NCBI RefSeq assembly: GCF_017086365.1
Contig: NZ_CP070969.1
Span: forward strand, 3,906,001 to 3,970,000
From: Paenibacillus tianjinensis
Lineage (GTDB): Bacteria; Bacillota; Bacilli; Paenibacillales; Paenibacillaceae
Reading direction: 5' to 3'
DNA length: 64,000 nt
Each line of letters opens with the position of its first letter. The stretch's first letter is position 1. Below the pieces are notes generated by a model. The model searched no databases and was not told where the DNA came from. It saw only the letters and a program-made list of their open reading frames with translations. The position numbers and the translations under genes are program-made. Below are positions 1 to 64,000 of the stretch, piece by piece.

Positions 1-1374
1 GATGATACTCTTGCCCTGCTTCGCCAAGTCGGCAATGATTGAATAAATCTCAAACTTTGCGCCGACATCAATCCCGCGGGTAGGTTCATCTAGCAGGAGA
101 ATTTCAGGCTCAGTCAGCAGCCATCTGGCGAGCAGCACCTTCTGCTGGTTACCGCCGGAGAGATTCATGATCTGGACCTTAGTCGTTGGTGTCTTTGTAC
201 GGAGCTTTTCGATCATTTTATCGACTTCTGTTTTCTTCTTCTTGCCGTCAAGCAGGAAATAAGGCTTCTGATAACGGTCCAGATTGGCAATTGCACCATT
301 CTCATGAACAGATAATACCGGGAAGATACCCGTTACACGGCGTTCTTCGGTCAGAAGAGCCAGCCCGTGCTTTTTGGCGTCCTGCGGTGAATTGATATTT
401 ACTTTCTTGCCGTCAATGGAGATGCTGCCCGACTTAATTGCCCGCAGACCGAATAATGCTTCAATAACTTCAGTCCGCTGTGCACCTACGAGACCGCCGA
501 TCCCGAGAATTTCACCCCGACGGAGATTAAAGGACACATCCTTAAAGGATCTTGGCTCCGGAGAAGTCAGTCCTTCTACCTTCAGATACACCTCGCCAGG
601 AACATTGGTGCGCTCCGGGAAACGGTTCGTCAGATCGCGTCCGACCATTCTGGAGATAATCAGGTCCGTCGTCAGTTCAGCAGACGGCCAGGTACCGATT
701 TTTTTACCGTCACGCATGATTGTTACTTCATCAGAGATTTCGAGAATTTCTTCCATCTTATGGGATATATAGATAATAGCTACGCCTCTTTTTTGCAGAT
801 CCCGGATAATCCGGAATAAATGCTCTACTTCCACGCTTGTCAGGGAAGAGGTCGGCTCATCCATTACAATTACGCGGGAATGAAAAGAAACTGCCTTCGC
901 GATTTCAATGGATTGGATTTTTGACACGGACAGCTTGCCTACCAAGGTTTCAGGATTCAGATCGATATCCAGATCCTTGAACAGACTTTCCGTATCCGCA
1001 TACATTTTTTTGTGGTCAATAAATTGAATCGGCCCGATTCCTCTGGTCGGAAAACGTCCTAGCCAGATATTCTCCATCACGCTCCGGAAAGGTACCGGAT
1101 GCAGCTCCTGATGGATCATCGATATTCCATGCCCGAGGGCATCATTGGAATTGGTAATGGTGGCCTTCTCGCCATCCAGAAAAATCTCACCGGCATCCGG
1201 TGAATAAATTCCAAAGAGACATTTCATTAAAGTCGATTTCCCTGCCCCGTTTTCGCCCATCAGTGCATGAACCGAACCCGGTCTAACCTTGAGGCTTACT
1301 CCGTCCAGCGCCTTAACGCCGGGGAATTCTTTAGTAATATTGTTCATTTCCAGCAAAAACTCAGCATTAGCCAT
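1..1374 (-). CDS. mglA: Sugar ABC transporter, double ATPase subunit (partial, C-terminus beyond window)
   Basis: Energises import of galactose/methyl-galactoside-type sugars at the inner face of the membrane. The visible 458 codons hold two ABC cassettes in tandem. Walker A GENGAGKST is at residues 40-48. The Q-loop (IHQEL) and Walker B (VIVMDEPTSS) of the first half follow. The second half shows signature LSGGNQQKVLLARW and Walker B LLLDEPTRGIDVG, typical of MglA/RbsA-type double ATPases. The start ATG at 1374 has an AGGGGGCG ribosome site. The gene follows mglB on the same strand, and a permease gene (mglC) is expected beyond base 1. Ribose or another sugar remains possible as substrate; the MglB-like partner favours galactose. 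Confidence 0.93.
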   Translation of the reverse strand, partial: MANAEFLLEMNNITKEFPGVKALDGVSLKVRPGSVHALMGENGAGKSTLMKCLFGIYSPDAGEIFLDGEKATITNSNDALGHGISMIHQELHPVPFRSVMENIWLGRFPTRGIGPIQFIDHKKMYADTESLFKDLDIDLNPETLVGKLSVSKIQSIEIAKAVSFHSRVIVMDEPTSSLTSVEVEHLFRIIRDLQKRGVAIIYISHKMEEILEISDEVTIMRDGKKIGTWPSAELTTDLIISRMVGRDLTNRFPERTNVPGEVYLKVEGLTSPEPRSFKDVSFNLRRGEILGIGGLVGAQRTEVIEALFGLRAIKSGSISIDGKKVNINSPQDAKKHGLALLTEERRVTGIFPVLSVHENGAIANLDRYQKPYFLLDGKKKKTEVDKMIEKLRTKTPTTKVQIMNLSGGNQQKVLLARWLLTEPEILLLDEPTRGIDVGAKFEIYSIIADLAKQGKSII

Positions 1375-1453
1375 GTTGATACGCCCCCTACGCTTTTTTC
1401 TTTTTCCATGAGAGGCACAGCGGTTCCATCCTGTTCCCTACCCGAAAGGAATT

Positions 1454-1481
1454 CCGGGGAGCGATTTCACCCGCTCCCCGG
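1454..1481 (-). promoter_or_regulatory. Intercistronic hairpin between mglB and mglA
   Basis: A perfect 10-bp inverted repeat (CCGGGGAGCG / CGCTCCCCGG) with an 8-nt loop lies between the mglB stop and the mglA start. It has no proper T-tract after it, so it looks more like a stabilising or partly terminating structure that lets the binding protein be made in excess of the ATPase, as is common in binding-protein operons. Confidence 0.6.
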
Positions 1482-1522
1482 TCATTATATTTATTTAGCA
1501 AACCTAGTGAATGTGTACACGA

Positions 1523-2605
1523 TTATTGAGCGTCAGCTACGTTGTCTTTAGTGATCTTTTTGTAGGAAATCCATACATATTGGTTGTCAGTGATGTCAAA
1601 GCCAACATTTTCTTTGGTTGGAGTTTCACCTTTAGCCAGCAGGGATGCCAGTACGATTGCCGCTTTACCTTGGTTGTTGGCATCGTTCAGTACAGTTCCG
1701 AGCATAGTTCCGTCTTGCAGCGCTTGAACAGCTGGTGCAGTAGCGTCAACACCTACAACCGGCATGTATTTGTCGCCAGTGAAGTAGCCTTGTGCTTTCA
1801 GTGCTTCAATTGCACCCAGTGCCATGTCATCGTTGTTAGCCAGAACAGCTTCAATCTTGTCGCCATGGGATCCAAGGAATGCAGCCATTTTTTCCTGTCC
1901 TTTTACGCGGTCCCACATTGCAGTATCTTCAGCCAATTTCTCAACCTTGATGCCGGCATCTTCAATGGCTTGGATGGAGTAAGTGGTACGAAGCTCCGCA
2001 TCCTGGTGTCCAGGCTCGCCTTTAAGCATTACATATTGGAGCACGCCGTCGCCGTTTTTATCAGCTTCAGGGTGAGCTTTCCAGTAGTCAACGATCAGCT
2101 GGCCGGACATCGTGCCGGACTCTTCAGCTTTAGCGCCTACATAATAAACTTTATCCCATTTCTTCATATCTTCCGGAAGCGGTTCGCGGTTCAGGAAGAC
2201 AACCGGAATGTCAGCAGCTTTTGCTTTGTCAATGATAACGCCTGCAGCTGTACGGTCAACCGGGTTGATCAGCATGCCGTCGTATTTTTTAGTAACAAAC
2301 AGGTCAACCTTGTCATTCTGTGTAGGCTGTGAGTTTTGGCTGTCTACGATATCTACTGTTGCAATTCCTTTAGCTGCAGCATCGATAGCGTTACGAACGC
2401 CTGTCATGAAGGTATCATCAAATTTGTAAATGGCTACACCGACTTTTGGAGTTTCTGCACTGCCGGAGTTTGCTGTGTTGGTTGCCGCGTTGCCGGCTGG
2501 AGCATTCGTTGCTGTATTTTCTGAATTGTTGTTATTGCCACCGCAGCCTGCCAAAGCAGCCCCGAGTAATGCACTAGCAAGTAAAACGGAAGTGAGTTTT
2601 TTCAT
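1523..2605 (-). CDS. mglB: Galactose/glucose-type sugar-binding lipoprotein of ABC importer
   Basis: Solute-binding lipoprotein on the outer membrane face, delivering sugar to the Mgl importer. 360 aa. It has a signal peptide with lipobox ALAGC (Cys21), then an Asn/Ser/Thr/Ala-rich linker, then a periplasmic-binding-protein type 1 fold. The start of the mature domain (VGVAIYKFDDTFMTGVRNAI) resembles E. coli MglB. A strong AGGAGGT site precedes the ATG. It is first in the operon, separated from mglA by a hairpin, and preceded by a promoter that overlaps a CcpA-type cre site. Exact sugar specificity is inferred. Confidence 0.92.
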   Translation of the reverse strand: MKKLTSVLLASALLGAALAGCGGNNNNSENTATNAPAGNAATNTANSGSAETPKVGVAIYKFDDTFMTGVRNAIDAAAKGIATVDIVDSQNSQPTQNDKVDLFVTKKYDGMLINPVDRTAAGVIIDKAKAADIPVVFLNREPLPEDMKKWDKVYYVGAKAEESGTMSGQLIVDYWKAHPEADKNGDGVLQYVMLKGEPGHQDAELRTTYSIQAIEDAGIKVEKLAEDTAMWDRVKGQEKMAAFLGSHGDKIEAVLANNDDMALGAIEALKAQGYFTGDKYMPVVGVDATAPAVQALQDGTMLGTVLNDANNQGKAAIVLASLLAKGETPTKENVGFDITDNQYVWISYKKITKDNVADAQ

Positions 2606-2669
2606 TATTAAATGACCTCCTGGTGATGTTTCTTTTTTTTATTGTGCACCGTGTCTCAGGTACATCCTT

Positions 2670-2698
2670 ATTATGCCCCAGATGAAAACGGTTGCGAA
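2670..2698 (-). promoter_or_regulatory. mglB promoter overlapping a CcpA cre site
   Basis: On the minus strand TTCGCA-N17-CATAAT gives a weak sigma-A promoter about 65 bp before the mglB ATG. Bases 2682-2696 read ATGAAAACGGTTGCG on the plus strand, matching 14 of 15 positions of the cre consensus WTGNAANCGNWNNCW. The cre lies in the spacer and -35, where bound CcpA would block RNA polymerase. Confidence 0.6.
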
Positions 2699-2745
2699 TA
2701 CAAAATCCTACTCTCTTTTATAAAAATTCTAATGTTATAAAAATA

Positions 2746-3768
2746 CTATCTTACGAAGGGAAACAGCAGCTTCTGGTTCTCCGGGTACAGCATATTACCG
2801 AGATCGATCAGCTTTGTCCCCGTATCTACACGTTCCGGCACCTCGATTCCCTCCAGCGCTTCCACCGCATATTTTACCGCCAGATAGCCGTTGCTGAACG
2901 GATTCTGAATGACAGTGGCCTGAACAGTGCCGTCCTGCAGCAGCTCCAGCATCGACGGAGAGCTGTCAAAGGCAACCATCTTAATTAGATTGTTAAGTCC
3001 GAGACTTTGTATCACTTTTCCCGCTCCCTGTGACGCCGTCTCATTCAGTGTAGCGATGCCCCGCAGGTCTGGGTGGTTCTGCAGCATTTGCCGGGTCAGC
3101 TCCTCCGCCTCAGCAGTGTTGGAAGAGGTATAGGAGATCTGCACAACATGAATATTCGGATAACGGGCCGCATAATTCAGGAATCCATTCTCCCGTTCGT
3201 CCGCATCCCGTGCCCCGTAATCAATAGAAGCACTGTTAGACCGCTGATCATGCAAGGTGCTGGTAAAGTTGAGAATGCCGATCTCACCCGATCCGTTCAG
3301 CAGGTTAATCAGCCGTTCAGCGGATTTCTGCCCGGCCTCATAGCTGTTCGATCCAACATAGGTCCGCACCCGCGCAGAACCGACCTCTGCATCGACGGAG
3401 ATCACAGGGATTTTATAATAGGCGGCCTGATCCACAACCTGGGCCAGCCCCATATAGCTGCTGGCAGCGAGGATGATGGCATCCGCACGCAGGTTAATTG
3501 AATCCTCCACCATAGCGATCTGTTCATCTATGTCGCTTTCCGAATCCGGCGCTTTGAAGGTCAGCTTCACATTGAATTCCTTCGCGGCAGCTTCAGCACC
3601 CAGCTTCACCGTGTTCCAGTAATCGCCCTTGTTCATCTTCACAATCATGTGGATATTTCGTGTTTTGTTCGTAGTGATATAAACAGGTGCTCTGTTGAAG
3701 CAGGAGGTGACCGTCAGCCAGACCAGAGCGCACATTAATACAGTCAGCACTAACCGTTTTGTCTTCAT
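2746..3768 (-). CDS. Sugar-binding lipoprotein coupled to the sensor kinase
   Basis: 340-aa periplasmic-binding-protein type 1 family protein (RbsB/XylF-like). An N-terminal signal peptide ends in lipobox TVTSC (Cys23). The mature part begins with a sugar-binding fold (IHMIVKMNKGDYWNTVKLGA). Its ATG overlaps the stop of the histidine kinase by 4 bases (ATGA), so the two are translationally coupled. Together with its position between a YesM-type kinase and the mgl importer, this suggests it senses extracellular sugar for the kinase rather than, or as well as, feeding the importer. Ligand unknown. Confidence 0.85.
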   Translation of the reverse strand: MKTKRLVLTVLMCALVWLTVTSCFNRAPVYITTNKTRNIHMIVKMNKGDYWNTVKLGAEAAAKEFNVKLTFKAPDSESDIDEQIAMVEDSINLRADAIILAASSYMGLAQVVDQAAYYKIPVISVDAEVGSARVRTYVGSNSYEAGQKSAERLINLLNGSGEIGILNFTSTLHDQRSNSASIDYGARDADERENGFLNYAARYPNIHVVQISYTSSNTAEAEELTRQMLQNHPDLRGIATLNETASQGAGKVIQSLGLNNLIKMVAFDSSPSMLELLQDGTVQATVIQNPFSNGYLAVKYAVEALEGIEVPERVDTGTKLIDLGNMLYPENQKLLFPFVR

Positions 3769-5591
3769 GACGTTTCCCCTCCCGCGGTATTCTCTTGACC
3801 TTCACTCTGTCCAATGGCCGGGAAGATGATCGTAACCGTTGTCCCTTCCTCCAGCTCACTTTCAAAAGCAAGGCCGAATTCCCGCCCGTAATACAGACCG
3901 ATCCGTTCATTCACATTGCGAACTCCGACGCCGGAGCCGCCGGCACTTTTACTGCCGCCGTTTAGGATATTATGAAGTGTCTCTTTGGACATCCCGATGC
4001 CATTGTCGCTGATCCGGATTACGATCAGGTTGTCCTGCAGTTCAGCGCTGATAAGGATGAGTCCTTCATCCGGCGACATTTCGATACCATGGTAGAGGGC
4101 ATTTTCCACAATGGGCTGCAAAATCAGCTTAATCGTCTGGAACGGAAGTACTTCATCCTGCGCTTTAATCTCAAAGCGGAATTTGTTTTTGAAACGGAAG
4201 CTCTGGATCACTAGGTAATGGCGGATATGATCCAATTCTTCCTGTACCGTAATGATATTATTCCCCTTGCTCAGACTAATCCGGAAAAACTTGGAGAGGA
4301 ACTGGATCATCGTAACTACCTCTTCATTTTTCCCCCGCTCGGCAAGCCGGATGACAGAATTCAGCGTATTATACAAAAAGTGGGGGTTGATCTGCGACTG
4401 CAGCACTTCCAGCTCACCTTTGCGCTTCGTCTCCTGTTCATAGATAATCTGATCCATCAGCTGGCGGATTCGCTGCAGCATCAGATTAAAGCGCCTCGAC
4501 AGCTGCTCGACTTCATAAGCGCCGCTGACATTGATCGGGGTATTAAGATCCCCTTCGCCCACCTGCTTGACGGTCCGTTCCAGCTTGCGGATAGGACTTG
4601 CAATCAGCCACGACAGGAATACGGAGACGGCAATGGCGCAGAGAATGACCGCCGCCAGAAACCAGAACAGAAACTGGTTCAGATCGCGCTTGGTCGTTAC
4701 AATCTCATCGTAATAGGCAACACCAACAATTTTCCAGCCGGTTTCTTCCAGGGTTCGCACAGTAATAAAGCGCTTCTCACCCGTTGATTCATCCAGATAG
4801 CTGCGGAAGGAATAGGCAAGCACCGGCTCGACATTCTCATATTTCAGGCCGGCGTAAATCAGCTGTTGCTGCGGATGGTATACGATATTGCCTAATGAAT
4901 CGAGGATGTAAGCGTACCCTCTTTTCCCGAGTTTTACCTGGCGGCTGAGCTGGTCGATGGTACGGAAGTTAAAATCGATCAGCAGAATCCCGCGCTTCAG
5001 CTCCCCCTTCTCCTTGTATTCAATCATCTTACTGATCGAAACCACCCAGTTGTACCGCCCTTTGAACAAATTCTGTATATGTGGAGCTGAATAGGAAATC
5101 TCCGCGGACTTTAGGGCGTTGGTAAACCAGCTTTGACTCTCCAGCTGTGTATTGACCCGCATGTTTTGGCCCGGTGTGCCAGTAATATACTTCCCTTGCG
5201 GGGTAAACAGTGCTATGGACACAAGATCTTCCCGGCTGCTCATCAGTGTATCCATCCGTTCATAGAGCAGCGGTGAGTCAATGGAATTAATTGTCGTAAC
5301 CTGCTCCTCTGCCGTTTCAAAAATATTGCTCATGCCCTTCACATACAGCTCCAGATTATAATTGACCTGCTCGATAATCTGCTGCATATTCAGGTTGGCG
5401 TTCTCTTCCGCGGTTTTGGCAAATTTGTTATACAGCATTGTACTGACGATTACTGCAACAAGGACGGCTACTGCCGTGAATGAGAGGGTAATAATCAGCT
5501 GAATGCTGCGCAGCTTGGCGGATAAGCGGATTCTGCCGCGGTTACCGGACTGCGGCCGCAGCGGAAAGAAATAACCCTTGGATTTGCTCAT
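3765..5591 (-). CDS. YesM-type sensor histidine kinase
   Basis: 608-aa membrane sensor kinase of the YesM/LytS-like class. TM1 is at about 28-52, followed by a large extracytoplasmic sensor region of about 260 aa. TM2 is near 310-333, then a HAMP domain, the phospho-acceptor motif INPHFLYNTLNSV (His404) and an HATPase domain with DNGIGM and a G-rich box. A GGGGAGGA site precedes the ATG. It starts 2 nt after the response-regulator stop and overlaps the binding-protein gene downstream, forming a three-gene sensing unit. Likely controls the adjacent mgl genes (inference). Confidence 0.95.
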   Translation of the reverse strand: MSKSKGYFFPLRPQSGNRGRIRLSAKLRSIQLIITLSFTAVAVLVAVIVSTMLYNKFAKTAEENANLNMQQIIEQVNYNLELYVKGMSNIFETAEEQVTTINSIDSPLLYERMDTLMSSREDLVSIALFTPQGKYITGTPGQNMRVNTQLESQSWFTNALKSAEISYSAPHIQNLFKGRYNWVVSISKMIEYKEKGELKRGILLIDFNFRTIDQLSRQVKLGKRGYAYILDSLGNIVYHPQQQLIYAGLKYENVEPVLAYSFRSYLDESTGEKRFITVRTLEETGWKIVGVAYYDEIVTTKRDLNQFLFWFLAAVILCAIAVSVFLSWLIASPIRKLERTVKQVGEGDLNTPINVSGAYEVEQLSRRFNLMLQRIRQLMDQIIYEQETKRKGELEVLQSQINPHFLYNTLNSVIRLAERGKNEEVVTMIQFLSKFFRISLSKGNNIITVQEELDHIRHYLVIQSFRFKNKFRFEIKAQDEVLPFQTIKLILQPIVENALYHGIEMSPDEGLILISAELQDNLIVIRISDNGIGMSKETLHNILNGGSKSAGGSGVGVRNVNERIGLYYGREFGLAFESELEEGTTVTIIFPAIGQSEGQENTAGGETS

Positions 5592-5593
5592 GG

Positions 5594-7243
5594 CTATCCT
5601 CCCCGGGCGCTGTTCTTATACTCTTTGGGTGATTGTCCATATTTCTTGCGGAAACAGAAGCTGAAGTAATTCGGATCGGCAAACCCGATTTTTTCAGCAA
5701 TTTCGAAAGCTTTCAGCTCCGTGGAGCGCAGCAGCTCCTTGGCCGCCTCAAGACGGATTTGCAGCAGATAGCTGACAAAAGTCATTTTCATCTCTTTTTT
5801 AAATATACTGCTGAAATAACCTGTGCTGATATGCAGATGCTGGCAGACTCTGCCGATGGATATATCTGATTCCTCGTAATGGCTGCGGATATATTCCTTA
5901 GCCTGATCAATGAGCTGCTTATAGCTGGACTGCCGTCCAGAGGCAATGGAATCCATCAGTCCGGTACATACATTAATAATCCACTGTTTGGCTTCGCCCA
6001 TATTATTGAATTTATTCATATCCGTAAGTGTAGCCATGTTAGGGACGATAAAATTAGCGGTCTCGCTGCCTGACTCCTTGGCTACACGCAGAATCGAGGT
6101 AATGATCTCCAGCAGAAAAATCTGATAATCCTGTGTAGAGACATGAGCGGTATCAAGTCCTCCGAACAGCTCGTCCATGACCTCCTTCAGCTCCTGTACC
6201 GTCCCCAGCTTGATCGTGCGGATCAGCGATTGCCGTGTCAGCTCATCGAAGACCAGCATCTGATTGGATCTGGATTCGACATCTTCAATCCAGATTACTC
6301 TATTGTTGCCGAGAATTAGCCGGTAATCCAGCGCCTGCATTGCATCAGAGAAAGAGTTGAACAGCATGGAGGCAGACTGGCATACCGTCCCGGCCCCCGC
6401 AGTTACTGTCAGCTTCAGAAAGTGCTGTACATTCTGGCGGATCTCTTCAAGGATGGCGAAGGTATGGCCGGTAATTTCCGTTTCGTCCGGTTCTTTGCTA
6501 ACCGAGAGAAGCACAACTTCATCCCGGTGGATGAAGACCCTGCCGGTGCCATGCTTCTGGCATATCTCCTCGGCAATATTGAGGATCGCGAACAGCTGCA
6601 AATTATGGTCGCCGGTATCGCGCAACGATACGGGTCGCCCCGCAGCAGCCTCCCGGCTCTGCCCCGCACGGATATAGTCAATGCTGATCACCGAAGCCTG
6701 AAATTGCTTCCCGTCAAGGTTGATGCCGTATTCCGCGCTCTTGTCAGTGATCTCCTGTAGCGGCAGCCGGCGGGACACCAATGAGGAGAGGAACTGTTCG
6801 CGCAGTACAGGCAAGCTCTTGCGGTAATGCTCGCTAAGCACATACACATTTTCCTTATCGGCGATTTCCGCCTCAATGGTCGCCTTTACCTTAAGCAGAA
6901 CATCGATCAGCTCCTGTGAAGAGAACGGTTTCAGAATATACTCATCGATCTGCAGCTTTATCGCCTTCTGGGCATATTCGAATTCATCATACCCGGTCAG
7001 AATAATGATCTTCGTGTTAGGATGACGGCTGCGGATCCATTCCGCCAGCTGAAGCCCGTTCATAAATGGCATCTGAATGTCAGTAACAACTACATCAGGC
7101 AGCAGGCGGTCAATGGCCTCTGTCGCCTCACGCCCGTTTTCAGCCGAGTCCACCACTTCAAAGCCATACTTCGCCCAATCAATCTGGGCAATAATCCCTT
7201 CTCTTACGTCTTCTTCATCTTCGGCCAGAATTAATTTATACAT
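5594..7243 (-). CDS. YesN/AraC-type response regulator
   Basis: 549 aa. The N-terminal receiver domain has an acidic pocket near residues 8-10, phospho-acceptor Asp55 (VVVTDIQMP) and the conserved Lys in ILKPF. A long middle region is followed by a C-terminal AraC-type double helix-turn-helix (about 445-545, ending FSFCFRKKYGQSPKEYK). It is first in an operon with the kinase and binding protein. A promoter is visible upstream at 7330-7358. Expected to activate sugar-uptake genes, most simply mglB. Confidence 0.94.
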   Translation of the reverse strand: MYKLILAEDEEDVREGIIAQIDWAKYGFEVVDSAENGREATEAIDRLLPDVVVTDIQMPFMNGLQLAEWIRSRHPNTKIIILTGYDEFEYAQKAIKLQIDEYILKPFSSQELIDVLLKVKATIEAEIADKENVYVLSEHYRKSLPVLREQFLSSLVSRRLPLQEITDKSAEYGINLDGKQFQASVISIDYIRAGQSREAAAGRPVSLRDTGDHNLQLFAILNIAEEICQKHGTGRVFIHRDEVVLLSVSKEPDETEITGHTFAILEEIRQNVQHFLKLTVTAGAGTVCQSASMLFNSFSDAMQALDYRLILGNNRVIWIEDVESRSNQMLVFDELTRQSLIRTIKLGTVQELKEVMDELFGGLDTAHVSTQDYQIFLLEIITSILRVAKESGSETANFIVPNMATLTDMNKFNNMGEAKQWIINVCTGLMDSIASGRQSSYKQLIDQAKEYIRSHYEESDISIGRVCQHLHISTGYFSSIFKKEMKMTFVSYLLQIRLEAAKELLRSTELKAFEIAEKIGFADPNYFSFCFRKKYGQSPKEYKNSARGG

Positions 7244-7329
7244 GCTTCATCCCTCTTCGGATAATGTTTTGATTCACAGCCCTCTATGTCTGTTTAAATA
7301 AGTATGTCTGCAAAAACAGCGGGCATTTC

Positions 7330-7358
7330 ACTATAATATTAGTCTGCCCGTTTGGCAA
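7330..7358 (-). promoter_or_regulatory. Promoter of the sensor operon
   Basis: Minus strand reads TTGCCA-N17-TATAGT, a good sigma-A match, placing transcription start about 80 bp before the response-regulator ATG. No cre site was seen here. Confidence 0.5.
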
Positions 7359-7410
7359 GGGTCAACTTTAAGAATACACATAAAGGCTGTATCCTTACAT
7401 AGCTGAACAT

Positions 7411-7441
7411 AAAAAAAAACCATCCCGTAAGAGCGGGATGG
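7411..7441 (-). terminator. Terminator of purT-GNAT unit
   Basis: 8-bp stem CCATCCCG / CGGGATGG with a 6-nt loop, followed on the minus strand by nine T residues. It lies just after the acetyltransferase stop. Confidence 0.9.
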
Positions 7442-7462
7442 GGATGATTGCACGTATAAGAT

Positions 7463-7927
7463 TTACAGCAGGGCTTTGCTGAAGCGGTAGCCTGCGCTTT
7501 TCTCGAATCCGATATGACGGTAAAAAGCATGTGCCGGCGCGCGTTCTACGCGGTTGCCGCTTCTTAGGAACAGCTGGCAGCAGCCATTCTGGCGGGCCCA
7601 ATCTTCTGCTGCGGAGACCAATCTTTTGCCAAGGCCGTTCCCTCTAAGTTCCTCTGATACGATCAGCGCGGTAATTTCCGTAATACAGTCTGCTTGCTTG
7701 TAATAGGATTTCACCTGCCGAAGATCAATCATTCCCACAACTTCGTTATCCAGTTCTGCAACCAGTGTGCAATGGAACGGATCATGCTCCATGCCTTCCA
7801 TTCTCTCTTTCATCACGCTAAGCGTTGTCGGATAGCCGAATTCCCGCAACAGGGCTGTAACTCTCTCCAGATCACTTGCGCCCCATTTGCGAATTTGCAG
7901 TACTTGCTCCTGAGTACTACTGTTCAT
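7463..7927 (-). CDS. GNAT family N-acetyltransferase
   Basis: 154-aa acetyltransferase of unknown substrate. The GNAT core shows the acetyl-CoA loop motif [10 protein letters not shown] and the terminal motif [20 protein letters not shown]. The ATG at 7927 is preferred over the one at 7933, because the GGAGG site sits 9 nt before it but only 3 nt before the upstream ATG. It overlaps the 3' end of purT by 11 bp, so it is translated from the purT message, and a terminator follows. No link to purine synthesis is evident beyond position. Confidence 0.85.
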
Positions 7928-9107
7928 CCTCATATACCTCCACTTTTAGCATAGACGCTGCCTGTTTGGCTGCCGTCCGCGCGATTTGTACATCTTCCGC
8001 GGCACTTAGAGTCACTGCCATCCGCCGTCCCTGGCGAATTTCAGGTTTACCGAATACCCTTACCTGCGTACGTGGAATCGCCAGCGCTTCACTGATACCG
8101 GTTATGGCAAAAGCTTGTCCGGCCTCTTCCGCTTTAAGGGTAGCCGATGCTCCCGGTGTCAAAAGCTGCACCGAATCCAGCGGAAATCCAAGAATGGCTC
8201 TAACATGCAGAGCAAATTCCGATAAATCCTGTGTGATCATGGTTACCATACCGGTATCATGGGGTCTCGGCGATACCTCGCTGAACAATACACCCTGATC
8301 CGTGAGAAACAGTTCGACTCCGAAAATACCGAGTCCCCCAAGCTGATCCGTCACGGCTCTGGCGATAGACTGGGCTTCGGCCAGCTGCGCCTCACTCATG
8401 TGATGCGGCTGCCAGGACTCCACATAATCGCCGTCCTTCTGGATATGGCCAATGGGAGGACAGAATACCGTACCGCTTACCGAACGGACCGTAAGCAGAG
8501 TAATTTCACTCTCGAAGGTTACGAATCCTTCAACAATAACACGGGTTCCTTTGGCGCGGGCGCCTTCAAGTGCCGTATTCCAGCAGTCTTCAGCATCCTC
8601 AGGCTTCCGGCAAATGCTCTGGCCTTTACCGGATGAACTCATAATCGGCTTAATCACACAAGGTGTGCCGAGTTCTTCCACGGCAAAGCGCAGCTCTTCC
8701 AGACTGTCAGCAAACCGGTAAGCCGCCGTTGGTAATCCAAGCTCTTCGGCAGCAAGCCTCCGGATGCCTTCGCGGTCCATGGTCAGCCGGGCTGCACGGG
8801 CAGTAGGGACGACAACGAATCCTTCCGCCTCCAGTTCCAGGAGTGCATGTGTGGCAATCGCCTCAATCTCCGGCACAATGAGGTCCGGCTTCTCGGCGCG
8901 GATAAGCTTCTTAAGTGCCTCCGCGTCAAGCATATCGATAACATAAGAACGATGAGCCACGCCCATCGCAGGTGCATCTTGATAACGATCCACAGCTACG
9001 GTCTCTACGCCAAGGCGCTGAGCTTCGATAATGACTTCCTTACCCAATTCGCCGCTGCCCAGGAGCAGCAGCTTACGGCTTTGGGCTGAAAAAGGAGCTC
9101 CCCACAT
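7917..9107 (-). CDS. purT: Formate-dependent phosphoribosylglycinamide formyltransferase (GAR transformylase 2)
   Basis: ATP-grasp enzyme that makes formyl-GAR from GAR, formate and ATP in purine synthesis. 396 aa from ATG 9107, in the same register as E. coli PurT. The N-terminal dinucleotide-like loop [12 protein letters not shown], the ATP-grasp core (SSSGKGQS) and the substrate segment [14 protein letters not shown] are visible. A TTG 24 bp upstream would add 8 residues. The ATG is favoured by homology and by AAAGAGG lying 12 nt upstream. It is not beside other pur genes, as is usual for this folate-independent step. Confidence 0.94.
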
Positions 9108-9255
9108 TGTCGATTCCAACCTCTTTCGCAAATTTGACTGCTGTATTTTCTTTGTTTCTGTAAACGCAGCAGTTTCATTGTAAATTTCCAGGCTTCTTTA
9201 TTTTCTTCCATTAACGGCTAATTTGCAAGTGTTCTTCGACATTTTCCTACAAACT

Positions 9256-12200
9256 TCACAGATCGTTATCCACGACATCGTCGAATGAATGTTCAAGACG
9301 GTGCAATTGCCAAGCAACATCGCTCCAATGCTCCGCAGAATCACCTCCTCTCAGCAGTTCTGACATGACCTCTTCCCGCTCGTTTAACTCTTCACCAAGT
9401 CTGTCTGCGGCCCGTCCTAATGCCTTCTCCAGAACATTTACATAGAAATCCAGCAGCAGCTTCTCCTGCACTTCTGCCGCCCCGGCGACAGCCTCTTTCA
9501 GCAGGGGTTCGGCTTCAGCGCGCAGCTCGGACCGGCCCGGCCCTTCGAAGAAATAGCGGGGCGATTTGAAACAGCTCCAGAGTGACAGCCAGTCAAGCGG
9601 ATTCCATGAAGCTTCTAGTTTATCCGGTGATGGCCACTCCTCCTTCTCATTCTCCAGAAACTGCAGGTCCTGCGGAGAAATGGACAGCTCCTCTGCCGCT
9701 GACTGAGCAGCCGATTGGACTAACCGGTGTCCTGCTGCTTCGAGCCGAAGCGTAGTTGCCCACAATTCCTGTTCCAGTTCCCGCTGCAGGGTACGCTCCA
9801 GCTCTCTGCCGCAGGCCGTGAAGATGTCTTTCAAGTTGCGGGCATCTTCACGCAGCAGCGATGGATGGAAGGATTCCTGGAAGAACCGTCCCAATGCGAA
9901 GCCGATCCGCTGCCGAACATGATACAGCAGTTCCTCCCCTTCACGCCGCAGATCACGGACAGGTCTTGCTTCTGCTGCGAGCAGCATGAGCCGCTTCCCG
10001 GCTGCAGCTTTACGCTCCTGCAGCTCCTGCATGCCTGTTTCCCGCCGCCCTGCCTCCATGGCAGCGAGCTCCTGCCATTCCGTTGCCCGCAGACGGACGG
10101 CGGTTATGCTCTCCCTCGCTGCGGCCAGCGACAGCTGCGGAAGTTCCCCACCGGCGAATTGTGCCAGCGCGTCCTCGAAACTCCGGAAACGGGAGGCTTC
10201 ATATCTGTCCCGATCGTTCCCTGTCTTGCCCTCCAGCGCCAGCAAACTAGACAGCGCATAAATACGTGGCGAGGTCAGCCCGCCGGCACGCAGGTTCTGC
10301 GCGACATGCCCCTTGACCTCCTCCAGCTCTTCTTCATCACTTGCCAGATCAGAGGCATTGATAATGAAGAACATTTTATCCAGCGCAAAGCTGTCTTTAA
10401 TTCTGCCCAGCTGGGCCAGCAGACCACGGTCCGCTTTGGAGAAGGCATGGTTGTAATAGGTCACGAAACAAATGGCATCGGCATTCTTCATGTAACCAAA
10501 CGTCACGCCGGTATGCCGCGCATGCAGGGAATCTGCTCCCGGCGTATCGACGAGCACAATGCCGCTGGCGGTAAGCGGACAGTCATAATACAGGTCCGTC
10601 CCCTGGATAAAGCAGGCTTGTGTCTCATCTGCGACCAGACTGCGGTACTCCTGCAGATCGACTGTGCGCACCGTACCCAGCAGGCCCTCCGCCTTCTTCC
10701 ACCCTGCCGCTGCAGCCCGCAGGAATCCGACATGCGGCAGAGCCGATGGATGCAGTCCGCTGACCTGCAGGCCTGCGGCAGCCGCAGTCCAGGATTGCCG
10801 CTGCGGCGGCGGCAGCTGCAGCACACTAAAGGAATGAAGAATATCTTCCCAGAATTCCTCAGCCGATTTCATCGTCACCACTGCGGTAGCATGGTGAAAC
10901 TCGCCTTCCGGCGCAAGAATCCGCCCCACTGCGGCCGTGGCTGGATGCGGAGACACGGGCAGCACGTCTTCGCCAAGCAGCGCATTGGCGAACGAGGATT
11001 TGCCGGCGCTGAACGCTCCGAACAGCGCCATCGTAAAGCGGCCGCCGGCGAGATCCGCCGCCCGCGCCGCCAGGCTGCGCGCCGCCGAAGCCATCGCCGG
11101 CTCGCCGCGCAGCAGCTCTGCCGCAGCGTTCAGCACCGCTGCGGCCTCACCCAGCCTGCGTCGTCCGCCCGCAGGCGTTGGCCCCGCCGCCCAGCCTGCG
11201 GCGGCGGGGCCTTGGGTGCCAGCCGCTGCGCCTTGCTGCGGCTGGGCTTCGCGCGGCGCTGCGCTAGGCGCGGCCGCGGTTGCCCTCACCTCCGGCAGCG
11301 TGCCGGGGGTGAGGGTCCGGCGCGGCGGCAGCAGCGCCGCTAGCTTAGCCGCGCGGGCGTCCGCCGCGCGGCTAAGCGCAGCCAGCGCGGCGAGGGCGCC
11401 CGCCTGCCGCTGCAGGGCTGCTTCGCGGCGCGCGAGCCCGGCGCGCCGCTCCTCGAGCAGCGGCGGCAGCTTCGCCAGCAGCTCATCGCCAAGAGCCAAT
11501 GCGGCGCGGCGGTACTGTGCTTTGATTTCAGCCGCCAGGGTGCGGCAGAAATTAAGCAGCGCCTCGCCGCCAGTCCCCGTTCCCGGCTTCACTGCAGCCG
11601 CCAGCCACTCCCGGCTCACCGCCGGGAAGCTGTCCTTCAGCCGGGCTTCCGCCCCCTCTTCCCACAGGCCGAGGGCTTCTGCCCATTCCCTGACCAGCTG
11701 CAGAATATGCCAGTCTAGCTGGCCCGAAATCTCCCGGCTCTGCAGCGCGTGCCAGGAGGCAAGCCGGTTCGCCTGCTCCTTCTCCCGCTTGGCGGCAGTG
11801 AACAGGAAACCACGCCGGAAGCCGGGCGCACAGCTCTCAATATAAGCCCCGGCAGCCTCTCTAACATCTGCAGGCATAAGATTGCTGTTGCCCAGCAGGG
11901 AGTCAAGTCCGCTGCGCAGGCTTCCCCTGGCCTGGTCGGGCAGCTCGGCCAGTTCATCCCTTTCTGTGGCGCAGGCAGCGATTTCCCGCTGCACCGAAGC
12001 TTCATTGGCCCCCTCTGCTTCTTCTAGCAGCGGTTCCCGTTCTTCGCGCTGTTCTTCGTGATAAGCAGCCATCAGCGTATCTGCGATATGATGTGCAGAT
12101 CGGGACAAGCTGTATTGCAGCAGTTCCTCCCGCTGCTCCAGCAGCCGGGTAATCAGGCTTAATAATTCATCCCACTGGTTCAGCGGATGCGCCTGCACCT

Positions 12201-12915
12201 TGAGCGAAGTGAACAGCAATCCCGCTGCCTCAATTCCCCAAGATTCGAAAGCGCTTTCTAATTGCTGCCGGTAGGCTTCGATTGTAATTTCCTGCTCACG
12301 GTGCTTGTCGATCTGATTGACAATAAGATACAGCGGTTTTCCCCAATCACTGAGATTTTTGGCGAAAGCCAAATTATTTTCCGACTGTACATGATTGTAG
12401 TCCATCACATAGAACACCACATCTGCCAGATGCAGCGCCGAACGTGTCGCCGCCTGATGCCCGTCATCCGTGGAATCGACACCCGGAGTATCCATCAGCA
12501 CGCCATGAGCTCCAAGCAATGGAACCGTTTCCCATACCTCAATGGCCGAATACTCATTGCCGCTGCGGCAATATTCCTGCAGCCGGTCAGGAGTTGTCTC
12601 CCAAGGAACCTGCTTATCTGTGACAGGATACAGCAATACGCGCGGCGCTCCGCTGCGGATGGATACCACATTGGCGCTTGTGGGTATAGGTCCGGAAGGA
12701 AGCACTTCACTGCCGCACAGCCTGTTGATCATACTTGATTTTCCCGCAGAGAAATGGCCGCAAAAAGCAAGCGTCAGCTCATGCCTTTGTTCCTTAACCT
12801 GCAAATCAGCAATCACCCGGGCCGTTTCCCGTTCGCCCCACTGATCCATCAGTGATTGAAGCGATGACAGCCCTGATTCCTTTATCTGCTCCAGCTTCGC
12901 TGGTTCTGCTCGCAC
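9256..12915 (-). CDS. dynA: Double dynamin-like GTPase
   Basis: Membrane-remodelling GTPase like B. subtilis DynA (YpbR): two fused dynamin units in one 1219-aa chain. First G domain: G1 GHFSAGKS (53-60), G3 DTPGVDST, G4 NQID. Second: G1 GAFSAGKSS near residue 630, G3 DTPGADS. The GTG at 12915 is chosen because GGAGGT lies 8 nt before it; an upstream ATG at 12954 lacks a site. Between the units is an Ala/Pro/Arg-rich linker encoded by a very GC-rich stretch (about 11040-11480). Expected role: fusion, repair or tethering of the cell membrane under phage or antibiotic stress, from the B. subtilis homologue. Confidence 0.93.
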   Translation of the reverse strand: MRAEPAKLEQIKESGLSSLQSLMDQWGERETARVIADLQVKEQRHELTLAFCGHFSAGKSSMINRLCGSEVLPSGPIPTSANVVSIRSGAPRVLLYPVTDKQVPWETTPDRLQEYCRSGNEYSAIEVWETVPLLGAHGVLMDTPGVDSTDDGHQAATRSALHLADVVFYVMDYNHVQSENNLAFAKNLSDWGKPLYLIVNQIDKHREQEITIEAYRQQLESAFESWGIEAAGLLFTSLKVQAHPLNQWDELLSLITRLLEQREELLQYSLSRSAHHIADTLMAAYHEEQREEREPLLEEAEGANEASVQREIAACATERDELAELPDQARGSLRSGLDSLLGNSNLMPADVREAAGAYIESCAPGFRRGFLFTAAKREKEQANRLASWHALQSREISGQLDWHILQLVREWAEALGLWEEGAEARLKDSFPAVSREWLAAAVKPGTGTGGEALLNFCRTLAAEIKAQYRRAALALGDELLAKLPPLLEERRAGLARREAALQRQAGALAALAALSRAADARAAKLAALLPPRRTLTPGTLPEVRATAAAPSAAPREAQPQQGAAAGTQGPAAAGWAAGPTPAGGRRRLGEAAAVLNAAAELLRGEPAMASAARSLAARAADLAGGRFTMALFGAFSAGKSSFANALLGEDVLPVSPHPATAAVGRILAPEGEFHHATAVVTMKSAEEFWEDILHSFSVLQLPPPQRQSWTAAAAGLQVSGLHPSALPHVGFLRAAAAGWKKAEGLLGTVRTVDLQEYRSLVADETQACFIQGTDLYYDCPLTASGIVLVDTPGADSLHARHTGVTFGYMKNADAICFVTYYNHAFSKADRGLLAQLGRIKDSFALDKMFFIINASDLASDEEELEEVKGHVAQNLRAGGLTSPRIYALSSLLALEGKTGNDRDRYEASRFRSFEDALAQFAGGELPQLSLAAARESITAVRLRATEWQELAAMEAGRRETGMQELQERKAAAGKRLMLLAAEARPVRDLRREGEELLYHVRQRIGFALGRFFQESFHPSLLREDARNLKDIFTACGRELERTLQRELEQELWATTLRLEAAGHRLVQSAAQSAAEELSISPQDLQFLENEKEEWPSPDKLEASWNPLDWLSLWSCFKSPRYFFEGPGRSELRAEAEPLLKEAVAGAAEVQEKLLLDFYVNVLEKALGRAADRLGEELNEREEVMSELLRGGDSAEHWSDVAWQLHRLEHSFDDVVDNDL

Positions 12916-13141
12916 AAACGTCCACCTCCGCCGTCTCCCATAATGTCTATACACCTATGTCTATGTACTGCTCCGCTGATAGGGCCAATAAATCCGGCGC
13001 CTGATTTTACATTTTATTCCTCATTAATATTTAAAAAACGCTATCTTTAAATTTAAAGTGTACAAGATTATCTTCATTCTATCACCAGTTTGTCATAAAT
13101 CAAATAATCACAGATTACAAAAACAGCTATAATCCCTTACA

Positions 13142-13459
13142 AAATTCTCGGCATACTACATCCTGCTGGCCTTATATACTCCTAAGCACGGTTACGCGAT
13201 AATGAAGTATATCGAAGAGCTTACAGACGGAGAGGTCAGGATCGGACCGGCAACGCTTTATACCTTAATCAAGAAGATGCAGAAAACCTATTATATATTA
13301 CTGAATGAGGACGAGGATGAGCGGAGAAAAACCTACCAGCTGACAGCTAAGGGAGAGCAGATCATTGCTGCTGAGATTGAGCGGAGATTAAGAATGGCAC
13401 GGCACGGGCATGCCGCACAAGCTGATTTATTGTCTCGATATCCGTCAGCTGCAAAATGA
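13142..13459 (+). pseudogene. PadR-family regulator remnant (no start codon)
   Basis: The reading frame encodes a recognisable PadR winged helix (YYILLALYTPKHGYAIMKY, then RIGPATLYTLIKKMQK and a RRKTYQLTAKG wing). The conserved N-terminal helix lies before the first available ATG (13202), and the frame has no ATG, GTG or TTG between the stop at about 13130 and this helix. The segment after the recognition helix (KTYYILLNEDEDE) is also abnormal. No ribosome site is visible. A decayed regulator is the simplest reading; starting at 13202 would give a protein lacking helix 1. Confidence 0.65.
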
Positions 13460-13807
13460 GGAAGAACAGGAGTACAAGGATATTTTCGCTGACAGCGGCT
13501 GGCATTATGTGTGTTCTTCCGGGGATCTGCATATCTTCTCAGCGGAACCGGGAACAGTTCCCCTGCATACCGACCGCGAAACCTCATACGTGAAATACTC
13601 CAGAGTTGTCCGAATAGCAGGACTATGGCTCTCGTTACACTGATGCTGACCGTTGCAAGCTTCGTTTTAAGATATGCTTCAACTACAATCTGGAAGCAAA
13701 TGCTGCTGCAGAATTTTTCTTTTGTGGCCATTATGCTGTGCGTCATGATACTGGTACCGTCCCTAATGGTCTATATTGCTTATTCATTAAGGCTAAGATC
13801 ATTCTCG
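13410..13807 (+). pseudogene. DUF2812 membrane protein remnant (frameshifted)
   Basis: Frame 3 from 13410 encodes a DUF2812-like segment (YKDIFADSGWHYVCSSGDLH, then IFSAEPGTVPLHTDRETS) and stops at 13643. The expected membrane part continues in another frame (from about 13622), with two hydrophobic helices (VTLMLTVASFVLRYAS and FVAIMLCVMILVPSLMVYIA) up to 13807. DUF2812 proteins are normally encoded right after a PadR regulator. Here the N-terminal half of the domain is missing and a frameshift splits the rest, so this is the broken partner of the PadR remnant. Confidence 0.65.
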
Positions 13808-13862
13808 TAAAGTACTCAAGTTAGTGAGAAAAATCATCCTTTACACTAGTATTTTGCACCGC

Positions 13863-13895
13863 AAAAAAGAGCCGGCCCAAACGGGACGGCTCTTT
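13863..13895 (-). terminator. Terminator after the 88-aa gene
   Basis: Stem AAAGAGCCG / CGGCTCTTT with an inner CCC/GGG pairing, followed by six T residues on the minus strand. It ends the nth-linked unit. Confidence 0.88.
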
Positions 13896-13908
13896 GAGTA
13901 GAATAATA

Positions 13909-14175
13909 TTATGCTGTTTCCAATACTGGAAGCAGAATTTCGAATACTTTGCCATGCTGAAGAATCGTCAAGCCGCGGGACTTGTCCTTCATTACGACAA
14001 CCTCGGGCTTCTGGGACATACGCTCCAGGTAATGCTCAGGCACATCACCGGAGTGGCTGATTGTGATGCCTTCTACTTCCTGCTCTTCGTTTTCTTCAAG
14101 CGGACTTTCAACTACACGGTCAAAAATATCGGAAAACGCCTCAAAATTATCAGTATACACAGAAATGCACTTCAT
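13909..14175 (-). CDS. Conserved small hypothetical protein
   Basis: 88-aa acidic soluble protein without signal peptide or membrane segment. I do not recognise a family. The N-terminus MKCISVYTDNFEAFSDIFD and the run PLEENEEQEVEG are the most distinctive parts. It starts 2 nt after the nth stop and is followed by a strong terminator, so it is co-transcribed with nth and is very likely a real gene. Role unknown. Confidence 0.75.
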   Translation of the reverse strand: MKCISVYTDNFEAFSDIFDRVVESPLEENEEQEVEGITISHSGDVPEHYLERMSQKPEVVVMKDKSRGLTILQHGKVFEILLPVLETA

Positions 14176-14177
14176 CT

Positions 14178-14888
14178 CTATCCCATCCTCTTCTTCATCT
14201 CTAACTTTTTGCTTGCTCCCGCTGTAATCTTATCTTTCCTGATTACGGCGGTTTTCATACGCTTCTTGCCTTCACGGCACACATCGAGCAACGGACAAAT
14301 CTGGCATGCGGGATTCTGTGCCTTGCAGTGATATCGTCCAAAAAAGATCAGCCGGTGATGCGTGAGCGTCCATTCCTCACGGGGTATCACCTTCATGAGC
14401 TTCTTCTCCACTTCCAGCACAGAATCCTTCCAGCCTGCTAGTGCGAGCCGTTTTGCTACACGTTCCACATGAGTGTCTACGGCTATGGCCGGGACACCAA
14501 ATGCGTTGGAAACTACAACATTAGCCGTTTTGCGCCCGACACCCGGTAAGGTTACCAGTAAGTCATGCGCCTGCGGGACTTCACCGCCGTATTGTTCAAT
14601 CAGAATCAAACAGAGGTTGTGAATATGCTTGGCTTTGTTGCGAAACAACCCGATGCGCCGGATGTCATTCTCCAGCTCCTCCAAGGGGACAGAAACATAA
14701 TCCAGTGGAGTTTTGTACTTTTGAAACAGGTCCTCGGTCACTTTGTTTACTGTTGCGTCCGTACATTGGGCTGACAGCAATACCGCGATCGTTAACTCGA
14801 AGGCGTTCTTGTGGTTCAGTTCACAATGCGCATCAGGAAACAAGTCTCCAATACTATCCAGAATGTGGCGGACCTCTGCAGCTTTCAT
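14178..14888 (-). CDS. nth: Endonuclease III (DNA glycosylase/AP lyase)
   Basis: Base-excision repair enzyme for oxidised pyrimidines. 236 aa. The helix-hairpin-helix motif LPGVGRKTANVV carries the catalytic Lys, and the catalytic Asp follows in AVDTHVERV. A C-terminal 4Fe-4S cluster has spacing C-x6-C-x2-C-x5-C (CKAQNPACQICPLLDVC). About 20 extra C-terminal residues rich in Lys follow the cluster. Strong GGAGGGG site. In B. subtilis nth follows dnaD, but here dnaD lies 14 kb away. Confidence 0.96.
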   Translation of the reverse strand: MKAAEVRHILDSIGDLFPDAHCELNHKNAFELTIAVLLSAQCTDATVNKVTEDLFQKYKTPLDYVSVPLEELENDIRRIGLFRNKAKHIHNLCLILIEQYGGEVPQAHDLLVTLPGVGRKTANVVVSNAFGVPAIAVDTHVERVAKRLALAGWKDSVLEVEKKLMKVIPREEWTLTHHRLIFFGRYHCKAQNPACQICPLLDVCREGKKRMKTAVIRKDKITAGASKKLEMKKRMG

Positions 14889-15045
14889 AGCGTCCCCTCC
14901 ACGGAGTATTTACACTCGAACGAAGGAGAAACGGAGGGCCTGTCCTCAAAAGAAGGGATCCGTTTCAATTGCGAGCGTATCTTCTCATTGTTTACCGAAA
15001 TATAAGGATACATAATTGTGAGCATTCTATCTATTCTTATATTTC

Positions 15046-15087
15046 AAAAAAAACGTCTTGACGCAGTATTTCCTCTGCGTCAAGACG
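15046..15087 (-). terminator. Terminator of the envelope cluster
   Basis: 13-bp perfect stem CGTCTTGACGCAG / CTGCGTCAAGACG with an 8-nt loop, followed by eight T residues on the minus strand, just beyond the SLH-protein stop. Confidence 0.93.
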
Positions 15088-15115
15088 GTGTTTCACCCGG
15101 AAATCCACCATAACA

Positions 15116-17869
15116 TTATTGTTTCACAATTTCAACGATAACATCATTATTGAAATACATTATAATATTATCATTTTCTTTGAGAGATTGCACGGATAAA
15201 GTCGTGTCACCTTGATGAATATATACATTGGATGCAAATGTGTAGCGGTATGGATCGTTCAGATTAGAGCGTTTGACCTGCAGCTCATTGCTACTGCTAT
15301 CCGCACGTGAGAATGCCCGGCTTAGCTGGGTCAATACGCGGATAATGATTGCTCCATCAGCATCCTTGCGCACTTCCACACGGTCTGCAGTTGTAATATT
15401 TCCAAGCGCTGTTGTCGTTACTCCGTCCCGGATGATCTTTACCCCTCCGGCGGTCGAATACGTCTGGGTTGCTCCAGTATAATCCTTCACCGTTAGAGTG
15501 CTTGCTGTAGTATCCAAAGCAGCCACTTGCCCAAGGCTAACCTTCACTGCCTGGATGGAGAGCGCCGCACTTCCTTCGAACTTCACATTCACAAAATCTC
15601 CGGCTTTCAAATCACTTACAGTAATTTTCTGTCCGGCTTCGTTTGTCATCGGAATAGTTAACGTGTACAGCTCACTCGTACCGCCCGACCATTTCACACC
15701 CAGCTTATTCGTAGTGCTGTTTACTGAGGTTACTTCAAGCTGGGCCGATGATTGAACCCGAAGTACCGAGATGACATCCTGGCTTCCGGAGAGCACCGCT
15801 GTGACTTGACTGTTTAGTGAGACATCAGTAATGGCAGCAGATGTCTTGCCAAAGTAATCAACAGATAATGGATAAGGCAGTGTCAGCAGCTGACCATTGC
15901 TTAGCTTAAGCACTATCGTTTTGGTTGAGGTACTCACTGAAGCCAGCGTTCCGCTATATTTGGTTGTACTTTCTACAGACAGCGCACGCTCATTTATCGA
16001 TATTACATCAACTTTACGGTTTTCAGTCAATCTTGTCGCCATGTTGATCAGCGAAGTAGTCGGCGCACCATCATAGGCAAGCTTCGTATTGGCATCAATC
16101 TGAACCACATGTGCCTTGTTATTATTGTCCATAAAGGTAAGCAGCTGTGATTTCGTATTATAGGCAATAACCGTTGATCCGCTATATTGCTCAATCTGCC
16201 GGCTGGTCACTTCAATTTTAGTAACCTGATCGCTGCTGTTCAGTGTAAGCTGAACATTGTCCCCCCCGGTAGCGTCGGCGATAAGATCCCCGGCAACCGG
16301 AGTTGTCACATTAGGAATTATAATGGTTGGGGAGGTTGCGAGCAGCCTAACTTCACGTGTACCATCTGCTTTTTTATACACTATAGTTGAGCCTGTCATT
16401 TCAACAATCGAACCCTGCACTGTTCGTTCCGTTCCGGATGTCACTTCAACAGCAGCAATAACATTATTTTTAATCGTATATTTCACGGCTGCATTAGCCT
16501 TCAGATCGGCTGGCTGCAGTACAGCGTTTTGCGAACTGAACAGTGTCGCCCCCTCTTCCCAGTTGAAGGTCTCCACTGTTCCGGCTGCATTTTTGAAGGT
16601 TATGCTTTTGGCCGCCAGGTTAATGCTTTGAAGTGTTCCCGTGGCTGTCTTGTTTACAATCCCCGAGGTTACCTGGAGCTTAACCACTTTGTGTAAGCCG
16701 CTGTATGTTTCACGCACAAGCTTAATCTTACTGCCTGCTGTAATAGACGAAGCCGTGATGGCAGCGTCGTTGACATCCACAAAGACTGTATTGGCATCAT
16801 AGCTATACTGGTCATATCCCGTTGCCGAATCCACCCAGATAATTCCTTGCGTAATTTTGGCGAAGGTACCTTCAACAGCCTCTATCTGCGGAGTAGCATC
16901 CGTCAACTCTACATAGGCCGCATTATAAGTGGCTCCGATGACAGTAACCTTCGTATAGGGCTGAATTTCATTCAGACTGATTCTTGTATCGGAAGAGCTG
17001 TTGAAGTAAGCTGTGTTCGGACTCAGATTATAGACAGAGGAAGCGCCGTTGCTGTAAACCGTCATTTTCCCGTCTTTTAATGCGCTGATGGTGCCCGATA
17101 CCGTATTGTCGTACTGCAGGGTATTATGCGCTTCTGCCCGGCTGAAAAAAGTCGCCAGCTGAGCACGGGTTACCGCACCTTGCGGATCAAACCGGTTGCC
17201 GTCCAAACCGTTAGCCAATCCCAGATCTACCGCAGTATTGATATAGCCGCGTTTATTCGCCGAGACCTTAGCATCATCGGCAAAACCGGTTGGCTCATTA
17301 GCCACTGATGCTGCCTGCGAGCTTTTGCCCAAAGCTCTAATCAGCAATTCAGCAATCCACTCACGGGAAGCTTTGCGCTCACCCCAGGAGGTTTTGAGAT
17401 TATCCGCTGCCATCTCTACGGTCTTATCCAGCAGTCCTGACTGGAAAGCTAGCACAACATACGGCTTATAATAATTCGAAACCTGGAAATTGGTTGGAAG
17501 CACTACATCCGTTGTACTGCTTATATTGCCTTGCAGCTTCATGAAGCGGAGAGCCATCAGTACAGCTTCCTGCTGAGTGACCGAATCCCCTGGACGGAAC
17601 AAGCCGTTATTGCCGACTACGATTCCCTGCGAAGCTAGCTTGTAGATATGTTTCTCGGCCCAGAAGCCTGTTTTCACATCGCTGAAAATACCCGCAGATA
17701 CCACAGCAGCTTGAGTCGTTGCAGCTGCAGAAGTAGTAGCCGGAGTAACTGCAGTATCCGCAAAAGCAGCCCCTGCTCCGCCGAATGCCATAGCACCGGC
17801 CAGGACAGCTGATGCCGCTTTGGTTGAATAGGCCTTAATCGAATGTTTTGATCTTTTTTGACCGGACAA
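15116..17869 (-). CDS. S-layer-homology (SLH) domain surface protein
   Basis: 917-aa exported protein. Start is TTG at 17869 with GAGAGGGG 9 nt upstream. The signal peptide contains AVLAGAMAFGGAGAAFADTA, with cleavage after AFA. Three SLH repeats follow (about 58-110, a more divergent one at about 120-180, and about 190-250 ending AVTRAQLATFFSRAE), which tether the protein to pyruvylated cell-wall polymer. The remaining 660 residues are Thr/Ser/Val-rich beta-type repeats of the form G-T-hydrophobic with ITV-like strands, without an enzymatic motif I recognise. It is last in a run with two amidases and a GerMN lipoprotein. Confidence 0.9.
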   Translation of the reverse strand: MSGQKRSKHSIKAYSTKAASAVLAGAMAFGGAGAAFADTAVTPATTSAAATTQAAVVSAGIFSDVKTGFWAEKHIYKLASQGIVVGNNGLFRPGDSVTQQEAVLMALRFMKLQGNISSTTDVVLPTNFQVSNYYKPYVVLAFQSGLLDKTVEMAADNLKTSWGERKASREWIAELLIRALGKSSQAASVANEPTGFADDAKVSANKRGYINTAVDLGLANGLDGNRFDPQGAVTRAQLATFFSRAEAHNTLQYDNTVSGTISALKDGKMTVYSNGASSVYNLSPNTAYFNSSSDTRISLNEIQPYTKVTVIGATYNAAYVELTDATPQIEAVEGTFAKITQGIIWVDSATGYDQYSYDANTVFVDVNDAAITASSITAGSKIKLVRETYSGLHKVVKLQVTSGIVNKTATGTLQSINLAAKSITFKNAAGTVETFNWEEGATLFSSQNAVLQPADLKANAAVKYTIKNNVIAAVEVTSGTERTVQGSIVEMTGSTIVYKKADGTREVRLLATSPTIIIPNVTTPVAGDLIADATGGDNVQLTLNSSDQVTKIEVTSRQIEQYSGSTVIAYNTKSQLLTFMDNNNKAHVVQIDANTKLAYDGAPTTSLINMATRLTENRKVDVISINERALSVESTTKYSGTLASVSTSTKTIVLKLSNGQLLTLPYPLSVDYFGKTSAAITDVSLNSQVTAVLSGSQDVISVLRVQSSAQLEVTSVNSTTNKLGVKWSGGTSELYTLTIPMTNEAGQKITVSDLKAGDFVNVKFEGSAALSIQAVKVSLGQVAALDTTASTLTVKDYTGATQTYSTAGGVKIIRDGVTTTALGNITTADRVEVRKDADGAIIIRVLTQLSRAFSRADSSSNELQVKRSNLNDPYRYTFASNVYIHQGDTTLSVQSLKENDNIIMYFNNDVIVEIVKQ

Positions 17870-17949
17870 TAGGTTATTCCCCTCTCAATGATCCATGTAA
17901 ATGTTCAATTCATTATTCGCGGATTCATGCTCCGAATCCTGCACAGCAT

Positions 17950-18594
17950 TTAGAGGCCGCTGTTCTCTCTGGTCAGCGGATGCTCCAGATCTACATGCCC
18001 CATCAGACTTTCCACCTGCTCACCATCGACCAGAAGCTCGACCGATTTCACTTCTTCAAACTGGAAGAGGGTCTTGGCCAGCGCACTTATCGCCAGTGAC
18101 TCACCGCCTGCGCCAAGCTGGGCTTCATCCGGTTTGTGAATGTCCATCACAATCTGCCCGTCTTTGAAATCCAGCGATTTAAGCTCAATGCCGCTCCAGA
18201 GTGGCACTTGCTCCGTATTGCTACTGCTCTGAAGCGTTTTGAACGCCTCGCTGTATTTCTCGGTTTCACTCGTAAAGCTGATCGTTCCTGCCGCTGCAAT
18301 CAAATCCATCTGCTGCGGATCCGTATAATAAACTTCAATATCCTGAGACTGCTTGGCCGGTTCAGTTGGCTTAGCGGTCGCTGTAGGAGCAGGGGTTGCC
18401 TCTGCAGGCGGAGCAATAGAAGGTGTAACCACCTCGCCTCCGCTGTTCTCCGAATTTCCTCCAGCCGCGCTTACAACCGAATTATTACCTTGATCTGCAT
18501 TTGCATCCGGAGAGGCTGCCGGCTTCTCTCCGCATCCGGCAATTACCATCAGAAGAACTGCTGAGACCGCTGTATACGTTAATTTCTTGTTCAT
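17950..18594 (-). CDS. GerMN-domain lipoprotein
   Basis: About 214-aa lipoprotein. Signal peptide with lipobox VIAGC, then a low-complexity linker rich in Pro, Thr and Ala (APPAEATPAPTATAKPTEPA), then a GerMN domain (DIEVYYTDPQQMDLI to the C-terminus), as in GerM proteins of sporulation and germination. The third of three possible starts (ATG 18594) is preferred, being 8 nt after AGAGGGGG. It lies between an amidase and the SLH protein, which suggests a role in wall remodelling; function not proven. Confidence 0.85.
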   Translation of the reverse strand: MNKKLTYTAVSAVLLMVIAGCGEKPAASPDANADQGNNSVVSAAGGNSENSGGEVVTPSIAPPAEATPAPTATAKPTEPAKQSQDIEVYYTDPQQMDLIAAAGTISFTSETEKYSEAFKTLQSSSNTEQVPLWSGIELKSLDFKDGQIVMDIHKPDEAQLGAGGESLAISALAKTLFQFEEVKSVELLVDGEQVESLMGHVDLEHPLTRENSGL

Positions 18595-18701
18595 CAACAT
18601 TACCCCCTCTAGATGAATACGGGCAGACAGAACTGCAAAGCCTGTTCAGCCTGCTATGCTGGCCGTACCACGCTTTGCGGCTCTTATCTGCCGCTTGGCT
18701 G

Positions 18702-20144
18702 TTATTTTAAACCGAGATATTCTTTGATCCCGCTTACCATCCCAGCTGCGACTCTATTCTGCAGCGCTTCTGAGAACAGCAGTGATTCATCGCCTTTATT
18801 ACTTAAATAACCCACTTCAAGAAGAACGGCAGGCATAGTCGTTTCACGGATAACATGGAAATTCCCGTACCGTACGCCGCGGTCGCTGAGTCCGGTTGCC
18901 TGCACAAGATACTTATGCATCACACTTGCAAGAGCCTTGCTAGAAGCTCGCTGGTAGTAAGTTTCTGACCCTGTAGCAGCCGATGAAGCACTGCTATTCG
19001 CATGAACGGAAATAAAGAGATCCGCATGCAGATTGTTAGCCATTGCGGCACGATCCTTCAGTTCAAGGAAGGTATCATCACTGCGGGTCAGCACCACGTC
19101 AATGTTACTTTCTTTTTTCAGCAGTTCAGCTGCTTTTAGAACAACGGCTAAATTAAAGTTCTTTTCATATTTCTTCGTAACACCTATTGCTCCTGAGTCC
19201 TTGGCTCCGTGTCCGGCATCCAGCACAATCAGCTTCCGCCCGCTGTTGCCGGGCTGGGTTGCTGTATCACCTGTACTAACGGCATTCAGATCAATGACAA
19301 CCAGCTTGGAGGTATCTCCAGAAATATCAACGCTATAGTTCTTCGGAGTTTTTAAATCGATGACAAAACGGACGGTATACGGATTAGTGCTATACAGGGA
19401 GTAGCGCACTCCGGATACATCGGGATAATCCGTTACACTAAGACTGCCGTTAAGGTTAGGATCCAGCACCTGTCCGGTTCCGAACAAATCGGAGAAAGTA
19501 GCGTTTGGCAGATCGACCACAATCCGGTCCGGACCGCTCATCTTCGATACCTTCGGAACGGCATTGCCTTCCATCGCGATGGTCAGCCGGTTCTCACTAA
19601 AGCTGATGCCATTTACCATGGTCAGGTTATTCGTCGTTTCAGCCGGAGGTACGACAACGCTTGTTCCACCGTCACTAGCTCCACTGTCTGAACCAGTGTT
19701 ATTACCGCCGGTTTCGGGGGTAATAAGGTTTACAACCTTTTGTGTGTTGTCCCAGCTGACAGTCAGCCCGAACTGCTCGCTGACGAAGCGGATTGGTACC
19801 AGGGTAGTGCCGCTCCTGTTAAGAGGAGCATTGGTAAGTATGACCGTTTTGTCATCTACAGAAGCTGTCGTCTGATCCACGATCAGCTTTACGGTCTTGC
19901 CCTGCTGTTCAATCGTAACTGTCTTGCTTGTCTGATTCCAGCCGACCTTGTAGCCAAGGTTCTCAGCAATCATTCTTAGCGGTACCATAATGGAGCTGTT
20001 CACATTCTCAACAGGAACCTCTTGACCTGCTGTCAGTTCCTTTCCATCGAGAAAAATCTGGTTGTTTCCGGCAGCAGCCTGTCCATGCTCCGGTAAAATC
20101 AATACAAAGAGCATTAGCAACAGCATAAAAGCAAATTTCTTCAT
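18702..20144 (-). CDS. N-acetylmuramoyl-L-alanine amidase (AmiC type) with AMIN domain
   Basis: Exported peptidoglycan hydrolase, 480 aa. Signal peptide (about 1-24). Copper-amine-oxidase-like N-terminal domain (about 28-140; VPLRMIAENLGYKVGWNQ and a second such half). AMIN domain (about 180-290). Amidase_3 domain (about 305-480) with zinc-site motifs VLDAGHGAKDSG, SVHANSS and the catalytic Glu in LLEVGYLSNKGDE. A promoter of ECF-sigma type lies 80 bp upstream. It is a paralogue of the next upstream gene with the same architecture. Confidence 0.94.
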   Translation of the reverse strand: MKKFAFMLLLMLFVLILPEHGQAAAGNNQIFLDGKELTAGQEVPVENVNSSIMVPLRMIAENLGYKVGWNQTSKTVTIEQQGKTVKLIVDQTTASVDDKTVILTNAPLNRSGTTLVPIRFVSEQFGLTVSWDNTQKVVNLITPETGGNNTGSDSGASDGGTSVVVPPAETTNNLTMVNGISFSENRLTIAMEGNAVPKVSKMSGPDRIVVDLPNATFSDLFGTGQVLDPNLNGSLSVTDYPDVSGVRYSLYSTNPYTVRFVIDLKTPKNYSVDISGDTSKLVVIDLNAVSTGDTATQPGNSGRKLIVLDAGHGAKDSGAIGVTKKYEKNFNLAVVLKAAELLKKESNIDVVLTRSDDTFLELKDRAAMANNLHADLFISVHANSSASSAATGSETYYQRASSKALASVMHKYLVQATGLSDRGVRYGNFHVIRETTMPAVLLEVGYLSNKGDESLLFSEALQNRVAAGMVSGIKEYLGLK

Positions 20145-20223
20145 TCTTCACCTCTAAGAATCTAGTATTCCGCCAGAAAACCGGCGTTCATGATGACCTG
20201 GCCATAGACAACCTTCGACATTG

Positions 20224-20252
20224 TTTAGACGCCGCTACAGTTTAAAAGTTGC
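20224..20252 (-). promoter_or_regulatory. ECF-sigma-type promoter of amidase gene 1
   Basis: Minus strand reads GCAACTTTT-N12-CGTCTAAA. The AAC (-35) and CGTC (-10) cores at 16-nt spacing are typical of extracytoplasmic-function sigma factors. It sits about 80 bp before the ATG and inside a 9-bp inverted repeat (TAGACGCCG at 20226 / CGGCGTCTA at 20267). The same element precedes the paralogous amidase. Confidence 0.7.
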
Positions 20253-20309
20253 GAATTAATTCCAAACGGCGTCTATGTTTCCTCATAATCTATCAGCATT
20301 CTGCCGCAT

Positions 20310-21902
20310 TTACAGCCCAAGATATTCATATATTCCGGCAACAATTTCCCTCGCCAGATTATTTTGCAGCTGTTCGCTGAGCATGGCGGATTCGTTCGCT
20401 GCAGAGCTCATATATCCTACTTCCAGCAGTACTGCTGGCATGCTGGTCTCTCTTGTAACATGCAGGCTTTTAGTTCTGACTCCGTTATCCTTAAAGCTGG
20501 TACCCGCTACCAGATGCTTATGCATAATTTGGGCCAGCGGCAGACTCTCCGTCCGCGAGTAATAGGTTTCACTGCCGTTAACTTTCTCCCGGTTAGGATA
20601 AGCTTCCGGAAGAGAATTGCCGTGTACTGAAATGAACAGATTCGCATTGGCTGCCTCGGCGATATTTACACGATCCTGCAAGCCTAGCGTTATATCACTC
20701 GTTCGGGTGAACACAACGTCAACCCGGCTATCCTGTATTAGCAGCGCTCCCACTTTATTGACGATTGCTAAATTAATGTCCTTCTCCAGCTTGCCTGTGA
20801 GACTGACAGCCCCGGATTGCTTGCCGCCGTGACCGGCATCGAGTACTACAACTGGTTTCCCTGAAGAAGCTGCACCTCCACCATCACTTCCGCTGTTGCT
20901 TATTGCATTTAAATCAATGGTGACAAGTCCTGTGCTGTTATCGGTACTCAGCTGATAAGGCTGGCTCCCGACCGTTTGAATGACAAATCTGACGGTTGAG
21001 GGGCTTGTACTAAACAGCGCATACCGCACTTCAGATACAAGCGGGTATCCGGCAACGTCCAGCTTGCCTTGCGGAGTACCGTTCGCAGCAACACTTGGCA
21101 AACTGCCAACGAAATTCGGTGCAAAGGCAGCTCCGGGAAAATCGATCACAATCCGCTCCGGATTGCTAATCTTCGTAACCGTTGGCTTAGCGCCTCCTGC
21201 TACCGCAACGATGAGACGATTCTCACTGAATACGGCACCCATAACCTGCGGTGTAGTCACCGCTGTACCGGCACTGCCCGGAATCGGCGTGGCGGTTGGC
21301 CCCAGAGTTCCTGTTCCCAGATCATCGTCAGCCCCTGGCGTTATTACTGGAGCTAATGTCGCACTAGGAACAGGACTTGGTGTTGCCACCGCAGGCTGCG
21401 GAGTCGGAGTGAGTGACGGCAACGGATCCACGGAGGTTCCAGAACCGCCGGTCTGGCCGCCGCTGAGATAAACCGTTTTGTCATTATTGTCCCAGCCGAC
21501 CTTGAGGCCGAATTGCTCACTGACAAAGCGGATCGGCACCAGCACTGTTCCGCCGTTCTGTTTGGGAGCCGCATTCAGTGCCAGCGTAACTCCATCAGCT
21601 TCAGCTGTTTTGCTGCCAACCGCAAGCTGAACCGTTTTGCCATCCTGCTGAACGGTTACCTTTTTCGATTTCTGCTCCCATTGCACCTGAAATCCCAAGT
21701 TCTCCACAACTACGCGGATAGGAATCATAACGCTTCCATTTACGTTTTCAAGCTTGATTCCCTGTGGTAATGCCAGCTCCTGGTTGTCCATAATAATTCT
21801 GCCTGCGCCGTTTCCGGCTGCGGCGGCTTCACGGCCGGCGAATGATAGCAATAGCAGTGGCAGCAGCAATAGAAATAACACCCGTTGTCCGGCTCTTCTC
21901 AT
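20310..21902 (-). CDS. N-acetylmuramoyl-L-alanine amidase (AmiC type), paralogue
   Basis: 530-aa exported amidase with the same domain order as its downstream neighbour: signal peptide, copper-amine-oxidase-like domain (VMIPIRVVVENLGFQVQWEQ), a Pro/Thr-rich linker of about 60 aa, AMIN domain, then Amidase_3 with VLDAGHGGKQSG, ISVHGNS and LLEVGYMSS. AAGGAGAG lies 6 nt before the ATG. The long linker is the main difference between the pair, so tandem duplication followed by divergence is likely. Confidence 0.94.
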   Translation of the reverse strand: MRRAGQRVLFLLLLPLLLLSFAGREAAAAGNGAGRIIMDNQELALPQGIKLENVNGSVMIPIRVVVENLGFQVQWEQKSKKVTVQQDGKTVQLAVGSKTAEADGVTLALNAAPKQNGGTVLVPIRFVSEQFGLKVGWDNNDKTVYLSGGQTGGSGTSVDPLPSLTPTPQPAVATPSPVPSATLAPVITPGADDDLGTGTLGPTATPIPGSAGTAVTTPQVMGAVFSENRLIVAVAGGAKPTVTKISNPERIVIDFPGAAFAPNFVGSLPSVAANGTPQGKLDVAGYPLVSEVRYALFSTSPSTVRFVIQTVGSQPYQLSTDNSTGLVTIDLNAISNSGSDGGGAASSGKPVVVLDAGHGGKQSGAVSLTGKLEKDINLAIVNKVGALLIQDSRVDVVFTRTSDITLGLQDRVNIAEAANANLFISVHGNSLPEAYPNREKVNGSETYYSRTESLPLAQIMHKHLVAGTSFKDNGVRTKSLHVTRETSMPAVLLEVGYMSSAANESAMLSEQLQNNLAREIVAGIYEYLGL

Positions 21903-21953
21903 CCCTTACTCTCCTTTTGGCAAATAATAGATACAAATAATACACAGATAAGG

Positions 21954-21982
21954 TTTAGACGACAGAACACTCCAAAAGTTGC
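21954..21982 (-). promoter_or_regulatory. ECF-sigma-type promoter of amidase gene 2
   Basis: Minus strand reads GCAACTTTT-N12-CGTCTAAA, identical in both boxes and in spacing to the element before the other amidase, although the 12-nt spacers are unrelated. It lies 51 bp before the ATG. Confidence 0.72.
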
Positions 21983-22013
21983 CTCTATAGGCAATGAATA
22001 TATCGATTATAGC

Positions 22014-22050
22014 AAAAAAACTTCTATTTCCGACACCCGGAAATAGAAGT
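22014..22050 (-). terminator. leuCD terminator
   Basis: 12-bp perfect stem ACTTCTATTTCC / GGAAATAGAAGT with a 7-nt loop and a T-run on the minus strand. It separates leuD from the amidase promoter. Confidence 0.93.
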
Positions 22051-22092
22051 TTTGTGTAAAATTTGTAAAGTTTGCGGATATCTGTGTCTTAA

Positions 22093-22695
22093 TTAAGAGA
22101 ACAGCTTCGCCGCATGACGCTCTTCATAAGCTGCGATTTCATCCGCATGCTGTAATGTAAGGCCGATATCATCAAGCCCCTGCAGCAGGAACTGACGGCG
22201 GTGCTCATCCAGCTCAAAGCTAATGGAGAGTCCATACTCATCACTGAGCTTATTGTTCTCCAGATCCACTGTCAAGCTGTAACCTTCATGCTCAGCTGTA
22301 CGGTTGAACAGTTCATCCACCTGTGACTCCGACAGTTTGATCGGCAGGATGCCGTTCTTAAAGCAGTTGTTATAAAAAATATCGGCATAGGATGGTGCAA
22401 TCACCACTCTGAAGCCATAGTCCATAATTGCCCATGGCGCATGCTCCCGGGAGGATCCGCAGCCAAAGTTAGCCCGCGAGATCAGTACGGACGCCCCCTG
22501 ATAGCGTGGTTTGTTCATTTCAAATGCGGCATTGTCATTGCCGGCCTCGTCAAAACGCCATTCGTAGAACAGGAACTGTCCGAATCCGGTCCGTTCAATC
22601 CGTTTCAAAAACTGTTTTGGAATAATAGCGTCTGTATCCACATTTACCCGGTCGACCGGGGCAACGATTCCCGTTAATTTTTTGAAAGCTTCCAT
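22093..22695 (-). CDS. leuD: 3-isopropylmalate dehydratase small subunit
   Basis: Swivel subunit of isopropylmalate isomerase (2- to 3-isopropylmalate, leucine synthesis). 200 aa, normal length. Visible motifs are [20 protein letters not shown] and [33 protein letters not shown] precedes the ATG, 33 bp after leuC, and a terminator follows. leuA and leuB are not in this window. Confidence 0.97.
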
Positions 22696-22728
22696 ATTGT
22701 TATTTCCTCCCGCTCTCTCTCAAAGTTT

Positions 22729-24153
22729 CTATGCGTTGACGGCTTCCGTCTTGTAATTCCAGTCACGTACGTCAGTGAACCGTCCTTTGATTGCCGCCGC
22801 AGCCGCCATCGCCGGAGAAACAAGGTGCGTCCGTCCGCCGCGTCCCTGGCGACCTTCAAAGTTGCGGTTCGAAGTCGAAGCACAGCGCTGTCCAGGCTGG
22901 AGAACATCAGGGTTCATTGCCAGACACATACTGCAGCCTGCTTCACGCCATTCAAAGCCCGCTTCGGTGAATACTTTGTCGAGGCCTTCTTTCTCTGCCT
23001 GCATCTTCACACGTCCGGAGCCGGGAACAACAATTGCCGTAACTTTATCAGACACCTTGTGGCCTCTAGCTACCTGAGCGGCAGCCCGCAGGTCTTCGAT
23101 CCGTCCGTTGGTGCAGGAGCCGATAAAGACATAATCGATGCCGATTTCAGAGATCGGCGTACCTGGTGTCAAATCCATATATTCAAGCGCTTTTTCAGCA
23201 GCTTTACGTTCATTTTCGGTAGTGAAATCTGCAGGGTTAGGCACACTCGAAGTGATGTCCGTTCCCATGCCAGGACTAGTACCCCAGGTTACCTGCGGAA
23301 TCAGTGTTTCCACGTCGAATTCAACAACAGTATCGTACTGGGCACCTTCATCGCTAACCAGGCTTCTCCAGGAAGCAACAGCAGCATCGTAGGCCTCACC
23401 TTGCGGAACATACTCACGGCCGCGCAGATATTCAAAAGTTGTCTCATCCGGTGCAATCAGGCCGGCTCTCGCTCCGCCTTCAATCGACATGTTGCAGACG
23501 GTCATCCGTTCTTCCATCGACAGCTCACGGATCGCTTCGCCGGTATATTCGATAACATAACCGGTAGCAAAATCAGTGCCGTATTTAGCAATAACACCGA
23601 GAATCATATCCTTGGCAGTTACTCCCTTATTGCGTTTGCCGGTAAAGCGGACTTCCATTGTTTTGGCTTTGGACTGCTGCAGACACTGGGTAGCCAGTAC
23701 ATGCTCAACTTCACTTGTTCCAATGCCGAAGGCCAGTGCACCGAATGCCCCGTGTGTGGAGGTGTGGCTGTCGCCGCAGACAATCGTTTTGCCGGGATGG
23801 GTCAAGCCGATTTCCGGTCCCATAACGTGTACGACACCCTGGTCGATATCGTTTAGGTCAAACAGTCTGACTCCGAAATCACGGCAGTTCTGCGACAAGG
23901 TGTCAATCTGTTGCTTGGAGATCGGGTCCGTAATATTGAAACGGTCCTTAGTAGGAACATTGTGGTCCATGGTAGCGAAAGTCAGCTCAGGACGGCGGAC
24001 CTTGCGGCCGCTTAAGCGGAGTCCTTCAAAAGCCTGCGGAGATGTAACCTCATGCACCAAATGCAGGTCAATATAAATGATGCTAGGTTTGCCTTCCTCT
24101 TGATGAATTACGTGATTATCCCAAATTTTCTCAAACATTGTCTTGTTGCCCAT
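22729..24153 (-). CDS. leuC: 3-isopropylmalate dehydratase large subunit
   Basis: Catalytic aconitase-family subunit, 474 aa, with a 4Fe-4S cluster bound by cysteines in [12 protein letters not shown] and in [11 protein letters not shown]. The [20 protein letters not shown] motif is present. GAGGTG lies before the ATG. It has its own promoter (24221-24249) and is divergent from a LysR regulator, whose probable operator lies between the two genes. Confidence 0.97.
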
Positions 24154-24220
24154 GGTTTCACCTCATATAGTAGAATCGTTCATTTGGAAGAGAGCGTGGA
24201 GTCTCTCTTGAATGATCTAA

Positions 24221-24249
24221 ATATAACATTGTGTTGTTTATAATTCCAA
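24221..24249 (-). promoter_or_regulatory. leuC promoter
   Basis: Minus strand TTGGAA-N17-TTATAT gives a sigma-A-like promoter with start near 24214, about 60 bp before the leuC ATG. The leader contains a hairpin (GAGAGACTCCACGCTCTC). Confidence 0.5.
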
Positions 24250-24270
24250 GATATGATTTCTATAAAAGCA

Positions 24271-24285
24271 ATAGGTTTAACCTAT
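24271..24285. promoter_or_regulatory. Probable LysR operator
   Basis: Perfect palindrome ATAGGTT-T-AACCTAT in the leuC/LysR divergent region, fitting the T-N11-A rule of LysR regulators. Its centre is about 64 bp upstream of the predicted leuC start, the usual activation position. A further AT-rich near-palindromic stretch (CTATAGGCTATACTTATAAG) lies closer to the regulator gene. Confidence 0.55.
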
Positions 24286-24391
24286 AAGACAACTCTTAAT
24301 ATGAAAGAGCAGACGTCACATAGCAGACTATATTAAAACAGGTTTCTATAGGCTATACTTATAAGTAATCTATATACTCGAGGAGTACACT

Positions 24392-25303
24392 ATGGAACTT
24401 AGACAATTACAGTATGCGCTGCAAATTGCAGCGGAGCGGAATTTCTCACGTGCTGCGGACAAGCTGCATGTAGCCCAGCCGTCACTCAGCCAGCAGCTGT
24501 CCAAGCTGGAGAAGGAGCTTGGCGTTATGCTGTTTCAGCGCAATACGAGCTCCGTAGAGCTGACCCACGCCGGAGAGAAATTTGTTGAGCAGGCTCAAGC
24601 AATAATCGATGCTGTAGAACTGCTGCGCCAGGAAATGTCTGATATTTCACAGCTACGCACCGGACGTGTAGTGGTCGGAAGCATGCCGATTACCGGAGCA
24701 CATCTGCTGCCCCATGTATTGCCTGTGTTCAAACGGGAATATTCGGAGCTTGAGATTTCACTGCTTGAGGACTCTTCTATGAATCTGGAAAAGCTGACCG
24801 CCAGCGGTCAGACGGATTTAAGCTTGCTCTCCCTCCCTCTGGAGATTCCCACGCTGGCCTATGAAGTGCTTGGAGAGGAACGGATCGACCTGGCGGTGCC
24901 TCCAGAACACCCTCTGGCATCACGCAGTGCGCAAGGGATCCGTACAGCTCTGGAGGAACTGAAGAACGAGCCGTTTATCGTGCTGAAAGAAGGGCAAGGC
25001 TTCCGCAAAATGACGGTAGAGCTATGCCGTGAAGCCGGGTTCGAACCGCGAATCGTCTTCGAGAGCAATAATATGGAGACAGTGCAGTCGCTCGTCGCCA
25101 CAGGTATGGGAGTTACACTCGTGCCCCATTTCATCGCCCGTGCACCACGCAGTGAATTCGTGCCTGTCTACTTGCCGCTGGCCGAGCCTGTACCCAGCCG
25201 TACACTGGTTATCGCCTACCGCCGTGGCCGCTATTTGTCCAAGGCCGCTGAGGTTTTTATTCAAACCTTCAAAACAACAGTAGCCAGCCTGACGGACGTG
25301 TAA
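24392..25303 (+). CDS. LysR-family transcriptional regulator
   Basis: 303 aa. N-terminal winged HTH (MELRQLQYALQIAAERNFSR, then AADKLHVAQPSLSQQLSKLE) and a C-terminal effector-binding domain from about residue 90 (TGRVVVGSMPITGAHLLP). GAGGAG lies before the ATG. Its divergent position to leuCD and the palindrome between them suggest it regulates leuCD and itself; the effector could be a leucine-pathway intermediate, but nothing in the sequence shows which. Confidence 0.92.
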   Translation: MELRQLQYALQIAAERNFSRAADKLHVAQPSLSQQLSKLEKELGVMLFQRNTSSVELTHAGEKFVEQAQAIIDAVELLRQEMSDISQLRTGRVVVGSMPITGAHLLPHVLPVFKREYSELEISLLEDSSMNLEKLTASGQTDLSLLSLPLEIPTLAYEVLGEERIDLAVPPEHPLASRSAQGIRTALEELKNEPFIVLKEGQGFRKMTVELCREAGFEPRIVFESNNMETVQSLVATGMGVTLVPHFIARAPRSEFVPVYLPLAEPVPSRTLVIAYRRGRYLSKAAEVFIQTFKTTVASLTDV

Positions 25304-25333
25304 CGAGCCCAAAAATATTCCAGTATACACCCT

Positions 25334-25362
25334 TTGCAAACGGCACACTGCCATGGTATTCT
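25334..25362 (+). promoter_or_regulatory. Promoter of the proBAC leader
   Basis: TTGCAA-N17-TATTCT, a clear sigma-A promoter; transcription would start near 25369, at the 5' end of the T-box. Confidence 0.7.
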
Positions 25363-25369
25363 AAATGTC

Positions 25370-25618
25370 AAATAGTGAAACGTGCAGACGGGACCAGTAA
25401 GAAATGTCTCTATCCGTGAGCAGAGAGTAAATTCCGGAAGGCTGAGAGAATTTACCACGGTTGTTATTTCTGAATCCTACCCCCGAGCGGCCTGCCTTCT
25501 GCAGGACGGAAACTCCCGTTATGAGAATGAAGTCGGATGATCCCTCATCAATGAAGGTGGTACCGCGGAAGTTAATCATGCTTTCGTCCTTTGCTAAGTC
25601 TTAGGATGGGGGCTTTTT
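25370..25618 (+). promoter_or_regulatory. T-box leader, proline-responsive (specifier CCU)
   Basis: Untranslated leader that reads uncharged tRNA-Pro. The stem I specifier loop has AGTA on its 5' side (25397) and GAA-T-CCT-A on its 3' side, flanked by the helix AGAAAT/ATTTCT. This puts codon CCT (Pro) at 25476-25478, in the same position as GGC in the well-known glyQS leader. The T-box sequence AAGGTGGTACCGCGG is at 25554-25568; its UGGU would pair with ACCA-ended tRNA (discriminator A), as for tRNA-Pro. The competing terminator is at 25580-25618. The leader also covers the gene-free stretch 25304-25666. Confidence 0.93.
25580..25618 (+). terminator. T-box attenuator terminator
   Basis: 11-bp stem (with G-U pairs) GCTTTCGTCCT / AGGATGGGGGC followed by five T residues. 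Its 5' arm lies just after the T-box antiterminator strand, so the two structures compete. Confidence 0.88.
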
Positions 25619-25666
25619 GTCGTTTTCAGGTTTATGTTCTTTATTCTGAAAGGGAAGTGAAAACAA

Positions 25667-26770
25667 TTGACGACACGTATTGTAGTCAAAATAGGCAGCA
25701 GTTCGCTCACCGGCCCTGAAGGCGGATTAAACCGCGAAGCAGTGGCCTTCTTCGCCGCCGAGATTGCTGCACTAAGGAAGGACGGCTGTGAGGTGCTGCT
25801 GGTAACCTCCGGAGCAGTAGCCGCCGGCTTCCGCGGCATCGGCTATCCGTCCCGTCCGAAGCTGCTGCATGAGAAGCAGGCCGCAGCCGCAGTCGGACAG
25901 GTTATGCTGATGCAGGCCTATCAGGAGGCTTTCGGACAGCATGGCCTGCCGACCGCCCAGATTCTGTTGACCCGCACCGACTTCTGCAGCCGGCGGGCGA
26001 TGAACAACGCTATGATGACGGTGGAGGAGCTGCTCCGGCAAGGCGCTGTTCCCGTTTTCAATGAGAACGACACCGTATCGGTCGATGAGCTGAAGTTCGG
26101 GGACAATGATACATTGTCTGCGCTGGTCGCGAACCTGCTGAAAGCCTCCCGCCTCCTGGTGCTGACGGACATGGACGGATTATACAGCGGCGACCCCCGT
26201 AAGAATCCCGATGCCGTCCGCTACAGTCACGTGAAGGAAATCACTCCTGAAATCTATGCCTTCGCAGGCGGAGCAGGCTCCAGTGTAGGGACAGGCGGGA
26301 TGCGTTCCAAGATTGACGCTGCCAAAATTGCTACCAGAGGCGGAGTACCTGTGTTTATCGGCAGAGCCACTGAACCTGGAGATCTGCGGCTGGCTGCGGC
26401 AGGAACAGGTAAGGGTACGTATTTTGATACCACGCTCTCCTCATTGCCGGTCAAAAAGCAGTGGCTCGGGTTCATGTCGACTCCGCTCGGCTCTTTATAT
26501 GTGGATGAAGGAGCCGTCGAAGCGCTGCTCCACGGCGGACATAGTCTTCTTCCAGTCGGTGTTAGACGGATTGAAGGCAGCTTTCACTCCGGGGATGTGG
26601 TTGAAGTGCTTGGCCCCGATGCTACCTTGCTGGGCCGGGGTATCGTAAACTATGATGACACCCAGCTGCGCAGCATTCAGGGTCTGCCCAGCCGCGAGAT
26701 CGTCCCGAAGCTCGGTGAAGTCCACCGGCTAGAGGTTATTCACCGCGATGAATGGATTACGCTACGATAA
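25667..26770 (+). CDS. proB: Glutamate 5-kinase
   Basis: First step of proline synthesis: phosphorylates glutamate. 367 aa. Amino-acid kinase domain (VVKIGSSSLTG at the N-terminus; VFNENDTVSVDELKFGDND) and a C-terminal PUA domain (from about 275). Start is TTG with AAGGGAAG upstream, giving MTTRIVVKIG. It is first in proBAC under T-box control and ends before the proA ribosome site. Confidence 0.97.
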   Translation: MTTRIVVKIGSSSLTGPEGGLNREAVAFFAAEIAALRKDGCEVLLVTSGAVAAGFRGIGYPSRPKLLHEKQAAAAVGQVMLMQAYQEAFGQHGLPTAQILLTRTDFCSRRAMNNAMMTVEELLRQGAVPVFNENDTVSVDELKFGDNDTLSALVANLLKASRLLVLTDMDGLYSGDPRKNPDAVRYSHVKEITPEIYAFAGGAGSSVGTGGMRSKIDAAKIATRGGVPVFIGRATEPGDLRLAAAGTGKGTYFDTTLSSLPVKKQWLGFMSTPLGSLYVDEGAVEALLHGGHSLLPVGVRRIEGSFHSGDVVEVLGPDATLLGRGIVNYDDTQLRSIQGLPSREIVPKLGEVHRLEVIHRDEWITLR

Positions 26771-26792
26771 ACAACTTACAGGAGGGAAAGAT

Positions 26793-28058
26793 ATGAGTGA
26801 AGTCGTTAATATGAGTGAAGTCGTTACTAAAGCCTCATTGGCGAAAGAGACCACGGGGATACTTGCAAGCCTAACCACAGGCCAGAAAAATGAAGCACTG
26901 CTTGTCATGGCTGCAGCATTACGGCGCGAAGCCTCCGCTATTATTGCCGCCAATCTGGAAGACCTGGAGCGCGGGCGTCTCGCAGGCACTCCGGAATCTA
27001 TGCTGGACCGTCTGGCACTGGATGTCAGCCGGATAGACGCAATTTCGGAGGGACTGCAGCAAATCGCTGTCTTGCCTGACCCTATCGGCGACACCCTAGA
27101 AACGATTGAACGTCCGAACGGTCTATCGATCGAGAAAATCCGAGTCCCGCTTGGTGTTATCGGCATCATCTATGAAGCCCGTCCTAATGTAACAGTCGAT
27201 GCAGCCGGGCTGTGTCTCAAGACCGGGAATGCCGTGGTCCTGCGCGGCGGATCTTCTGCCCTCTCGTCTAACCGTAAAATTGTCGAAGTACTGCATAACG
27301 CTTTGGCTGAAACGTCAATCCCTTCCGCAGCCTTGCAGCTGATTGAAGATCCGAGCCGTTCCTCTGTGGATGAGATGCTCAAGCTGAACGGCCTCCTCGA
27401 TGTCATTATCCCGCGTGGGGGCAGCTCTCTGATCCAGAATGTTGTCCTCAATGCTACCGTACCGGTGATTGAAACAGGAGCAGGCATATGCCATAGTTAT
27501 CTGGATGCGGGCAGTGACCCTGAAATGGCTGAACGGATCAGCCTTAACGCCAAAGCCCAGCGCCCTTCTGTCTGTAATTCAATGGAAACGCTGCTTATTC
27601 ACCGCGACTATGCTGCTGAACATATGCTTTCGCTTGCCGAAGCCTTTCGCAGGGTAAATGTTGAATTACGCGGCTGTCCGGAAACTATAGCCCTAGTTCC
27701 CTGGGCAGTACCGGTAACCGCGGAAGATTATGCAACTGAGTATAATGACTATATTCTAAATATCCGGATTGTTAGCGGGCTAGATGAAGCCTTACGCCAT
27801 ATTGCCGAGTTCAGCACCAAACATTCCGAATGCATCGTAACTGAAAATGCTGAACATGCTGCACGTTTCCTGCAGGAAGTAGACGCTGCTGCCGTTTATC
27901 ATAATGCCTCTACACGTTTCACGGACGGCTTTGAATTCGGCTTCGGCGCCGAAATCGGGATCAGCACCCAGAAGCTGCATGCCCGCGGTCCGATGGGTCT
28001 GCCCGCACTCACCTCCTGCAAATATATAATCCGCGGCAACGGTCAAATTCGGGGATAA
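26793..28058 (+). CDS. proA: Gamma-glutamyl phosphate reductase
   Basis: Second step of proline synthesis. 421 aa from ATG 26793, which has AGGAGGG 6 nt upstream; the longer reading frame from 26748 overlaps proB and lacks a site. Aldehyde-dehydrogenase fold with catalytic Cys in AKAQRPSVCNSMETLL and NVTVDAAGLCLKTGNAVVLR near the nucleotide site. Odd feature: the first 18 bases are duplicated in tandem, giving MSEVVN-MSEVVT at the N-terminus. Confidence 0.96.
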   Translation: MSEVVNMSEVVTKASLAKETTGILASLTTGQKNEALLVMAAALRREASAIIAANLEDLERGRLAGTPESMLDRLALDVSRIDAISEGLQQIAVLPDPIGDTLETIERPNGLSIEKIRVPLGVIGIIYEARPNVTVDAAGLCLKTGNAVVLRGGSSALSSNRKIVEVLHNALAETSIPSAALQLIEDPSRSSVDEMLKLNGLLDVIIPRGGSSLIQNVVLNATVPVIETGAGICHSYLDAGSDPEMAERISLNAKAQRPSVCNSMETLLIHRDYAAEHMLSLAEAFRRVNVELRGCPETIALVPWAVPVTAEDYATEYNDYILNIRIVSGLDEALRHIAEFSTKHSECIVTENAEHAARFLQEVDAAAVYHNASTRFTDGFEFGFGAEIGISTQKLHARGPMGLPALTSCKYIIRGNGQIRG

Positions 28059-28138
28059 CAGGCATACTTCCGCAGTTAATTTGCCGATGTCAATCCGCGG
28101 CAGTATGCTGAACAATACATTTAGGGGGAACTTATTGC

Positions 28139-29005
28139 ATGTGTCAGCAACCGACTATTCCACTTATTAATGATAAAATCGTCTTCTATGGCGCCGGGTC
28201 GATGGCCGAAGCGATTGTGCGGGGTATGATTGCCCGCAGCGTAATTTCTTCTGAGAACATCACCATGCTTAACCGCAGCAGCAGCGAACGGCTGGCTGAG
28301 CTGCGAAGCCGTTACGGCGTAAAGGGCAGCAATGATCCCGGACATAAAGCGGAAATCCTGGCAAATGCTAATGTGATTGTCCTGGCGATGAAACCAAAGG
28401 ATGCTGCTGAGGCACTTCGCGGCCTCGCTCCGCTGCTCTCACCTGGTCAGCTCATTGTCTCTGTTATCGCAGGCCTGACGATCCGTACAATTCAAGCCCT
28501 GCTCGGCACAACACAGCCAGTGGTACGCACGATGCCCAACACCTCGAGTACCATTGGACTTGGAGCGACCGGTATTGCCTTCTCCAAGGAGGTGGACGAC
28601 TCTGGCCGCCGTCTGGCACTCAATATTTTTGAATCCGTCGGCATCACTTCCGTGATTGAAGAGGAACGGATGGAAATCCTGACCGGGATCTCCGGCAGCG
28701 GACCAGCATATATCTATTACATGATGGAAGCAATGACCGCCGCAGGCATCCGGGGCGGACTGACACCGGAGCAGAGCGCAGAGCTAACCGTGCAGAGCGT
28801 GCTGGGAGCAGCCCGTATGGTACAGCAGACAGGTGAAGAACCGGCTGCCCTGCGGAAAAAGGTTACCTCTCCAAACGGTGCAACGCAAGCCGCGATTGAA
28901 ACCCTCGAAAAAGGTGATTTTTTCGAGACAGTCATTGCAGCAGTGAACAGCTGCGCTGAGCGCTCCCGTGAAATGGGCGCTGCTGTTGAGAAAGAACTGC
29001 TATAA
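28139..29005 (+). CDS. proC: Pyrroline-5-carboxylate reductase
   Basis: Final step of proline synthesis (P5C to proline with NAD(P)H). 288 aa. Rossmann loop FYGAGSMAEAIVRGM. C-terminal signature SGSGPAYIYYMMEAMT, then VTSPNGATQAAIETLE. AGGGGGAA lies 8 nt before the ATG. The 80-nt gap after proA holds no promoter I can see, and a terminator follows, so all three proline genes appear to sit under one T-box. Confidence 0.96.
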   Translation: MCQQPTIPLINDKIVFYGAGSMAEAIVRGMIARSVISSENITMLNRSSSERLAELRSRYGVKGSNDPGHKAEILANANVIVLAMKPKDAAEALRGLAPLLSPGQLIVSVIAGLTIRTIQALLGTTQPVVRTMPNTSSTIGLGATGIAFSKEVDDSGRRLALNIFESVGITSVIEEERMEILTGISGSGPAYIYYMMEAMTAAGIRGGLTPEQSAELTVQSVLGAARMVQQTGEEPAALRKKVTSPNGATQAAIETLEKGDFFETVIAAVNSCAERSREMGAAVEKELL

Positions 29006-29026
29006 TCCTGCCCTTAACGATGTATA

Positions 29027-29067
29027 ACCCGCACGTGCTCCTCAAAAGGATGCGCCTGCGGGTTTTT
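29027..29067 (+). terminator. proBAC terminator
   Basis: Stem ACCCGCA / TGCGGGT around a 23-nt partly self-paired loop, followed by TTTTT, just after proC. Confidence 0.8.
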
Positions 29068-29129
29068 CATGGTGTTTCCTATTCAATCCGAATCACATAA
29101 ACATACATCTGGTTATTAATCCTCCACCG

Positions 29130-29176
29130 AAAAAATAACCCTATTGCACTTGGATCAACCCAAGGCAATAGGGTTA
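29130..29176 (-). terminator. asnS-dnaD terminator
   Basis: 12-bp stem TAACCCTATTGC / GCAATAGGGTTA with an inner CTTGG/CCAAG pairing and six T residues on the minus strand, right after the dnaD stop. Confidence 0.92.
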
Positions 29177-29193
29177 CTGCACATCAGCTATTC

Positions 29194-29922
29194 TTATCTT
29201 CCGCGGAAATTCTGTGAGTAGTTCTTCACGTCCTGGGCATTCTTTACCCGGTTGCGTGCCCATTCGAGCAAAATCCGGTCGATGTAACGGAAGTGTACCT
29301 TTCCTGCAAATACGGATTCTTTGAGCGCAAGCAGAATGAGCTCCTCCGGATAACGGTCCTGATCTACCCAGCCGGATATCGTCTCACATTCCATCGGTGA
29401 CAGCGGACGGCCAAATTCCTTCTCGAAAATACTGAACAGGTTGCGGCTCTCCTCGGCTTCTCCGGGCGCTGCAGCAGCGGGATTGCCGGCATAACGTCCA
29501 GCTGTCCTGCTTGTCTGCGCATGACCGGCAGTCTTGCCTTGAGCAGCTTCCTGTGCAGCCTCCGCAAGATAAGCTCCAAGCTTGCTGTACAATCCTGTGA
29601 AATTGTACTGCTCATAATGAATATCCCTCAGCTCGTCATTATCTCCGTCGATGCTGATAAAACCTTCCTTCATCAGCTTCTGCAGCTCCCCGGCGATTAC
29701 AGATATGCTCCGTCCGGTCACAGTTTGCAGTTCCTCCAGCGACGGGAATTCGATGCCTTCCACCTGCCGGAAAGACAGCAGGTGGATAAGCAGCATCGCT
29801 TCACTGCCGCTAAGATTCAGCTTCCGGTAATATTTTAAGAGTGCATAAGGAATGACGGCCATCCCGTTCTGAAGACCGAAAGCTGCGCCTTCACCCCAGG
29901 TATTCCATCCTTTGCCGTCCAT
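29194..29922 (-). CDS. dnaD: DnaD-family replication initiation protein
   Basis: Primosome protein that helps load the replicative helicase with DnaB/DnaI. 242 aa. N-terminal winged-helix DnaD domain (about 10-110; YRKLNLSGSEAMLLIHLLSF), a variable Ala-rich linker (about 115-160), and the C-terminal DnaB_2/DDBH2 domain (FGRPLSPMECETISGWV to the end). It follows asnS directly, as in B. subtilis. A terminator follows, so nth is not co-transcribed here. Confidence 0.93.
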   Translation of the reverse strand: MDGKGWNTWGEGAAFGLQNGMAVIPYALLKYYRKLNLSGSEAMLLIHLLSFRQVEGIEFPSLEELQTVTGRSISVIAGELQKLMKEGFISIDGDNDELRDIHYEQYNFTGLYSKLGAYLAEAAQEAAQGKTAGHAQTSRTAGRYAGNPAAAAPGEAEESRNLFSIFEKEFGRPLSPMECETISGWVDQDRYPEELILLALKESVFAGKVHFRYIDRILLEWARNRVKNAQDVKNYSQNFRGR

Positions 29923-29944
29923 ACTCCAGCCCCCTTTGCGTTAT

Positions 29945-31240
29945 TTACGGGTAGAGGCGGTACAAGGTACGCGGGAACGGTATCGTTTCACGCACATGAT
30001 CCAAGCCGCAAATCCAGGCTACTGTACGCTCCAGTCCAAGACCGAAGCCGGAGTGAGGCACAGAACCGTAAGTCCGCAAATCCATGTACCATTTATAGGT
30101 ATCCATTGATAGGTTATGTTCTTTGAAACGTTGCTCCAGCAGCGCAGGATCGTCGATACGCTGCGAGCCGCCGATAATCTCACCATAACCTTCAGGTGCA
30201 ATCATGTCTGCGCAGAGTACAACCTCTGGGCGCTCAGGATGCGGCTTCATATAGAATGCCTTGAAGGAAGCCGGATAATGCGTAATGAACACCGGTTTGT
30301 CATTAGCTTCGGCAATTGCAGTTTCATGCGGTGCGCCGAAATCATCGCCCCAGGCAATTTCATGGCCATTCTCATTCAGGAACTTAATCGCATCATCATA
30401 AGTAATCCGCGGGAACGGTGCTTTGATGTTCTCCAGTTTGGAGATATCGCGGCCCACCGCTTCAAGCTCAGCGCGGCAGTTGGTTAATACGGATTGCACG
30501 ATAAAGCTGATGAAGTCTTCCTGCACCTTGAGGCTTTCTTCGTGATCCGTGAAGGCCATTTCTGGCTCGATCATCCAGAACTCAATCAAGTGACGGCGGG
30601 TCTTCGATTTTTCCGCACGGAAAGTCGGCCCGAAAGAATACACCTTGCCCAGTGCCATCGCAGCAGCTTCCATGTACAGCTGGCCGCTCTGCGTCAGGTA
30701 GGCATCCTCATCAAAATACTTCGTATGGAACAGATTCGTGGTTCCTTCAGCCGAGGTTGGAGTCAAGATCGGAGGATCCACCTTCGTAAAGTCATTCTGA
30801 TTGAAGAACTGCTGAATCGCACGGATGATCTCCGCACGGATAACGAGTACCGCACGCTGCTTCGCGGAACGCAGCCAGAGATGACGGTGATCCATTAGGA
30901 AGTCCACGCCATGCTCTTTCGGGGTAATCGGATAATTTTCGGTGAGATGCAAAACTTCTATTCCGGTAACAGTCATTTCATACCCGGATTGGCTGCGCGG
31001 TTCCTCACGGATAATGCCGGTAACATATAACGAGCTTTCCTGGGTGAGGCTTTTCGCATCGTCCCAGACCTGCTCAGGCACTTCCGATTTCACCACAACA
31101 CCCTGGATATAGCCTGTACCATCCCGAAGCTGCAGGAATTGAATTTTACCGCTGGAGCGTTTGTTGTTTACCCAACAGCCGATAACAACACTTTCTCCGA
31201 CATGCTCATTCACATTCTTGATAACACTCTTGTTAGCCAT
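29945..31240 (-). CDS. asnS: Asparaginyl-tRNA synthetase
   Basis: Charges tRNA-Asn. 431 aa, usual length. N-terminal OB-fold anticodon domain (about 15-100). Class II core with motif 2 [20 protein letters not shown] and motif 3 [28 protein letters not shown] lies upstream. It is preceded by ackA on the same strand with a gap of only 21 bp, and no T-box was seen before it. Confidence 0.97.
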
Positions 31241-31261
31241 GCCTAAGATCTCTCCTCTAAT

Positions 31262-32470
31262 TTAGCCGTTAACTCCTTGCACAAGGCGATAGGTATCGCG
31301 TGCAATGACAAGCTCTTCGTTTGTCGGAACCACTAGCACCTGTACCTTGGAATCAGCTGTAGAGATGCGGCGCGGATCGCCGGAACGAACCTTGTTGGCC
31401 TCAGCATCAAGCTCAATGCCAAGGAAAGTAAGATTATTCAGTACTTTTTCGCGCAGCAGCGATGCGTTCTCGCCGACACCTGCTGTGAAGACGATGATAT
31501 CCACACCGTTCATAGCGGCTGCATAAGAACCGATATATTTGCGCAGACGGTATTCATACATTTCAAAAGCAAGCGTGGAGTTAGGCTCGCCCTTTTCCGC
31601 ACCGTCAATAATATCACGCATGTCACTGCTCACACCGGAAATAGCCAAGAGACCGCTGTGCTTATTAAGCATGGAATTCACTTCGCCAACCGACAGCTCT
31701 TCCTTGTTCATTACATAAGGCACGATAGCCGGATCGAGGTCACCGCTGCGTGTACCCATCATCAAACCTTCAAGCGGGGTCATCCCCATCGAGGTATCAA
31801 TGGATACTCCGCCTTGAACTGCTGTTACACTGGCGCCGTTACCGATATGACAGGTAATGATCTTCAAGTCCTCGAGCGGACGGTCCAGATATTCGGCTGC
31901 AGCTTTGCTGACGAAATCATGGGATGTGCCGTGTGCGCCGTAGCGGCGGACTTTGTATTTGTTGTATAGCACTCTTGGAATAGCGTACATATAAGCTTTT
32001 TCAGGCATAGTCTGGTGGAACGCAGTATCAAAAATAACAGCCTGCGGAACACCCGGCATATTGATTTCAGTAGCTGTAATCCCCATTACTGCAGCAGGAT
32101 TGTGCAGCGGTGCAAGGTCAAACAGCTGGCGGATCTTCGATTTGGCATCTCCGTTCACCAAAGCGGATTCCTTGAAGAATTCCCCCCCGTGTACAACACG
32201 GTGGCCTACAGCATTGATTTCATCGATGGAGCTGATTACACCATGCTCACTGTCGGTCAGACACGCCAGTACTTTACGGATCGCTGTATTATGCTCCAGG
32301 ATTTCACTGACTTCCGTCACATCCGGTTTACCGGTCGGTTTGTGGGTCAGAATGGACGAATCCATCCCGATACGTTCTACCAGACCTTTTGCCAGTACGG
32401 ATTCATCCGTCATATTGTACAGCTGATATTTTAAAGAAGAACTACCCGAGTTGATTACTAGAACGTTCAT
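31262..32470 (-). CDS. ackA: Acetate kinase
   Basis: Interconverts acetyl phosphate plus ADP with acetate plus ATP. 402 aa. VINSGSSSLKYQLY at the N-terminus, GHRVVHGGE, HIGNGASVTAV and TRSGDLDP are family motifs. Its ATG overlaps the hbd stop (ATGA), implying translational coupling to the 3-hydroxyacyl-CoA dehydrogenase. No pta gene is nearby. Confidence 0.97.
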   Translation of the reverse strand: MNVLVINSGSSSLKYQLYNMTDESVLAKGLVERIGMDSSILTHKPTGKPDVTEVSEILEHNTAIRKVLACLTDSEHGVISSIDEINAVGHRVVHGGEFFKESALVNGDAKSKIRQLFDLAPLHNPAAVMGITATEINMPGVPQAVIFDTAFHQTMPEKAYMYAIPRVLYNKYKVRRYGAHGTSHDFVSKAAAEYLDRPLEDLKIITCHIGNGASVTAVQGGVSIDTSMGMTPLEGLMMGTRSGDLDPAIVPYVMNKEELSVGEVNSMLNKHSGLLAISGVSSDMRDIIDGAEKGEPNSTLAFEMYEYRLRKYIGSYAAAMNGVDIIVFTAGVGENASLLREKVLNNLTFLGIELDAEANKVRSGDPRRISTADSKVQVLVVPTNEELVIARDTYRLVQGVNG

Positions 32471-33339
32471 ATCCGGTCACCATCCTTGTCATACTTGAAG
32501 AAGCCTTCGCCCGATTTTGCACCCAATTGTCCTGCACGCACCATCTTCTTCAGAATAGTCGATGGACGATATTTCAGTTCACCGTATTCGCGGAACATGT
32601 TTTCAAGTGCGGCAAGCACGGAATCCAATCCGAAACGGTCAGCCATTTCAAGCGGTCCATGCTGGAATTGGTAACCAATGCGCATTGCATCATCGATATC
32701 CTCAGGAGAAGCAACCCCTTCTTGAAGCACATGCATAGCTTCGTTAATGAACAAGCAAATGAGGCGTGAGGATACAAATCCCGGGGATTCGTAAATCATT
32801 ACGCCCTTTTTATCAACGATTTCATCAACAAAGGCTTTGGTATCTTCAAAGGTGCTGTCAGAAGTTTTCAGACCGCGCACGATTTCAACAAGGTCCACCT
32901 TAGCTACAGGATGTATAAAGTGCATGCCGATTACGCGTTCCGGATACATTGTAGAGCTGGCAAGCTCTGTCAAGCTGAGTGTCGACGTGTTGCTGGCCAG
33001 AATAATGTTGCTCGGACACACTGCATCCAGCTGATTGAATACTTTTTGCTTCGCATCCAGGTCTTCGGTAATGGTCTCAATAACCATATCACAAGAGCTG
33101 AGTTCCGCGAAATGTGTCACTTTTTGAATACGGCTCAGAATCAGTTTCTTCTCAGCCTGGGTAATTGCCCATTTCTCCAACTGTTTGTCGAGACTTGTCT
33201 CGATCATTCCGTAAGAGTAATCCAGTCTTTCCGCAGTTTTCTCCACCAGCAAAACATCCAGGCCCTTGGCTGCCAGCATTTCAGCAATCCCTTGACCCAT
33301 GGTGCCACCGCCGATGACGCCGATTTTTTTAAAATTCAT
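32467..33339 (-). CDS. hbd: 3-hydroxybutyryl-CoA dehydrogenase
   Basis: NAD(P)-dependent oxidation/reduction of 3-hydroxyacyl-CoA. 290 aa, the length of the single-domain Hbd/PaaH family. Rossmann motif GVIGGGTMGQGIAEMLA, catalytic His in GMHFIHPVAKVDLVEIV, and Asn in the SPGFVSSRL segment region. GGATGGAG precedes the ATG. First of an hbd-ackA pair. Whether it acts in beta-oxidation or butyrate/PHB-type metabolism cannot be told from this window. Confidence 0.93.
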   Translation of the reverse strand: MNFKKIGVIGGGTMGQGIAEMLAAKGLDVLLVEKTAERLDYSYGMIETSLDKQLEKWAITQAEKKLILSRIQKVTHFAELSSCDMVIETITEDLDAKQKVFNQLDAVCPSNIILASNTSTLSLTELASSTMYPERVIGMHFIHPVAKVDLVEIVRGLKTSDSTFEDTKAFVDEIVDKKGVMIYESPGFVSSRLICLFINEAMHVLQEGVASPEDIDDAMRIGYQFQHGPLEMADRFGLDSVLAALENMFREYGELKYRPSTILKKMVRAGQLGAKSGEGFFKYDKDGDRI

Positions 33340-33446
33340 GTAAAAGTCTCCATCCTTTCAGGTATCTATACTTTTGTATTGTACCTTGTCTGTCGTAAAA
33401 AATATGTAGCCCGACATATAATAATATCTTAGCATGTCTGAAAAGT

Positions 33447-33481
33447 AAAAAAAAATAACCGGCATAAATAATTATGCCGGT
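33447..33481 (-). terminator. Terminator overlapping the FtsH-like gene stop
   Basis: 10-bp stem ACCGGCATAA / TTATGCCGGT, 4-nt loop, then nine T residues on the minus strand. The TAA stop of the protease gene lies inside the upstream arm (33472-33474), so the last codons are part of the terminator. Confidence 0.9.
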
Positions 33482-34974
33482 AATCTCACACTGTCACGAA
33501 ATTGACAACGAAATTGCTCTCCGGAGAGGACTTCCTCCTTCATTAATATATCCAAAGAGTAGTCAAACACATTTCGCTGTTTCTCCAGCAGGTCACGGGT
33601 GCGAATCATGAGCTCATCTAATATTTTACTATTTTCCTTCATTAATTCTTCCGTGGTAACCATTTCCAGGTTGGCAATGCCAAGCGAGGTAAGCCCGGAT
33701 TTCATCATCGTCTCAACAATGTTGAGCGCCTGGTCGAAATCGCCGCGTGAGCCGGTACTGCGTCCGCCGTAATACATTTCCTCCGAGGCTGCCCCTCCAA
33801 GGGCAATCATAATCTGATGCTCCAAATAATCCTTGGTGTAAAGGTACTGCTCGGTCTGTGGATTATGACGCACATAACCCAATGCCTGTCCGCGCGGAGT
33901 CAGGGTAACCTGGCTGACACTTCCCGGACGCAGCAACTCTGCCATAATCGCATGGCCAAGCTCGTGGATCGCCACCCGCTGCTTTTCTTCCTGATTCGTC
34001 TCACGGTCTGTCTTTTCGCCCATCATCACCTTGTCGATGGCCAGTGAGAGATGCCGCTGCTCCACTTCGCTCAGGTTCTCACGCATCATGTAAATCGCGG
34101 CCTCATTCATCACGCTTTCCAGCTGGGCACCGGAGAACCCGTAGGCTTCCTCAGCAACCTTGTCCAGATTAACATCTGCATGCAGCGGCTTATTCTTGGC
34201 ATGAAGATCGAGAATCGATCTGCGCCCCTTCTTGTCAGGCATATCGACCTGGATATGACGGTCAAAACGGCCTGGACGCAGCAGCGCGGAGTCAAGCATC
34301 TCCTTACGGTTCGTCGCAGCAACCAACAAGATACGCGGGGTGTCGTTGTTGTAGATCCCGTCCATTTCAGTCAGCAGCTGATTCAGCGTCTGATCATACT
34401 CCCGCTGCTGTCCGCCTTCACGCTTACCGCCGATTACATCAATTTCATCGATAAAAATAATTGCGCTTTGCTTGTTTTCTTTTAAGGCGCGGTTGCGGGC
34501 ATCCTTAAACAAATCACGGATACGTCCGGCTCCGACACCCACGTACATTTCCACGAACTCACTGCCTGATGCCGCTACAAACACGGAATTGGTGTAATGC
34601 GCCGCCGCTTTGGCCATCAGCGTCTTCCCTGTTCCCGGAGGGCCGGTAAGCAGGATACCCTTCAACGGGCGAATCCCGAACTTGCTGATTTCCTCATGCC
34701 GGATCAGAAAATCCAGTGCTTCGCGCAGCTCCTGCTTCGCATTGTCCTGTCCGCCGATTTCTTCAAAGGTAAGCTTGGAAGGGCCGCTCTTCTTACGCTT
34801 CTTATCCCCGCCCGCATTTACGGTCAATCCGCCGCGCAGGTGGGCAATCAGCAGCAGTGCACCAATCATGCCTGCGGCAATAATCACCGGAAAAATATTG
34901 ATACCGACAAACGCCATAAAAATCAGCAGCACCGGAACAAATCCGGTCAGAACCTCTTTCCAATACTTAGGCAT
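33472..34974 (-). CDS. Short FtsH-like membrane AAA protease
   Basis: 500-aa ATP-dependent zinc metalloprotease related to FtsH. The N-terminus has two close membrane helices (about 8-50) with almost no extracytoplasmic domain, unlike true FtsH (about 640 aa). AAA module: Walker A GPPGTGKT, Walker B IIFIDEID, SRH with LLRPGRFDRHIQVDMPDK. Protease: HELGH zinc site, third ligand probably in GDFDQALNIV. ATG after AGGAGTGTGG. It overlaps the preceding membrane-protein gene by 8 bp. Probably a paralogue of FtsH, with the neighbour as partner or adaptor. Confidence 0.9.
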   Translation of the reverse strand: MPKYWKEVLTGFVPVLLIFMAFVGINIFPVIIAAGMIGALLLIAHLRGGLTVNAGGDKKRKKSGPSKLTFEEIGGQDNAKQELREALDFLIRHEEISKFGIRPLKGILLTGPPGTGKTLMAKAAAHYTNSVFVAASGSEFVEMYVGVGAGRIRDLFKDARNRALKENKQSAIIFIDEIDVIGGKREGGQQREYDQTLNQLLTEMDGIYNNDTPRILLVAATNRKEMLDSALLRPGRFDRHIQVDMPDKKGRRSILDLHAKNKPLHADVNLDKVAEEAYGFSGAQLESVMNEAAIYMMRENLSEVEQRHLSLAIDKVMMGEKTDRETNQEEKQRVAIHELGHAIMAELLRPGSVSQVTLTPRGQALGYVRHNPQTEQYLYTKDYLEHQIMIALGGAASEEMYYGGRSTGSRGDFDQALNIVETMMKSGLTSLGIANLEMVTTEELMKENSKILDELMIRTRDLLEKQRNVFDYSLDILMKEEVLSGEQFRCQFRDSVRLPA

Positions 34975-35509
34975 TGTTCCACACTCCTATCGCTCCTGGA
35001 ACCCGGGGTAAAATGATAAATTTGCTCTCTTTACCGTTTGTAAGGCTTACATATACGTTACTGTCATCAATTTCTGTCGTTGCAGTCACATCTTTATATT
35101 GCGAATATTCCGCGATAAGTCCATCCAGCTTGGCAGGGATAAGTGTATATTTACGGCTCTCCATCGCTTCAGCGACAGAGAACATCGCCTTGTCCCAATA
35201 TTCGTCAAGCAGGGCGCTGGAGTGCTGATTTACATCAAGCTTCAGGGTGCGTCCGTCAATGGCGGAACTGCCCTCCGTGTTCACATACTGCACCAGCTCA
35301 CGCAATTTCGTGCCGGGTGCAAGATCCAGTTTCAAAGTGACCTCTTTACGGTTAATAGTAATATGTGAATCGTTGACTCCTTCGTAGGATGATACAATCT
35401 TTTGGAGCGGCTCCTGCACAGCGAACTGGCGATAGGAATACCAGCCTCCAAAGAGCAGCGCAGCAGACAACAAAGACGTTAAAAGCACAGGCACAAGACG
35501 TAATTTCAA
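34967..35509 (-). CDS. Membrane-anchored protein of unknown function, coupled to the FtsH-like protease
   Basis: 180 aa. Start is TTG at 35509 with AGGAGG 7 nt upstream. One N-terminal hydrophobic segment (about 6-25) is followed by a soluble extracytoplasmic region (QKIVSSYEGVNDSHITINRK and VTLKLDLAPGTKLRELVQYV). I do not recognise a family. Its 8-bp overlap with the protease gene suggests a functional link, for example substrate delivery or regulation outside the membrane, where the protease itself has no domain. Confidence 0.8.
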   Translation of the reverse strand: MKLRLVPVLLTSLLSAALLFGGWYSYRQFAVQEPLQKIVSSYEGVNDSHITINRKEVTLKLDLAPGTKLRELVQYVNTEGSSAIDGRTLKLDVNQHSSALLDEYWDKAMFSVAEAMESRKYTLIPAKLDGLIAEYSQYKDVTATTEIDDSNVYVSLTNGKESKFIILPRVPGAIGVWNNA

Positions 35510-35725
35510 GAAACGTCCTCCTCTCAGATGTGGGGCTATAACTATATGAATGCAATAGATAGCGTGTCAAACAGGTTTCCGATTCTGACATGCTCTTTGG
35601 CATGTCTTAATACAAATAGTAGTATATCATATGTGTATATACGATTCCGAATAAAATTGTGAATATATTTAAAATTTTCGATACTAATTTCTGGGTGTTT
35701 TATTGCTCTTTGCCCCTATATCGAC

Positions 35726-35763
35726 AAAAAAGACCTGAATGATTAGTTCATTCAGGTCTTTTT
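35726..35763. terminator. Bidirectional terminator-like hairpin
   Basis: 12-bp stem AGACCTGAATGA / TCATTCAGGTCT with a 5-nt loop, flanked by A6 on one side and T5 on the other, so it could work on either strand. Confidence 0.8.
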
Positions 35764-35925
35764 GCCGGATTGTTTGCAAATTTGCGAAAATATTATTCTA
35801 GCAAGATATTAATTTTACTAGTCACATAAACGGCGAAGTTCCGGCAGTCTGTGCTGTTCCTCATCATCGTATATATCAATCATATACATCATTGTCTATA
35901 TCATGCATCATCAATACGCTTCATC

Positions 35926-35958
35926 AAAAAAAGAAAACGGCAGGTAAACAGTTACCTG
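35926..35958 (-). terminator. tseB terminator
   Basis: Stem CAGGTAA / TTACCTG, 4-nt loop, followed on the minus strand by CCGTTTTCTTTTTTT, 32 bp after the tseB stop. Confidence 0.7.
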
Positions 35959-35989
35959 TCCACCCGCCGCCTGCTTCTCCTACACTATC

Positions 35990-36508
35990 TCATTTGTTTG
36001 GAAGACTATAGCCCTCACCGATCGCCGTACCATCCGCGAACCGGTAGAACTGGTAATAATACCTGTTGTCCAGTTTGTAAAAAACCTGCCATGCGTATTC
36101 ACCGTTAAACACACCCGGAAGAAGCCTCTTAATTGCTGCACCCGGTAGCTGAGCGGCTATAATAGCGCGGATTTGCTGCTCCGATGTCCCTTTTGACAGC
36201 TCTTCCGCATAGATATCGTTGGCGCCGCCAGCAGGTTTACCGTCAACTGTAAAACGGACCCAGACCATAAGCTTCGTCCCGGCACTGTTTTTCCCTGTAA
36301 GCACCCAGTAGACTGAATTTTCATCCCACACCGATTTCTGCGCTTTAGTGATCTCCGTCAGTCCGGCACGGGACTTAGCAACTTCCTTGGCTGCGTTCCG
36401 CTCATTCCACTGGTCCTTCATGATATAGGCATAGAACTGCCCGAGTCCGAACAAAAGGAGCAGCACCACGCCAATCCCCAGCGGAAGCCATTTTTTCCTT
36501 TTCCTCAA
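35990..36508 (-). CDS. tseB: TseB/YpmB-like membrane-anchored wall-elongation regulator (DUF5590)
   Basis: 172 aa. TTG start at 36508 with AAAGGGAG upstream. One N-terminal transmembrane helix (about 9-30), then two cystatin-like (PepSY-like) segments facing outside, ending FYRFADGTAIGEGYSLP. In B. subtilis TseB tunes the PBP2A elongation machinery; that role is inferred from similarity and from the dinG-ypmA-ypmB-aspB-asnS neighbourhood. aspB, expected next, is absent here. Confidence 0.85.
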   Translation of the reverse strand: MRKRKKWLPLGIGVVLLLLFGLGQFYAYIMKDQWNERNAAKEVAKSRAGLTEITKAQKSVWDENSVYWVLTGKNSAGTKLMVWVRFTVDGKPAGGANDIYAEELSKGTSEQQIRAIIAAQLPGAAIKRLLPGVFNGEYAWQVFYKLDNRYYYQFYRFADGTAIGEGYSLPNK

Positions 36509-36544
36509 AGTGCAGCTCCCTTTCCTTAAAATAACAACCTGAAA

Positions 36545-37846
36545 TTACCGTTTGAGCAGGCTTTCAAAGGTTTCCTGCGCCTTACGGCGGATTTCTTCCT
36601 CATCCAGCGTCAGACACCGGCCGTGCTTTACAACCTGCCGGCCGTTAATCCAGACATGCTCAACATCCTTGGCACTTGCCGAATATACGGCGTGGGAGAG
36701 CAGATCAGAATGCGGCAGCAAATGAGGCTGGTCAATATCAATAGCAATAAAATCAGCCTTCATACCTGCGGCAAGGCGCCCGACATTGTTCAGATAGATC
36801 GAGGCAGCGCCGTATTCTGTCGCCATCAGCAGTGCTTCCGGAGCCGGTACTGCAGTCGGATCTCCGCTTACACCCTTATGGATCAGCGCTGCAAGCCGCA
36901 TTTCCTCGAACATATCCAGGTTGTTATTACTGGCTGCTCCGTCAGTTCCGAGCGAGACCTTCACTCCGGCTCTCAGCAATTCAGGTACACGGGCAACTCC
37001 GCTCGCGAGCTTCAGGTTACTGCCCGGATTATGGGATACGCCAACCTTATAACGGGCCAGAATCTCAATTTCTTCATCATTCAAATGTACACCATGGGCA
37101 ATCAGGGACGGTCTGGTGAACATACCGAGCTTCTCCAGATGAGCCACCGGGCGCAGGCCGTAATCGGCCACATTTTGCTCTACCTCATGGCGCGTTTCGG
37201 ACATATGCGTGTGCATCGGCAAATCCAGATCATGGGCTGCCTGCACAAATTTCATGAAAAATTCGGGCGGACAAGTGTACGGAGCGTGAGGCGAGAGCAT
37301 TGCCGTAATCCGGCCGTCTGCCTTGCCGTGCCAGTTCCGGGCGAACTCTACGGCTTCGGCAAGCTTCTGGTTCTGCACATCCTCCGGGCATAGACCGATC
37401 GCACCGCGCATGAGCACCGCACGGATGCCGGACTGCTCTGTCACCTCTGCAACACGGTCCATATGATCGTACATATCCAGGAAGGTCGTTGTGCCGCCCT
37501 TCAGCATCTCGAGAACAGACAAGGCAGTCCCCCAGTATACATCGTCTCCGGTGAATTTCGCTTCCATCGGCCACATTTTTTCCTGCAGCCAGCTCTGAAG
37601 CACCATATCATCACCATAGCCGCGCAGAAGCGACATCGCTGCATGGCCATGAGTATTAATCAGACCCGGCATAAACAGCAGGCGGCTGCCGTCAACGGTC
37701 AGGACACCCTCTTCAAAGGCGGGCTTGTCTTCCCCTATGTATGTGATCAGGTCATTTTCTATGGTCATATAACCGCTCAGGACGGGTTGCACCGAACCAG
37801 GTACGAGGAAGCGTCCATTTTCGATTACTGTCTTATTCCTGCTCAT
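36545..37846 (-). CDS. mtaD: 5-methylthioadenosine/S-adenosylhomocysteine deaminase
   Basis: Amidohydrolase that deaminates MTA, SAH or related adenosines. About 433 aa from ATG 37846, preferred because AAAGGAAG lies 9 nt upstream and the protein then begins MSRNKTVIENGRFLVPG, as usual in the family. Metal ligands: LINTHGHAAMSLLRG, LPMHTHMSETRHE, and the catalytic Asp in SLGTDGAASNNNLDMF. It overlaps the rex stop by 14 bp, so it is co-transcribed with rex. Related chlorohydrolase/guanine-deaminase functions are possible. Confidence 0.85.
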   Translation of the reverse strand: MSRNKTVIENGRFLVPGSVQPVLSGYMTIENDLITYIGEDKPAFEEGVLTVDGSRLLFMPGLINTHGHAAMSLLRGYGDDMVLQSWLQEKMWPMEAKFTGDDVYWGTALSVLEMLKGGTTTFLDMYDHMDRVAEVTEQSGIRAVLMRGAIGLCPEDVQNQKLAEAVEFARNWHGKADGRITAMLSPHAPYTCPPEFFMKFVQAAHDLDLPMHTHMSETRHEVEQNVADYGLRPVAHLEKLGMFTRPSLIAHGVHLNDEEIEILARYKVGVSHNPGSNLKLASGVARVPELLRAGVKVSLGTDGAASNNNLDMFEEMRLAALIHKGVSGDPTAVPAPEALLMATEYGAASIYLNNVGRLAAGMKADFIAIDIDQPHLLPHSDLLSHAVYSASAKDVEHVWINGRQVVKHGRCLTLDEEEIRRKAQETFESLLKR

Positions 37847-38486
37847 CCGAATGTTCTTCCTTTCCATCATGCAAATAATAGGCCAGACTCTGGAGGTCGG
37901 TTGTAAAATCGGCTGCATGAATGCGAATTGTTGGCGGGGTTTTTAAAATTACCGGTGCAAAATTCAGGATCGCTTCGATCCCTGATTCCACCAGAATATC
38001 AGCTACATTCTGAGCTTCGTTGTCCGGAACGGTGATGATCCCAATCCGGATCCCCTGATCACGAATCGTCTGGCCCAGCTCTTCCATCGGCTGAACAGTC
38101 AGGGAGTTGATCTTCTGTCCCACTTTAGGCGCATAAGAATCAAAGACAGCCGTAATTTTCATCGTATCCTTCAAATAGGCGTTATAGTTGGACAAGGCGT
38201 GACCGAGGTTACCGGCACCGACCAGAGCCACGTTGATCTGCTGGTCAAGCTTGAGGATGTGGCGGATTTTCTCGATCAGGTAGGATACATCATATCCAAT
38301 GCCCTTTCTGCCAAAATCACCGAAATAGGCCAGATCCTTACGGATCTGAGCCGGGTTGAGATCCAGCTTCTGCCCTAGCTCCTGAGAGGAAACTGTGGCG
38401 ATTTCACGTTTCTGGAGATCGTTCAGAAAACGCAGGTACACAGGGAGCCTGCGGACAACAGCCTCCGATATTTTATCCGATTTCAT
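37833..38486 (-). CDS. rex: Redox-sensing transcriptional repressor Rex
   Basis: 217 aa from ATG 38486, which has TAGGAGGAGAAAAC directly upstream (the frame stays open further upstream, without a site). N-terminal winged helix (SEAVVRRLPVYLRFLNDL) and a Rossmann domain with NADH-binding VALVGAGNLGHALSNY. Represses fermentation and respiration genes when NADH is low. No clear TTGTGAA-N4-TTCACAA operator was found in this window. Followed by mtaD. Confidence 0.96.
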   Translation of the reverse strand: MKSDKISEAVVRRLPVYLRFLNDLQKREIATVSSQELGQKLDLNPAQIRKDLAYFGDFGRKGIGYDVSYLIEKIRHILKLDQQINVALVGAGNLGHALSNYNAYLKDTMKITAVFDSYAPKVGQKINSLTVQPMEELGQTIRDQGIRIGIITVPDNEAQNVADILVESGIEAILNFAPVILKTPPTIRIHAADFTTDLQSLAYYLHDGKEEHSDEQE

Positions 38487-38654
38487 GTTTTCTCCTCCTA
38501 AAATAAAAATCACACTAATGCATAGCTTATGAATCCGCGAGGCGCGTTCCAGCAGCATAACCGGGAACGCGCATGCGGAGTTTAGAACATTTATGGTCAA
38601 ACTATCAGAACAAAACAGTACAAGATAATTGCAATTTCCGGTTGCTGAAGGAGG

Positions 38655-41525
38655 TCACTGAATGTTGGACTCATTGCCGCCTTCAAGCCATTCTTCAATT
38701 CTCGGAACCATCTGATCTGTCAGCATATGCTCCATTTTGGGACCGGGAAGAGAATACAGGAAATACTTCCCGTAATAGGCTTCGATGACCCTGGTATCAT
38801 ATACAATGACAATTCCCCGATCCTGAGCCGTCCGAACCAGCCGGCCAAACCCCTGCTTGAAGCGGATAACCGCCTGCGGAACAGACAGCTTCATGAAAGG
38901 ATTCTTCTTCTGAGCCTGTAGCAGCTCGGACTTCGCCTCTGCGAGCGGATGGTTGGGCGGCTGAAACGGAAGTCTGACGATCGCCAGGCAAGTCAGTGCC
39001 TCTCCGGGTATATCAACACCTTCCCAGAAGCTGCTGGTCCCGAGCAGCACCGAAGCCGAGCTGTCCTGGAACCGCCGGATCAGCTTGCTGCGGCTGCCTC
39101 CCTCCACCCCTTGGCCAAGGACCGTAATATCCTCAGATGCCAGTGCTTCCTTAAGCGGGTCATATACCTGACGCAGCATCTTATAAGAGGTGAACAGCAC
39201 AAGCATACGGCCTTTGGTTGCGACCGCCGTTTCCGCCAGTGAATGCACCAGCTTATCCACAAAGCGGGCATCCCCCACACTGCCCTTGACGCTGGGGAAA
39301 TCACGCGGAATAACAAGCAGCGCCTGTTCGCGGTATTTGAACGGTGAAGGCAGCAGTGCTGTCATCAGACGGTCCTGTTCGGCGGCCTCGCTAAGTCCAA
39401 GATTATCGATCATGAACTGGAAGGATTTATCCACGGAAAGTGTCGCTGATGTCAGCACAATACTCTTCTTCTTGTCGAAGAACAGCTCCTTAAGCTGTGT
39501 GCTGACATCAACCGGAACGGCATACAGCTGCAGCGATTTGCCGCGGTAGTTGCCGCTACCCTCCATCCAATAAACGATGTTCTCGTCATTTAAACCCATG
39601 AAGAAACGGATCTGTTCACGGATTGAGGCTAGATCCTTAAACAAGCCGCCAATATCAGTCACCAGACTGTCCGATGAGGACTGGCTTTCTGTATCACGCA
39701 TCTCGCTGAGCATTTTGTCGCCTCTGCGGATAATATCGCTAAGGCTTAAATTCAGCGTATTTTCTAATGCAGCCAGCTCATCCCAGTCCTTCGGCTTCTT
39801 ACCGGGATGAAGGCGTGTCACCAGCTGCCCGGCCTCACCCGCTGCTGCGTCACTTCGTTCAGGCAGGAGGCCAAACAGCTTGTCGCTGAGTGCATCCCAG
39901 GTTTCCTTAACCGTCAGCAGATCGGGATAGATCCTGTCGATCACACCGCTCCACTCGGAAGCCTCTTCGCTGCCGGAGGATTGGAGAGTCTGGCGCAGCG
40001 CCGGCAGCTGTCCGTTACGGCTGTCTTTATACAGCCGCGTCAGGGTGTGGGCTACCGTGAAATACTTCATCTGCATGCCAAGATGCTTGCCGGCCACATC
40101 CTCCAGATGATGAGCTTCATCAATCACAAGATGTTCGTAAGCAGGAAGCAGCTGATGCCCGGCCTTCACATCGGCGAACAGTTTGGAATGATTAGTAACG
40201 ACCACATCAGCAATGCCGGCCTCATGCTTGGCCCGGTGATAATAGCATTTGCGGAACCATGGGCAGGCGCGGCCCAGACAGGAGTCAGTATCACTCGCCA
40301 CAGTCTCCCAAAAGTCGCCGCCCCGGCCGTTCAAGTTCAGCTCCTCGTCATCACCAGATTGGGTCTGGGTCAGCCACACAATCATTTGTGCCGCGGTGAG
40401 GGCTTCTTCTCTGGGACTAACAAAGTCTTTTTTATTAATTCTGTGTTCAAACTTGCGCAGGCATAAATAATGCCCTCTTCCCTTAAAGATCGCAGCTTTG
40501 AACGGAAACGGCACTACGCTCGTGAGCAGGGGGATGTCGCGCTCCCGCAGCTGATCCTGAAGATTGATGGTATGGGTGCTGACCATTACCTTCTGGTCAG
40601 TGCGCACGCTCTGATAGATTGCCGGCAAAAGGTAGCCCAGCGATTTACCGGTACCGGTGCCCGCCTCAATCAGCAGATGCTTCTCCTCCTGAAGAGCGGT
40701 CTTCACCTCGCCGATCATAATCTCTTGGGCTTCCCGGCTTTCATATTGCGGCAAGGTATCTTTAAGGCGTTTGGTTACTTCAGCCATATAGTCTTCAAAG
40801 GATATATTCTCCAAAGGATTGCTGGTACCTTCTTCCCGCGGCGGGACAAGCTCAGTCCAGTCCCCTACAGCCAGTGCCAGCTGACGGTGAAAGGTCAGCT
40901 CGCCTTCCGGCTGAAAGGTCTCCATTTCCCGTTCCCGCAAAAGGCCGTCAAAATACCAGGCGAGATCACTGTCTTCTTCAGCAAACAGCTCAGTCAGCCG
41001 CTGGATAGTCAGCAGAGGCAGGCTGTATAGCTCTTCCAGACATTGAAGCAGCACCAGGGCTGTTGCCAGCGCATCACTGTCCGCCTGATGCGGACGTTCA
41101 TGAGTAAGCCCGAAATGAGCGCTTACCGCTCCAAGCTGGTAGGTCGTCAGTGACGGAAAGCAAATTTTGAGAAAATCAATCGTATCGAGAATTCTTCCCT
41201 GAAACGGCAAATAGCCGCAGCGGTCCAAAGCACTCTGTAAAAAATGAAAATCAAAAGCGACATTATGTCCAACAAGCACAACATCATCCAAAAGCGGGAC
41301 AAGCTCCATCATCATTTCGTCCAGCTCCGGGGCATTCGCTACATCCTCATCGGTTATGCCGGTCAAGCCCGTAATAAAAGGTGGAATCGGCGTTCCGGGC
41401 TTGACATAGGAACCATACACCCGGGAGATGGACCGGTCTTCTTCTATAATGGCAAGGCCAACCTGGATGATCTCACCCACGGATTGGGTTCCCGTAGTTT
41501 CAAAATCAAGCACGGCAAATTTCAT
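38655..41525 (-). CDS. dinG: DinG-family exonuclease/helicase
   Basis: 956 aa. DnaQ-type 3'-5' exonuclease domain at the N-terminus (FAVLDFETTG, VGHNVAFDFHFL), then an XPD/DinG superfamily-2 helicase: Walker A EAGTGTGKSLGYLLP, DEAH box VIDEAHHLED, and motif VI-like RFKQGFGRLVRT. Unlike what is reported for S. aureus/B. subtilis DinG, four cysteines are present where E. coli DinG binds its 4Fe-4S cluster (one in YLCLRKFEH and three in SCLGRACPWFRKC). It sits between a TPR gene and rex, near panD as in B. subtilis. Confidence 0.94.
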   Translation of the reverse strand: MKFAVLDFETTGTQSVGEIIQVGLAIIEEDRSISRVYGSYVKPGTPIPPFITGLTGITDEDVANAPELDEMMMELVPLLDDVVLVGHNVAFDFHFLQSALDRCGYLPFQGRILDTIDFLKICFPSLTTYQLGAVSAHFGLTHERPHQADSDALATALVLLQCLEELYSLPLLTIQRLTELFAEEDSDLAWYFDGLLREREMETFQPEGELTFHRQLALAVGDWTELVPPREEGTSNPLENISFEDYMAEVTKRLKDTLPQYESREAQEIMIGEVKTALQEEKHLLIEAGTGTGKSLGYLLPAIYQSVRTDQKVMVSTHTINLQDQLRERDIPLLTSVVPFPFKAAIFKGRGHYLCLRKFEHRINKKDFVSPREEALTAAQMIVWLTQTQSGDDEELNLNGRGGDFWETVASDTDSCLGRACPWFRKCYYHRAKHEAGIADVVVTNHSKLFADVKAGHQLLPAYEHLVIDEAHHLEDVAGKHLGMQMKYFTVAHTLTRLYKDSRNGQLPALRQTLQSSGSEEASEWSGVIDRIYPDLLTVKETWDALSDKLFGLLPERSDAAAGEAGQLVTRLHPGKKPKDWDELAALENTLNLSLSDIIRRGDKMLSEMRDTESQSSSDSLVTDIGGLFKDLASIREQIRFFMGLNDENIVYWMEGSGNYRGKSLQLYAVPVDVSTQLKELFFDKKKSIVLTSATLSVDKSFQFMIDNLGLSEAAEQDRLMTALLPSPFKYREQALLVIPRDFPSVKGSVGDARFVDKLVHSLAETAVATKGRMLVLFTSYKMLRQVYDPLKEALASEDITVLGQGVEGGSRSKLIRRFQDSSASVLLGTSSFWEGVDIPGEALTCLAIVRLPFQPPNHPLAEAKSELLQAQKKNPFMKLSVPQAVIRFKQGFGRLVRTAQDRGIVIVYDTRVIEAYYGKYFLYSLPGPKMEHMLTDQMVPRIEEWLEGGNESNIQ

Positions 41526-41581
41526 TATAAGTTCTATTCCCTTTCACTTGAGACTCCTTATCAGCATAACAGAAGTTACGT

Positions 41582-41624
41582 AAAAAGGCGATGCAAGCCG
41601 CTTGTTCAAGTGGGTGCATCGCCT
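41582..41624 (-). terminator. Terminator after the TPR gene
   Basis: 10-bp stem AGGCGATGCA / TGCATCGCCT with an inner CCGCTTG/CAAGTGG hairpin, then a short T-run on the minus strand. Confidence 0.8.
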
Positions 41625-41640
41625 AAATGAATGGCTATAA

Positions 41641-42279
41641 TTACAACAGCGAAACAAGCTGATTCCCAAAATGAAGCTTCCCGCCCCGTTTGCGGCAAAC
41701 CTCCAGATTGACACTCGGCTCCGGTAAAGCGGGATCATGCAGCAAAGAAAGACTAAACAATTCACTTGCTTCCTTGAAGCGCTCCTGCGAGGCTCTGATG
41801 CAGCCTAGAGCATTATAGATCATTGCTTTCAGCTTGCTCTCGCGGATCAGCGCCAGCATATGGTTCAGATGGCCCCAGGCCGTCTCTCCGTCACCCTCCT
41901 GCAAGTAGGCCATGGCCAGATACAGGCGAGCTGCCAGACTGTCCGGATGCTGCTGAATCACTTCCTTGAACTGCTCAATACATTTGCCGTACATCAGCAG
42001 CTTATAATACCCCTGTCCCCGGACAAAAGAGTCCATGGCAAGCTCGGGAGCTTCGTGCGGCACCACTTCCTCCGGCTGAACCGGAAAATCGGACTGCTCC
42101 CGGAATTGGCTTAATTTCTCGGCAAAGGCCAGCCATTCGTCCATCACTTCATCGCTAAGCCTGTGAAGCATATTGTACTTGCATAACAGATCATTCCGGT
42201 GCGCGCCTTCCGCAGAAGGATAGTCCGTGACAATCTCCTGGAGCATCTTGTTCATCTCAGCAAATAAATGTTGAAACAT
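41641..42279 (-). CDS. Tetratricopeptide (TPR) repeat protein
   Basis: 212 aa from ATG 42279 (AAAGGGGG 8 nt upstream; the longer frame to 42342 lacks a site). N-terminal helix region, then about three TPR units (GYYKLLMYGKCIEQFKEVIQ; AARLYLAMAYLQEGDGETAW; IYNALGCIRASQERFKEASE). Soluble, probably a protein-protein adaptor. Lies between panD and dinG; no specific function can be assigned. Confidence 0.8.
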   Translation of the reverse strand: MFQHLFAEMNKMLQEIVTDYPSAEGAHRNDLLCKYNMLHRLSDEVMDEWLAFAEKLSQFREQSDFPVQPEEVVPHEAPELAMDSFVRGQGYYKLLMYGKCIEQFKEVIQQHPDSLAARLYLAMAYLQEGDGETAWGHLNHMLALIRESKLKAMIYNALGCIRASQERFKEASELFSLSLLHDPALPEPSVNLEVCRKRGGKLHFGNQLVSLL

Positions 42280-42393
42280 CGGGACATCCCCCTTTACTGA
42301 AAATGAAATCAGCCTAAGCTTGCCTGCCTTCATTTTTCGCAAAGTACGGGGACTTCATCCCTGCCATTGATTACATGGCTCAAAAACAGCTGG

Positions 42394-42777
42394 TTAAGCG
42401 ATGGTTGCGTGCACTTCATGATCTACCAGCTTCACCGGCTTGTTGCCGGCATCCACAAACACTACAGTCGGCTTATGTCCGGCCAGCTCCTCGGATGACA
42501 ACATGGCGTAGGAAATAATAATGACAGTATCTCCGGGCTGCACAAGACGGGCGGCCGCCCCGTTGAGACAAATCACTCCGCTGCCCCGCGGTCCCGGAAT
42601 GACGTAGGTTTCCAGACGCGAGCCGTTGTTGTTGTCCACAATTTGCACCTTTTCGTTCTCAAGCAGGTCGGCGGCTTCCATCAGGTCCTCATCAATGGTA
42701 ATGCTGCCCACATAATTCAGATTAGCTTCGGTTACCGTGGCACGGTGAATTTTGGATTTCATCATATGTCTAAACAA
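42394..42777 (-). CDS. panD: Aspartate 1-decarboxylase (pyruvoyl enzyme)
   Basis: Makes beta-alanine for pantothenate. Self-cleaves between Gly24 and Ser25 (YVGSITID). TTG at 42777 is chosen: GGAGG lies 9 nt upstream, and the protein then begins [17 protein letters not shown] and is 127 aa, the family norm. The next ATG (42765) would be 21 nt from the site. It overlaps panC by 8 bp; third gene of panBCD. Confidence 0.97.
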
Positions 42778-43660
42778 GAGCGTGAGCCTCCTTAGGGATA
42801 AATACATTGTTATCAATCAGGCGGGTTCTGCCGAACTTCACAGCGAGTGCCATGATGACCTCACCGTCCGCATCCGTTAAGAGTGAGCTACCGTCCAGTG
42901 GCTCCAGATCCGGGAAGGTCAGGATTTCCGCATAATCGATCACGGCAAGCGGAGAAGAGGAGATCACCGAGACAAGCAGGTTCCGCGCTTCGTCTACGGT
43001 ACGGACTTCGCCTTCCTCCATGGCCTTGCGGACGCTCTGGAGTGAGCGGGACAGCACTAGTGCCTGACTGCGCTCTTGCGCCGACAGGTAGACGTTGCGC
43101 GAGCTGAGCGCGAGACCGTCATTCTCCCGGACAATCGGACAGGCGATAATTTCCACATTCATATTCAGGTCAGAAACCATCCGGCGCAGTACAGCCACCT
43201 GCTGGGCATCCTTAAGACCGAAGAAAGCATAGTCCGGCTGCACGATGTTGAACAGCTTGCTGACAACCGTGGTTACGCCGTCGAAATGGCCCGGACGGGA
43301 AGCACCGCAGAGCTGGGTAGTCAGCGAGGATACCGACACCTTCGTGCGGATCGGCTGCGGATACATTTCTTCCACACTTGGAATAAATACAATATCCGCC
43401 CCTTCGCGTTCCGCAAGCTCCAAATCCCGGGCTTCATCGCGCGGATAAGAGGCAAAATCCTCATTGGGTCCAAATTGCAGCGGATTGACAAAAATGCTCA
43501 TTACAACCGTGCTGCTCATTTCCCCTGCCCGCCTCAGCAGACTGGCATGTCCTTCATGAAGATATCCCATGGTTGGCACAAAACCGATGGGAGTATGCCC
43601 TCCTTGACGCATATATTCAAGCGCTTCACGCAATTGTGCTACTGTTCTGACTACTCTCAT
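42770..43660 (-). CDS. panC: Pantothenate synthetase
   Basis: Joins pantoate and beta-alanine with ATP. 296 aa from ATG 43660 ([17 protein letters not shown]). Nucleotidyltransferase motifs [17 protein letters not shown] (HxGH) and [13 protein letters not shown] are visible, plus [16 protein letters not shown] substrate segment ([16 protein letters not shown]). Starts 1 nt after the panB stop; the panB 3' end supplies the ribosome site. Confidence 0.97.
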
Positions 43661-43661
43661 C

Positions 43662-44528
43662 TTATTTCGCTCCTTTTCCGGAGGCGCCGTATAAAGACTC
43701 CAATACATGCTCATCCGCATTAAAAATATGATTCTCGGCAGGGAAGGAACGCTCCTTCACTTCTTTAACGTAGGTGCTGATTCCTTCACGGATTAGGCTT
43801 CCCACATCGGCATAGGTTTTGACGAACCGTTTCTCCCGGTAGGGTGAGGTATACCGGAGTATATCATGGAATACCAGCACCTGACCGTCGCAATACCGGC
43901 CTGCACCGATGCCGATCGTCGGAATGCTGAGCGCCTTCGTAATGGCTTCCGCCACCTCTTCGGTTACCAGCTCCAGCACAATCCCGAATGCCCCGGCCGC
44001 TTCAAGCGCTTTGGCCTCGTTTATCAGCCTCCGGGCATCCTCCGGATCTTTACCTTGGATCCGGTAGCCGCCGATCATGTTGACAGACTGCGGAGTAAGA
44101 CCAATATGTCCAAGCACAGGCACACCGGCCTTCACCACAGCAGAGACCGTATCACAAATTTCCAGCCCGCCTTCCATCTTGACGGCTTGCGCCCGGCCTT
44201 CCTGCATCAGCCGGCGCACACCGCGCAGGGTCTCATCAACGCTGCCGTGGTAAGTCATAAAAGGCATATCCGTTACAATAAAGGTATCCGGTGCCCCCCG
44301 GACGACTGAACGTGTATGGTACACCATATCGTCTATCGTTACCGGCAGGGTAGTATCGTAGCCAAGGACCACATTCCCTAAAGAATCTCCGACCAGGATC
44401 AGATCAATCCCTGCCTCTTCAGCTAAACGTGCCGACGGATAGTCATAAGCGGTCAGCATGCTCAGGGGCACACCGTCCGCTTTCATTTTTTTCATTTTCA
44501 CAATATTAGTAGCGTGTTTTTCAGCCAT
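43662..44528 (-). CDS. panB: 3-methyl-2-oxobutanoate hydroxymethyltransferase (ketopantoate synthesis)
   Basis: First committed pantothenate step. 288 aa TIM-barrel enzyme: metal/substrate motif DSLGNVVLGYDTTLPVT, VKMEGG, and GIGAGRYCDGQVLVFHD. GGGGAACGGGAG lies before the ATG. First gene of panBCD, preceded by a long leader with a terminator (44578-44610), so its expression is probably controlled by attenuation. Confidence 0.97.
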   Translation of the reverse strand: MAEKHATNIVKMKKMKADGVPLSMLTAYDYPSARLAEEAGIDLILVGDSLGNVVLGYDTTLPVTIDDMVYHTRSVVRGAPDTFIVTDMPFMTYHGSVDETLRGVRRLMQEGRAQAVKMEGGLEICDTVSAVVKAGVPVLGHIGLTPQSVNMIGGYRIQGKDPEDARRLINEAKALEAAGAFGIVLELVTEEVAEAITKALSIPTIGIGAGRYCDGQVLVFHDILRYTSPYREKRFVKTYADVGSLIREGISTYVKEVKERSFPAENHIFNADEHVLESLYGASGKGAK

Positions 44529-44788
44529 TCGCTCCCGTTCCCCTTTTCGCAGTTAAATTACGCGTAAACGCGCAAACAAAAAAACCCTTTAGCATAGTCC
44601 GCTAAAAAGGTCCGATGGGCAAAAAAGAGTCACTCGCGATCGTCCCTTCTGTCTCGGTCCTTACGGCTCAGAGCAGAATCCAACGTAACCGTCTAGTACA
44701 GTTATGAAGGTGTATCCCATAGCAATTTCTGAAGTACCAAAAAAAATTCCGGAGTACAGTTCGTCATAACGATACCGTCTCTGTCCAT
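44529..44788 (-). promoter_or_regulatory. Structured leader of panBCD (candidate riboswitch/attenuator)
   Basis: About 250 nt of untranslated RNA between the promoter and panB. It contains CAGAG near the start and CTCTG about 120 nt later that could close a large domain, a direct repeat AACTGTACT (44748-44740 and 44704-44696), and it ends in an intrinsic terminator about 50 nt before the panB ATG. There is no T-box sequence (GGTGGNACCGCG). A conserved 'pan' RNA motif is known upstream of panB in Firmicutes; this leader may belong to it, but I cannot confirm the match by eye. Confidence 0.55.
44578..44610 (-). terminator. Leader terminator before panB
   Basis: Nine-pair stem (two G-U) CTTTTTAGC / GCTAAAGGG with a 7-nt loop, then seven T residues on the minus strand. 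It lies upstream of panB rather than after a gene, which points to attenuation. Confidence 0.75.
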
Positions 44789-44797
44789 AGTATAGCA
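44789..44797 (-). promoter_or_regulatory. Extended -10 promoter of panBCD
   Basis: Minus strand TGC-TATACT, an extended -10 element; start near 44782. It lies downstream of the birA terminator, so panBCD has its own transcript. Confidence 0.5.
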
Positions 44798-44819
44798 AAT
44801 TCAGCCGTCAATTACACCA

Positions 44820-44852
44820 CAAAAATGTGACAAGGGATGGAACCCTTGTCAC
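44820..44852 (-). terminator. birA terminator
   Basis: 10-bp perfect stem GTGACAAGGG / CCCTTGTCAC, 6-nt loop, then ATTTTTG on the minus strand, 1 bp after the birA stop. Confidence 0.85.
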
Positions 44853-44853
44853 T

Positions 44854-45654
44854 TCAGATCATTTCTATTTCACCGGACAATATGCTGATGATCTTCCCGG
44901 AGGCGTCCTGCAGCAGTAAACCGCCGTTCTCATCCAGACCGATCGCAGTTCCTTCGCTGCGCCCCTGAGGCGTGCTGAACGAGATTTGGCGGCCCAGCGT
45001 CACCGACATGGCTTCCCAGAGATCCTTAACCGGCTTAAAGCCCTGCTCTATGTAAAGCGTATATAAATATTCCAGCTCTGTCAGCACAGCTTCTGTAAGC
45101 CGGGTTCGGTCAACAGGAATCCCCCCTCCTTCGATCAGCAGCGAGGTGCCGACTCCCTGCAGGTAGTCCGGATAATCTTCCTTGGTCAGGTTAGCAGAAA
45201 TACCGATGCCCGCGATAGCATAATGCAAGCCGCCTTCCCTTAGAGATGATTCCAGTAAAATCCCGCAGAGTTTGCGCCCGCCGGCCAGCAAATCGTTCGG
45301 CCATTTGATTCCGGCTGGCACACCGGTAACTTCACGAATGGCCCTGCACACTGCTACTCCGGCAAGCAGCGTAAGCTGCGGCGTCAGGGACAGCGGCAGG
45401 TCAGGGCGGAGCACGACGCTCATCCAGATGCCTTTTCCGGCTGGCGAGTGCCATTTCCTGCCCATCCGCCCGCGGCCGCCAGTCTGTTCTTCAGCCCGGA
45501 TCGCCGTTCCTTCGGGCGCCCCCTTCTCGGCCAACTTCTTCGCTTCCTCCTGGGTAGACACCACTGTCTCCAGCAGCTGAATATTGTCTTTCCAGCCGGA
45601 AACGAAATGCTCACGGTTCAGCCGCGTCAGGTGCTGGGTGTCATCGCTTTTCAT
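44854..45654 (-). CDS. birA: Biotin-protein ligase, short form without DNA-binding domain
   Basis: Attaches biotin to acetyl-CoA carboxylase and other carriers. 266 aa. Biotinyl-AMP loop GRGRMGRKWHSPAGKGIW, KWPNDLLAGGRKLCGIL, and a C-terminal SH3-like domain. B. subtilis BirA (about 325 aa) starts with a winged helix that represses biotin genes. Here the protein begins only about 25 residues before the catalytic domain, so no such helix is present. Start overlaps the cca stop by 4 bases. Confidence 0.93.
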   Translation of the reverse strand: MKSDDTQHLTRLNREHFVSGWKDNIQLLETVVSTQEEAKKLAEKGAPEGTAIRAEEQTGGRGRMGRKWHSPAGKGIWMSVVLRPDLPLSLTPQLTLLAGVAVCRAIREVTGVPAGIKWPNDLLAGGRKLCGILLESSLREGGLHYAIAGIGISANLTKEDYPDYLQGVGTSLLIEGGGIPVDRTRLTEAVLTELEYLYTLYIEQGFKPVKDLWEAMSVTLGRQISFSTPQGRSEGTAIGLDENGGLLLQDASGKIISILSGEIEMI

Positions 45655-47117
45655 TTATATCCATCCTTTTTTGCTTCCTGCAGCAATAATTGTTTGTCGT
45701 TAGGAATATCTCCGGCTGCTACAGCATGCAGCAGCCGCTGCAGCAGCTCCCCCAGCCATGGCCCGGGACGTTTGTCCAGGGCTGCAGACAGCTCTTTTCC
45801 TGTCACTGCCAGCTCCGCCAGCGAGCTGAGCGGCATGCCTGCCATCCAGGAGCGCAGGCGGCTAGGCGGGATGTGTAGCGGCGCAGCCGCACCGGGTGCG
45901 TCCGGGACAGGCGCTTGTGTCCATTGTGAAGCAGACGCGACTGATGCGGACTTATCATGCCGCTGCACGATTGAATCCGGGGTCGGCTGCCGGAAAAGCA
46001 CATCGGGCTCACCGGCTGTGCCCGAGCCGGACTGACTGCCCGGCGGCTGCGCGCCGCCCAGCGTAACGCAGGCGGCCTGCGGCACCGCCTCCAGCAGCGT
46101 CAGCCACCCTTCGGCGGCTTCCGTGCCAAGGGCCAGCACAGCGGCGATCCAGCGCCGCCGCAGTGCCTCTTCCGCGCCGGTTCCCACCGGCGCAGAGGCC
46201 AGTGCCGCGTCCCATGCTTCGCGGACGCGCAGTACCCGGGCGACGGCGCTGCGCGTCGCCCCCGGGAACGTCCATGCCCGCAGCAGCTCATCGGCCGAAG
46301 CGGCCGACTGCCCCAGGGCATGGAGCAGCAGCGCCCACCGCAGGCGGGCGCTCTGCAGTTCCCCGATCCCGGGCAGGATGGCGGCGGCTGCCGTCAATTC
46401 GCTGCCGGTCCAGGGGAACGGGGCTTTGCCGCGCGGCAGCAGGCCGCTGCGCGCGAGCAAGCCGAGGCCGCGCCAGGGATGCGGCCCCTCGATGATGCGC
46501 TCCGTCTCACTGCGGACGCGCTCCACGGCAATATGCGCCAGCTTGTCCCGCTGGCGCAGCAGCCCCCGCCAGGTGTTCTTGGCGACGGCAAAGTCCAGCA
46601 CCGACGCGAAGCGGATGCAGCGCAGCATGCGCAGCGCGTCCTCGTCGAAGCGCTCTTCCGCTAGGCCTACGCAGCGGATCAACTGGGCGCTTAAATCACG
46701 CGCCCCCCCAAAAGGGTCTACGAGCACACCGTCAAGCCCGCAGCAAATGGCATTGATCGTGAAATCGCGCCGCCGCAGATCCTCTTTAACATCGCTTACA
46801 AAAAAGACGTGCTCCGGACGGCGGTGATCGGCATAGCCGCTTTCCGTCCGGTACGTCGTCACTTCAAAGCTGTAGCCATCCTGTAATACCGTAACCGTCC
46901 CGTGCGCTAGTCCCGTTGGGATACAGCGGGTGAATAGGGCCATAACCTCCTCCGGCAGCGCGGAGGTCGTCAGATCCATATCATGCACCGGCCGGCCCAG
47001 GAGCTCATCACGGATGCAGCCCCCGACATAATAGGCTTCACGGCCGCTCTGAAGCAGGCCTGCTATCACCTTGCCGGCTGCTTCCGCCATACCGGATGGT
47101 GCCATTGTCCATTCCAT
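45651..47117 (-). CDS. cca: CCA-adding tRNA nucleotidyltransferase
   Basis: Adds or repairs the 3' CCA of tRNAs. 488 aa, about 90 longer than B. subtilis Cca. Head domain motif YYVGGCIRDELLGRPVHDMD, then DLRRRDFTINAICC, and the ATP/CTP-selecting segment EDALRMLRCIRFASVLDF. The central/C-terminal half is Ala/Arg/Gly-rich and encoded by a GC-rich block (about 46000-46640); this accounts for the extra length. AAGGAG lies before the ATG; follows bshA by 10 bp. Confidence 0.95.
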   Translation of the reverse strand: MEWTMAPSGMAEAAGKVIAGLLQSGREAYYVGGCIRDELLGRPVHDMDLTTSALPEEVMALFTRCIPTGLAHGTVTVLQDGYSFEVTTYRTESGYADHRRPEHVFFVSDVKEDLRRRDFTINAICCGLDGVLVDPFGGARDLSAQLIRCVGLAEERFDEDALRMLRCIRFASVLDFAVAKNTWRGLLRQRDKLAHIAVERVRSETERIIEGPHPWRGLGLLARSGLLPRGKAPFPWTGSELTAAAAILPGIGELQSARLRWALLLHALGQSAASADELLRAWTFPGATRSAVARVLRVREAWDAALASAPVGTGAEEALRRRWIAAVLALGTEAAEGWLTLLEAVPQAACVTLGGAQPPGSQSGSGTAGEPDVLFRQPTPDSIVQRHDKSASVASASQWTQAPVPDAPGAAAPLHIPPSRLRSWMAGMPLSSLAELAVTGKELSAALDKRPGPWLGELLQRLLHAVAAGDIPNDKQLLLQEAKKDGYK

Positions 47118-47127
47118 GAAGCTCTCC

Positions 47128-48285
47128 TTACCCCCGGATGGTATCCATTCCGAGCACCTTGCGCCCTAGCACACGGTAGTAAATATCCTCATACTGATTT
47201 GTAATGCTGTCTCGGCTGAAATCATTGCATGATCTCTCCAGACACGCCTTTCTGAACTGTTCGGTCATCCACTCGTCCGACAGCAGCTTCACCGCATATT
47301 TTGCCATAGCGGTTGTGTCTCCGATCGGCGCCAGGAAGCCGGTTTTGCCGTGCTGAATCAGCTCCGGTATACCGCCAGCCTGGGAACCGATTGTCGGAAC
47401 GCCGCAAGCCATCGCTTCCAGCGCTACCAGACCGAAGCTCTCTTTCTCCGAAGGCAGCAGGAGCAGATCCGCCAGGGAGATGACCTGGGCAATTTCATCC
47501 TGCTTACCCAGGAAGCGGACTTTGTGCTCCAGACCCATTTCATTGATTTTAGCTTGAATCTTCGGCAGCTCAGGACCTTCACCTACAAGCAGCAGCTTCG
47601 CAGGAATCTCCTTGCTCACCTTGGCAAAAACATCAACAACATCACTAACCCGTTTGACCGGACGGAAATTGCTGATATGCATCAGTATCTTCTCATCCGG
47701 ATTGGCAAAATCGCCGCGGAGATCGGTAACGTCACGAGGGTAATACACACGCTTGTCGACAAAGTTATAGGTCAGATCAATATCACGGGTAATATCCAGC
47801 ACGCGCCGGGTTTCCTTGATCAGATCCTGAGAGACAGCCGTAACCGCATCACTTTCATTGATGCCGAGGCGGATCAGGTCCTTAAGCGATTCATCCTGGC
47901 CCAGTACGGTAATATCCGTCCCGTGCAGGGTTGTGACTACCTTGATGTCATTGCCAAGCATCTGCTTGGCCAGGAACGCGCACACGGCATGAGGCACCGC
48001 ATAATGAACATGGAACAAATCGAGCCCCTGCATCTTGGCTACCTGTGCCATCTTGGTTGCAAGCGCCAGATCATAAGGAGGGTATCGGAAGACATAGTAA
48101 TCGTTAACCTCAACCTCGTGGTAGAATATATTTTTCTGAAACGTTCCAAGCCGGAACGGGATACTGTGTGTAATAAAATGGACTTCATGGCCCTTTTCAG
48201 CCAGAAGCTTCCCCAGTTCAGTTGCCACTACCCCCGAGCCGCCAAGAGACGGATAACAGGTGATGCCTATTTTTAGCCGGTCCAT
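47128..48285 (-). CDS. bshA: N-acetyl-alpha-D-glucosaminyl L-malate synthase (bacillithiol)
   Basis: First step of bacillithiol synthesis: UDP-GlcNAc plus L-malate. 385-aa GT4-family glycosyltransferase: N-terminal [20 protein letters not shown], donor-site motif [20 protein letters not shown]. Upstream on the same strand is bshB1 for the second step. The 90-bp gap before it contains a possible -10 (TATAAT) but no clear -35. Confidence 0.96.
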
Positions 48286-48375
48286 AGCTCCGTCCCCTTC
48301 GTTAACTTATCTCTTACTTCAAGTAATGATATGAGTTTATTATAGTTGCTTCTCAGGAGGAAATAAAGTTTGTTT

Positions 48376-49080
48376 CTAATGGCCCCCGCTTATAAATAGA
48401 TCAACGGCATGGGGAACCTTCGCTGCGAACCCTTCAGCAAAGGGAATCAGCCTCCGCTGTCCGAGCAGCATATCCCTTGAGCGGACACGTTCGATATAGC
48501 CTTCGTTGAGCGGTGTCGATACCACATCTTCACCCGGGATCTTCTCGAATTGGGAACGGTAGCAGGACAACGCCTGCTCCTTTAAACCATATTGCTGAGT
48601 TACATCTACTATAAGGTCGGTACGGCCCAGGTCATTAATAAAGTAAAAATAGAGCAGCGGTGCAGGTATGGCCGGCTTGTCCGGCATATATTTGCGCAGC
48701 TTCGAATTGAATACAGCTTCCTCCACCAGCTTACTGCAGGCGATATGGTCAGGATGACGGTCTTCCCAGTAAGGGGCAAACACAATGGCCGGGGCAAATT
48801 CCCGGATTTCTGCAGTCACTGCAGCCAGATGCTCCTCTGTCAGGTACAGGCCGCGGTCCGGCAATCCGAGATTGGTACGTACGGATGCCCCTAGCACTTC
48901 AGCGGCCTGCTGAGCCTCCTGCTTGCGGCGTTCCACGGTTCCGTTCGAGGACATTTCCGCTGCAGTCAAATCGCACAGGCCTACCTTCAGACCGGCAGCA
49001 GTATGCTTGGCAATGGTTCCCGCCATCCCGATCTCAGCATCATCTGCATGAGCCCCGAATACAAGAATGTCCAGTTTCAT
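48376..49080 (-). CDS. bshB1: Bacillithiol deacetylase BshB1
   Basis: Zn-dependent LmbE-like deacetylase acting on GlcNAc-malate. 234 aa. Zinc motif GAHADDAEIGMAG at the N-terminus and PYWEDRHPDHIACSKLV further on. Start overlaps the mgsA stop by one base (TAATG), so it is coupled to mgsA. The order dapB-mgsA-bshB1-bshA-cca matches B. subtilis. Confidence 0.95.
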   Translation of the reverse strand: MKLDILVFGAHADDAEIGMAGTIAKHTAAGLKVGLCDLTAAEMSSNGTVERRKQEAQQAAEVLGASVRTNLGLPDRGLYLTEEHLAAVTAEIREFAPAIVFAPYWEDRHPDHIACSKLVEEAVFNSKLRKYMPDKPAIPAPLLYFYFINDLGRTDLIVDVTQQYGLKEQALSCYRSQFEKIPGEDVVSTPLNEGYIERVRSRDMLLGQRRLIPFAEGFAAKVPHAVDLFISGGH

Positions 49081-49502
49081 TATTCATCCACACCCGGCTT
49101 GTATTTATGTACCAGCTCCCGCCATCCGAAATCGCCGCGGTCGATCGCCTTTACCAGAATTTCAGCTGTAGCGATATTGGTCGCTACCGGAATACCGTAC
49201 ACATCGCACAAACGGAGCAGTGCCGTGATATCCGGCTCATGCGGCTGTGCCATTAGCGGATCACGCAGGAAGATAATCAGATCCAGCTCATCCTGAGCCA
49301 CCAGCGAACCGATCTGCTGGTCTCCGCCGAGCGGTCCAGACATGAAACGGTGAATTTTAAGCTGGGTTACATCCATAATCCGCTGGCCCGTAGTTCCTGT
49401 TGAATACAATTCCAGCCCGGTAAAAACATTCTCATAAGCGGTAACGAAATTGACCATCTCTTCTTTTTTCCGGTCATGTGCAATAAAGGCAATCTTCAAC
49501 AT
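49080..49502 (-). CDS. mgsA: Methylglyoxal synthase
   Basis: Turns dihydroxyacetone phosphate into methylglyoxal. 140 aa. [27 protein letters not shown] and [20 protein letters not shown] carry the phosphate-binding and catalytic residues. Lies between dapB (17-bp gap) and bshB1; bacillithiol detoxifies methylglyoxal, which makes the pairing with bsh genes sensible. Confidence 0.97.
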
Positions 49503-49519
49503 GATGAGTTCTCCCCTGT

Positions 49520-50323
49520 CTATTCAATAAAATGCTCAAAGCCATAGATCAAGCCTGTGTATTCCATCACTTTCTGGATACCCATTTTGACCCCTGGCAT
49601 GTAACCTGCCCGCTCGTATGAATCATGGCGGATTTTTAGCGATTGTCCAAAACCGCCGAATACTACTTCCTCCTGGGCAAATACGCCGGGAAGACGGACG
49701 CTGTGAATCCGGAAGCCGTTATATAAACCCCCGCGCGCCCCCTCGATAATCTCCTCTTCCTGCGGATTACCCTGGCGGAGCTCCTGCCGGGCTTCAGAGA
49801 TCATCTCAGCCGTTTTGATCGCTGTACCTGACGGGGCATCCAGCTTCTGATCACCATGATACTCGATAATTTCCAGATGCGGGAAATACTTAGCCGCTTG
49901 TGCGGCGAATTTCATCAGCAGAATCGCACCAATGGAGAAGTTCGGGGCAATGAGCCCGCCGATTCCCTGCTCCTGACATTGCTTGTCCAGCTCGGCAATC
50001 TGCTCCGGGGTGAACCCGGTCGTCCCTATGACCGGACGCACCCCGTATTTGATTGCAAGCGAAGTGTTGGCATAAGCCGATTGCGGAATTGTAAAATCAA
50101 CAAGCACATCTCCGCGGCTTCCTGCCAAGGCAGCTTCCAGATCCGAAGTAACTGTTATTCCGCACTCCTCTAATCCTACCATGCGGCCTGCATCTGTTTC
50201 GCCTGCTGAACGGTCTACCGCCGCCGCAAGTTCCAGTTCTTCATCCTGCAGTACCAGCTTAACAACCTCTTTACCCATTCTGCCTCCTGCTCCGGAGACA
50301 ATCACTCTGATCTTGTCGCTCAC
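49520..50323 (-). CDS. dapB: 4-hydroxy-tetrahydrodipicolinate reductase
   Basis: Lysine/diaminopimelate pathway. 267 aa; GTG start at 50323 with GAGGAGG 8 nt upstream. Rossmann loop [15 protein letters not shown] and the catalytic segment [15 protein letters not shown]; the usual His-His of this segment reads Tyr-His here. First of a run with mgsA, bshB1, bshA, cca and birA. Confidence 0.96.
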
Positions 50324-50357
50324 CTTTATTTCCTCCTCGCTTTCACTGGTTCCATCA

Positions 50358-50879
50358 TTAGTGGATATATTTTTGCAATGATCTTTGCAGGTCTTTCATA
50401 AGCTGCCGGAGACCGGAGTCATCCGGGTGGAGGGCAATAACCTCTTTCATCGCGGCAATCGCCTGTACATGCTCATTCATCCGGCTATGCGCAATCGCAA
50501 GCCAGACATAGGCGTCCCCATACAGAGGATCTAGTGAAATCGCTTCTTTCAGGAGTGTGACCGGCCGATATGGATTAAGCGTCCCTCCTGCTTCATCCTC
50601 CAGCAGACGTTTAGCCTCCTGAACAAGCTTAAGGGCCTGCAAATGCTGGAGATGCAAATGGTATTCCGGCTTGCCGCTATCCAGCTTCACCGCTGCGAGC
50701 GCATGCTCCAGCGCCTTATCCATCATCCCGCTGCGTGCATAGGTAATCGAACACCGGTATCTTACCTCGGCGTCGTCCGGGCTGGCTGATATCGCAGCTT
50801 CAAAATATTGAATTGCCTCTTCAAAGTCGCTGCGTAAAATAGACCGGTATGCCGCATTGACATAATCGTTATGATTCAT
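50358..50879 (-). CDS. Tetratricopeptide (TPR) repeat protein
   Basis: 173 aa of TPR helices from the N-terminus (YRSILRSDFEEAIQYFEAAI; AEVRYRCSITYARSGMMDKA; GDAYVWLAIAHSRMNEHVQA). No signal peptide. Between the MazG-like gene and dapB, where B. subtilis has no such gene; function unknown. Confidence 0.82.
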   Translation of the reverse strand: MNHNDYVNAAYRSILRSDFEEAIQYFEAAISASPDDAEVRYRCSITYARSGMMDKALEHALAAVKLDSGKPEYHLHLQHLQALKLVQEAKRLLEDEAGGTLNPYRPVTLLKEAISLDPLYGDAYVWLAIAHSRMNEHVQAIAAMKEVIALHPDDSGLRQLMKDLQRSLQKYIH

Positions 50880-50938
50880 ATACTCACCATCCTGACGGCT
50901 AAATCCCGTTCGTTTGGTACAGCATATGTTATAGAGGC

Positions 50939-51268
50939 CTAATCGGTGTTTTTAAGTGTCCACCGTCCGGCGTCACGGGTATTGAACTTGTGCATCACTT
51001 TATTATGGGCTTCCGTCAGGTCAATGCCCAGAGAATTGGCGAAGCATACGGTTATGAACAGAATATCACCGAGTTCAAGTTCAATAGAATTGTCCGCCTC
51101 GTCTGCCTTTTTAGGCTTTTCGCCGAACTGATGGTTCACTTCGCGGGCCAGCTCACCCACTTCTTCCGACATACGGGCCAGCATTGACAACGGGCTGAAG
51201 TAACCTTCCTTAAACTGTGAGATATAAGCATCGACTTCGCGCTGTATCTCACTAAGACTTTTATCCAT
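50939..51268 (-). CDS. ypjD: MazG-like nucleotide pyrophosphohydrolase (YpjD)
   Basis: 109-aa all-alpha NTP pyrophosphatase. Metal-binding helix pair visible as SEEVGELAREVNHQFG and SIELELGDILFITVCFANSL (ExxE...ExxD). Probable house-cleaning of non-canonical nucleotides. The preceding ATG region carries GGGGGGCGAAG. Position next to dapB matches B. subtilis ypjD. Confidence 0.92.
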   Translation of the reverse strand: MDKSLSEIQREVDAYISQFKEGYFSPLSMLARMSEEVGELAREVNHQFGEKPKKADEADNSIELELGDILFITVCFANSLGIDLTEAHNKVMHKFNTRDAGRWTLKNTD

Positions 51269-51427
51269 AATTTGTTGCTTCGCCCCCCTATAAATTCTTG
51301 CCTTCTGTTTGCCCCTATGTTATCGTAAAGACGTTTTGAAGACAAATCTTTTTTACATTTGCAGCTCTACACCATGAGAAAAATGCTTGTATAAAATGCC
51401 CGTCAGAGGGCTTAGGCGAGGGATTAT

Positions 51428-52297
51428 ATGAAATCATTAAATGCAATGAATATCGGCAAAACAGTAGCGCCTATCATGCTGGGTGCGGCAATATATGCGT
51501 TCGGGCTCCTGTACTTTATCGTCCCCAATCAGCTGATGGAGGGAGGAGTAACTGGGATTACCATCCTGCTGAACTATGCCTTTGATATTCCGATCTTCCT
51601 GACTACGCTGCTGCTGAATCTTCCGCTGTTCCTTCTGGGCTGGAAAGTGCTTGGTTCACATCAGATTGTCTATACCGGTGTCGGTATTGGGGCATTGTCT
51701 TTTTTCCTGTGGGTTTTTGAACGGCTGATTGCCGCAGGCTGGCTGGTGCCCTTCAGCACCGAGCACGATTTTATTCTCGCTTCATTATATGCCGGGGTCA
51801 CACTTGGCCTTGGACTCGGTATCGTCTTCCGGTACGGCGGGACCACTGGCGGCGTTGACATCGTGGCCCGGATTCTCGGGCGCAAATTCGGCTGGAGCAT
51901 GGGCCAGATTATCTTAGCTGTCGACGTTATCATTATCGGCGCATCATTGCTCTACATACCCCGTGAAAAAATATTGTATACCCTTGTAGCCGTATTCATC
52001 TCTTCACGTGTGATTGATTTCATCCAAGAAGGCGCTTATGCCGCCAAGGCTTTCACAATCATCAGCGACGATGCTCCACAAATCGCGGACCTGATCACTG
52101 CCGAAATGGAGCGCGGTGTGACGCTGATCCCGGCCATCGGCGCGTATTCGAAGCAAGCCAAGCATATGGTCTACTGTGTTGTTTCCCGCCAGGAAATCCG
52201 CCGGCTCAGCCAATTAGTGAAGTCTATTGATCCTACGGCATTTGTAATTATCAGCGATGTTCACGATGTCATGGGCGAAGGCTTCCGGGAATCATGA
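51428..52297 (+). CDS. ypjC: YitT-family membrane protein (YpjC)
   Basis: 289 aa. Five or six transmembrane helices in the first 200 residues (for example IMLGAAIYAFGLLYFIVPNQ; GGTTGGVDIVARILGRKFGW) and a cytoplasmic DUF2179 domain at the C-terminus (from about residue 210, AAKAFTIISDDAPQIADLIT). Transport or regulatory role unknown. It is the only rightward gene between 29 and 61 kb. Confidence 0.9.
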   Translation: MKSLNAMNIGKTVAPIMLGAAIYAFGLLYFIVPNQLMEGGVTGITILLNYAFDIPIFLTTLLLNLPLFLLGWKVLGSHQIVYTGVGIGALSFFLWVFERLIAAGWLVPFSTEHDFILASLYAGVTLGLGLGIVFRYGGTTGGVDIVARILGRKFGWSMGQIILAVDVIIIGASLLYIPREKILYTLVAVFISSRVIDFIQEGAYAAKAFTIISDDAPQIADLITAEMERGVTLIPAIGAYSKQAKHMVYCVVSRQEIRRLSQLVKSIDPTAFVIISDVHDVMGEGFRES

Positions 52298-52309
52298 CTA
52301 CATAATTTA

Positions 52310-52790
52310 ACTTTAACTGTATTTCATACAGCTAAATCCCGGATCTCCAGGGCTTTCAGTCGCCTAATTGCATTTTGTACAGTTTGATAACAGCCATCTG
52401 AATAAAATCGTACGATCCGCCAATTTTAACTGTACAGAGTGCAGCTATTTCTTAAAAAATCACTTCAGGGCTCCATTTAACTGCAGCAAATACAGTTACG
52501 CAGGCTGCGTTTCTGGTAGATTGAAACATTACCGGATGAATCTCCAAATTGATACTTTTTCATTATATAGATTGGGCTTGAATCCGTGGAAATTTATAAC
52601 CTTTTGATCCTAATCCAATTGCAGTCTCCAATAATCAGCAACAAACCGCATCCAGCTGTATTTGGTACAACAGATTTCGGGAGTAGGTTACAAAAACACC
52701 CCGCACTCGAAATTCTGCTGTACAAATGCACCAGCTTTTGTTTTTGGGTCAAATTCGTGAAGATCTGCTGCAGAAAGTGCAATAGAACAC
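52310..52790. repeat. Degenerate tandem array of small palindromes
   Basis: Short inverted repeats of the form AACTGTA...TACAG(C/T)TA recur at roughly 50-60 bp spacing: near 52316, 52375, 52430, 52480, then GCTGTA/GCTGCA-centred copies near 52655, 52717 and 52768. Copies are imperfect, often with TTT or AAAT flanks. It looks like a decayed intergenic repeat family rather than coding DNA. Confidence 0.5.
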
Positions 52791-52875
52791 GCGCGCGCCT
52801 TCTTGTGAATGAGTTTCTGTCACCATATGCCTCTTGCTGGACCCTTCTTAACTATTCGAGTTCGAATCATATTGT

Positions 52876-52925
52876 AAAAAAAAGGCTCCCTTCCCGTGAC
52901 GCGACCACGTAGAAAGGAGCCTTTT
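52876..52925 (-). terminator. ypjB terminator
   Basis: Stem AAAAGGCTCC / GGAGCCTTTT around a 26-nt loop, T8 on the minus strand; with T4 on the other strand it may also act rightward. Confidence 0.8.
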
Positions 52926-53019
52926 CTCATGCTTTATAAGATAGTTCGTTTATGTCCACCCACTACAATTACAATCCACTTGAGTTCATCCAATTACTCC
53001 TGAATGACCACCTTCACCG

Positions 53020-53916
53020 CTAGACCGGCTTCAAATCCTCCTGCTCTCCTCGGTACTTGCGGTATCCGGCGTAAGCCAGCGCGGATAGGATAAAGGCTCC
53101 GGCAAGCAACCCCCAGGCTCCGTATTTCTGAGGCGACAGCGGAAGGGACAATACGGGCTCATCCCGCTCCTTGCCGAACATTACCCTTACAGCATCCTGA
53201 CCGTAAGAGATAATCTCAAGCAGCCGCGAACGCTCAGGGGGCTGGGCGGAAGCTGTCACTCCTGCTGCATAGGACAGCCAGGAATCAAAGGCATTTACGA
53301 CTTCCGGGCGGCTGGAAATGACGACCGCAGGCCGGATGGTGTCATATCTGCTCTGCAGCCGGGTAACGGCTGTCTTCCAGCCTTCCAGATCACCGGCCGC
53401 AGCGCTTTTCTCCATATCGTTCAGATCCTCACGGAACAGCTTGTAATACTGCTGCCACATCGGCTGACGGGGATGATTCAGGCTGTTGGCAGCAAGCCGG
53501 ACCCTGGCAGCCGCAGCTTCTATTTTCTCCGGAACAATCTGCGCAGCTGCAAAGGCAGCCTTAAGGTCCACAATGACCCCTGACAATGCATTAACCCCTT
53601 CAACCGAAGTCTGACCCTCAAATGAGGAGGATACAAAGATCTTCGAGATCTCTTCACTCTCCTGCCTTGCCTTGGCGATATCGCCTTTGAGGACATAATT
53701 ATATAAAGCTTCAGCCGCTTGTTCCAGACGCTGTGCACCGCTTCCGCCGGTCTGCACCGGCGAACCGCTTCCGGCTGCTACAGACGCATGCCCGGTCTTA
53801 TTGCCGGCTTCTCCGGGTCCATACACCCCGTAGGCCGATACTTCCCCGCCGTTCAACCCGGTAAGCAGCCAGCACAACATTAATCCTGTCAGCACAATAC
53901 ATCTCCTGCGCCGCAT
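53020..53916 (-). CDS. ypjB: Sporulation protein YpjB
   Basis: 298 aa, type-I membrane layout: N-terminal signal sequence (about 5-28), an extracytoplasmic helical region (about 60-250), one C-terminal transmembrane helix (YGAWGLLAGAFILSALAYAG) and a short charged tail. Matches the SpoYpjB family and sits next to ypjA as in B. subtilis. Exact role in sporulation not known. GGGGGG lies before the ATG. Confidence 0.87.
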   Translation of the reverse strand: MRRRRCIVLTGLMLCWLLTGLNGGEVSAYGVYGPGEAGNKTGHASVAAGSGSPVQTGGSGAQRLEQAAEALYNYVLKGDIAKARQESEEISKIFVSSSFEGQTSVEGVNALSGVIVDLKAAFAAAQIVPEKIEAAAARVRLAANSLNHPRQPMWQQYYKLFREDLNDMEKSAAAGDLEGWKTAVTRLQSRYDTIRPAVVISSRPEVVNAFDSWLSYAAGVTASAQPPERSRLLEIISYGQDAVRVMFGKERDEPVLSLPLSPQKYGAWGLLAGAFILSALAYAGYRKYRGEQEDLKPV

Positions 53917-53972
53917 GAGACATCCCCCCTACTCTAAATGTATGGGGGAAGGACAAGAGATAGAACAGCCTG

Positions 53973-54614
53973 TCAGCGTCTCATTCCAGCCCGCTGCAGC
54001 GGATGTGCTGCCCTGGCTTTTGACCCGAAAACCCAGGCCGCCGCTGCGCTCAATAAAGTTAGAAGGATTGTGAAATTCTGTACTTTGAGGATATCATCAT
54101 CAAGTTCCGACGGCAGCCAAGGATAAATGCCAACAGAATAATCCACCATATCATTCGCCAGTGTCCAGAGCACTGCCAGCGGAAGCATCCGCCGGAATGA
54201 GAAGAACCGTGCATAGATCAGGGCCTCGACCGCCATTCCGGAATGCGACACTACCAGCATCCAGTCCTGCCAGCTCACGGTATCCCCCTGATAGCCGCCG
54301 GCAAAAATCATACTGACCGCCCAAATTCCATACTTCACAGAAGTGACAACGGCGAGCGCTTCGATGAGCTCCCGCACCAGTGTTCCTTTAAGCCCTTTCG
54401 GGGGATATAGCATTAGGAGCAGTGAAACGGTAAAGAACAGGCTTGCCGTCGGACTGTCCGGAACGAACGGGAGCAGCCAAGCCGGATAGTTCTCTGCGGT
54501 AAACGCTAATTGATTGCCATACCATATGTATCCGTAAATCGTCCCAAGGAAGTTCACAATAATCAGCAGCCATATGACTCCCCGGTGCTTGAACAGCTTG
54601 TCTATAACCGGCAT
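53973..54614 (-). CDS. ypjA: DUF1405 membrane protein YpjA
   Basis: About 213 aa from ATG 54614 (site GGAGGGTGG). The longer frame runs back through the qcr terminator and into qcrC, so it cannot be the true start. Five to six transmembrane helices (VIWLLIIVNFLGTIYGYIWY at the N-terminus). Function unknown; conserved beside qcrABC in Bacillales. Confidence 0.85.
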   Translation of the reverse strand: MPVIDKLFKHRGVIWLLIIVNFLGTIYGYIWYGNQLAFTAENYPAWLLPFVPDSPTASLFFTVSLLLMLYPPKGLKGTLVRELIEALAVVTSVKYGIWAVSMIFAGGYQGDTVSWQDWMLVVSHSGMAVEALIYARFFSFRRMLPLAVLWTLANDMVDYSVGIYPWLPSELDDDILKVQNFTILLTLLSAAAAWVFGSKARAAHPLQRAGMRR

Positions 54615-54661
54615 AAACGATTCCACCCTCCACATCATGACAGACTCTTCTTCATACATAC

Positions 54662-54689
54662 AAAAAACCTGACCGCATATACGATCAGG
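54662..54689 (-). terminator. qcrABC terminator
   Basis: 8-bp stem CCTGACCG / CGATCAGG (one G-U), 6-nt loop, T6 on the minus strand, between qcrC and ypjA. Confidence 0.88.
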
Positions 54690-54705
54690 CTGCGCTAATA
54701 TTATT

Positions 54706-55584
54706 TTACTGTTCGCTTTTTTGTTTGGCAAGCCAGCCGGCAAGCGAGTCAATATCCTGTTCGGTGAGCCCTGCTCCCATGGCTGTTTCATACATCGGCG
54801 GCATCTGGCCCTGACCATTTTTGATGATGGTCAGAATCGCTTCCTTGTCGTGGGTATCCCCGACTCCGCGCAGTGACGGACCGCCTCCACCCTTCAAATC
54901 CACCGCATGGCAGGTGACGCATGTAGCCTGCTTGAAGAGCGCCATGGCCGGATCATCCTTGTCCACGATCGCGATATCCTTGGCCTGCACGGCGCTTGTC
55001 GTGGGCAAGCCCTTGGCCCTGTTCTCCGCCGCCTTCTCCTCACGCTGCACATCTTCGGGGATCTGGCCCGTTTCAGCCATCTCATGCTGATATTCCGTCC
55101 AGGCGGTATTGGTTAGATAAATGATCGCCACAAGCGACAGAAACATCAGCGAGGACGCGATCGGCCGCCGGTAGAAGCGCCGCTCGCGGCCCGTATCCAG
55201 GAACGGGGCAAGCAGCAGTGCCCCAAATGCCACCCCGGTTACCCCCAAAGTTCCAAGTACAATATAATCTCCCGAGGCATATGGCAGCTTCAGATATTGA
55301 TACAGAAACAGAAAGTACCAGTCAGGGATGGGGATAACTGTAGCTCCGGCATCGGCAGGGAACCCCAGCGGTGCAGGCTCTGAAATGGTAAGCACAAGAA
55401 TACCAACCAAGACCACTACCCCAACCATCCACTCCTTCAAAAGAAAGTTTGGAATGAAGGCCTCCGATTTACCGGGATACGCCGTATAATCAGGCGGTGT
55501 AATAAACCCGTTGCCCTTCTTGACACGGGAATCACCGACAAATACAACTTTTTCTTCAGAGCCGTTCTTGCCCTTATGTGCCAT
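54706..55584 (-). CDS. qcrC: Menaquinol-cytochrome c reductase, cytochrome b/c subunit
   Basis: 292 aa fusion of a subunit-IV-like b6f segment (three transmembrane helices; PDWYFLFLYQYLKLPYASGD) with a C-terminal cytochrome c domain carrying heme motif CVTCH and a distal Met (QMPPMYETAMG). Part of the bc-type complex that passes electrons from menaquinol to cytochrome c. Last gene of qcrABC, followed by a terminator. Confidence 0.96.
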   Translation of the reverse strand: MAHKGKNGSEEKVVFVGDSRVKKGNGFITPPDYTAYPGKSEAFIPNFLLKEWMVGVVVLVGILVLTISEPAPLGFPADAGATVIPIPDWYFLFLYQYLKLPYASGDYIVLGTLGVTGVAFGALLLAPFLDTGRERRFYRRPIASSLMFLSLVAIIYLTNTAWTEYQHEMAETGQIPEDVQREEKAAENRAKGLPTTSAVQAKDIAIVDKDDPAMALFKQATCVTCHAVDLKGGGGPSLRGVGDTHDKEAILTIIKNGQGQMPPMYETAMGAGLTEQDIDSLAGWLAKQKSEQ

Positions 55585-55613
55585 TCAAGAGTCCCTCCTT
55601 TTCGTCAATTGAC

Positions 55614-56285
55614 TTACAACGGACCGGATATACCCTGTCTGCGGATCATAATAAAGTGTCCGACGAGCAGTATAAGCAGGACCGCCGGGAGGAAGAATAC
55701 GTGAAGAGCGAAGAACCGGGTCAGCGTCTCGGCTCCGACAATCGTACCGCCCTGCATCAGTTCCTTAAGTACTGGTCCCATGACCGGAACGGAATTGGCG
55801 ATCTCAAGCGTAACCTTAGTGGCGAAATAAGCTTTGTTGTCCCAGGGCAGCAGATATCCGGTAAGTCCCAGACCCAGCATGACAAAAAAGATCAGCATGC
55901 CCACCACCCAGTTCATCTCGCGCGGGGCCTTGTAGGAACCTGTAAAGAAAACCCGCATCGTATGCAGGAACATCATCACAATTACCAGACTTGCACCCCA
56001 GTGGTGCATGCCGCGTACGATTTGCCCAAAAGCAACCTTAGTTTGTAAATATTCCACACTGGCATAAGCATTTATAATATCCGGTACATAATACATGGTC
56101 AAAAACATGCCCGATAAAATCTGAATCACGGTTATAAAAAAGGTAAGTCCGCCAAAGCAATACACGAACGCCGAGAAGTGATGCGCCGGATTGACGTGCT
56201 CGGGAACCTCGTGATCGGCAACATCTCTCCAGATCGGCGTAATATCCAGACGCTCATCAATCCAGTTGTAGACATTTTTAAACAT
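55614..56285 (-). CDS. qcrB: Menaquinol-cytochrome c reductase, cytochrome b subunit
   Basis: 223 aa; four transmembrane helices with heme b histidines (MHHWGASLVIVMMFLHTMRV; RFFALHVFFLP). ATG 56285 chosen, with GGAGG 10 nt upstream; a GTG at 56294 is too close to that site. Begins MFKNVYNWIDERLDITPIWR, very close to B. subtilis QcrB. Six nt after the qcrA stop. Confidence 0.97.
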   Translation of the reverse strand: MFKNVYNWIDERLDITPIWRDVADHEVPEHVNPAHHFSAFVYCFGGLTFFITVIQILSGMFLTMYYVPDIINAYASVEYLQTKVAFGQIVRGMHHWGASLVIVMMFLHTMRVFFTGSYKAPREMNWVVGMLIFFVMLGLGLTGYLLPWDNKAYFATKVTLEIANSVPVMGPVLKELMQGGTIVGAETLTRFFALHVFFLPAVLLILLVGHFIMIRRQGISGPL

Positions 56286-56290
56286 CAGGA

Positions 56291-56845
56291 TCACGCCTCC
56301 TTCTTAGCTTCGGTATTGGGGATGATATCGCCAAGATATACCCAGCCGCCGTCGATCTTGGTCTTGTACTGGTCCAGCGGCTTCGGGGCGACCGCAAGAT
56401 TCTTGCCAAGCTTTGTGTACCTGGCTCCATGGCAGGGGCAATGATATTCGTCAGGAAAAGCTTTATCATTGTTCCAGCCGACCGTACAGCCCAGATGCTT
56501 GCAGATGGGTGAAAGCGCATAAATTTCTCCGCTCTCATCTTTCCGGATCCATGCTGTCAGCGTCGCTGTACTGGCATACCACCCGTCCTGCTGTTTGAGC
56601 TCAAAGTTAAACTCCTGCGGCTGATCGGTTATTTTGGAGACTTCCGCAACCTTGATGAACTCTCCTTCACCCTTCTTATGTAATATCGGGTCTACAGCGA
56701 ACCGCACCATAGGCAGCATGGCGCCGGCTCCCATAAATGCGGTTGCACCACCAAGCGTATAGGTCAGAAACTGTCTGCGTGACATCTCTTTTCGGCTGGG
56801 CGGTTCTTGCGGATTCAATTCATGCTCTTCATTGTAGCTGCTCAT
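56291..56845 (-). CDS. qcrA: Menaquinol-cytochrome c reductase, Rieske iron-sulfur subunit
   Basis: 184 aa from ATG 56845 (AAAGGGGG upstream). Twin-Arg-type N-terminus SRRQFLTYTLGG with one membrane anchor, then the Rieske domain: box I CKHLGCTVGW and box II CPCHGARY for the 2Fe-2S cluster. First gene of qcrABC with a good promoter at 56961-56989. Confidence 0.96.
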   Translation of the reverse strand: MSSYNEEHELNPQEPPSRKEMSRRQFLTYTLGGATAFMGAGAMLPMVRFAVDPILHKKGEGEFIKVAEVSKITDQPQEFNFELKQQDGWYASTATLTAWIRKDESGEIYALSPICKHLGCTVGWNNDKAFPDEYHCPCHGARYTKLGKNLAVAPKPLDQYKTKIDGGWVYLGDIIPNTEAKKEA

Positions 56846-56960
56846 ACGGTGTGTAACCCCCTTTTCAAAATTGAGAAGGCACCTGCAGTGTTCCAAAGGA
56901 ATTATCTGTTAATAATACGTTTACAATGACATAAGTCACATGTCACATCAGTTCACCCTT

Positions 56961-56989
56961 ATCATAGCTTAGCCCCTATTACCCGTCAA
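56961..56989 (-). promoter_or_regulatory. qcrABC promoter
   Basis: Minus strand TTGACG-N17-TATGAT; start near 56954, about 110 nt before qcrA. GTGAC/GTCAC repeats flank it (TGACATAAGTCA at 56927-56938, and GTGAC-type copies near 56941, 57005 and 57050), possible regulator sites. Confidence 0.7.
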
Positions 56990-57062
56990 GAATATTGTCT
57001 AAATTGTGACAGGCTGAACAAAGGTTTTTTACTGAAATTGTTGATTTTCTGTCACATTTAAC

Positions 57063-57488
57063 TCATTTACCACCTTTCCACATCGCTTGAATTTTATCGC
57101 TTATTTCAGACTTAACCAGTCCTCTCTGCATGGACTCAAATCCGGACAGGGAAAGGACTAAATCGCTTTCATAAAGCTCGCCGGAAGATAGCTCCGCGGC
57201 TGCTGTTGCCACAATCACATACTGGAATTGATTGGATTTGACTTTCCTGCAGACATCATTCAGTGTGGCTACAGTATGCTCCGTAGCATACTGCACTGCC
57301 GGATAGGTTACTATACGTCCCTGAAACGGCTGCTCCACAAGATCCAGCAGATCACGGAGCTGCTCCAGCATCGCGGCCGCTTCGGTCGGACTCTCTCCCC
57401 CATGCAGTCCCGTAAACGGAAGCAGACAGGTATCATAGTACTTGTTGTTCTCTTCCCAGCTCTCTGCGGTAAAACTGCTAAATTTCAT
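57063..57488 (-). CDS. ypiF: DUF2487 protein (YpiF-like)
   Basis: 141 aa soluble protein. Recognised by DUF2487-like content (FTAESWEENNKYYDTCLLPF; DVCRKVKSNQFQYVIVATAA) and by its place directly before qcrA, as ypiF in B. subtilis. Function unknown. GAGGGGATGATTCAAA precedes the ATG. Confidence 0.82.
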   Translation of the reverse strand: MKFSSFTAESWEENNKYYDTCLLPFTGLHGGESPTEAAAMLEQLRDLLDLVEQPFQGRIVTYPAVQYATEHTVATLNDVCRKVKSNQFQYVIVATAAAELSSGELYESDLVLSLSGFESMQRGLVKSEISDKIQAMWKGGK

Positions 57489-57550
57489 TTTGAATCATCC
57501 CCTCACATGAATTCCCTTTAATATTAAGCTACTTCTCCCCCCGTGAAACG

Positions 57551-57578
57551 AAAAAAAGAAATGCGCTAAGCGCATTTC
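57551..57578 (-). terminator. Terminator after the IDEAL gene
   Basis: 9-bp perfect stem GAAATGCGC / GCGCATTTC, 3-nt loop, T7 on the minus strand. Confidence 0.92.
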
Positions 57579-57579
57579 G

Positions 57580-57759
57580 TTATGCCAAACTCTTCAGTTC
57601 TTCAGTCAGATACCGGAAAGCCGCTTTATCTCCGGCCGCCAGCGCTGTGTCGATCTCCCGGTACAAGATGTCGGTACGTCGCTTTCTAAGCGCTTCATCC
57701 CACACCATTTCTGCCGCAAGCCCTAGCATCACTTCATAGGTAGCCTTCATTTTGTCCAT
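57580..57759 (-). CDS. IDEAL-domain small protein
   Basis: 59 aa from ATG 57759 (GGAGGTG 6 nt upstream). The C-terminal half (LYREIDTALAAGDKAAFRYL, then TEEL) fits the IDEAL domain found in ComK/MecA-type adaptors and many small Firmicutes proteins. Probably a protein-binding adaptor. It follows the carbonic-anhydrase-like gene by 18 bp and ends at a terminator. Confidence 0.8.
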   Translation of the reverse strand: MDKMKATYEVMLGLAAEMVWDEALRKRRTDILYREIDTALAAGDKAAFRYLTEELKSLA

Positions 57760-57777
57760 TCGATACACCTCCGCTGT

Positions 57778-58284
57778 TTAGAAGATTCCATATTCCTTTG
57801 CTTTGTTCACATAACTTTCGCTGGTGCGCTTCATTCTTAGCAGGTCTTGTTCGGTCAATTCCCGGACCACTTTAGCAGGAGAACCCAAGGAAAGAGTGTA
57901 GGGCGGAATCATTTTGTTTTCGGTTACAATAGAACCGGCTCCTATTAAAGCATATTCACCAATCTCTGCTCCGTTCAAAACAATTGCTCCCATTCCGATT
58001 AATGTGCCATTGCCTATCCTGCAGCCATGGATAATCGCGGAATGTCCGACCGATATATCATCACCCAGCATAAGCGGCAATCCCTCGGCTACATGTCCTA
58101 CAGTACCGTCCTGAATATTGCAGCGCTGCCCGATAATCACCGGAGCAAGATCTCCCCTAAGCACGGCATTAAACCAGATACTTGAATGCTGCCCCACCGT
58201 TACGTCACCTACCAGCTTTGCACCTTCTGCCACGTAAACAGATTCGTCAATACGCGGTATGTACTTCCCATAAGCAATCCGCAT
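57778..58284 (-). CDS. Gamma-carbonic anhydrase family protein
   Basis: 168-aa left-handed beta-helix with hexapeptide repeats (VYVAEGAKLVGDVTVGQHSS; IGNGTLIGMGAIVLNGAEIG). Likely metal histidines are in DGTVGHVAEG and SVGHSAIIHG, as in Cam-like and YrdA-like proteins. Could be carbonic anhydrase or a related acetyltransferase-like fold. GGGGGAGG lies before the ATG. Confidence 0.88.
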   Translation of the reverse strand: MRIAYGKYIPRIDESVYVAEGAKLVGDVTVGQHSSIWFNAVLRGDLAPVIIGQRCNIQDGTVGHVAEGLPLMLGDDISVGHSAIIHGCRIGNGTLIGMGAIVLNGAEIGEYALIGAGSIVTENKMIPPYTLSLGSPAKVVRELTEQDLLRMKRTSESYVNKAKEYGIF

Positions 58285-58295
58285 TGTCCTCCCCC

Positions 58296-59387
58296 TTACT
58301 TAGGCAGCCGCCTCGGAGTAGCCGCTTCCATTCCCCATGGGGTCATCATGACTACCGGCCCACCCGGTGTCTCACCTAGCCGGATCATCCCCAAATGCAG
58401 CATCATCCGTAAGATACGCTGTTCCAGGATTGAAGCGGCATCATCATAGTAGAACGGTTTAATGAGCCAGCCTATTCCTTCTACCAAAGAAGAAACGGTC
58501 ACCCACTCACCGGCACTCCTACTAATCCAGTATACGATTGACGCAAGATTGGGAACAGCACCTTTATAAAGTTTTAACCAAAAGAGGAATATCTGCATCA
58601 GTCTTTCCGATTTTCCTTCGGCCAGTAATGCCTCCCCTGCCAAAGTCACCTTTAAACGGTGGCCTTCTTCAGCAATAAAGCGGCGGTGCCTGGCATAATC
58701 ATACAGAAGGGCAAATCTGGGCGGGTAATGCTCGCAGGCTCTGCCGTAACCAAATCTCCAGCCCCCTTTACCGAGCAGCGGTTCCGGAATTTGAAGTGCA
58801 TTCATCAGCCCCTGCTGATACCGTTTATAGAGAGCCCCCTCCTGATTCAGCTCAGGATTATTCTCCTTCACATAACGCAGGAACAGCAGCAGATCTTCTG
58901 CCAGTAAATCCCCTTCTCCACGGTACATTGCCGGTTCACAACCACCGGATACCTTTTCTTTGATGTATTCGCCCATCCGCTCACGGAAACGGTTCTTTAA
59001 ATCCTCCGGAACCTGGAACAGATACTTGCTTTGCTGTGAGGCTCCGCTGAACAGCCAGCCGCCGCTTTTGAACCGGCTGACCATCTCACGGTATCCCCCT
59101 GTTTTGCCGGCAGGAGCATCGAAGGACGCCTGTCTCGCCGCAGCCAGCAAATCTTCAAGACTGAAATGGCTGCGTTCGTCAAACAGCAGGGTGTTCAGGA
59201 ACCGTAATTCCTCCGGTGTACAGCTCCGGATATGGGATTCCATGAAATCCCGGCTTCCAAGTGTGATGAGAATGCTCTGGATCAAATCATGTTTCGAATT
59301 CCGTTTGCAATCGCATTGATAGCGTCCCGCTATGGCGGTAAGCTGACCAATGTCTGCGTAAGTGAGCATATCCGCCAGATTCATCAT
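58296..59387 (-). CDS. Conserved hypothetical protein, possible winged-helix content
   Basis: 363 aa, soluble, rich in Leu and Arg. I do not recognise a family with certainty. The N-terminal segment (DIGQLTAIAGRYQCDCKRNS and HDLIQSIL) and the C-terminal part (VSSLVEGIGWLIKPFYYDDA, then LEQRILRMMLHLGMIRLGE) look like winged-helix units of helicase-associated proteins. No catalytic motif seen. Upstream of the carbonic-anhydrase-like gene by 11 bp, so probably co-transcribed. Confidence 0.7.
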   Translation of the reverse strand: MMNLADMLTYADIGQLTAIAGRYQCDCKRNSKHDLIQSILITLGSRDFMESHIRSCTPEELRFLNTLLFDERSHFSLEDLLAAARQASFDAPAGKTGGYREMVSRFKSGGWLFSGASQQSKYLFQVPEDLKNRFRERMGEYIKEKVSGGCEPAMYRGEGDLLAEDLLLFLRYVKENNPELNQEGALYKRYQQGLMNALQIPEPLLGKGGWRFGYGRACEHYPPRFALLYDYARHRRFIAEEGHRLKVTLAGEALLAEGKSERLMQIFLFWLKLYKGAVPNLASIVYWISRSAGEWVTVSSLVEGIGWLIKPFYYDDAASILEQRILRMMLHLGMIRLGETPGGPVVMMTPWGMEAATPRRLPK

Positions 59388-59449
59388 TCATCGCCTCACT
59401 GTTTTACTACCATTATGGGAAATACAGCCCTTTTTATTCCTTATTTCTC

Positions 59450-59476
59450 AAAAAAAAATAACCCGAAGATTCGGGT
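59450..59476 (-). terminator. Terminator of the histidine phosphatase gene
   Basis: Stem ACCCGA / TCGGGT, 4-nt loop, then TTATTTTTTTT on the minus strand. It begins in the last base of the gene's stop codon. Confidence 0.75.
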
Positions 59477-60063
59477 CACCGCTGATTTTGCAAAATATGA
59501 CGGGTGCAATTATACAGAAGCGGCTTCCACTCCTGCTCGTTCTTTTCGATAATGGTCAAGGACAAATTGCCGAGACGCTCCGTGTACTTGTCTTTATAGA
59601 GCGCAGTGTACAGCTGGGCCAGGAAACCTCCATGGGAGATGACCAGCACATTGCTGCCTTGGTAACGGGTGGAGAGATCCTCCATAAAGGCAAGTCCGCG
59701 CAGCTGCAGCTGCTCGTCTTTTTCCTGCCCAAGCTCCAGCAGATTCCATTCCTTGCCCCATTTCGCTTCGCGCTCCAGGGCGGTCATTCCCTCAACCTGT
59801 CCATAAGCGCGTTCCCGTATACGCTGATCAGGCTCGAGTAACGGGATACCGAGCTTGGCGGCAATGATCTTCCCTGTCTCTTCTGCACGGGACAAACCGC
59901 TTGTGATACAGTAGTCCCAATGGTAGGGTTCATGCAATAGCCGCTCACCCAGCATCTCAGCCTGCTTGCGCCCCTCGTCGTTAAGCGGAATGTCACTTTG
60001 TCCCTGTATTTTCCCTTCCGCGTTCCAATCTGTCAGTCCATGGCGTATTAAGCCGATCAGCAT
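59476..60063 (-). CDS. Histidine phosphatase family protein (phosphoglycerate mutase-like)
   Basis: 195 aa. Catalytic RHG motif at the N-terminus (LIGLIRHGLTDWNAEGKIQG), SGLSRAEETGKIIA, and second catalytic His in VLVISHGGFLAQL. CobC/GpmB-like; the substrate cannot be predicted. Single gene between a terminator on each side. Confidence 0.92.
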   Translation of the reverse strand: MLIGLIRHGLTDWNAEGKIQGQSDIPLNDEGRKQAEMLGERLLHEPYHWDYCITSGLSRAEETGKIIAAKLGIPLLEPDQRIRERAYGQVEGMTALEREAKWGKEWNLLELGQEKDEQLQLRGLAFMEDLSTRYQGSNVLVISHGGFLAQLYTALYKDKYTERLGNLSLTIIEKNEQEWKPLLYNCTRHILQNQR

Positions 60064-60182
60064 CGCATATCACCCTTTCCATCCAATATGTTTGCTTAAT
60101 AATGTATCATGAATGAAAACAAATGTCTTCTTTTTGAACTATAATGCTGCCTTCGGAATAAAAATAAAGGCTTAACTGCAAC

Positions 60183-60215
60183 AAAAAAGTCCGCTTTACC
60201 TGAGTAAAGGGACTT
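60183..60215 (-). terminator. Sigma/anti-sigma operon terminator
   Basis: Stem AAGTCC-CTTTAC / GTAAAG-GGACTT with a 1-nt bulge and CTGA-type 4-nt loop, followed by T6 on the minus strand, 2 bp after the anti-sigma stop. Confidence 0.85.
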
Positions 60216-60217
60216 CA

Positions 60218-60811
60218 TCATTGTCGGCGGTAACGGTTGAGCCGGGTTAGCAGGAAGATAGACAACGCCACGCCCAGCATGGACAGCACCATCCAATACT
60301 GCGGATGTGTCGGCCCCATGCTCACCACAAGCGGCTCGATAATGCCTCCCTGGGATTCTGACACCGGATAAGAAGATGACCACTCCAGTGTAAGACCGGC
60401 TACCCCAGTTTCAATAATGCCGCTCTGTGCCGAACTCGTGTTATCCGGCGTTTTGAACATTGTAAAGTACAGGAAACTTGATAAAAACACTGCCAGAAAG
60501 CAGGCAATCCAAAGGCTCAAGCGTTTGCGGAAAACGGCAGTACTGCCTGCAGATTTCCCGTCCCCCGGCATCAGCCAAGGGCTTTCCAGATAAATACGCT
60601 CCATAACCTTGAGATTAATGGCTTCAGCGCGTTCCGCGCTGATCTCCACCCTTGTATCTTGCATAAGCTCGCTGCTCTCCTGCCATAAAGCCCATTCAGC
60701 AGTACAGTAAGAACAACCTGCGATATGCCTCTCCAGCTCAATCCGCTTAGGGTCAGTGGGGGGAGCGTCCCACAAAAGCGGAATGGAATCTTGCGCTTCC
60801 CTACAGTTCAT
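60218..60811 (-). CDS. Zinc-finger anti-sigma factor
   Basis: 197 aa membrane anti-sigma. The N-terminal ZAS (zf-HC2) motif H-x3-C-x2-C is HIAGCSYC. One membrane helix is at about 110-131 (LWIACFLAVFLSSFLYFTMF), an outside segment follows, and a second helix lies near the C-terminus (about 175-192). It starts 5 bp after the ECF sigma stop, the standard pair layout. It should hold the sigma factor inactive until an envelope signal. Confidence 0.9.
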   Translation of the reverse strand: MNCREAQDSIPLLWDAPPTDPKRIELERHIAGCSYCTAEWALWQESSELMQDTRVEISAERAEAINLKVMERIYLESPWLMPGDGKSAGSTAVFRKRLSLWIACFLAVFLSSFLYFTMFKTPDNTSSAQSGIIETGVAGLTLEWSSSYPVSESQGGIIEPLVVSMGPTHPQYWMVLSMLGVALSIFLLTRLNRYRRQ

Positions 60812-60816
60812 TGGCC

Positions 60817-61404
60817 TTACACCCTCTCAGCCTGCTCTTCTGCTTCAGGCTCATAAAAATAGGATTCGAGTTGGAGCTTCACACTGCTCCTTGCACGGAA
60901 CAACAGTGATTTCACGGAGCTGACACTCTGATCCAAAATGATGGCAATTTCCTGATAATCCATTTGATCGTATTCACGCAGAATCAGCGCCGAACGCTGT
61001 TTCTCCGGAAGATTATTGATGGCTTCGCGGACCAGGTTCATCCGCTCCTTACGTAGTGCAGCCTGTTCAGGAGCCACTTCAGCCGGTGCTACCGGTGTGT
61101 ACCCGCTCTCTTCGAGAGAGACATTGCCTGCACGGTTCTTGCGGAGCTCACTGAGCACTGTGTTGCGGGCGATCGTGTACAGCCATGTCGAGAATGAAGC
61201 ATCTACCTCGCGAAAGGAATGCAGGCTCCGGAATGCTTTGTAAAACGTCTCCGAACAGAGATCTTCGGCAATCAGCTCCATATGGGAGTTCTTAAGCATA
61301 TGATAGACAAAAGCCAGTATTTTACGTTGGTATCTTCGCATCAGTTCCGAATATAGTTCTGTGTTTCCTTGCTTGATTAGCTGGATCAACTGGGAATCCG
61401 TCAT
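60817..61404 (-). CDS. ECF-family RNA polymerase sigma factor
   Basis: 195 aa from ATG 61404 with GAGGAGGG upstream (the frame is open for 84 more codons but without a site or homology). Sigma region 2 (ELMRRYQRKILAFVYHMLKN; DLCSETFYKAFRSLHSF) and region 4 (LPEKQRSALILREYDQMDYQ; SVSSVKSLLFRAR). Similar to SigX/SigV/SigW-type factors. Its own promoter region carries the same boxes as the two amidase promoters in this window, so autoregulation is likely. Confidence 0.93.
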   Translation of the reverse strand: MTDSQLIQLIKQGNTELYSELMRRYQRKILAFVYHMLKNSHMELIAEDLCSETFYKAFRSLHSFREVDASFSTWLYTIARNTVLSELRKNRAGNVSLEESGYTPVAPAEVAPEQAALRKERMNLVREAINNLPEKQRSALILREYDQMDYQEIAIILDQSVSSVKSLLFRARSSVKLQLESYFYEPEAEEQAERV

Positions 61405-61459
61405 GGTGAGTTCGGCCCTCCTCGCCCTAGCACGATTAATCCCGTCCGGTCCGTACCTA

Positions 61460-61488
61460 ATTATACCGGGCAGGTTTGAAAAAGTTGC
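61460..61488 (-). promoter_or_regulatory. ECF-type promoter of the sigma gene (autoregulatory)
   Basis: Minus strand GCAACTTTT-N12-GGTATAAT, 56 bp before the sigma ATG. The -35 box and spacing are identical to the two amidase promoters, and the -10 differs at two of the six core positions (CGTCTA to GGTATA). The TATAAT inside it could also serve sigma-A. Confidence 0.55.
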
Positions 61489-61830
61489 GTTGAATCCTCT
61501 ACATTTGCAATAAATAAGGCAATACTTCCTATGTATATTCCGAGTCCTTTGAAAAAAGATATGCTGCACGTAAATACAGGCAGAAAATGCATCTTCACAG
61601 ATTCCAAAGCTCCGGTAATCCCATGCTGGAAATACCAGGAAGAAATCTATAAACATACTTAACCTAGTATATCATACATTCTAACAGGATGACATTAATA
61701 GACTTAAGCCAACATCAGGTTAGCCTAATTATCTATATGGCGTCGAAAGCTGGAGAATCGCACCCGGTATCTGCTGAATAGCATAGCCAGCTTCAATAAG
61801 CAGCTTGGAAAAATAAGTTTATAGAAACGG

Positions 61831-61859
61831 TTGACAAAATGTAAACGGATACATATAAT
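61831..61859 (+). promoter_or_regulatory. Consensus sigma-A promoter of the small RNA, with cre in the spacer
   Basis: TTGACA-N17-TATAAT, perfect in both boxes and spacing. The spacer bases 61839-61853 read ATGTAAACGGATACA, matching all 15 positions of the cre consensus WTGNAANCGNWNNCW, so CcpA should block this promoter when preferred sugars are present. Confidence 0.85.
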
Positions 61860-61865
61860 AAAAGT

Positions 61866-61961
61866 ACAGTATGGTTTCTCTCCACTCCTATCCAAACACT
61901 GTACGATTCCAATATCAATTGTGAATTGTAGCCGCTTACTTTGTAAGCGGTTCTTTTTTTT
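61866..61961 (+). ncRNA. Candidate CcpA-repressed small RNA with C/U-rich loop
   Basis: About 95 nt from the predicted start to the T-tract. The 5' hairpin pairs ACAGT (61866) with ACTGT (61898) and exposes a 27-nt loop rich in C and U (TTTCTCTCCACTCCTATCC) with several CUCC/UCUCC blocks complementary to GGAG-type ribosome sites. A short CAATT/AATTG helix and the terminator follow. A 17-codon frame (MVSLHSYPNTVRFQYQL, 61871-61924) overlaps it but has no ribosome site. I do not know a described homologue; C-rich Firmicutes sRNAs such as RsaE/RoxS and CcpA-controlled RsaI are functional parallels, not matches. Confidence 0.75.
61932..61961 (+). terminator. Terminator of the small RNA
   Basis: 8-bp perfect stem CCGCTTAC / GTAAGCGG, 3-nt loop, then TTCTTTTTTTTT on the plus strand. 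No plus-strand protein gene precedes it, so it ends the small RNA. Confidence 0.93.
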
Positions 61962-62020
61962 GGTTTTAACTCACTCTGTTTTAATTATTGTGAATAAAAT
62001 ATTTGGCACTACGCAATAAC

Positions 62021-62058
62021 AAAAACAGCGCGCACCGAAAAAGATCGGCACACGCTGT
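62021..62058 (-). terminator. hisC-tyrA terminator
   Basis: 14-pair stem with G-U pairs (ACAGCGTGTGCCGA / TCGGTGCGCGCTGT on the minus strand), followed by TTTTGTT. Confidence 0.8.
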
Positions 62059-62119
62059 ACGCACAAATTTTGTATATCTGTCTATTACATGATGCTTGCG
62101 GGCCCGGTTGTGCCGGCTC

Positions 62120-63214
62120 CTATACGTATACTGTATAATCGTTATGCTGCAGCAGAATTTTGGCCCGCTCCATATCGTTCTCCTGGCGGAAAGACAGCCG
62201 CATAATGCCTGGCACATCCTCACGGCTCTCAATGATCTGCACGTTACTGAGGTTGATGCCCTGATCCCCCAGCTCGGTTGCGATACGGCCAATGATCCCC
62301 GGATGATCGGGAACGTCAATATGAAGATCGAAGAGCGGAGTAATCATCCCTTTACGCCGTTCCGGCAATTGGCTGCGGAAACCGTTCGCTTCATGGAAGG
62401 CCTCCTCTATTCCGTCTCCGTCCGAATCCTCAAGCAATTGAATAAATGATGATACCTCTTCATTCCAGTCCTTCAGCAGACGCAGCATCACCGAGCGGTT
62501 ATTCAGTAAAATATCGCGCCAGATGATCGGATCGCTGGACGCAATCCGGGTAATGTCACGGAAACCGCCGGCAGCTAGGGTGCTGTACAGCGAATCCTCA
62601 GAATCATACGCGTGAATCTGATTCACTAGCGCAACTGCAATAATATGCGGCAAATGGCTGATCGCCCCGACAATCTCATCATGGCGCTCCGGATCAAGTC
62701 TGACAATCTGTGCTTTCGTATGTAGGAGCAAGGTTTGAAGTGCCTCATAAGCCTCCTCCGGCACTCCTGGCGGAGGGGTAAGCACATAATAGGCATTCTC
62801 GAACAGCAGCGACGAGGCAGCTTCCACCCCTGAGCGTTCCGAACCTGCCATTGGATGTCCGCCTATGAAATGAACACCGGGAATATCCAGCGAAACCGCA
62901 CAGGCTGCGATACTGGCTTTGGTGCTGCCGACATCTGTGATGATGCAGCCCGGCTTAAGCGGAAGCTTGCTTAATTGCTGCAGATAATTCTCAAGCATGC
63001 CCACAGGCACACACAGAAAGATGTAATCGGCGTCCAGCGCTGCTTCCTCAACAGAAAGGGTAGCCTGATCGACTACGCCTCTGCTGACATATTTAATCGC
63101 GGATTCAGGGCGGTGGGCATGGCCGATGACGGTCAGGCCCGGCTTGCCTTTGAAACAAAGGGCCAGTGAGCCTCCGATCAGACCGACACCGAAGATTGCT
63201 ATTTTTGTCGTCAT
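62120..63214 (-). CDS. tyrA: Prephenate dehydrogenase
   Basis: Tyrosine synthesis: prephenate to 4-hydroxyphenylpyruvate with NAD. 364 aa. Rossmann loop IFGVGLIGGSLALCF, catalytic His region FIGGHPMAGSERSGVEAA and AISHLPHIIAVALVN, and a C-terminal ACT domain (LHIDVPDHPGIIGRIATELG) for feedback control. 48 bp after hisC, same strand; same order as in B. subtilis. Confidence 0.97.
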   Translation of the reverse strand: MTTKIAIFGVGLIGGSLALCFKGKPGLTVIGHAHRPESAIKYVSRGVVDQATLSVEEAALDADYIFLCVPVGMLENYLQQLSKLPLKPGCIITDVGSTKASIAACAVSLDIPGVHFIGGHPMAGSERSGVEAASSLLFENAYYVLTPPPGVPEEAYEALQTLLLHTKAQIVRLDPERHDEIVGAISHLPHIIAVALVNQIHAYDSEDSLYSTLAAGGFRDITRIASSDPIIWRDILLNNRSVMLRLLKDWNEEVSSFIQLLEDSDGDGIEEAFHEANGFRSQLPERRKGMITPLFDLHIDVPDHPGIIGRIATELGDQGINLSNVQIIESREDVPGIMRLSFRQENDMERAKILLQHNDYTVYV

Positions 63215-63262
63215 ATCTTTGTACTACCTGCCTTCTATGGTATCGTCTTGAGCGTTTCCCTC

Positions 63263-64000
63263 TTACGCCCTTACTTCCTGCTCCTTGAGCGTCTGTTCCA
63301 GAGCGGTAATAAATGACTTATTCTGCTCGGCCGAGCCTACAGTAACGCGGATGCAGGTCGGGTATAACCGGTGTCCGGCTCTCACAATAATCCCGAGGCG
63401 CAGCAAGGCATCAAAGACTTCAGTAGCCGGCTTACGCACATCCACCATGATGAAATTACCGTGCGCAGGGAAGGATTTGAGACCCAGACGCTTGAATTCT
63501 CCCTCGAGCTGTACGATGCCTTCACTGTTGAGTCGGCGGCACTCTTCCACATAAGCCTGATCGGCCAGAGCAGCCAGTGCACCAGCCTGGGCCAGTCGGG
63601 AGGTATTAAACGGTTCCCGTACCTTGTTGATTAGATTAATAATTTGCGGGCTCGCTACCCCATAACCGATCCGAAGTGCAGCCAGACCATAAATTTTGGA
63701 GAAGGTCCGCAGCACAACCAGATTCGGGTATTGGTCCAGTAGCTTGATTCCATCCGAATAAGACGGGTCAGTCACATATTCAAAATAAGCTTCATCCAGC
63801 ACAACCAATACACCGGCAGGCACCGCATTCAGGAACTTCACAAGCGCCTCTTCCGGCACAATCGTTCCGGTCGGGTTATTGGGATTGCAAATCCAGATGA
63901 CCTTGGTCCGTTCGGTAACCCGGGCCAGCATACCGTCAAGATCATGCGTTCCGTCTACAAGCGGCACCTCAATGGTAACTGCGCTTTCGATATCCGCATT
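63263..64000 (-). CDS. hisC: Histidinol-phosphate aminotransferase (partial, N-terminus beyond window)
   Basis: PLP-dependent fold-I aminotransferase; the 245 visible codons are the C-terminal two thirds. The frame stays open to the window edge. WICNPNNPTGTIV, DEAYFEYV and the PLP-lysine segment TFSKIYGLAALRIGYG are present, and the final domain ends RVTVGSAEQNKSFITALE. In this position it probably also serves aromatic amino-acid transamination together with tyrA. Confidence 0.95.
   Translation of the reverse strand, partial: NADIESAVTIEVPLVDGTHDLDGMLARVTERTKVIWICNPNNPTGTIVPEEALVKFLNAVPAGVLVVLDEAYFEYVTDPSYSDGIKLLDQYPNLVVLRTFSKIYGLAALRIGYGVASPQIINLINKVREPFNTSRLAQAGALAALADQAYVEECRRLNSEGIVQLEGEFKRLGLKSFPAHGNFIMVDVRKPATEVFDALLRLGIIVRAGHRLYPTCIRVTVGSAEQNKSFITALEQTLKEQEVRA

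Follow-up and report, generated by a model that had tools for sequence, protein, structure and literature searches.

Among the metabolic small RNAs (sRNAs) of Firmicutes, most of those studied well are known from Bacillus subtilis and Staphylococcus. According to the excerpts of the cited papers, RsaI (RsaOG) of Staphylococcus aureus is a stand-alone RNA of 111 nt that is repressed by CcpA and pairs with SD sequences (PMC9266662, PMC8216469), a pairing through which it represses (PMC9266662). Other sRNAs are bound by G-rich parts of RsaI. In the excerpt of PMC8216469, RsaI is kept in Staphylococcus and not in Bacilli outside Staphylococcus, and RosA of B. subtilis is likewise described as a stand-alone, CcpA-repressed sRNA, its cre lying close to the start. 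RosA is a G-rich sponge for RoxS and FsrA, and it is via this sponge that CcpA reaches RoxS in B. subtilis, as far as the excerpts tell (PMC8216469, PMC8464778, PMC9266662). SR1 of B. subtilis is an RNA of 205 nt encoding SR1P. Under glycolytic conditions SR1 is subject to repression by CcpN and, to a lesser extent, by CcpA, and RoxS uses C-rich regions on its targets (both in the excerpt of PMC8464778). RsaE/RoxS (RF01820) is, in the same partial sources, an sRNA of about 115 nt with C-rich pairing regions that acts in central metabolism under the regulators ResD and Rex.

In the window (the whole stretch of 64,000 nucleotides analysed here), positions 61831..61961 very probably encode a small regulatory RNA with a C/U-rich core. 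The features of the locus are as follows.

61831..61836, plus strand: -35 box TTGACA, read from the sequence, the promoter being kept before the core across loci
61839..61853, plus strand: cre, a CcpA operator by consensus, ATGTAAACGGATACA, matching WTGNAANCGNWNNCW at 15/15
61854..61859, plus strand: -10 box TATAAT, read from the sequence
61864..61904, plus strand: predicted hairpin whose stem is GTACAGT/ACTGTAC and whose loop holds the core (fold)
61865..61893, plus strand: 5' block TACAGTATGGTTTCTCTCCACTCCTATCC, conserved throughout the order
61866..61961, plus strand: predicted sRNA of about 95 nt (promoter, terminator, fold)
61871..61924, plus strand: open frame of 17 codons with its ATG at 61871, judged not to be a gene
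61875..61890, plus strand: near-invariant core UUUCUCUCCACUCCUA of 16 nt, predicted single-stranded, the proposed target-pairing region
61903..61929, plus strand: second predicted hairpin, its sequence not conserved past close relatives (fold, alignment by reading)
61930..61961, plus strand: intrinsic terminator and T-run, read from the sequence
60820..61404, minus strand: ECF-type sigma factor, a frequent neighbour on the opposite side (TIGR02937 above cut-off; synteny)
62120..63214, minus strand: tyrA (prephenate dehydrogenase), convergent with the RNA in the window (NF005107 above cut-off; synteny)

An earlier note, made from the sequence of the window, had described here a stand-alone RNA gene, and its layout was found as claimed: a perfect sigma-A promoter (TTGACA, a 17-nt spacer and TATAAT; 12/12), a full 15/15 cre match wholly inside the spacer, and a predicted transcript of about 95 nt ending in a clean terminator, with independence from the neighbouring genes. 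The start of the RNA is placed about 7 nt 3' of the -10 box, and the terminator stem (61930-61952) has 10 pairs followed by CTTTTTTTT. When folded, the 97-nt RNA 61865-61961 reached -26.5 kcal/mol (z -5.8), and none of 200 shuffles was as good. Full cre matches occur three times in the window versus 1.28 expected, and 11 of 100 shuffles reach three; a single cre match is thus weak by itself, and the case rests on conservation. In comparison with RsaI, the promoter cre is here one by consensus only and the binding of CcpA is predicted. Unlike the G-rich RosA, furthermore, the present RNA is C/U-rich, and no run of three G was seen in the conserved block when the alignments were read by eye. While B. 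subtilis RoxS comes under CcpA through RosA, CcpA would here act on a C/U-rich RNA directly. The RNA also differs from SR1 in having no conserved frame.

The whole element (61820-61970) was used as a blastn query, in which the core played no part in selection, and matches were obtained in 98 of the 100 genomes of the order, own genome included; the weakest among them had E values of 6.9e-13 and 1.5e-5, and the two genomes without a match are 91% and 81% complete. We then read 70 of the matched loci, namely the 30 best and 40 chosen down the ranking. The promoter, the cre and the block TACAGTATGGTTTCTCTCCACTCCTATCC are little changed in these loci, and the 3' half varies; the second hairpin and the terminator change in sequence, yet a terminator persists. 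The core was exact in 68 of these 70 motif-blind loci and one base off in the other two. The promoter-loop-terminator layout that the earlier note had expected in related genomes is therefore present as far as promoter, cre, core and terminator are concerned, and this conservation, the decisive control, confirms the element as real at the level of sequence.

For the anatomy of the RNA, 139 non-redundant loci were compared, partly picked by the core itself. Each position of TTTCTCTCCACTCCTA carries about 2 bits of information and each of the preceding GTATGG 1.4-1.9 bits, but the value is 0.3 bits or less from the seventh base downstream of the core onward; the invariance of the core is inflated here because the loci were partly selected by it, but the downstream collapse is unaffected. 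A promoter precedes the core at 9/12 or better in 138 of the 139 loci (21.9 with shuffled upstream letters), at 11/12 or better in 111 (0.1 shuffled) and perfectly in 70 (0.0 shuffled). The fold is another matter. The earlier note had seen a large C/U-rich loop, and a hairpin with the core in its loop is indeed predicted, but its stem is without support from covariation: in 74 sequences the covariation of the closing stem UAUGG/CCAUA was not above that of shuffles, although the pairing fell from 75% to at most 53% when this stem was slid. The mean unpaired probability of the core is 0.82 and that of a shuffled core is likewise 0.82, so that the unpaired state follows from composition. A segment of the core recurs in reverse complement, as letters like GGAGTGGAGAG, in the promoter spacer of three loci (L121, L122 and L124); the inverted repeat spans the start site and is perhaps another operator.

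In terms of the perfect cre, the 139 loci fall into those with a match in the promoter only (60), in the gene body only (12), in both (none) and in neither (67); with up to one mismatch allowed, the respective numbers are 60, 24, 14 and 41. A cre with at most one mismatch is hence found in the promoter or gene body of 98 of the 139 loci, while in shuffles of the 140-locus set a perfect cre turned up in about 0.1 loci and one with at most one mismatch in 4.2. We thus strongly infer that CcpA controls the RNA in Paenibacillales and several other groups. The control would not be universal, since no cre at one mismatch or better was found in the f21 loci (which include Aneurinibacillus) or in those of Thermoactinomyces, Melghirimyces and Seinonella; the same was seen in most Alicyclobacillus-like loci (a guessed label), and the total without such a cre is 41 of 139. 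Upstream of the -35 box, a motif like AATCWGAAAATT is shared by L105-L107, L110, L111, L114-L116 and L139, all loci without a cre (one of them Melghirimyces), and is a candidate binding site of some other regulator.

The 12 perfect body sites sit in or beside the terminator, where palindromic hairpins can produce cre look-alikes, and belong to eight loci of f32 (a family that includes Brevibacillus), L100, and loci of Pseudalkalibacillus, Alteribacillus and Alkalihalobacillus; at one mismatch, Halalkalibacter and Fictibacillus also have body sites. A Fisher test of promoter against body cre gave P values of 0.001 for perfect sites and 0.02 at one mismatch, with shared ancestry ignored. In four of these 12 loci, the promoter contains cre-like letters as well, which were missed by the consensus used, and the picture of a moved operator is therefore not clean. 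A cre in the promoter would block initiation, and one in the gene body could act as a roadblock.

The RNA extends far beyond the order. When 398 genomes drawn over the class were searched for a 23-nt motif with up to three mismatches, 172 genomes in 74 of 145 genera matched, a count that includes uninspected matches of f15, f23, f38, f45, f46 and f53; the same motif read backward was seen in only one genome (G432) of this table. One match, that of G430 (L120, three mismatches), was judged spurious because no promoter or terminator was seen, and L120 was removed before every 139-locus count. Among named records, the exact 20-mer was found in at least 118 stretches, from genera including Paenibacillus, Cohnella, Brevibacillus, Aneurinibacillus, Ammoniphilus, Fictibacillus, Shouchella, Halalkalibacter, Alkalihalobacillus, Pseudalkalibacillus, Alteribacillus, Marinococcus, Geomicrobium, Caldalkalibacillus, Thermoactinomyces, Melghirimyces, Seinonella and Thermobacillus. 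As judged from these matches, the family spans about half of the sampled genera of Bacilli with its core nearly unchanged. A covariance model of the 5' part was also run on 398 genomes drawn over the phylum (16 of the 36 rows listed belong to the class) and gave strong matches in seven genomes, all from the window's own family; ten weak matches (22-27 bits) in nine genomes, considered as relatives outside the class, were spurious by eye. Viral contigs held no exact match.

None of the 4,227 Rfam families, among which RsaI is presumably represented as RsaOG, matched the element at its curated cut-off. Below the cut-off, there were 15 matches at E<=5 to the stretch in the window (best E 0.012), which we judged to be chance. 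Also taken as chance was a match of Hrs13 (RF02631) to the 3' half of an Aneurinibacillus copy, one of the 20 loci scanned (L093, 1516-1575; 35.2 bits versus a cut-off of 52, E 4.6e-5). The letters of the core, UUUCUCUCCACUCCUA, were absent from all of the 5.39 million papers of the literature searched, subscription papers and supplements being outside its scope, and no description of such an RNA was met by title or beginning of abstract in the literature joining Paenibacillus, sRNA and CcpA. The suggestion in the earlier note that the RNA is undescribed thus agrees with what Rfam (at cut-off) and the searched literature hold. A study on P. riograndensis, as far as its excerpt goes, reported 27 small RNAs, all but three of which have unknown function (PMC5670726), and the present RNA may be among those left unnamed there. 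The sole Rfam match at cut-off within the window is a pan motif (RF01749) at 44645-44781 on the minus strand, with 37 bits versus a cut-off of 36.2.

Our reading of the locus, which we consider probable, is a free-standing gene for a trans-acting sRNA that is repressed by CcpA and whose core pairs with the ribosome-binding sites of mRNAs. The layout of the gene, its conservation, its independence from adjacent genes and the fact that no peptide is conserved can be read from the sequence itself; binding of CcpA, expression of the RNA without glucose and pairing of the core with ribosome sites are what we infer from it. The gene would have been inherited vertically in a large part of Bacilli. 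With plentiful glucose, CcpA bound to the cre would block the sigma-A promoter, and the RNA would be made once the block is lifted; the C/U-rich core would then pair with a set of mRNAs at their purine-rich ribosome-binding sites, lowering the translation or stability of these messages.

When the core was paired with 1,092 start regions of the own genome (1.26 Mb), 189 pairings at -18 kcal/mol or better were obtained versus a mean of 118 for shuffled cores (reached by 3 of 40 shuffles), 40 versus 19 at -22 kcal/mol (3 of 40) and 11 versus 6.7 at -24 kcal/mol (4 of 40); at -26 and -28 kcal/mol, the core was no better than shuffles. The excess fits a weak and broad pairing with ribosome sites, without proving it. 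A start resembling that of pyruvate kinase is on the list at -23.3 kcal/mol. Sites fitting SD plus start with G-U pairs allowed numbered 18 in the own genome versus 3 in a backward control, and include a fructokinase-like gene at -32.4 kcal/mol. In 4 of 60 own-genome stretches sampled (L442, L443, L450 and L477), the same frame of 463 amino acids (MRSHEVQRQQ...) was seen with an identical start region, and this frame is a repeated element, perhaps mobile.

A conserved mRNA target was not found in these searches of the own genome and its relatives. Matches to AGGAGTGGAG-N-ATG occur in all 21 genomes searched, and among 30 of about 70 loci a gene was shared by different places only twice, both within a genus (G009/G011 and G004/G006). 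A search with GGAGAGAAACCATG at up to one mismatch covered 40 genomes, and 30 loci plus one further locus were compared among the matches listed; in these, one permease is common to three close genomes (G000, G009 and G011), and two more permeases, 31% alike, occur in G004 and G072, all being by reading sugar-type ABC permeases, a very large family. Recurrence of targets was thus confined to a genus or to distant members of one large transporter family. Two candidates were rejected: mgsA, whose site varies over 29 genomes (-10.8 to -26.2 kcal/mol), and an FtsH-like gene (window 33475, below the NCBIfam cut-off), which gave the best pairing of the 58 genes in the window but ranged from -11.5 to -24.0 kcal/mol over 27 loci, own included, with its complement not conserved. 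The earlier note had proposed mglB as a target (its name for the gene at window 1523-2605, minus strand), and this gene lies outside the 18 best-pairing of the 58 window genes.

The conserved block might be read not as an RNA but as a small mRNA for a micropeptide starting MVSLHSYP, an explanation that the presence of the ATG in 126 of the 139 loci would favor. Nonetheless, an SD-like motif lies upstream of the ATG in only four of these 126 loci, the frames range from 6 to 440 codons, and 13 loci (e.g., L071-L077 and L079-L084) have lost the ATG and keep the core; in the window itself, the 17-codon frame has no ribosome site. We hence give the micropeptide next to no credence, and the earlier judgment of no convincing protein is borne out by the lack of a conserved peptide over the 139 loci. 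Conservation of the frame alone with synonymous changes, which the earlier note had named as speaking against an RNA, is not what is seen, since the core is fixed at the nucleotide level. The block could instead be a DNA operator or a leader/attenuator of a neighbouring gene, and the inverted repeat that part of the core forms with the spacer in L121, L122 and L124 fits with such a role. The place of the element is conserved: in 229 of 257 loci (redundant between sources; one locus too near a contig end was dropped), tyrA, aroA or hisC is the first recognised gene to one side, and the other flank is often a gene for an ECF sigma factor or a TPR protein or one of a few other recurring genes. 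Evidence against an operator or leader is that the element has its own promoter and terminator, that both neighbours in the window are on the other strand so that neither is downstream in its direction, and that its orientation relative to the aromatic gene is inverted in 46 of the 229 loci. Of the inverted loci, 34 have the same two flanks as the window, seven have TPR and aroA flanks (Halalkalibacter, Shouchella and kin) and five have one flank seen; the RNA gene appears to have flipped on at least two occasions while its flanks stayed as they were, an argument for its being an independent gene. Staying beside tyrA, aroA or hisC and yet being inverted in 46 loci, the gene looks free-standing, and an operator or leader is highly improbable.

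It is also to be considered whether the RNA is a highly diverged homologue of RsaE/RoxS and not a separate family. The RF01820 model matched 112 of the 398 genomes of the class draw (82 over cut-off, with the control B. subtilis included), and none of the 112 has a match to the 23-nt motif, the spurious one of G430 aside. By family, the present RNA occurs in 31 and RsaE in 17 of 59, and none is shared as counted by eye with G430 left out; G430 belongs to f26, a family with weak RsaE matches, and its inclusion would make one shared family. The hypergeometric probability of no shared family is 8e-8 under the assumption of independent families, which they are not. This lack of co-occurrence in the genomes drawn would suit a diverged homologue, as would the alignment of TTTCTC-CCA-TCC of RoxS with the core, both being C/U-rich; but the RoxS stretch TTTCTCCCATCC aligns to the core with a score of 16, which 12% of shuffled cores reach. 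Furthermore, the RF01820 model found nothing in the window or in G000, nor any match at E<=10 to the element of 20 diverse loci, and the flanks of four RsaE loci, all from family f24, are different genes that form clusters of their own. Among 18 RsaE-bearing genomes examined, nine have the TPR gene, eight with aroA in the same stretch, and at the aroA-TPR junction of these eight the model of the present RNA gave nothing above 13 bits, the 13-bit match falling inside aroA. We therefore regard common descent with RsaE/RoxS as very unlikely; the two RNAs have different places and no model match, and perhaps the same trade. The remaining alternative keeps the RNA but changes its partner: acting as a decoy or sponge, it would use the C/U-rich core to bind not mRNAs but a protein or some other sRNA. 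Such binding would explain why 16 core positions barely change across families, whereas mRNA targets would be expected to drift, and it would be in line with the absence of a conserved mRNA target in our searches. On the other hand, the core out-pairs most of 40 shuffled cores at start regions with three cut-offs, and the C-rich regions of RoxS act on targets (PMC8464778) and RsaI represses through SD sequences (PMC9266662) in the excerpts cited. We consider a decoy or sponge rather unlikely, and pairing with ribosome sites as the probable mode of action.

Our wider picture is a tentative one. The RNA may possibly be a core RNA of early Bacilli that was wired to CcpA and replaced by RsaE/RoxS in Bacillus-Staphylococcus, its fixed core reflecting either one large regulon shared by all or a universal partner; the operator may, in some lineages, have moved from promoter to terminator with CcpA control kept. 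It would be the counterpart of the well-studied RNAs in Paenibacillus, Brevibacillus, Cohnella, Thermoactinomyces, alkaliphilic Bacillaceae and others, and raises the question of whether two unrelated RNAs took the same post in carbon control. The core is more constant than would be expected of an sRNA, and a single 20-nt probe fitting many genera provides a ready handle.

A second copy was also noticed in G337 (L132) and in one Ammoniphilus (L223), with other flanks and no strict-consensus cre; these copies are possible sibling RNAs.
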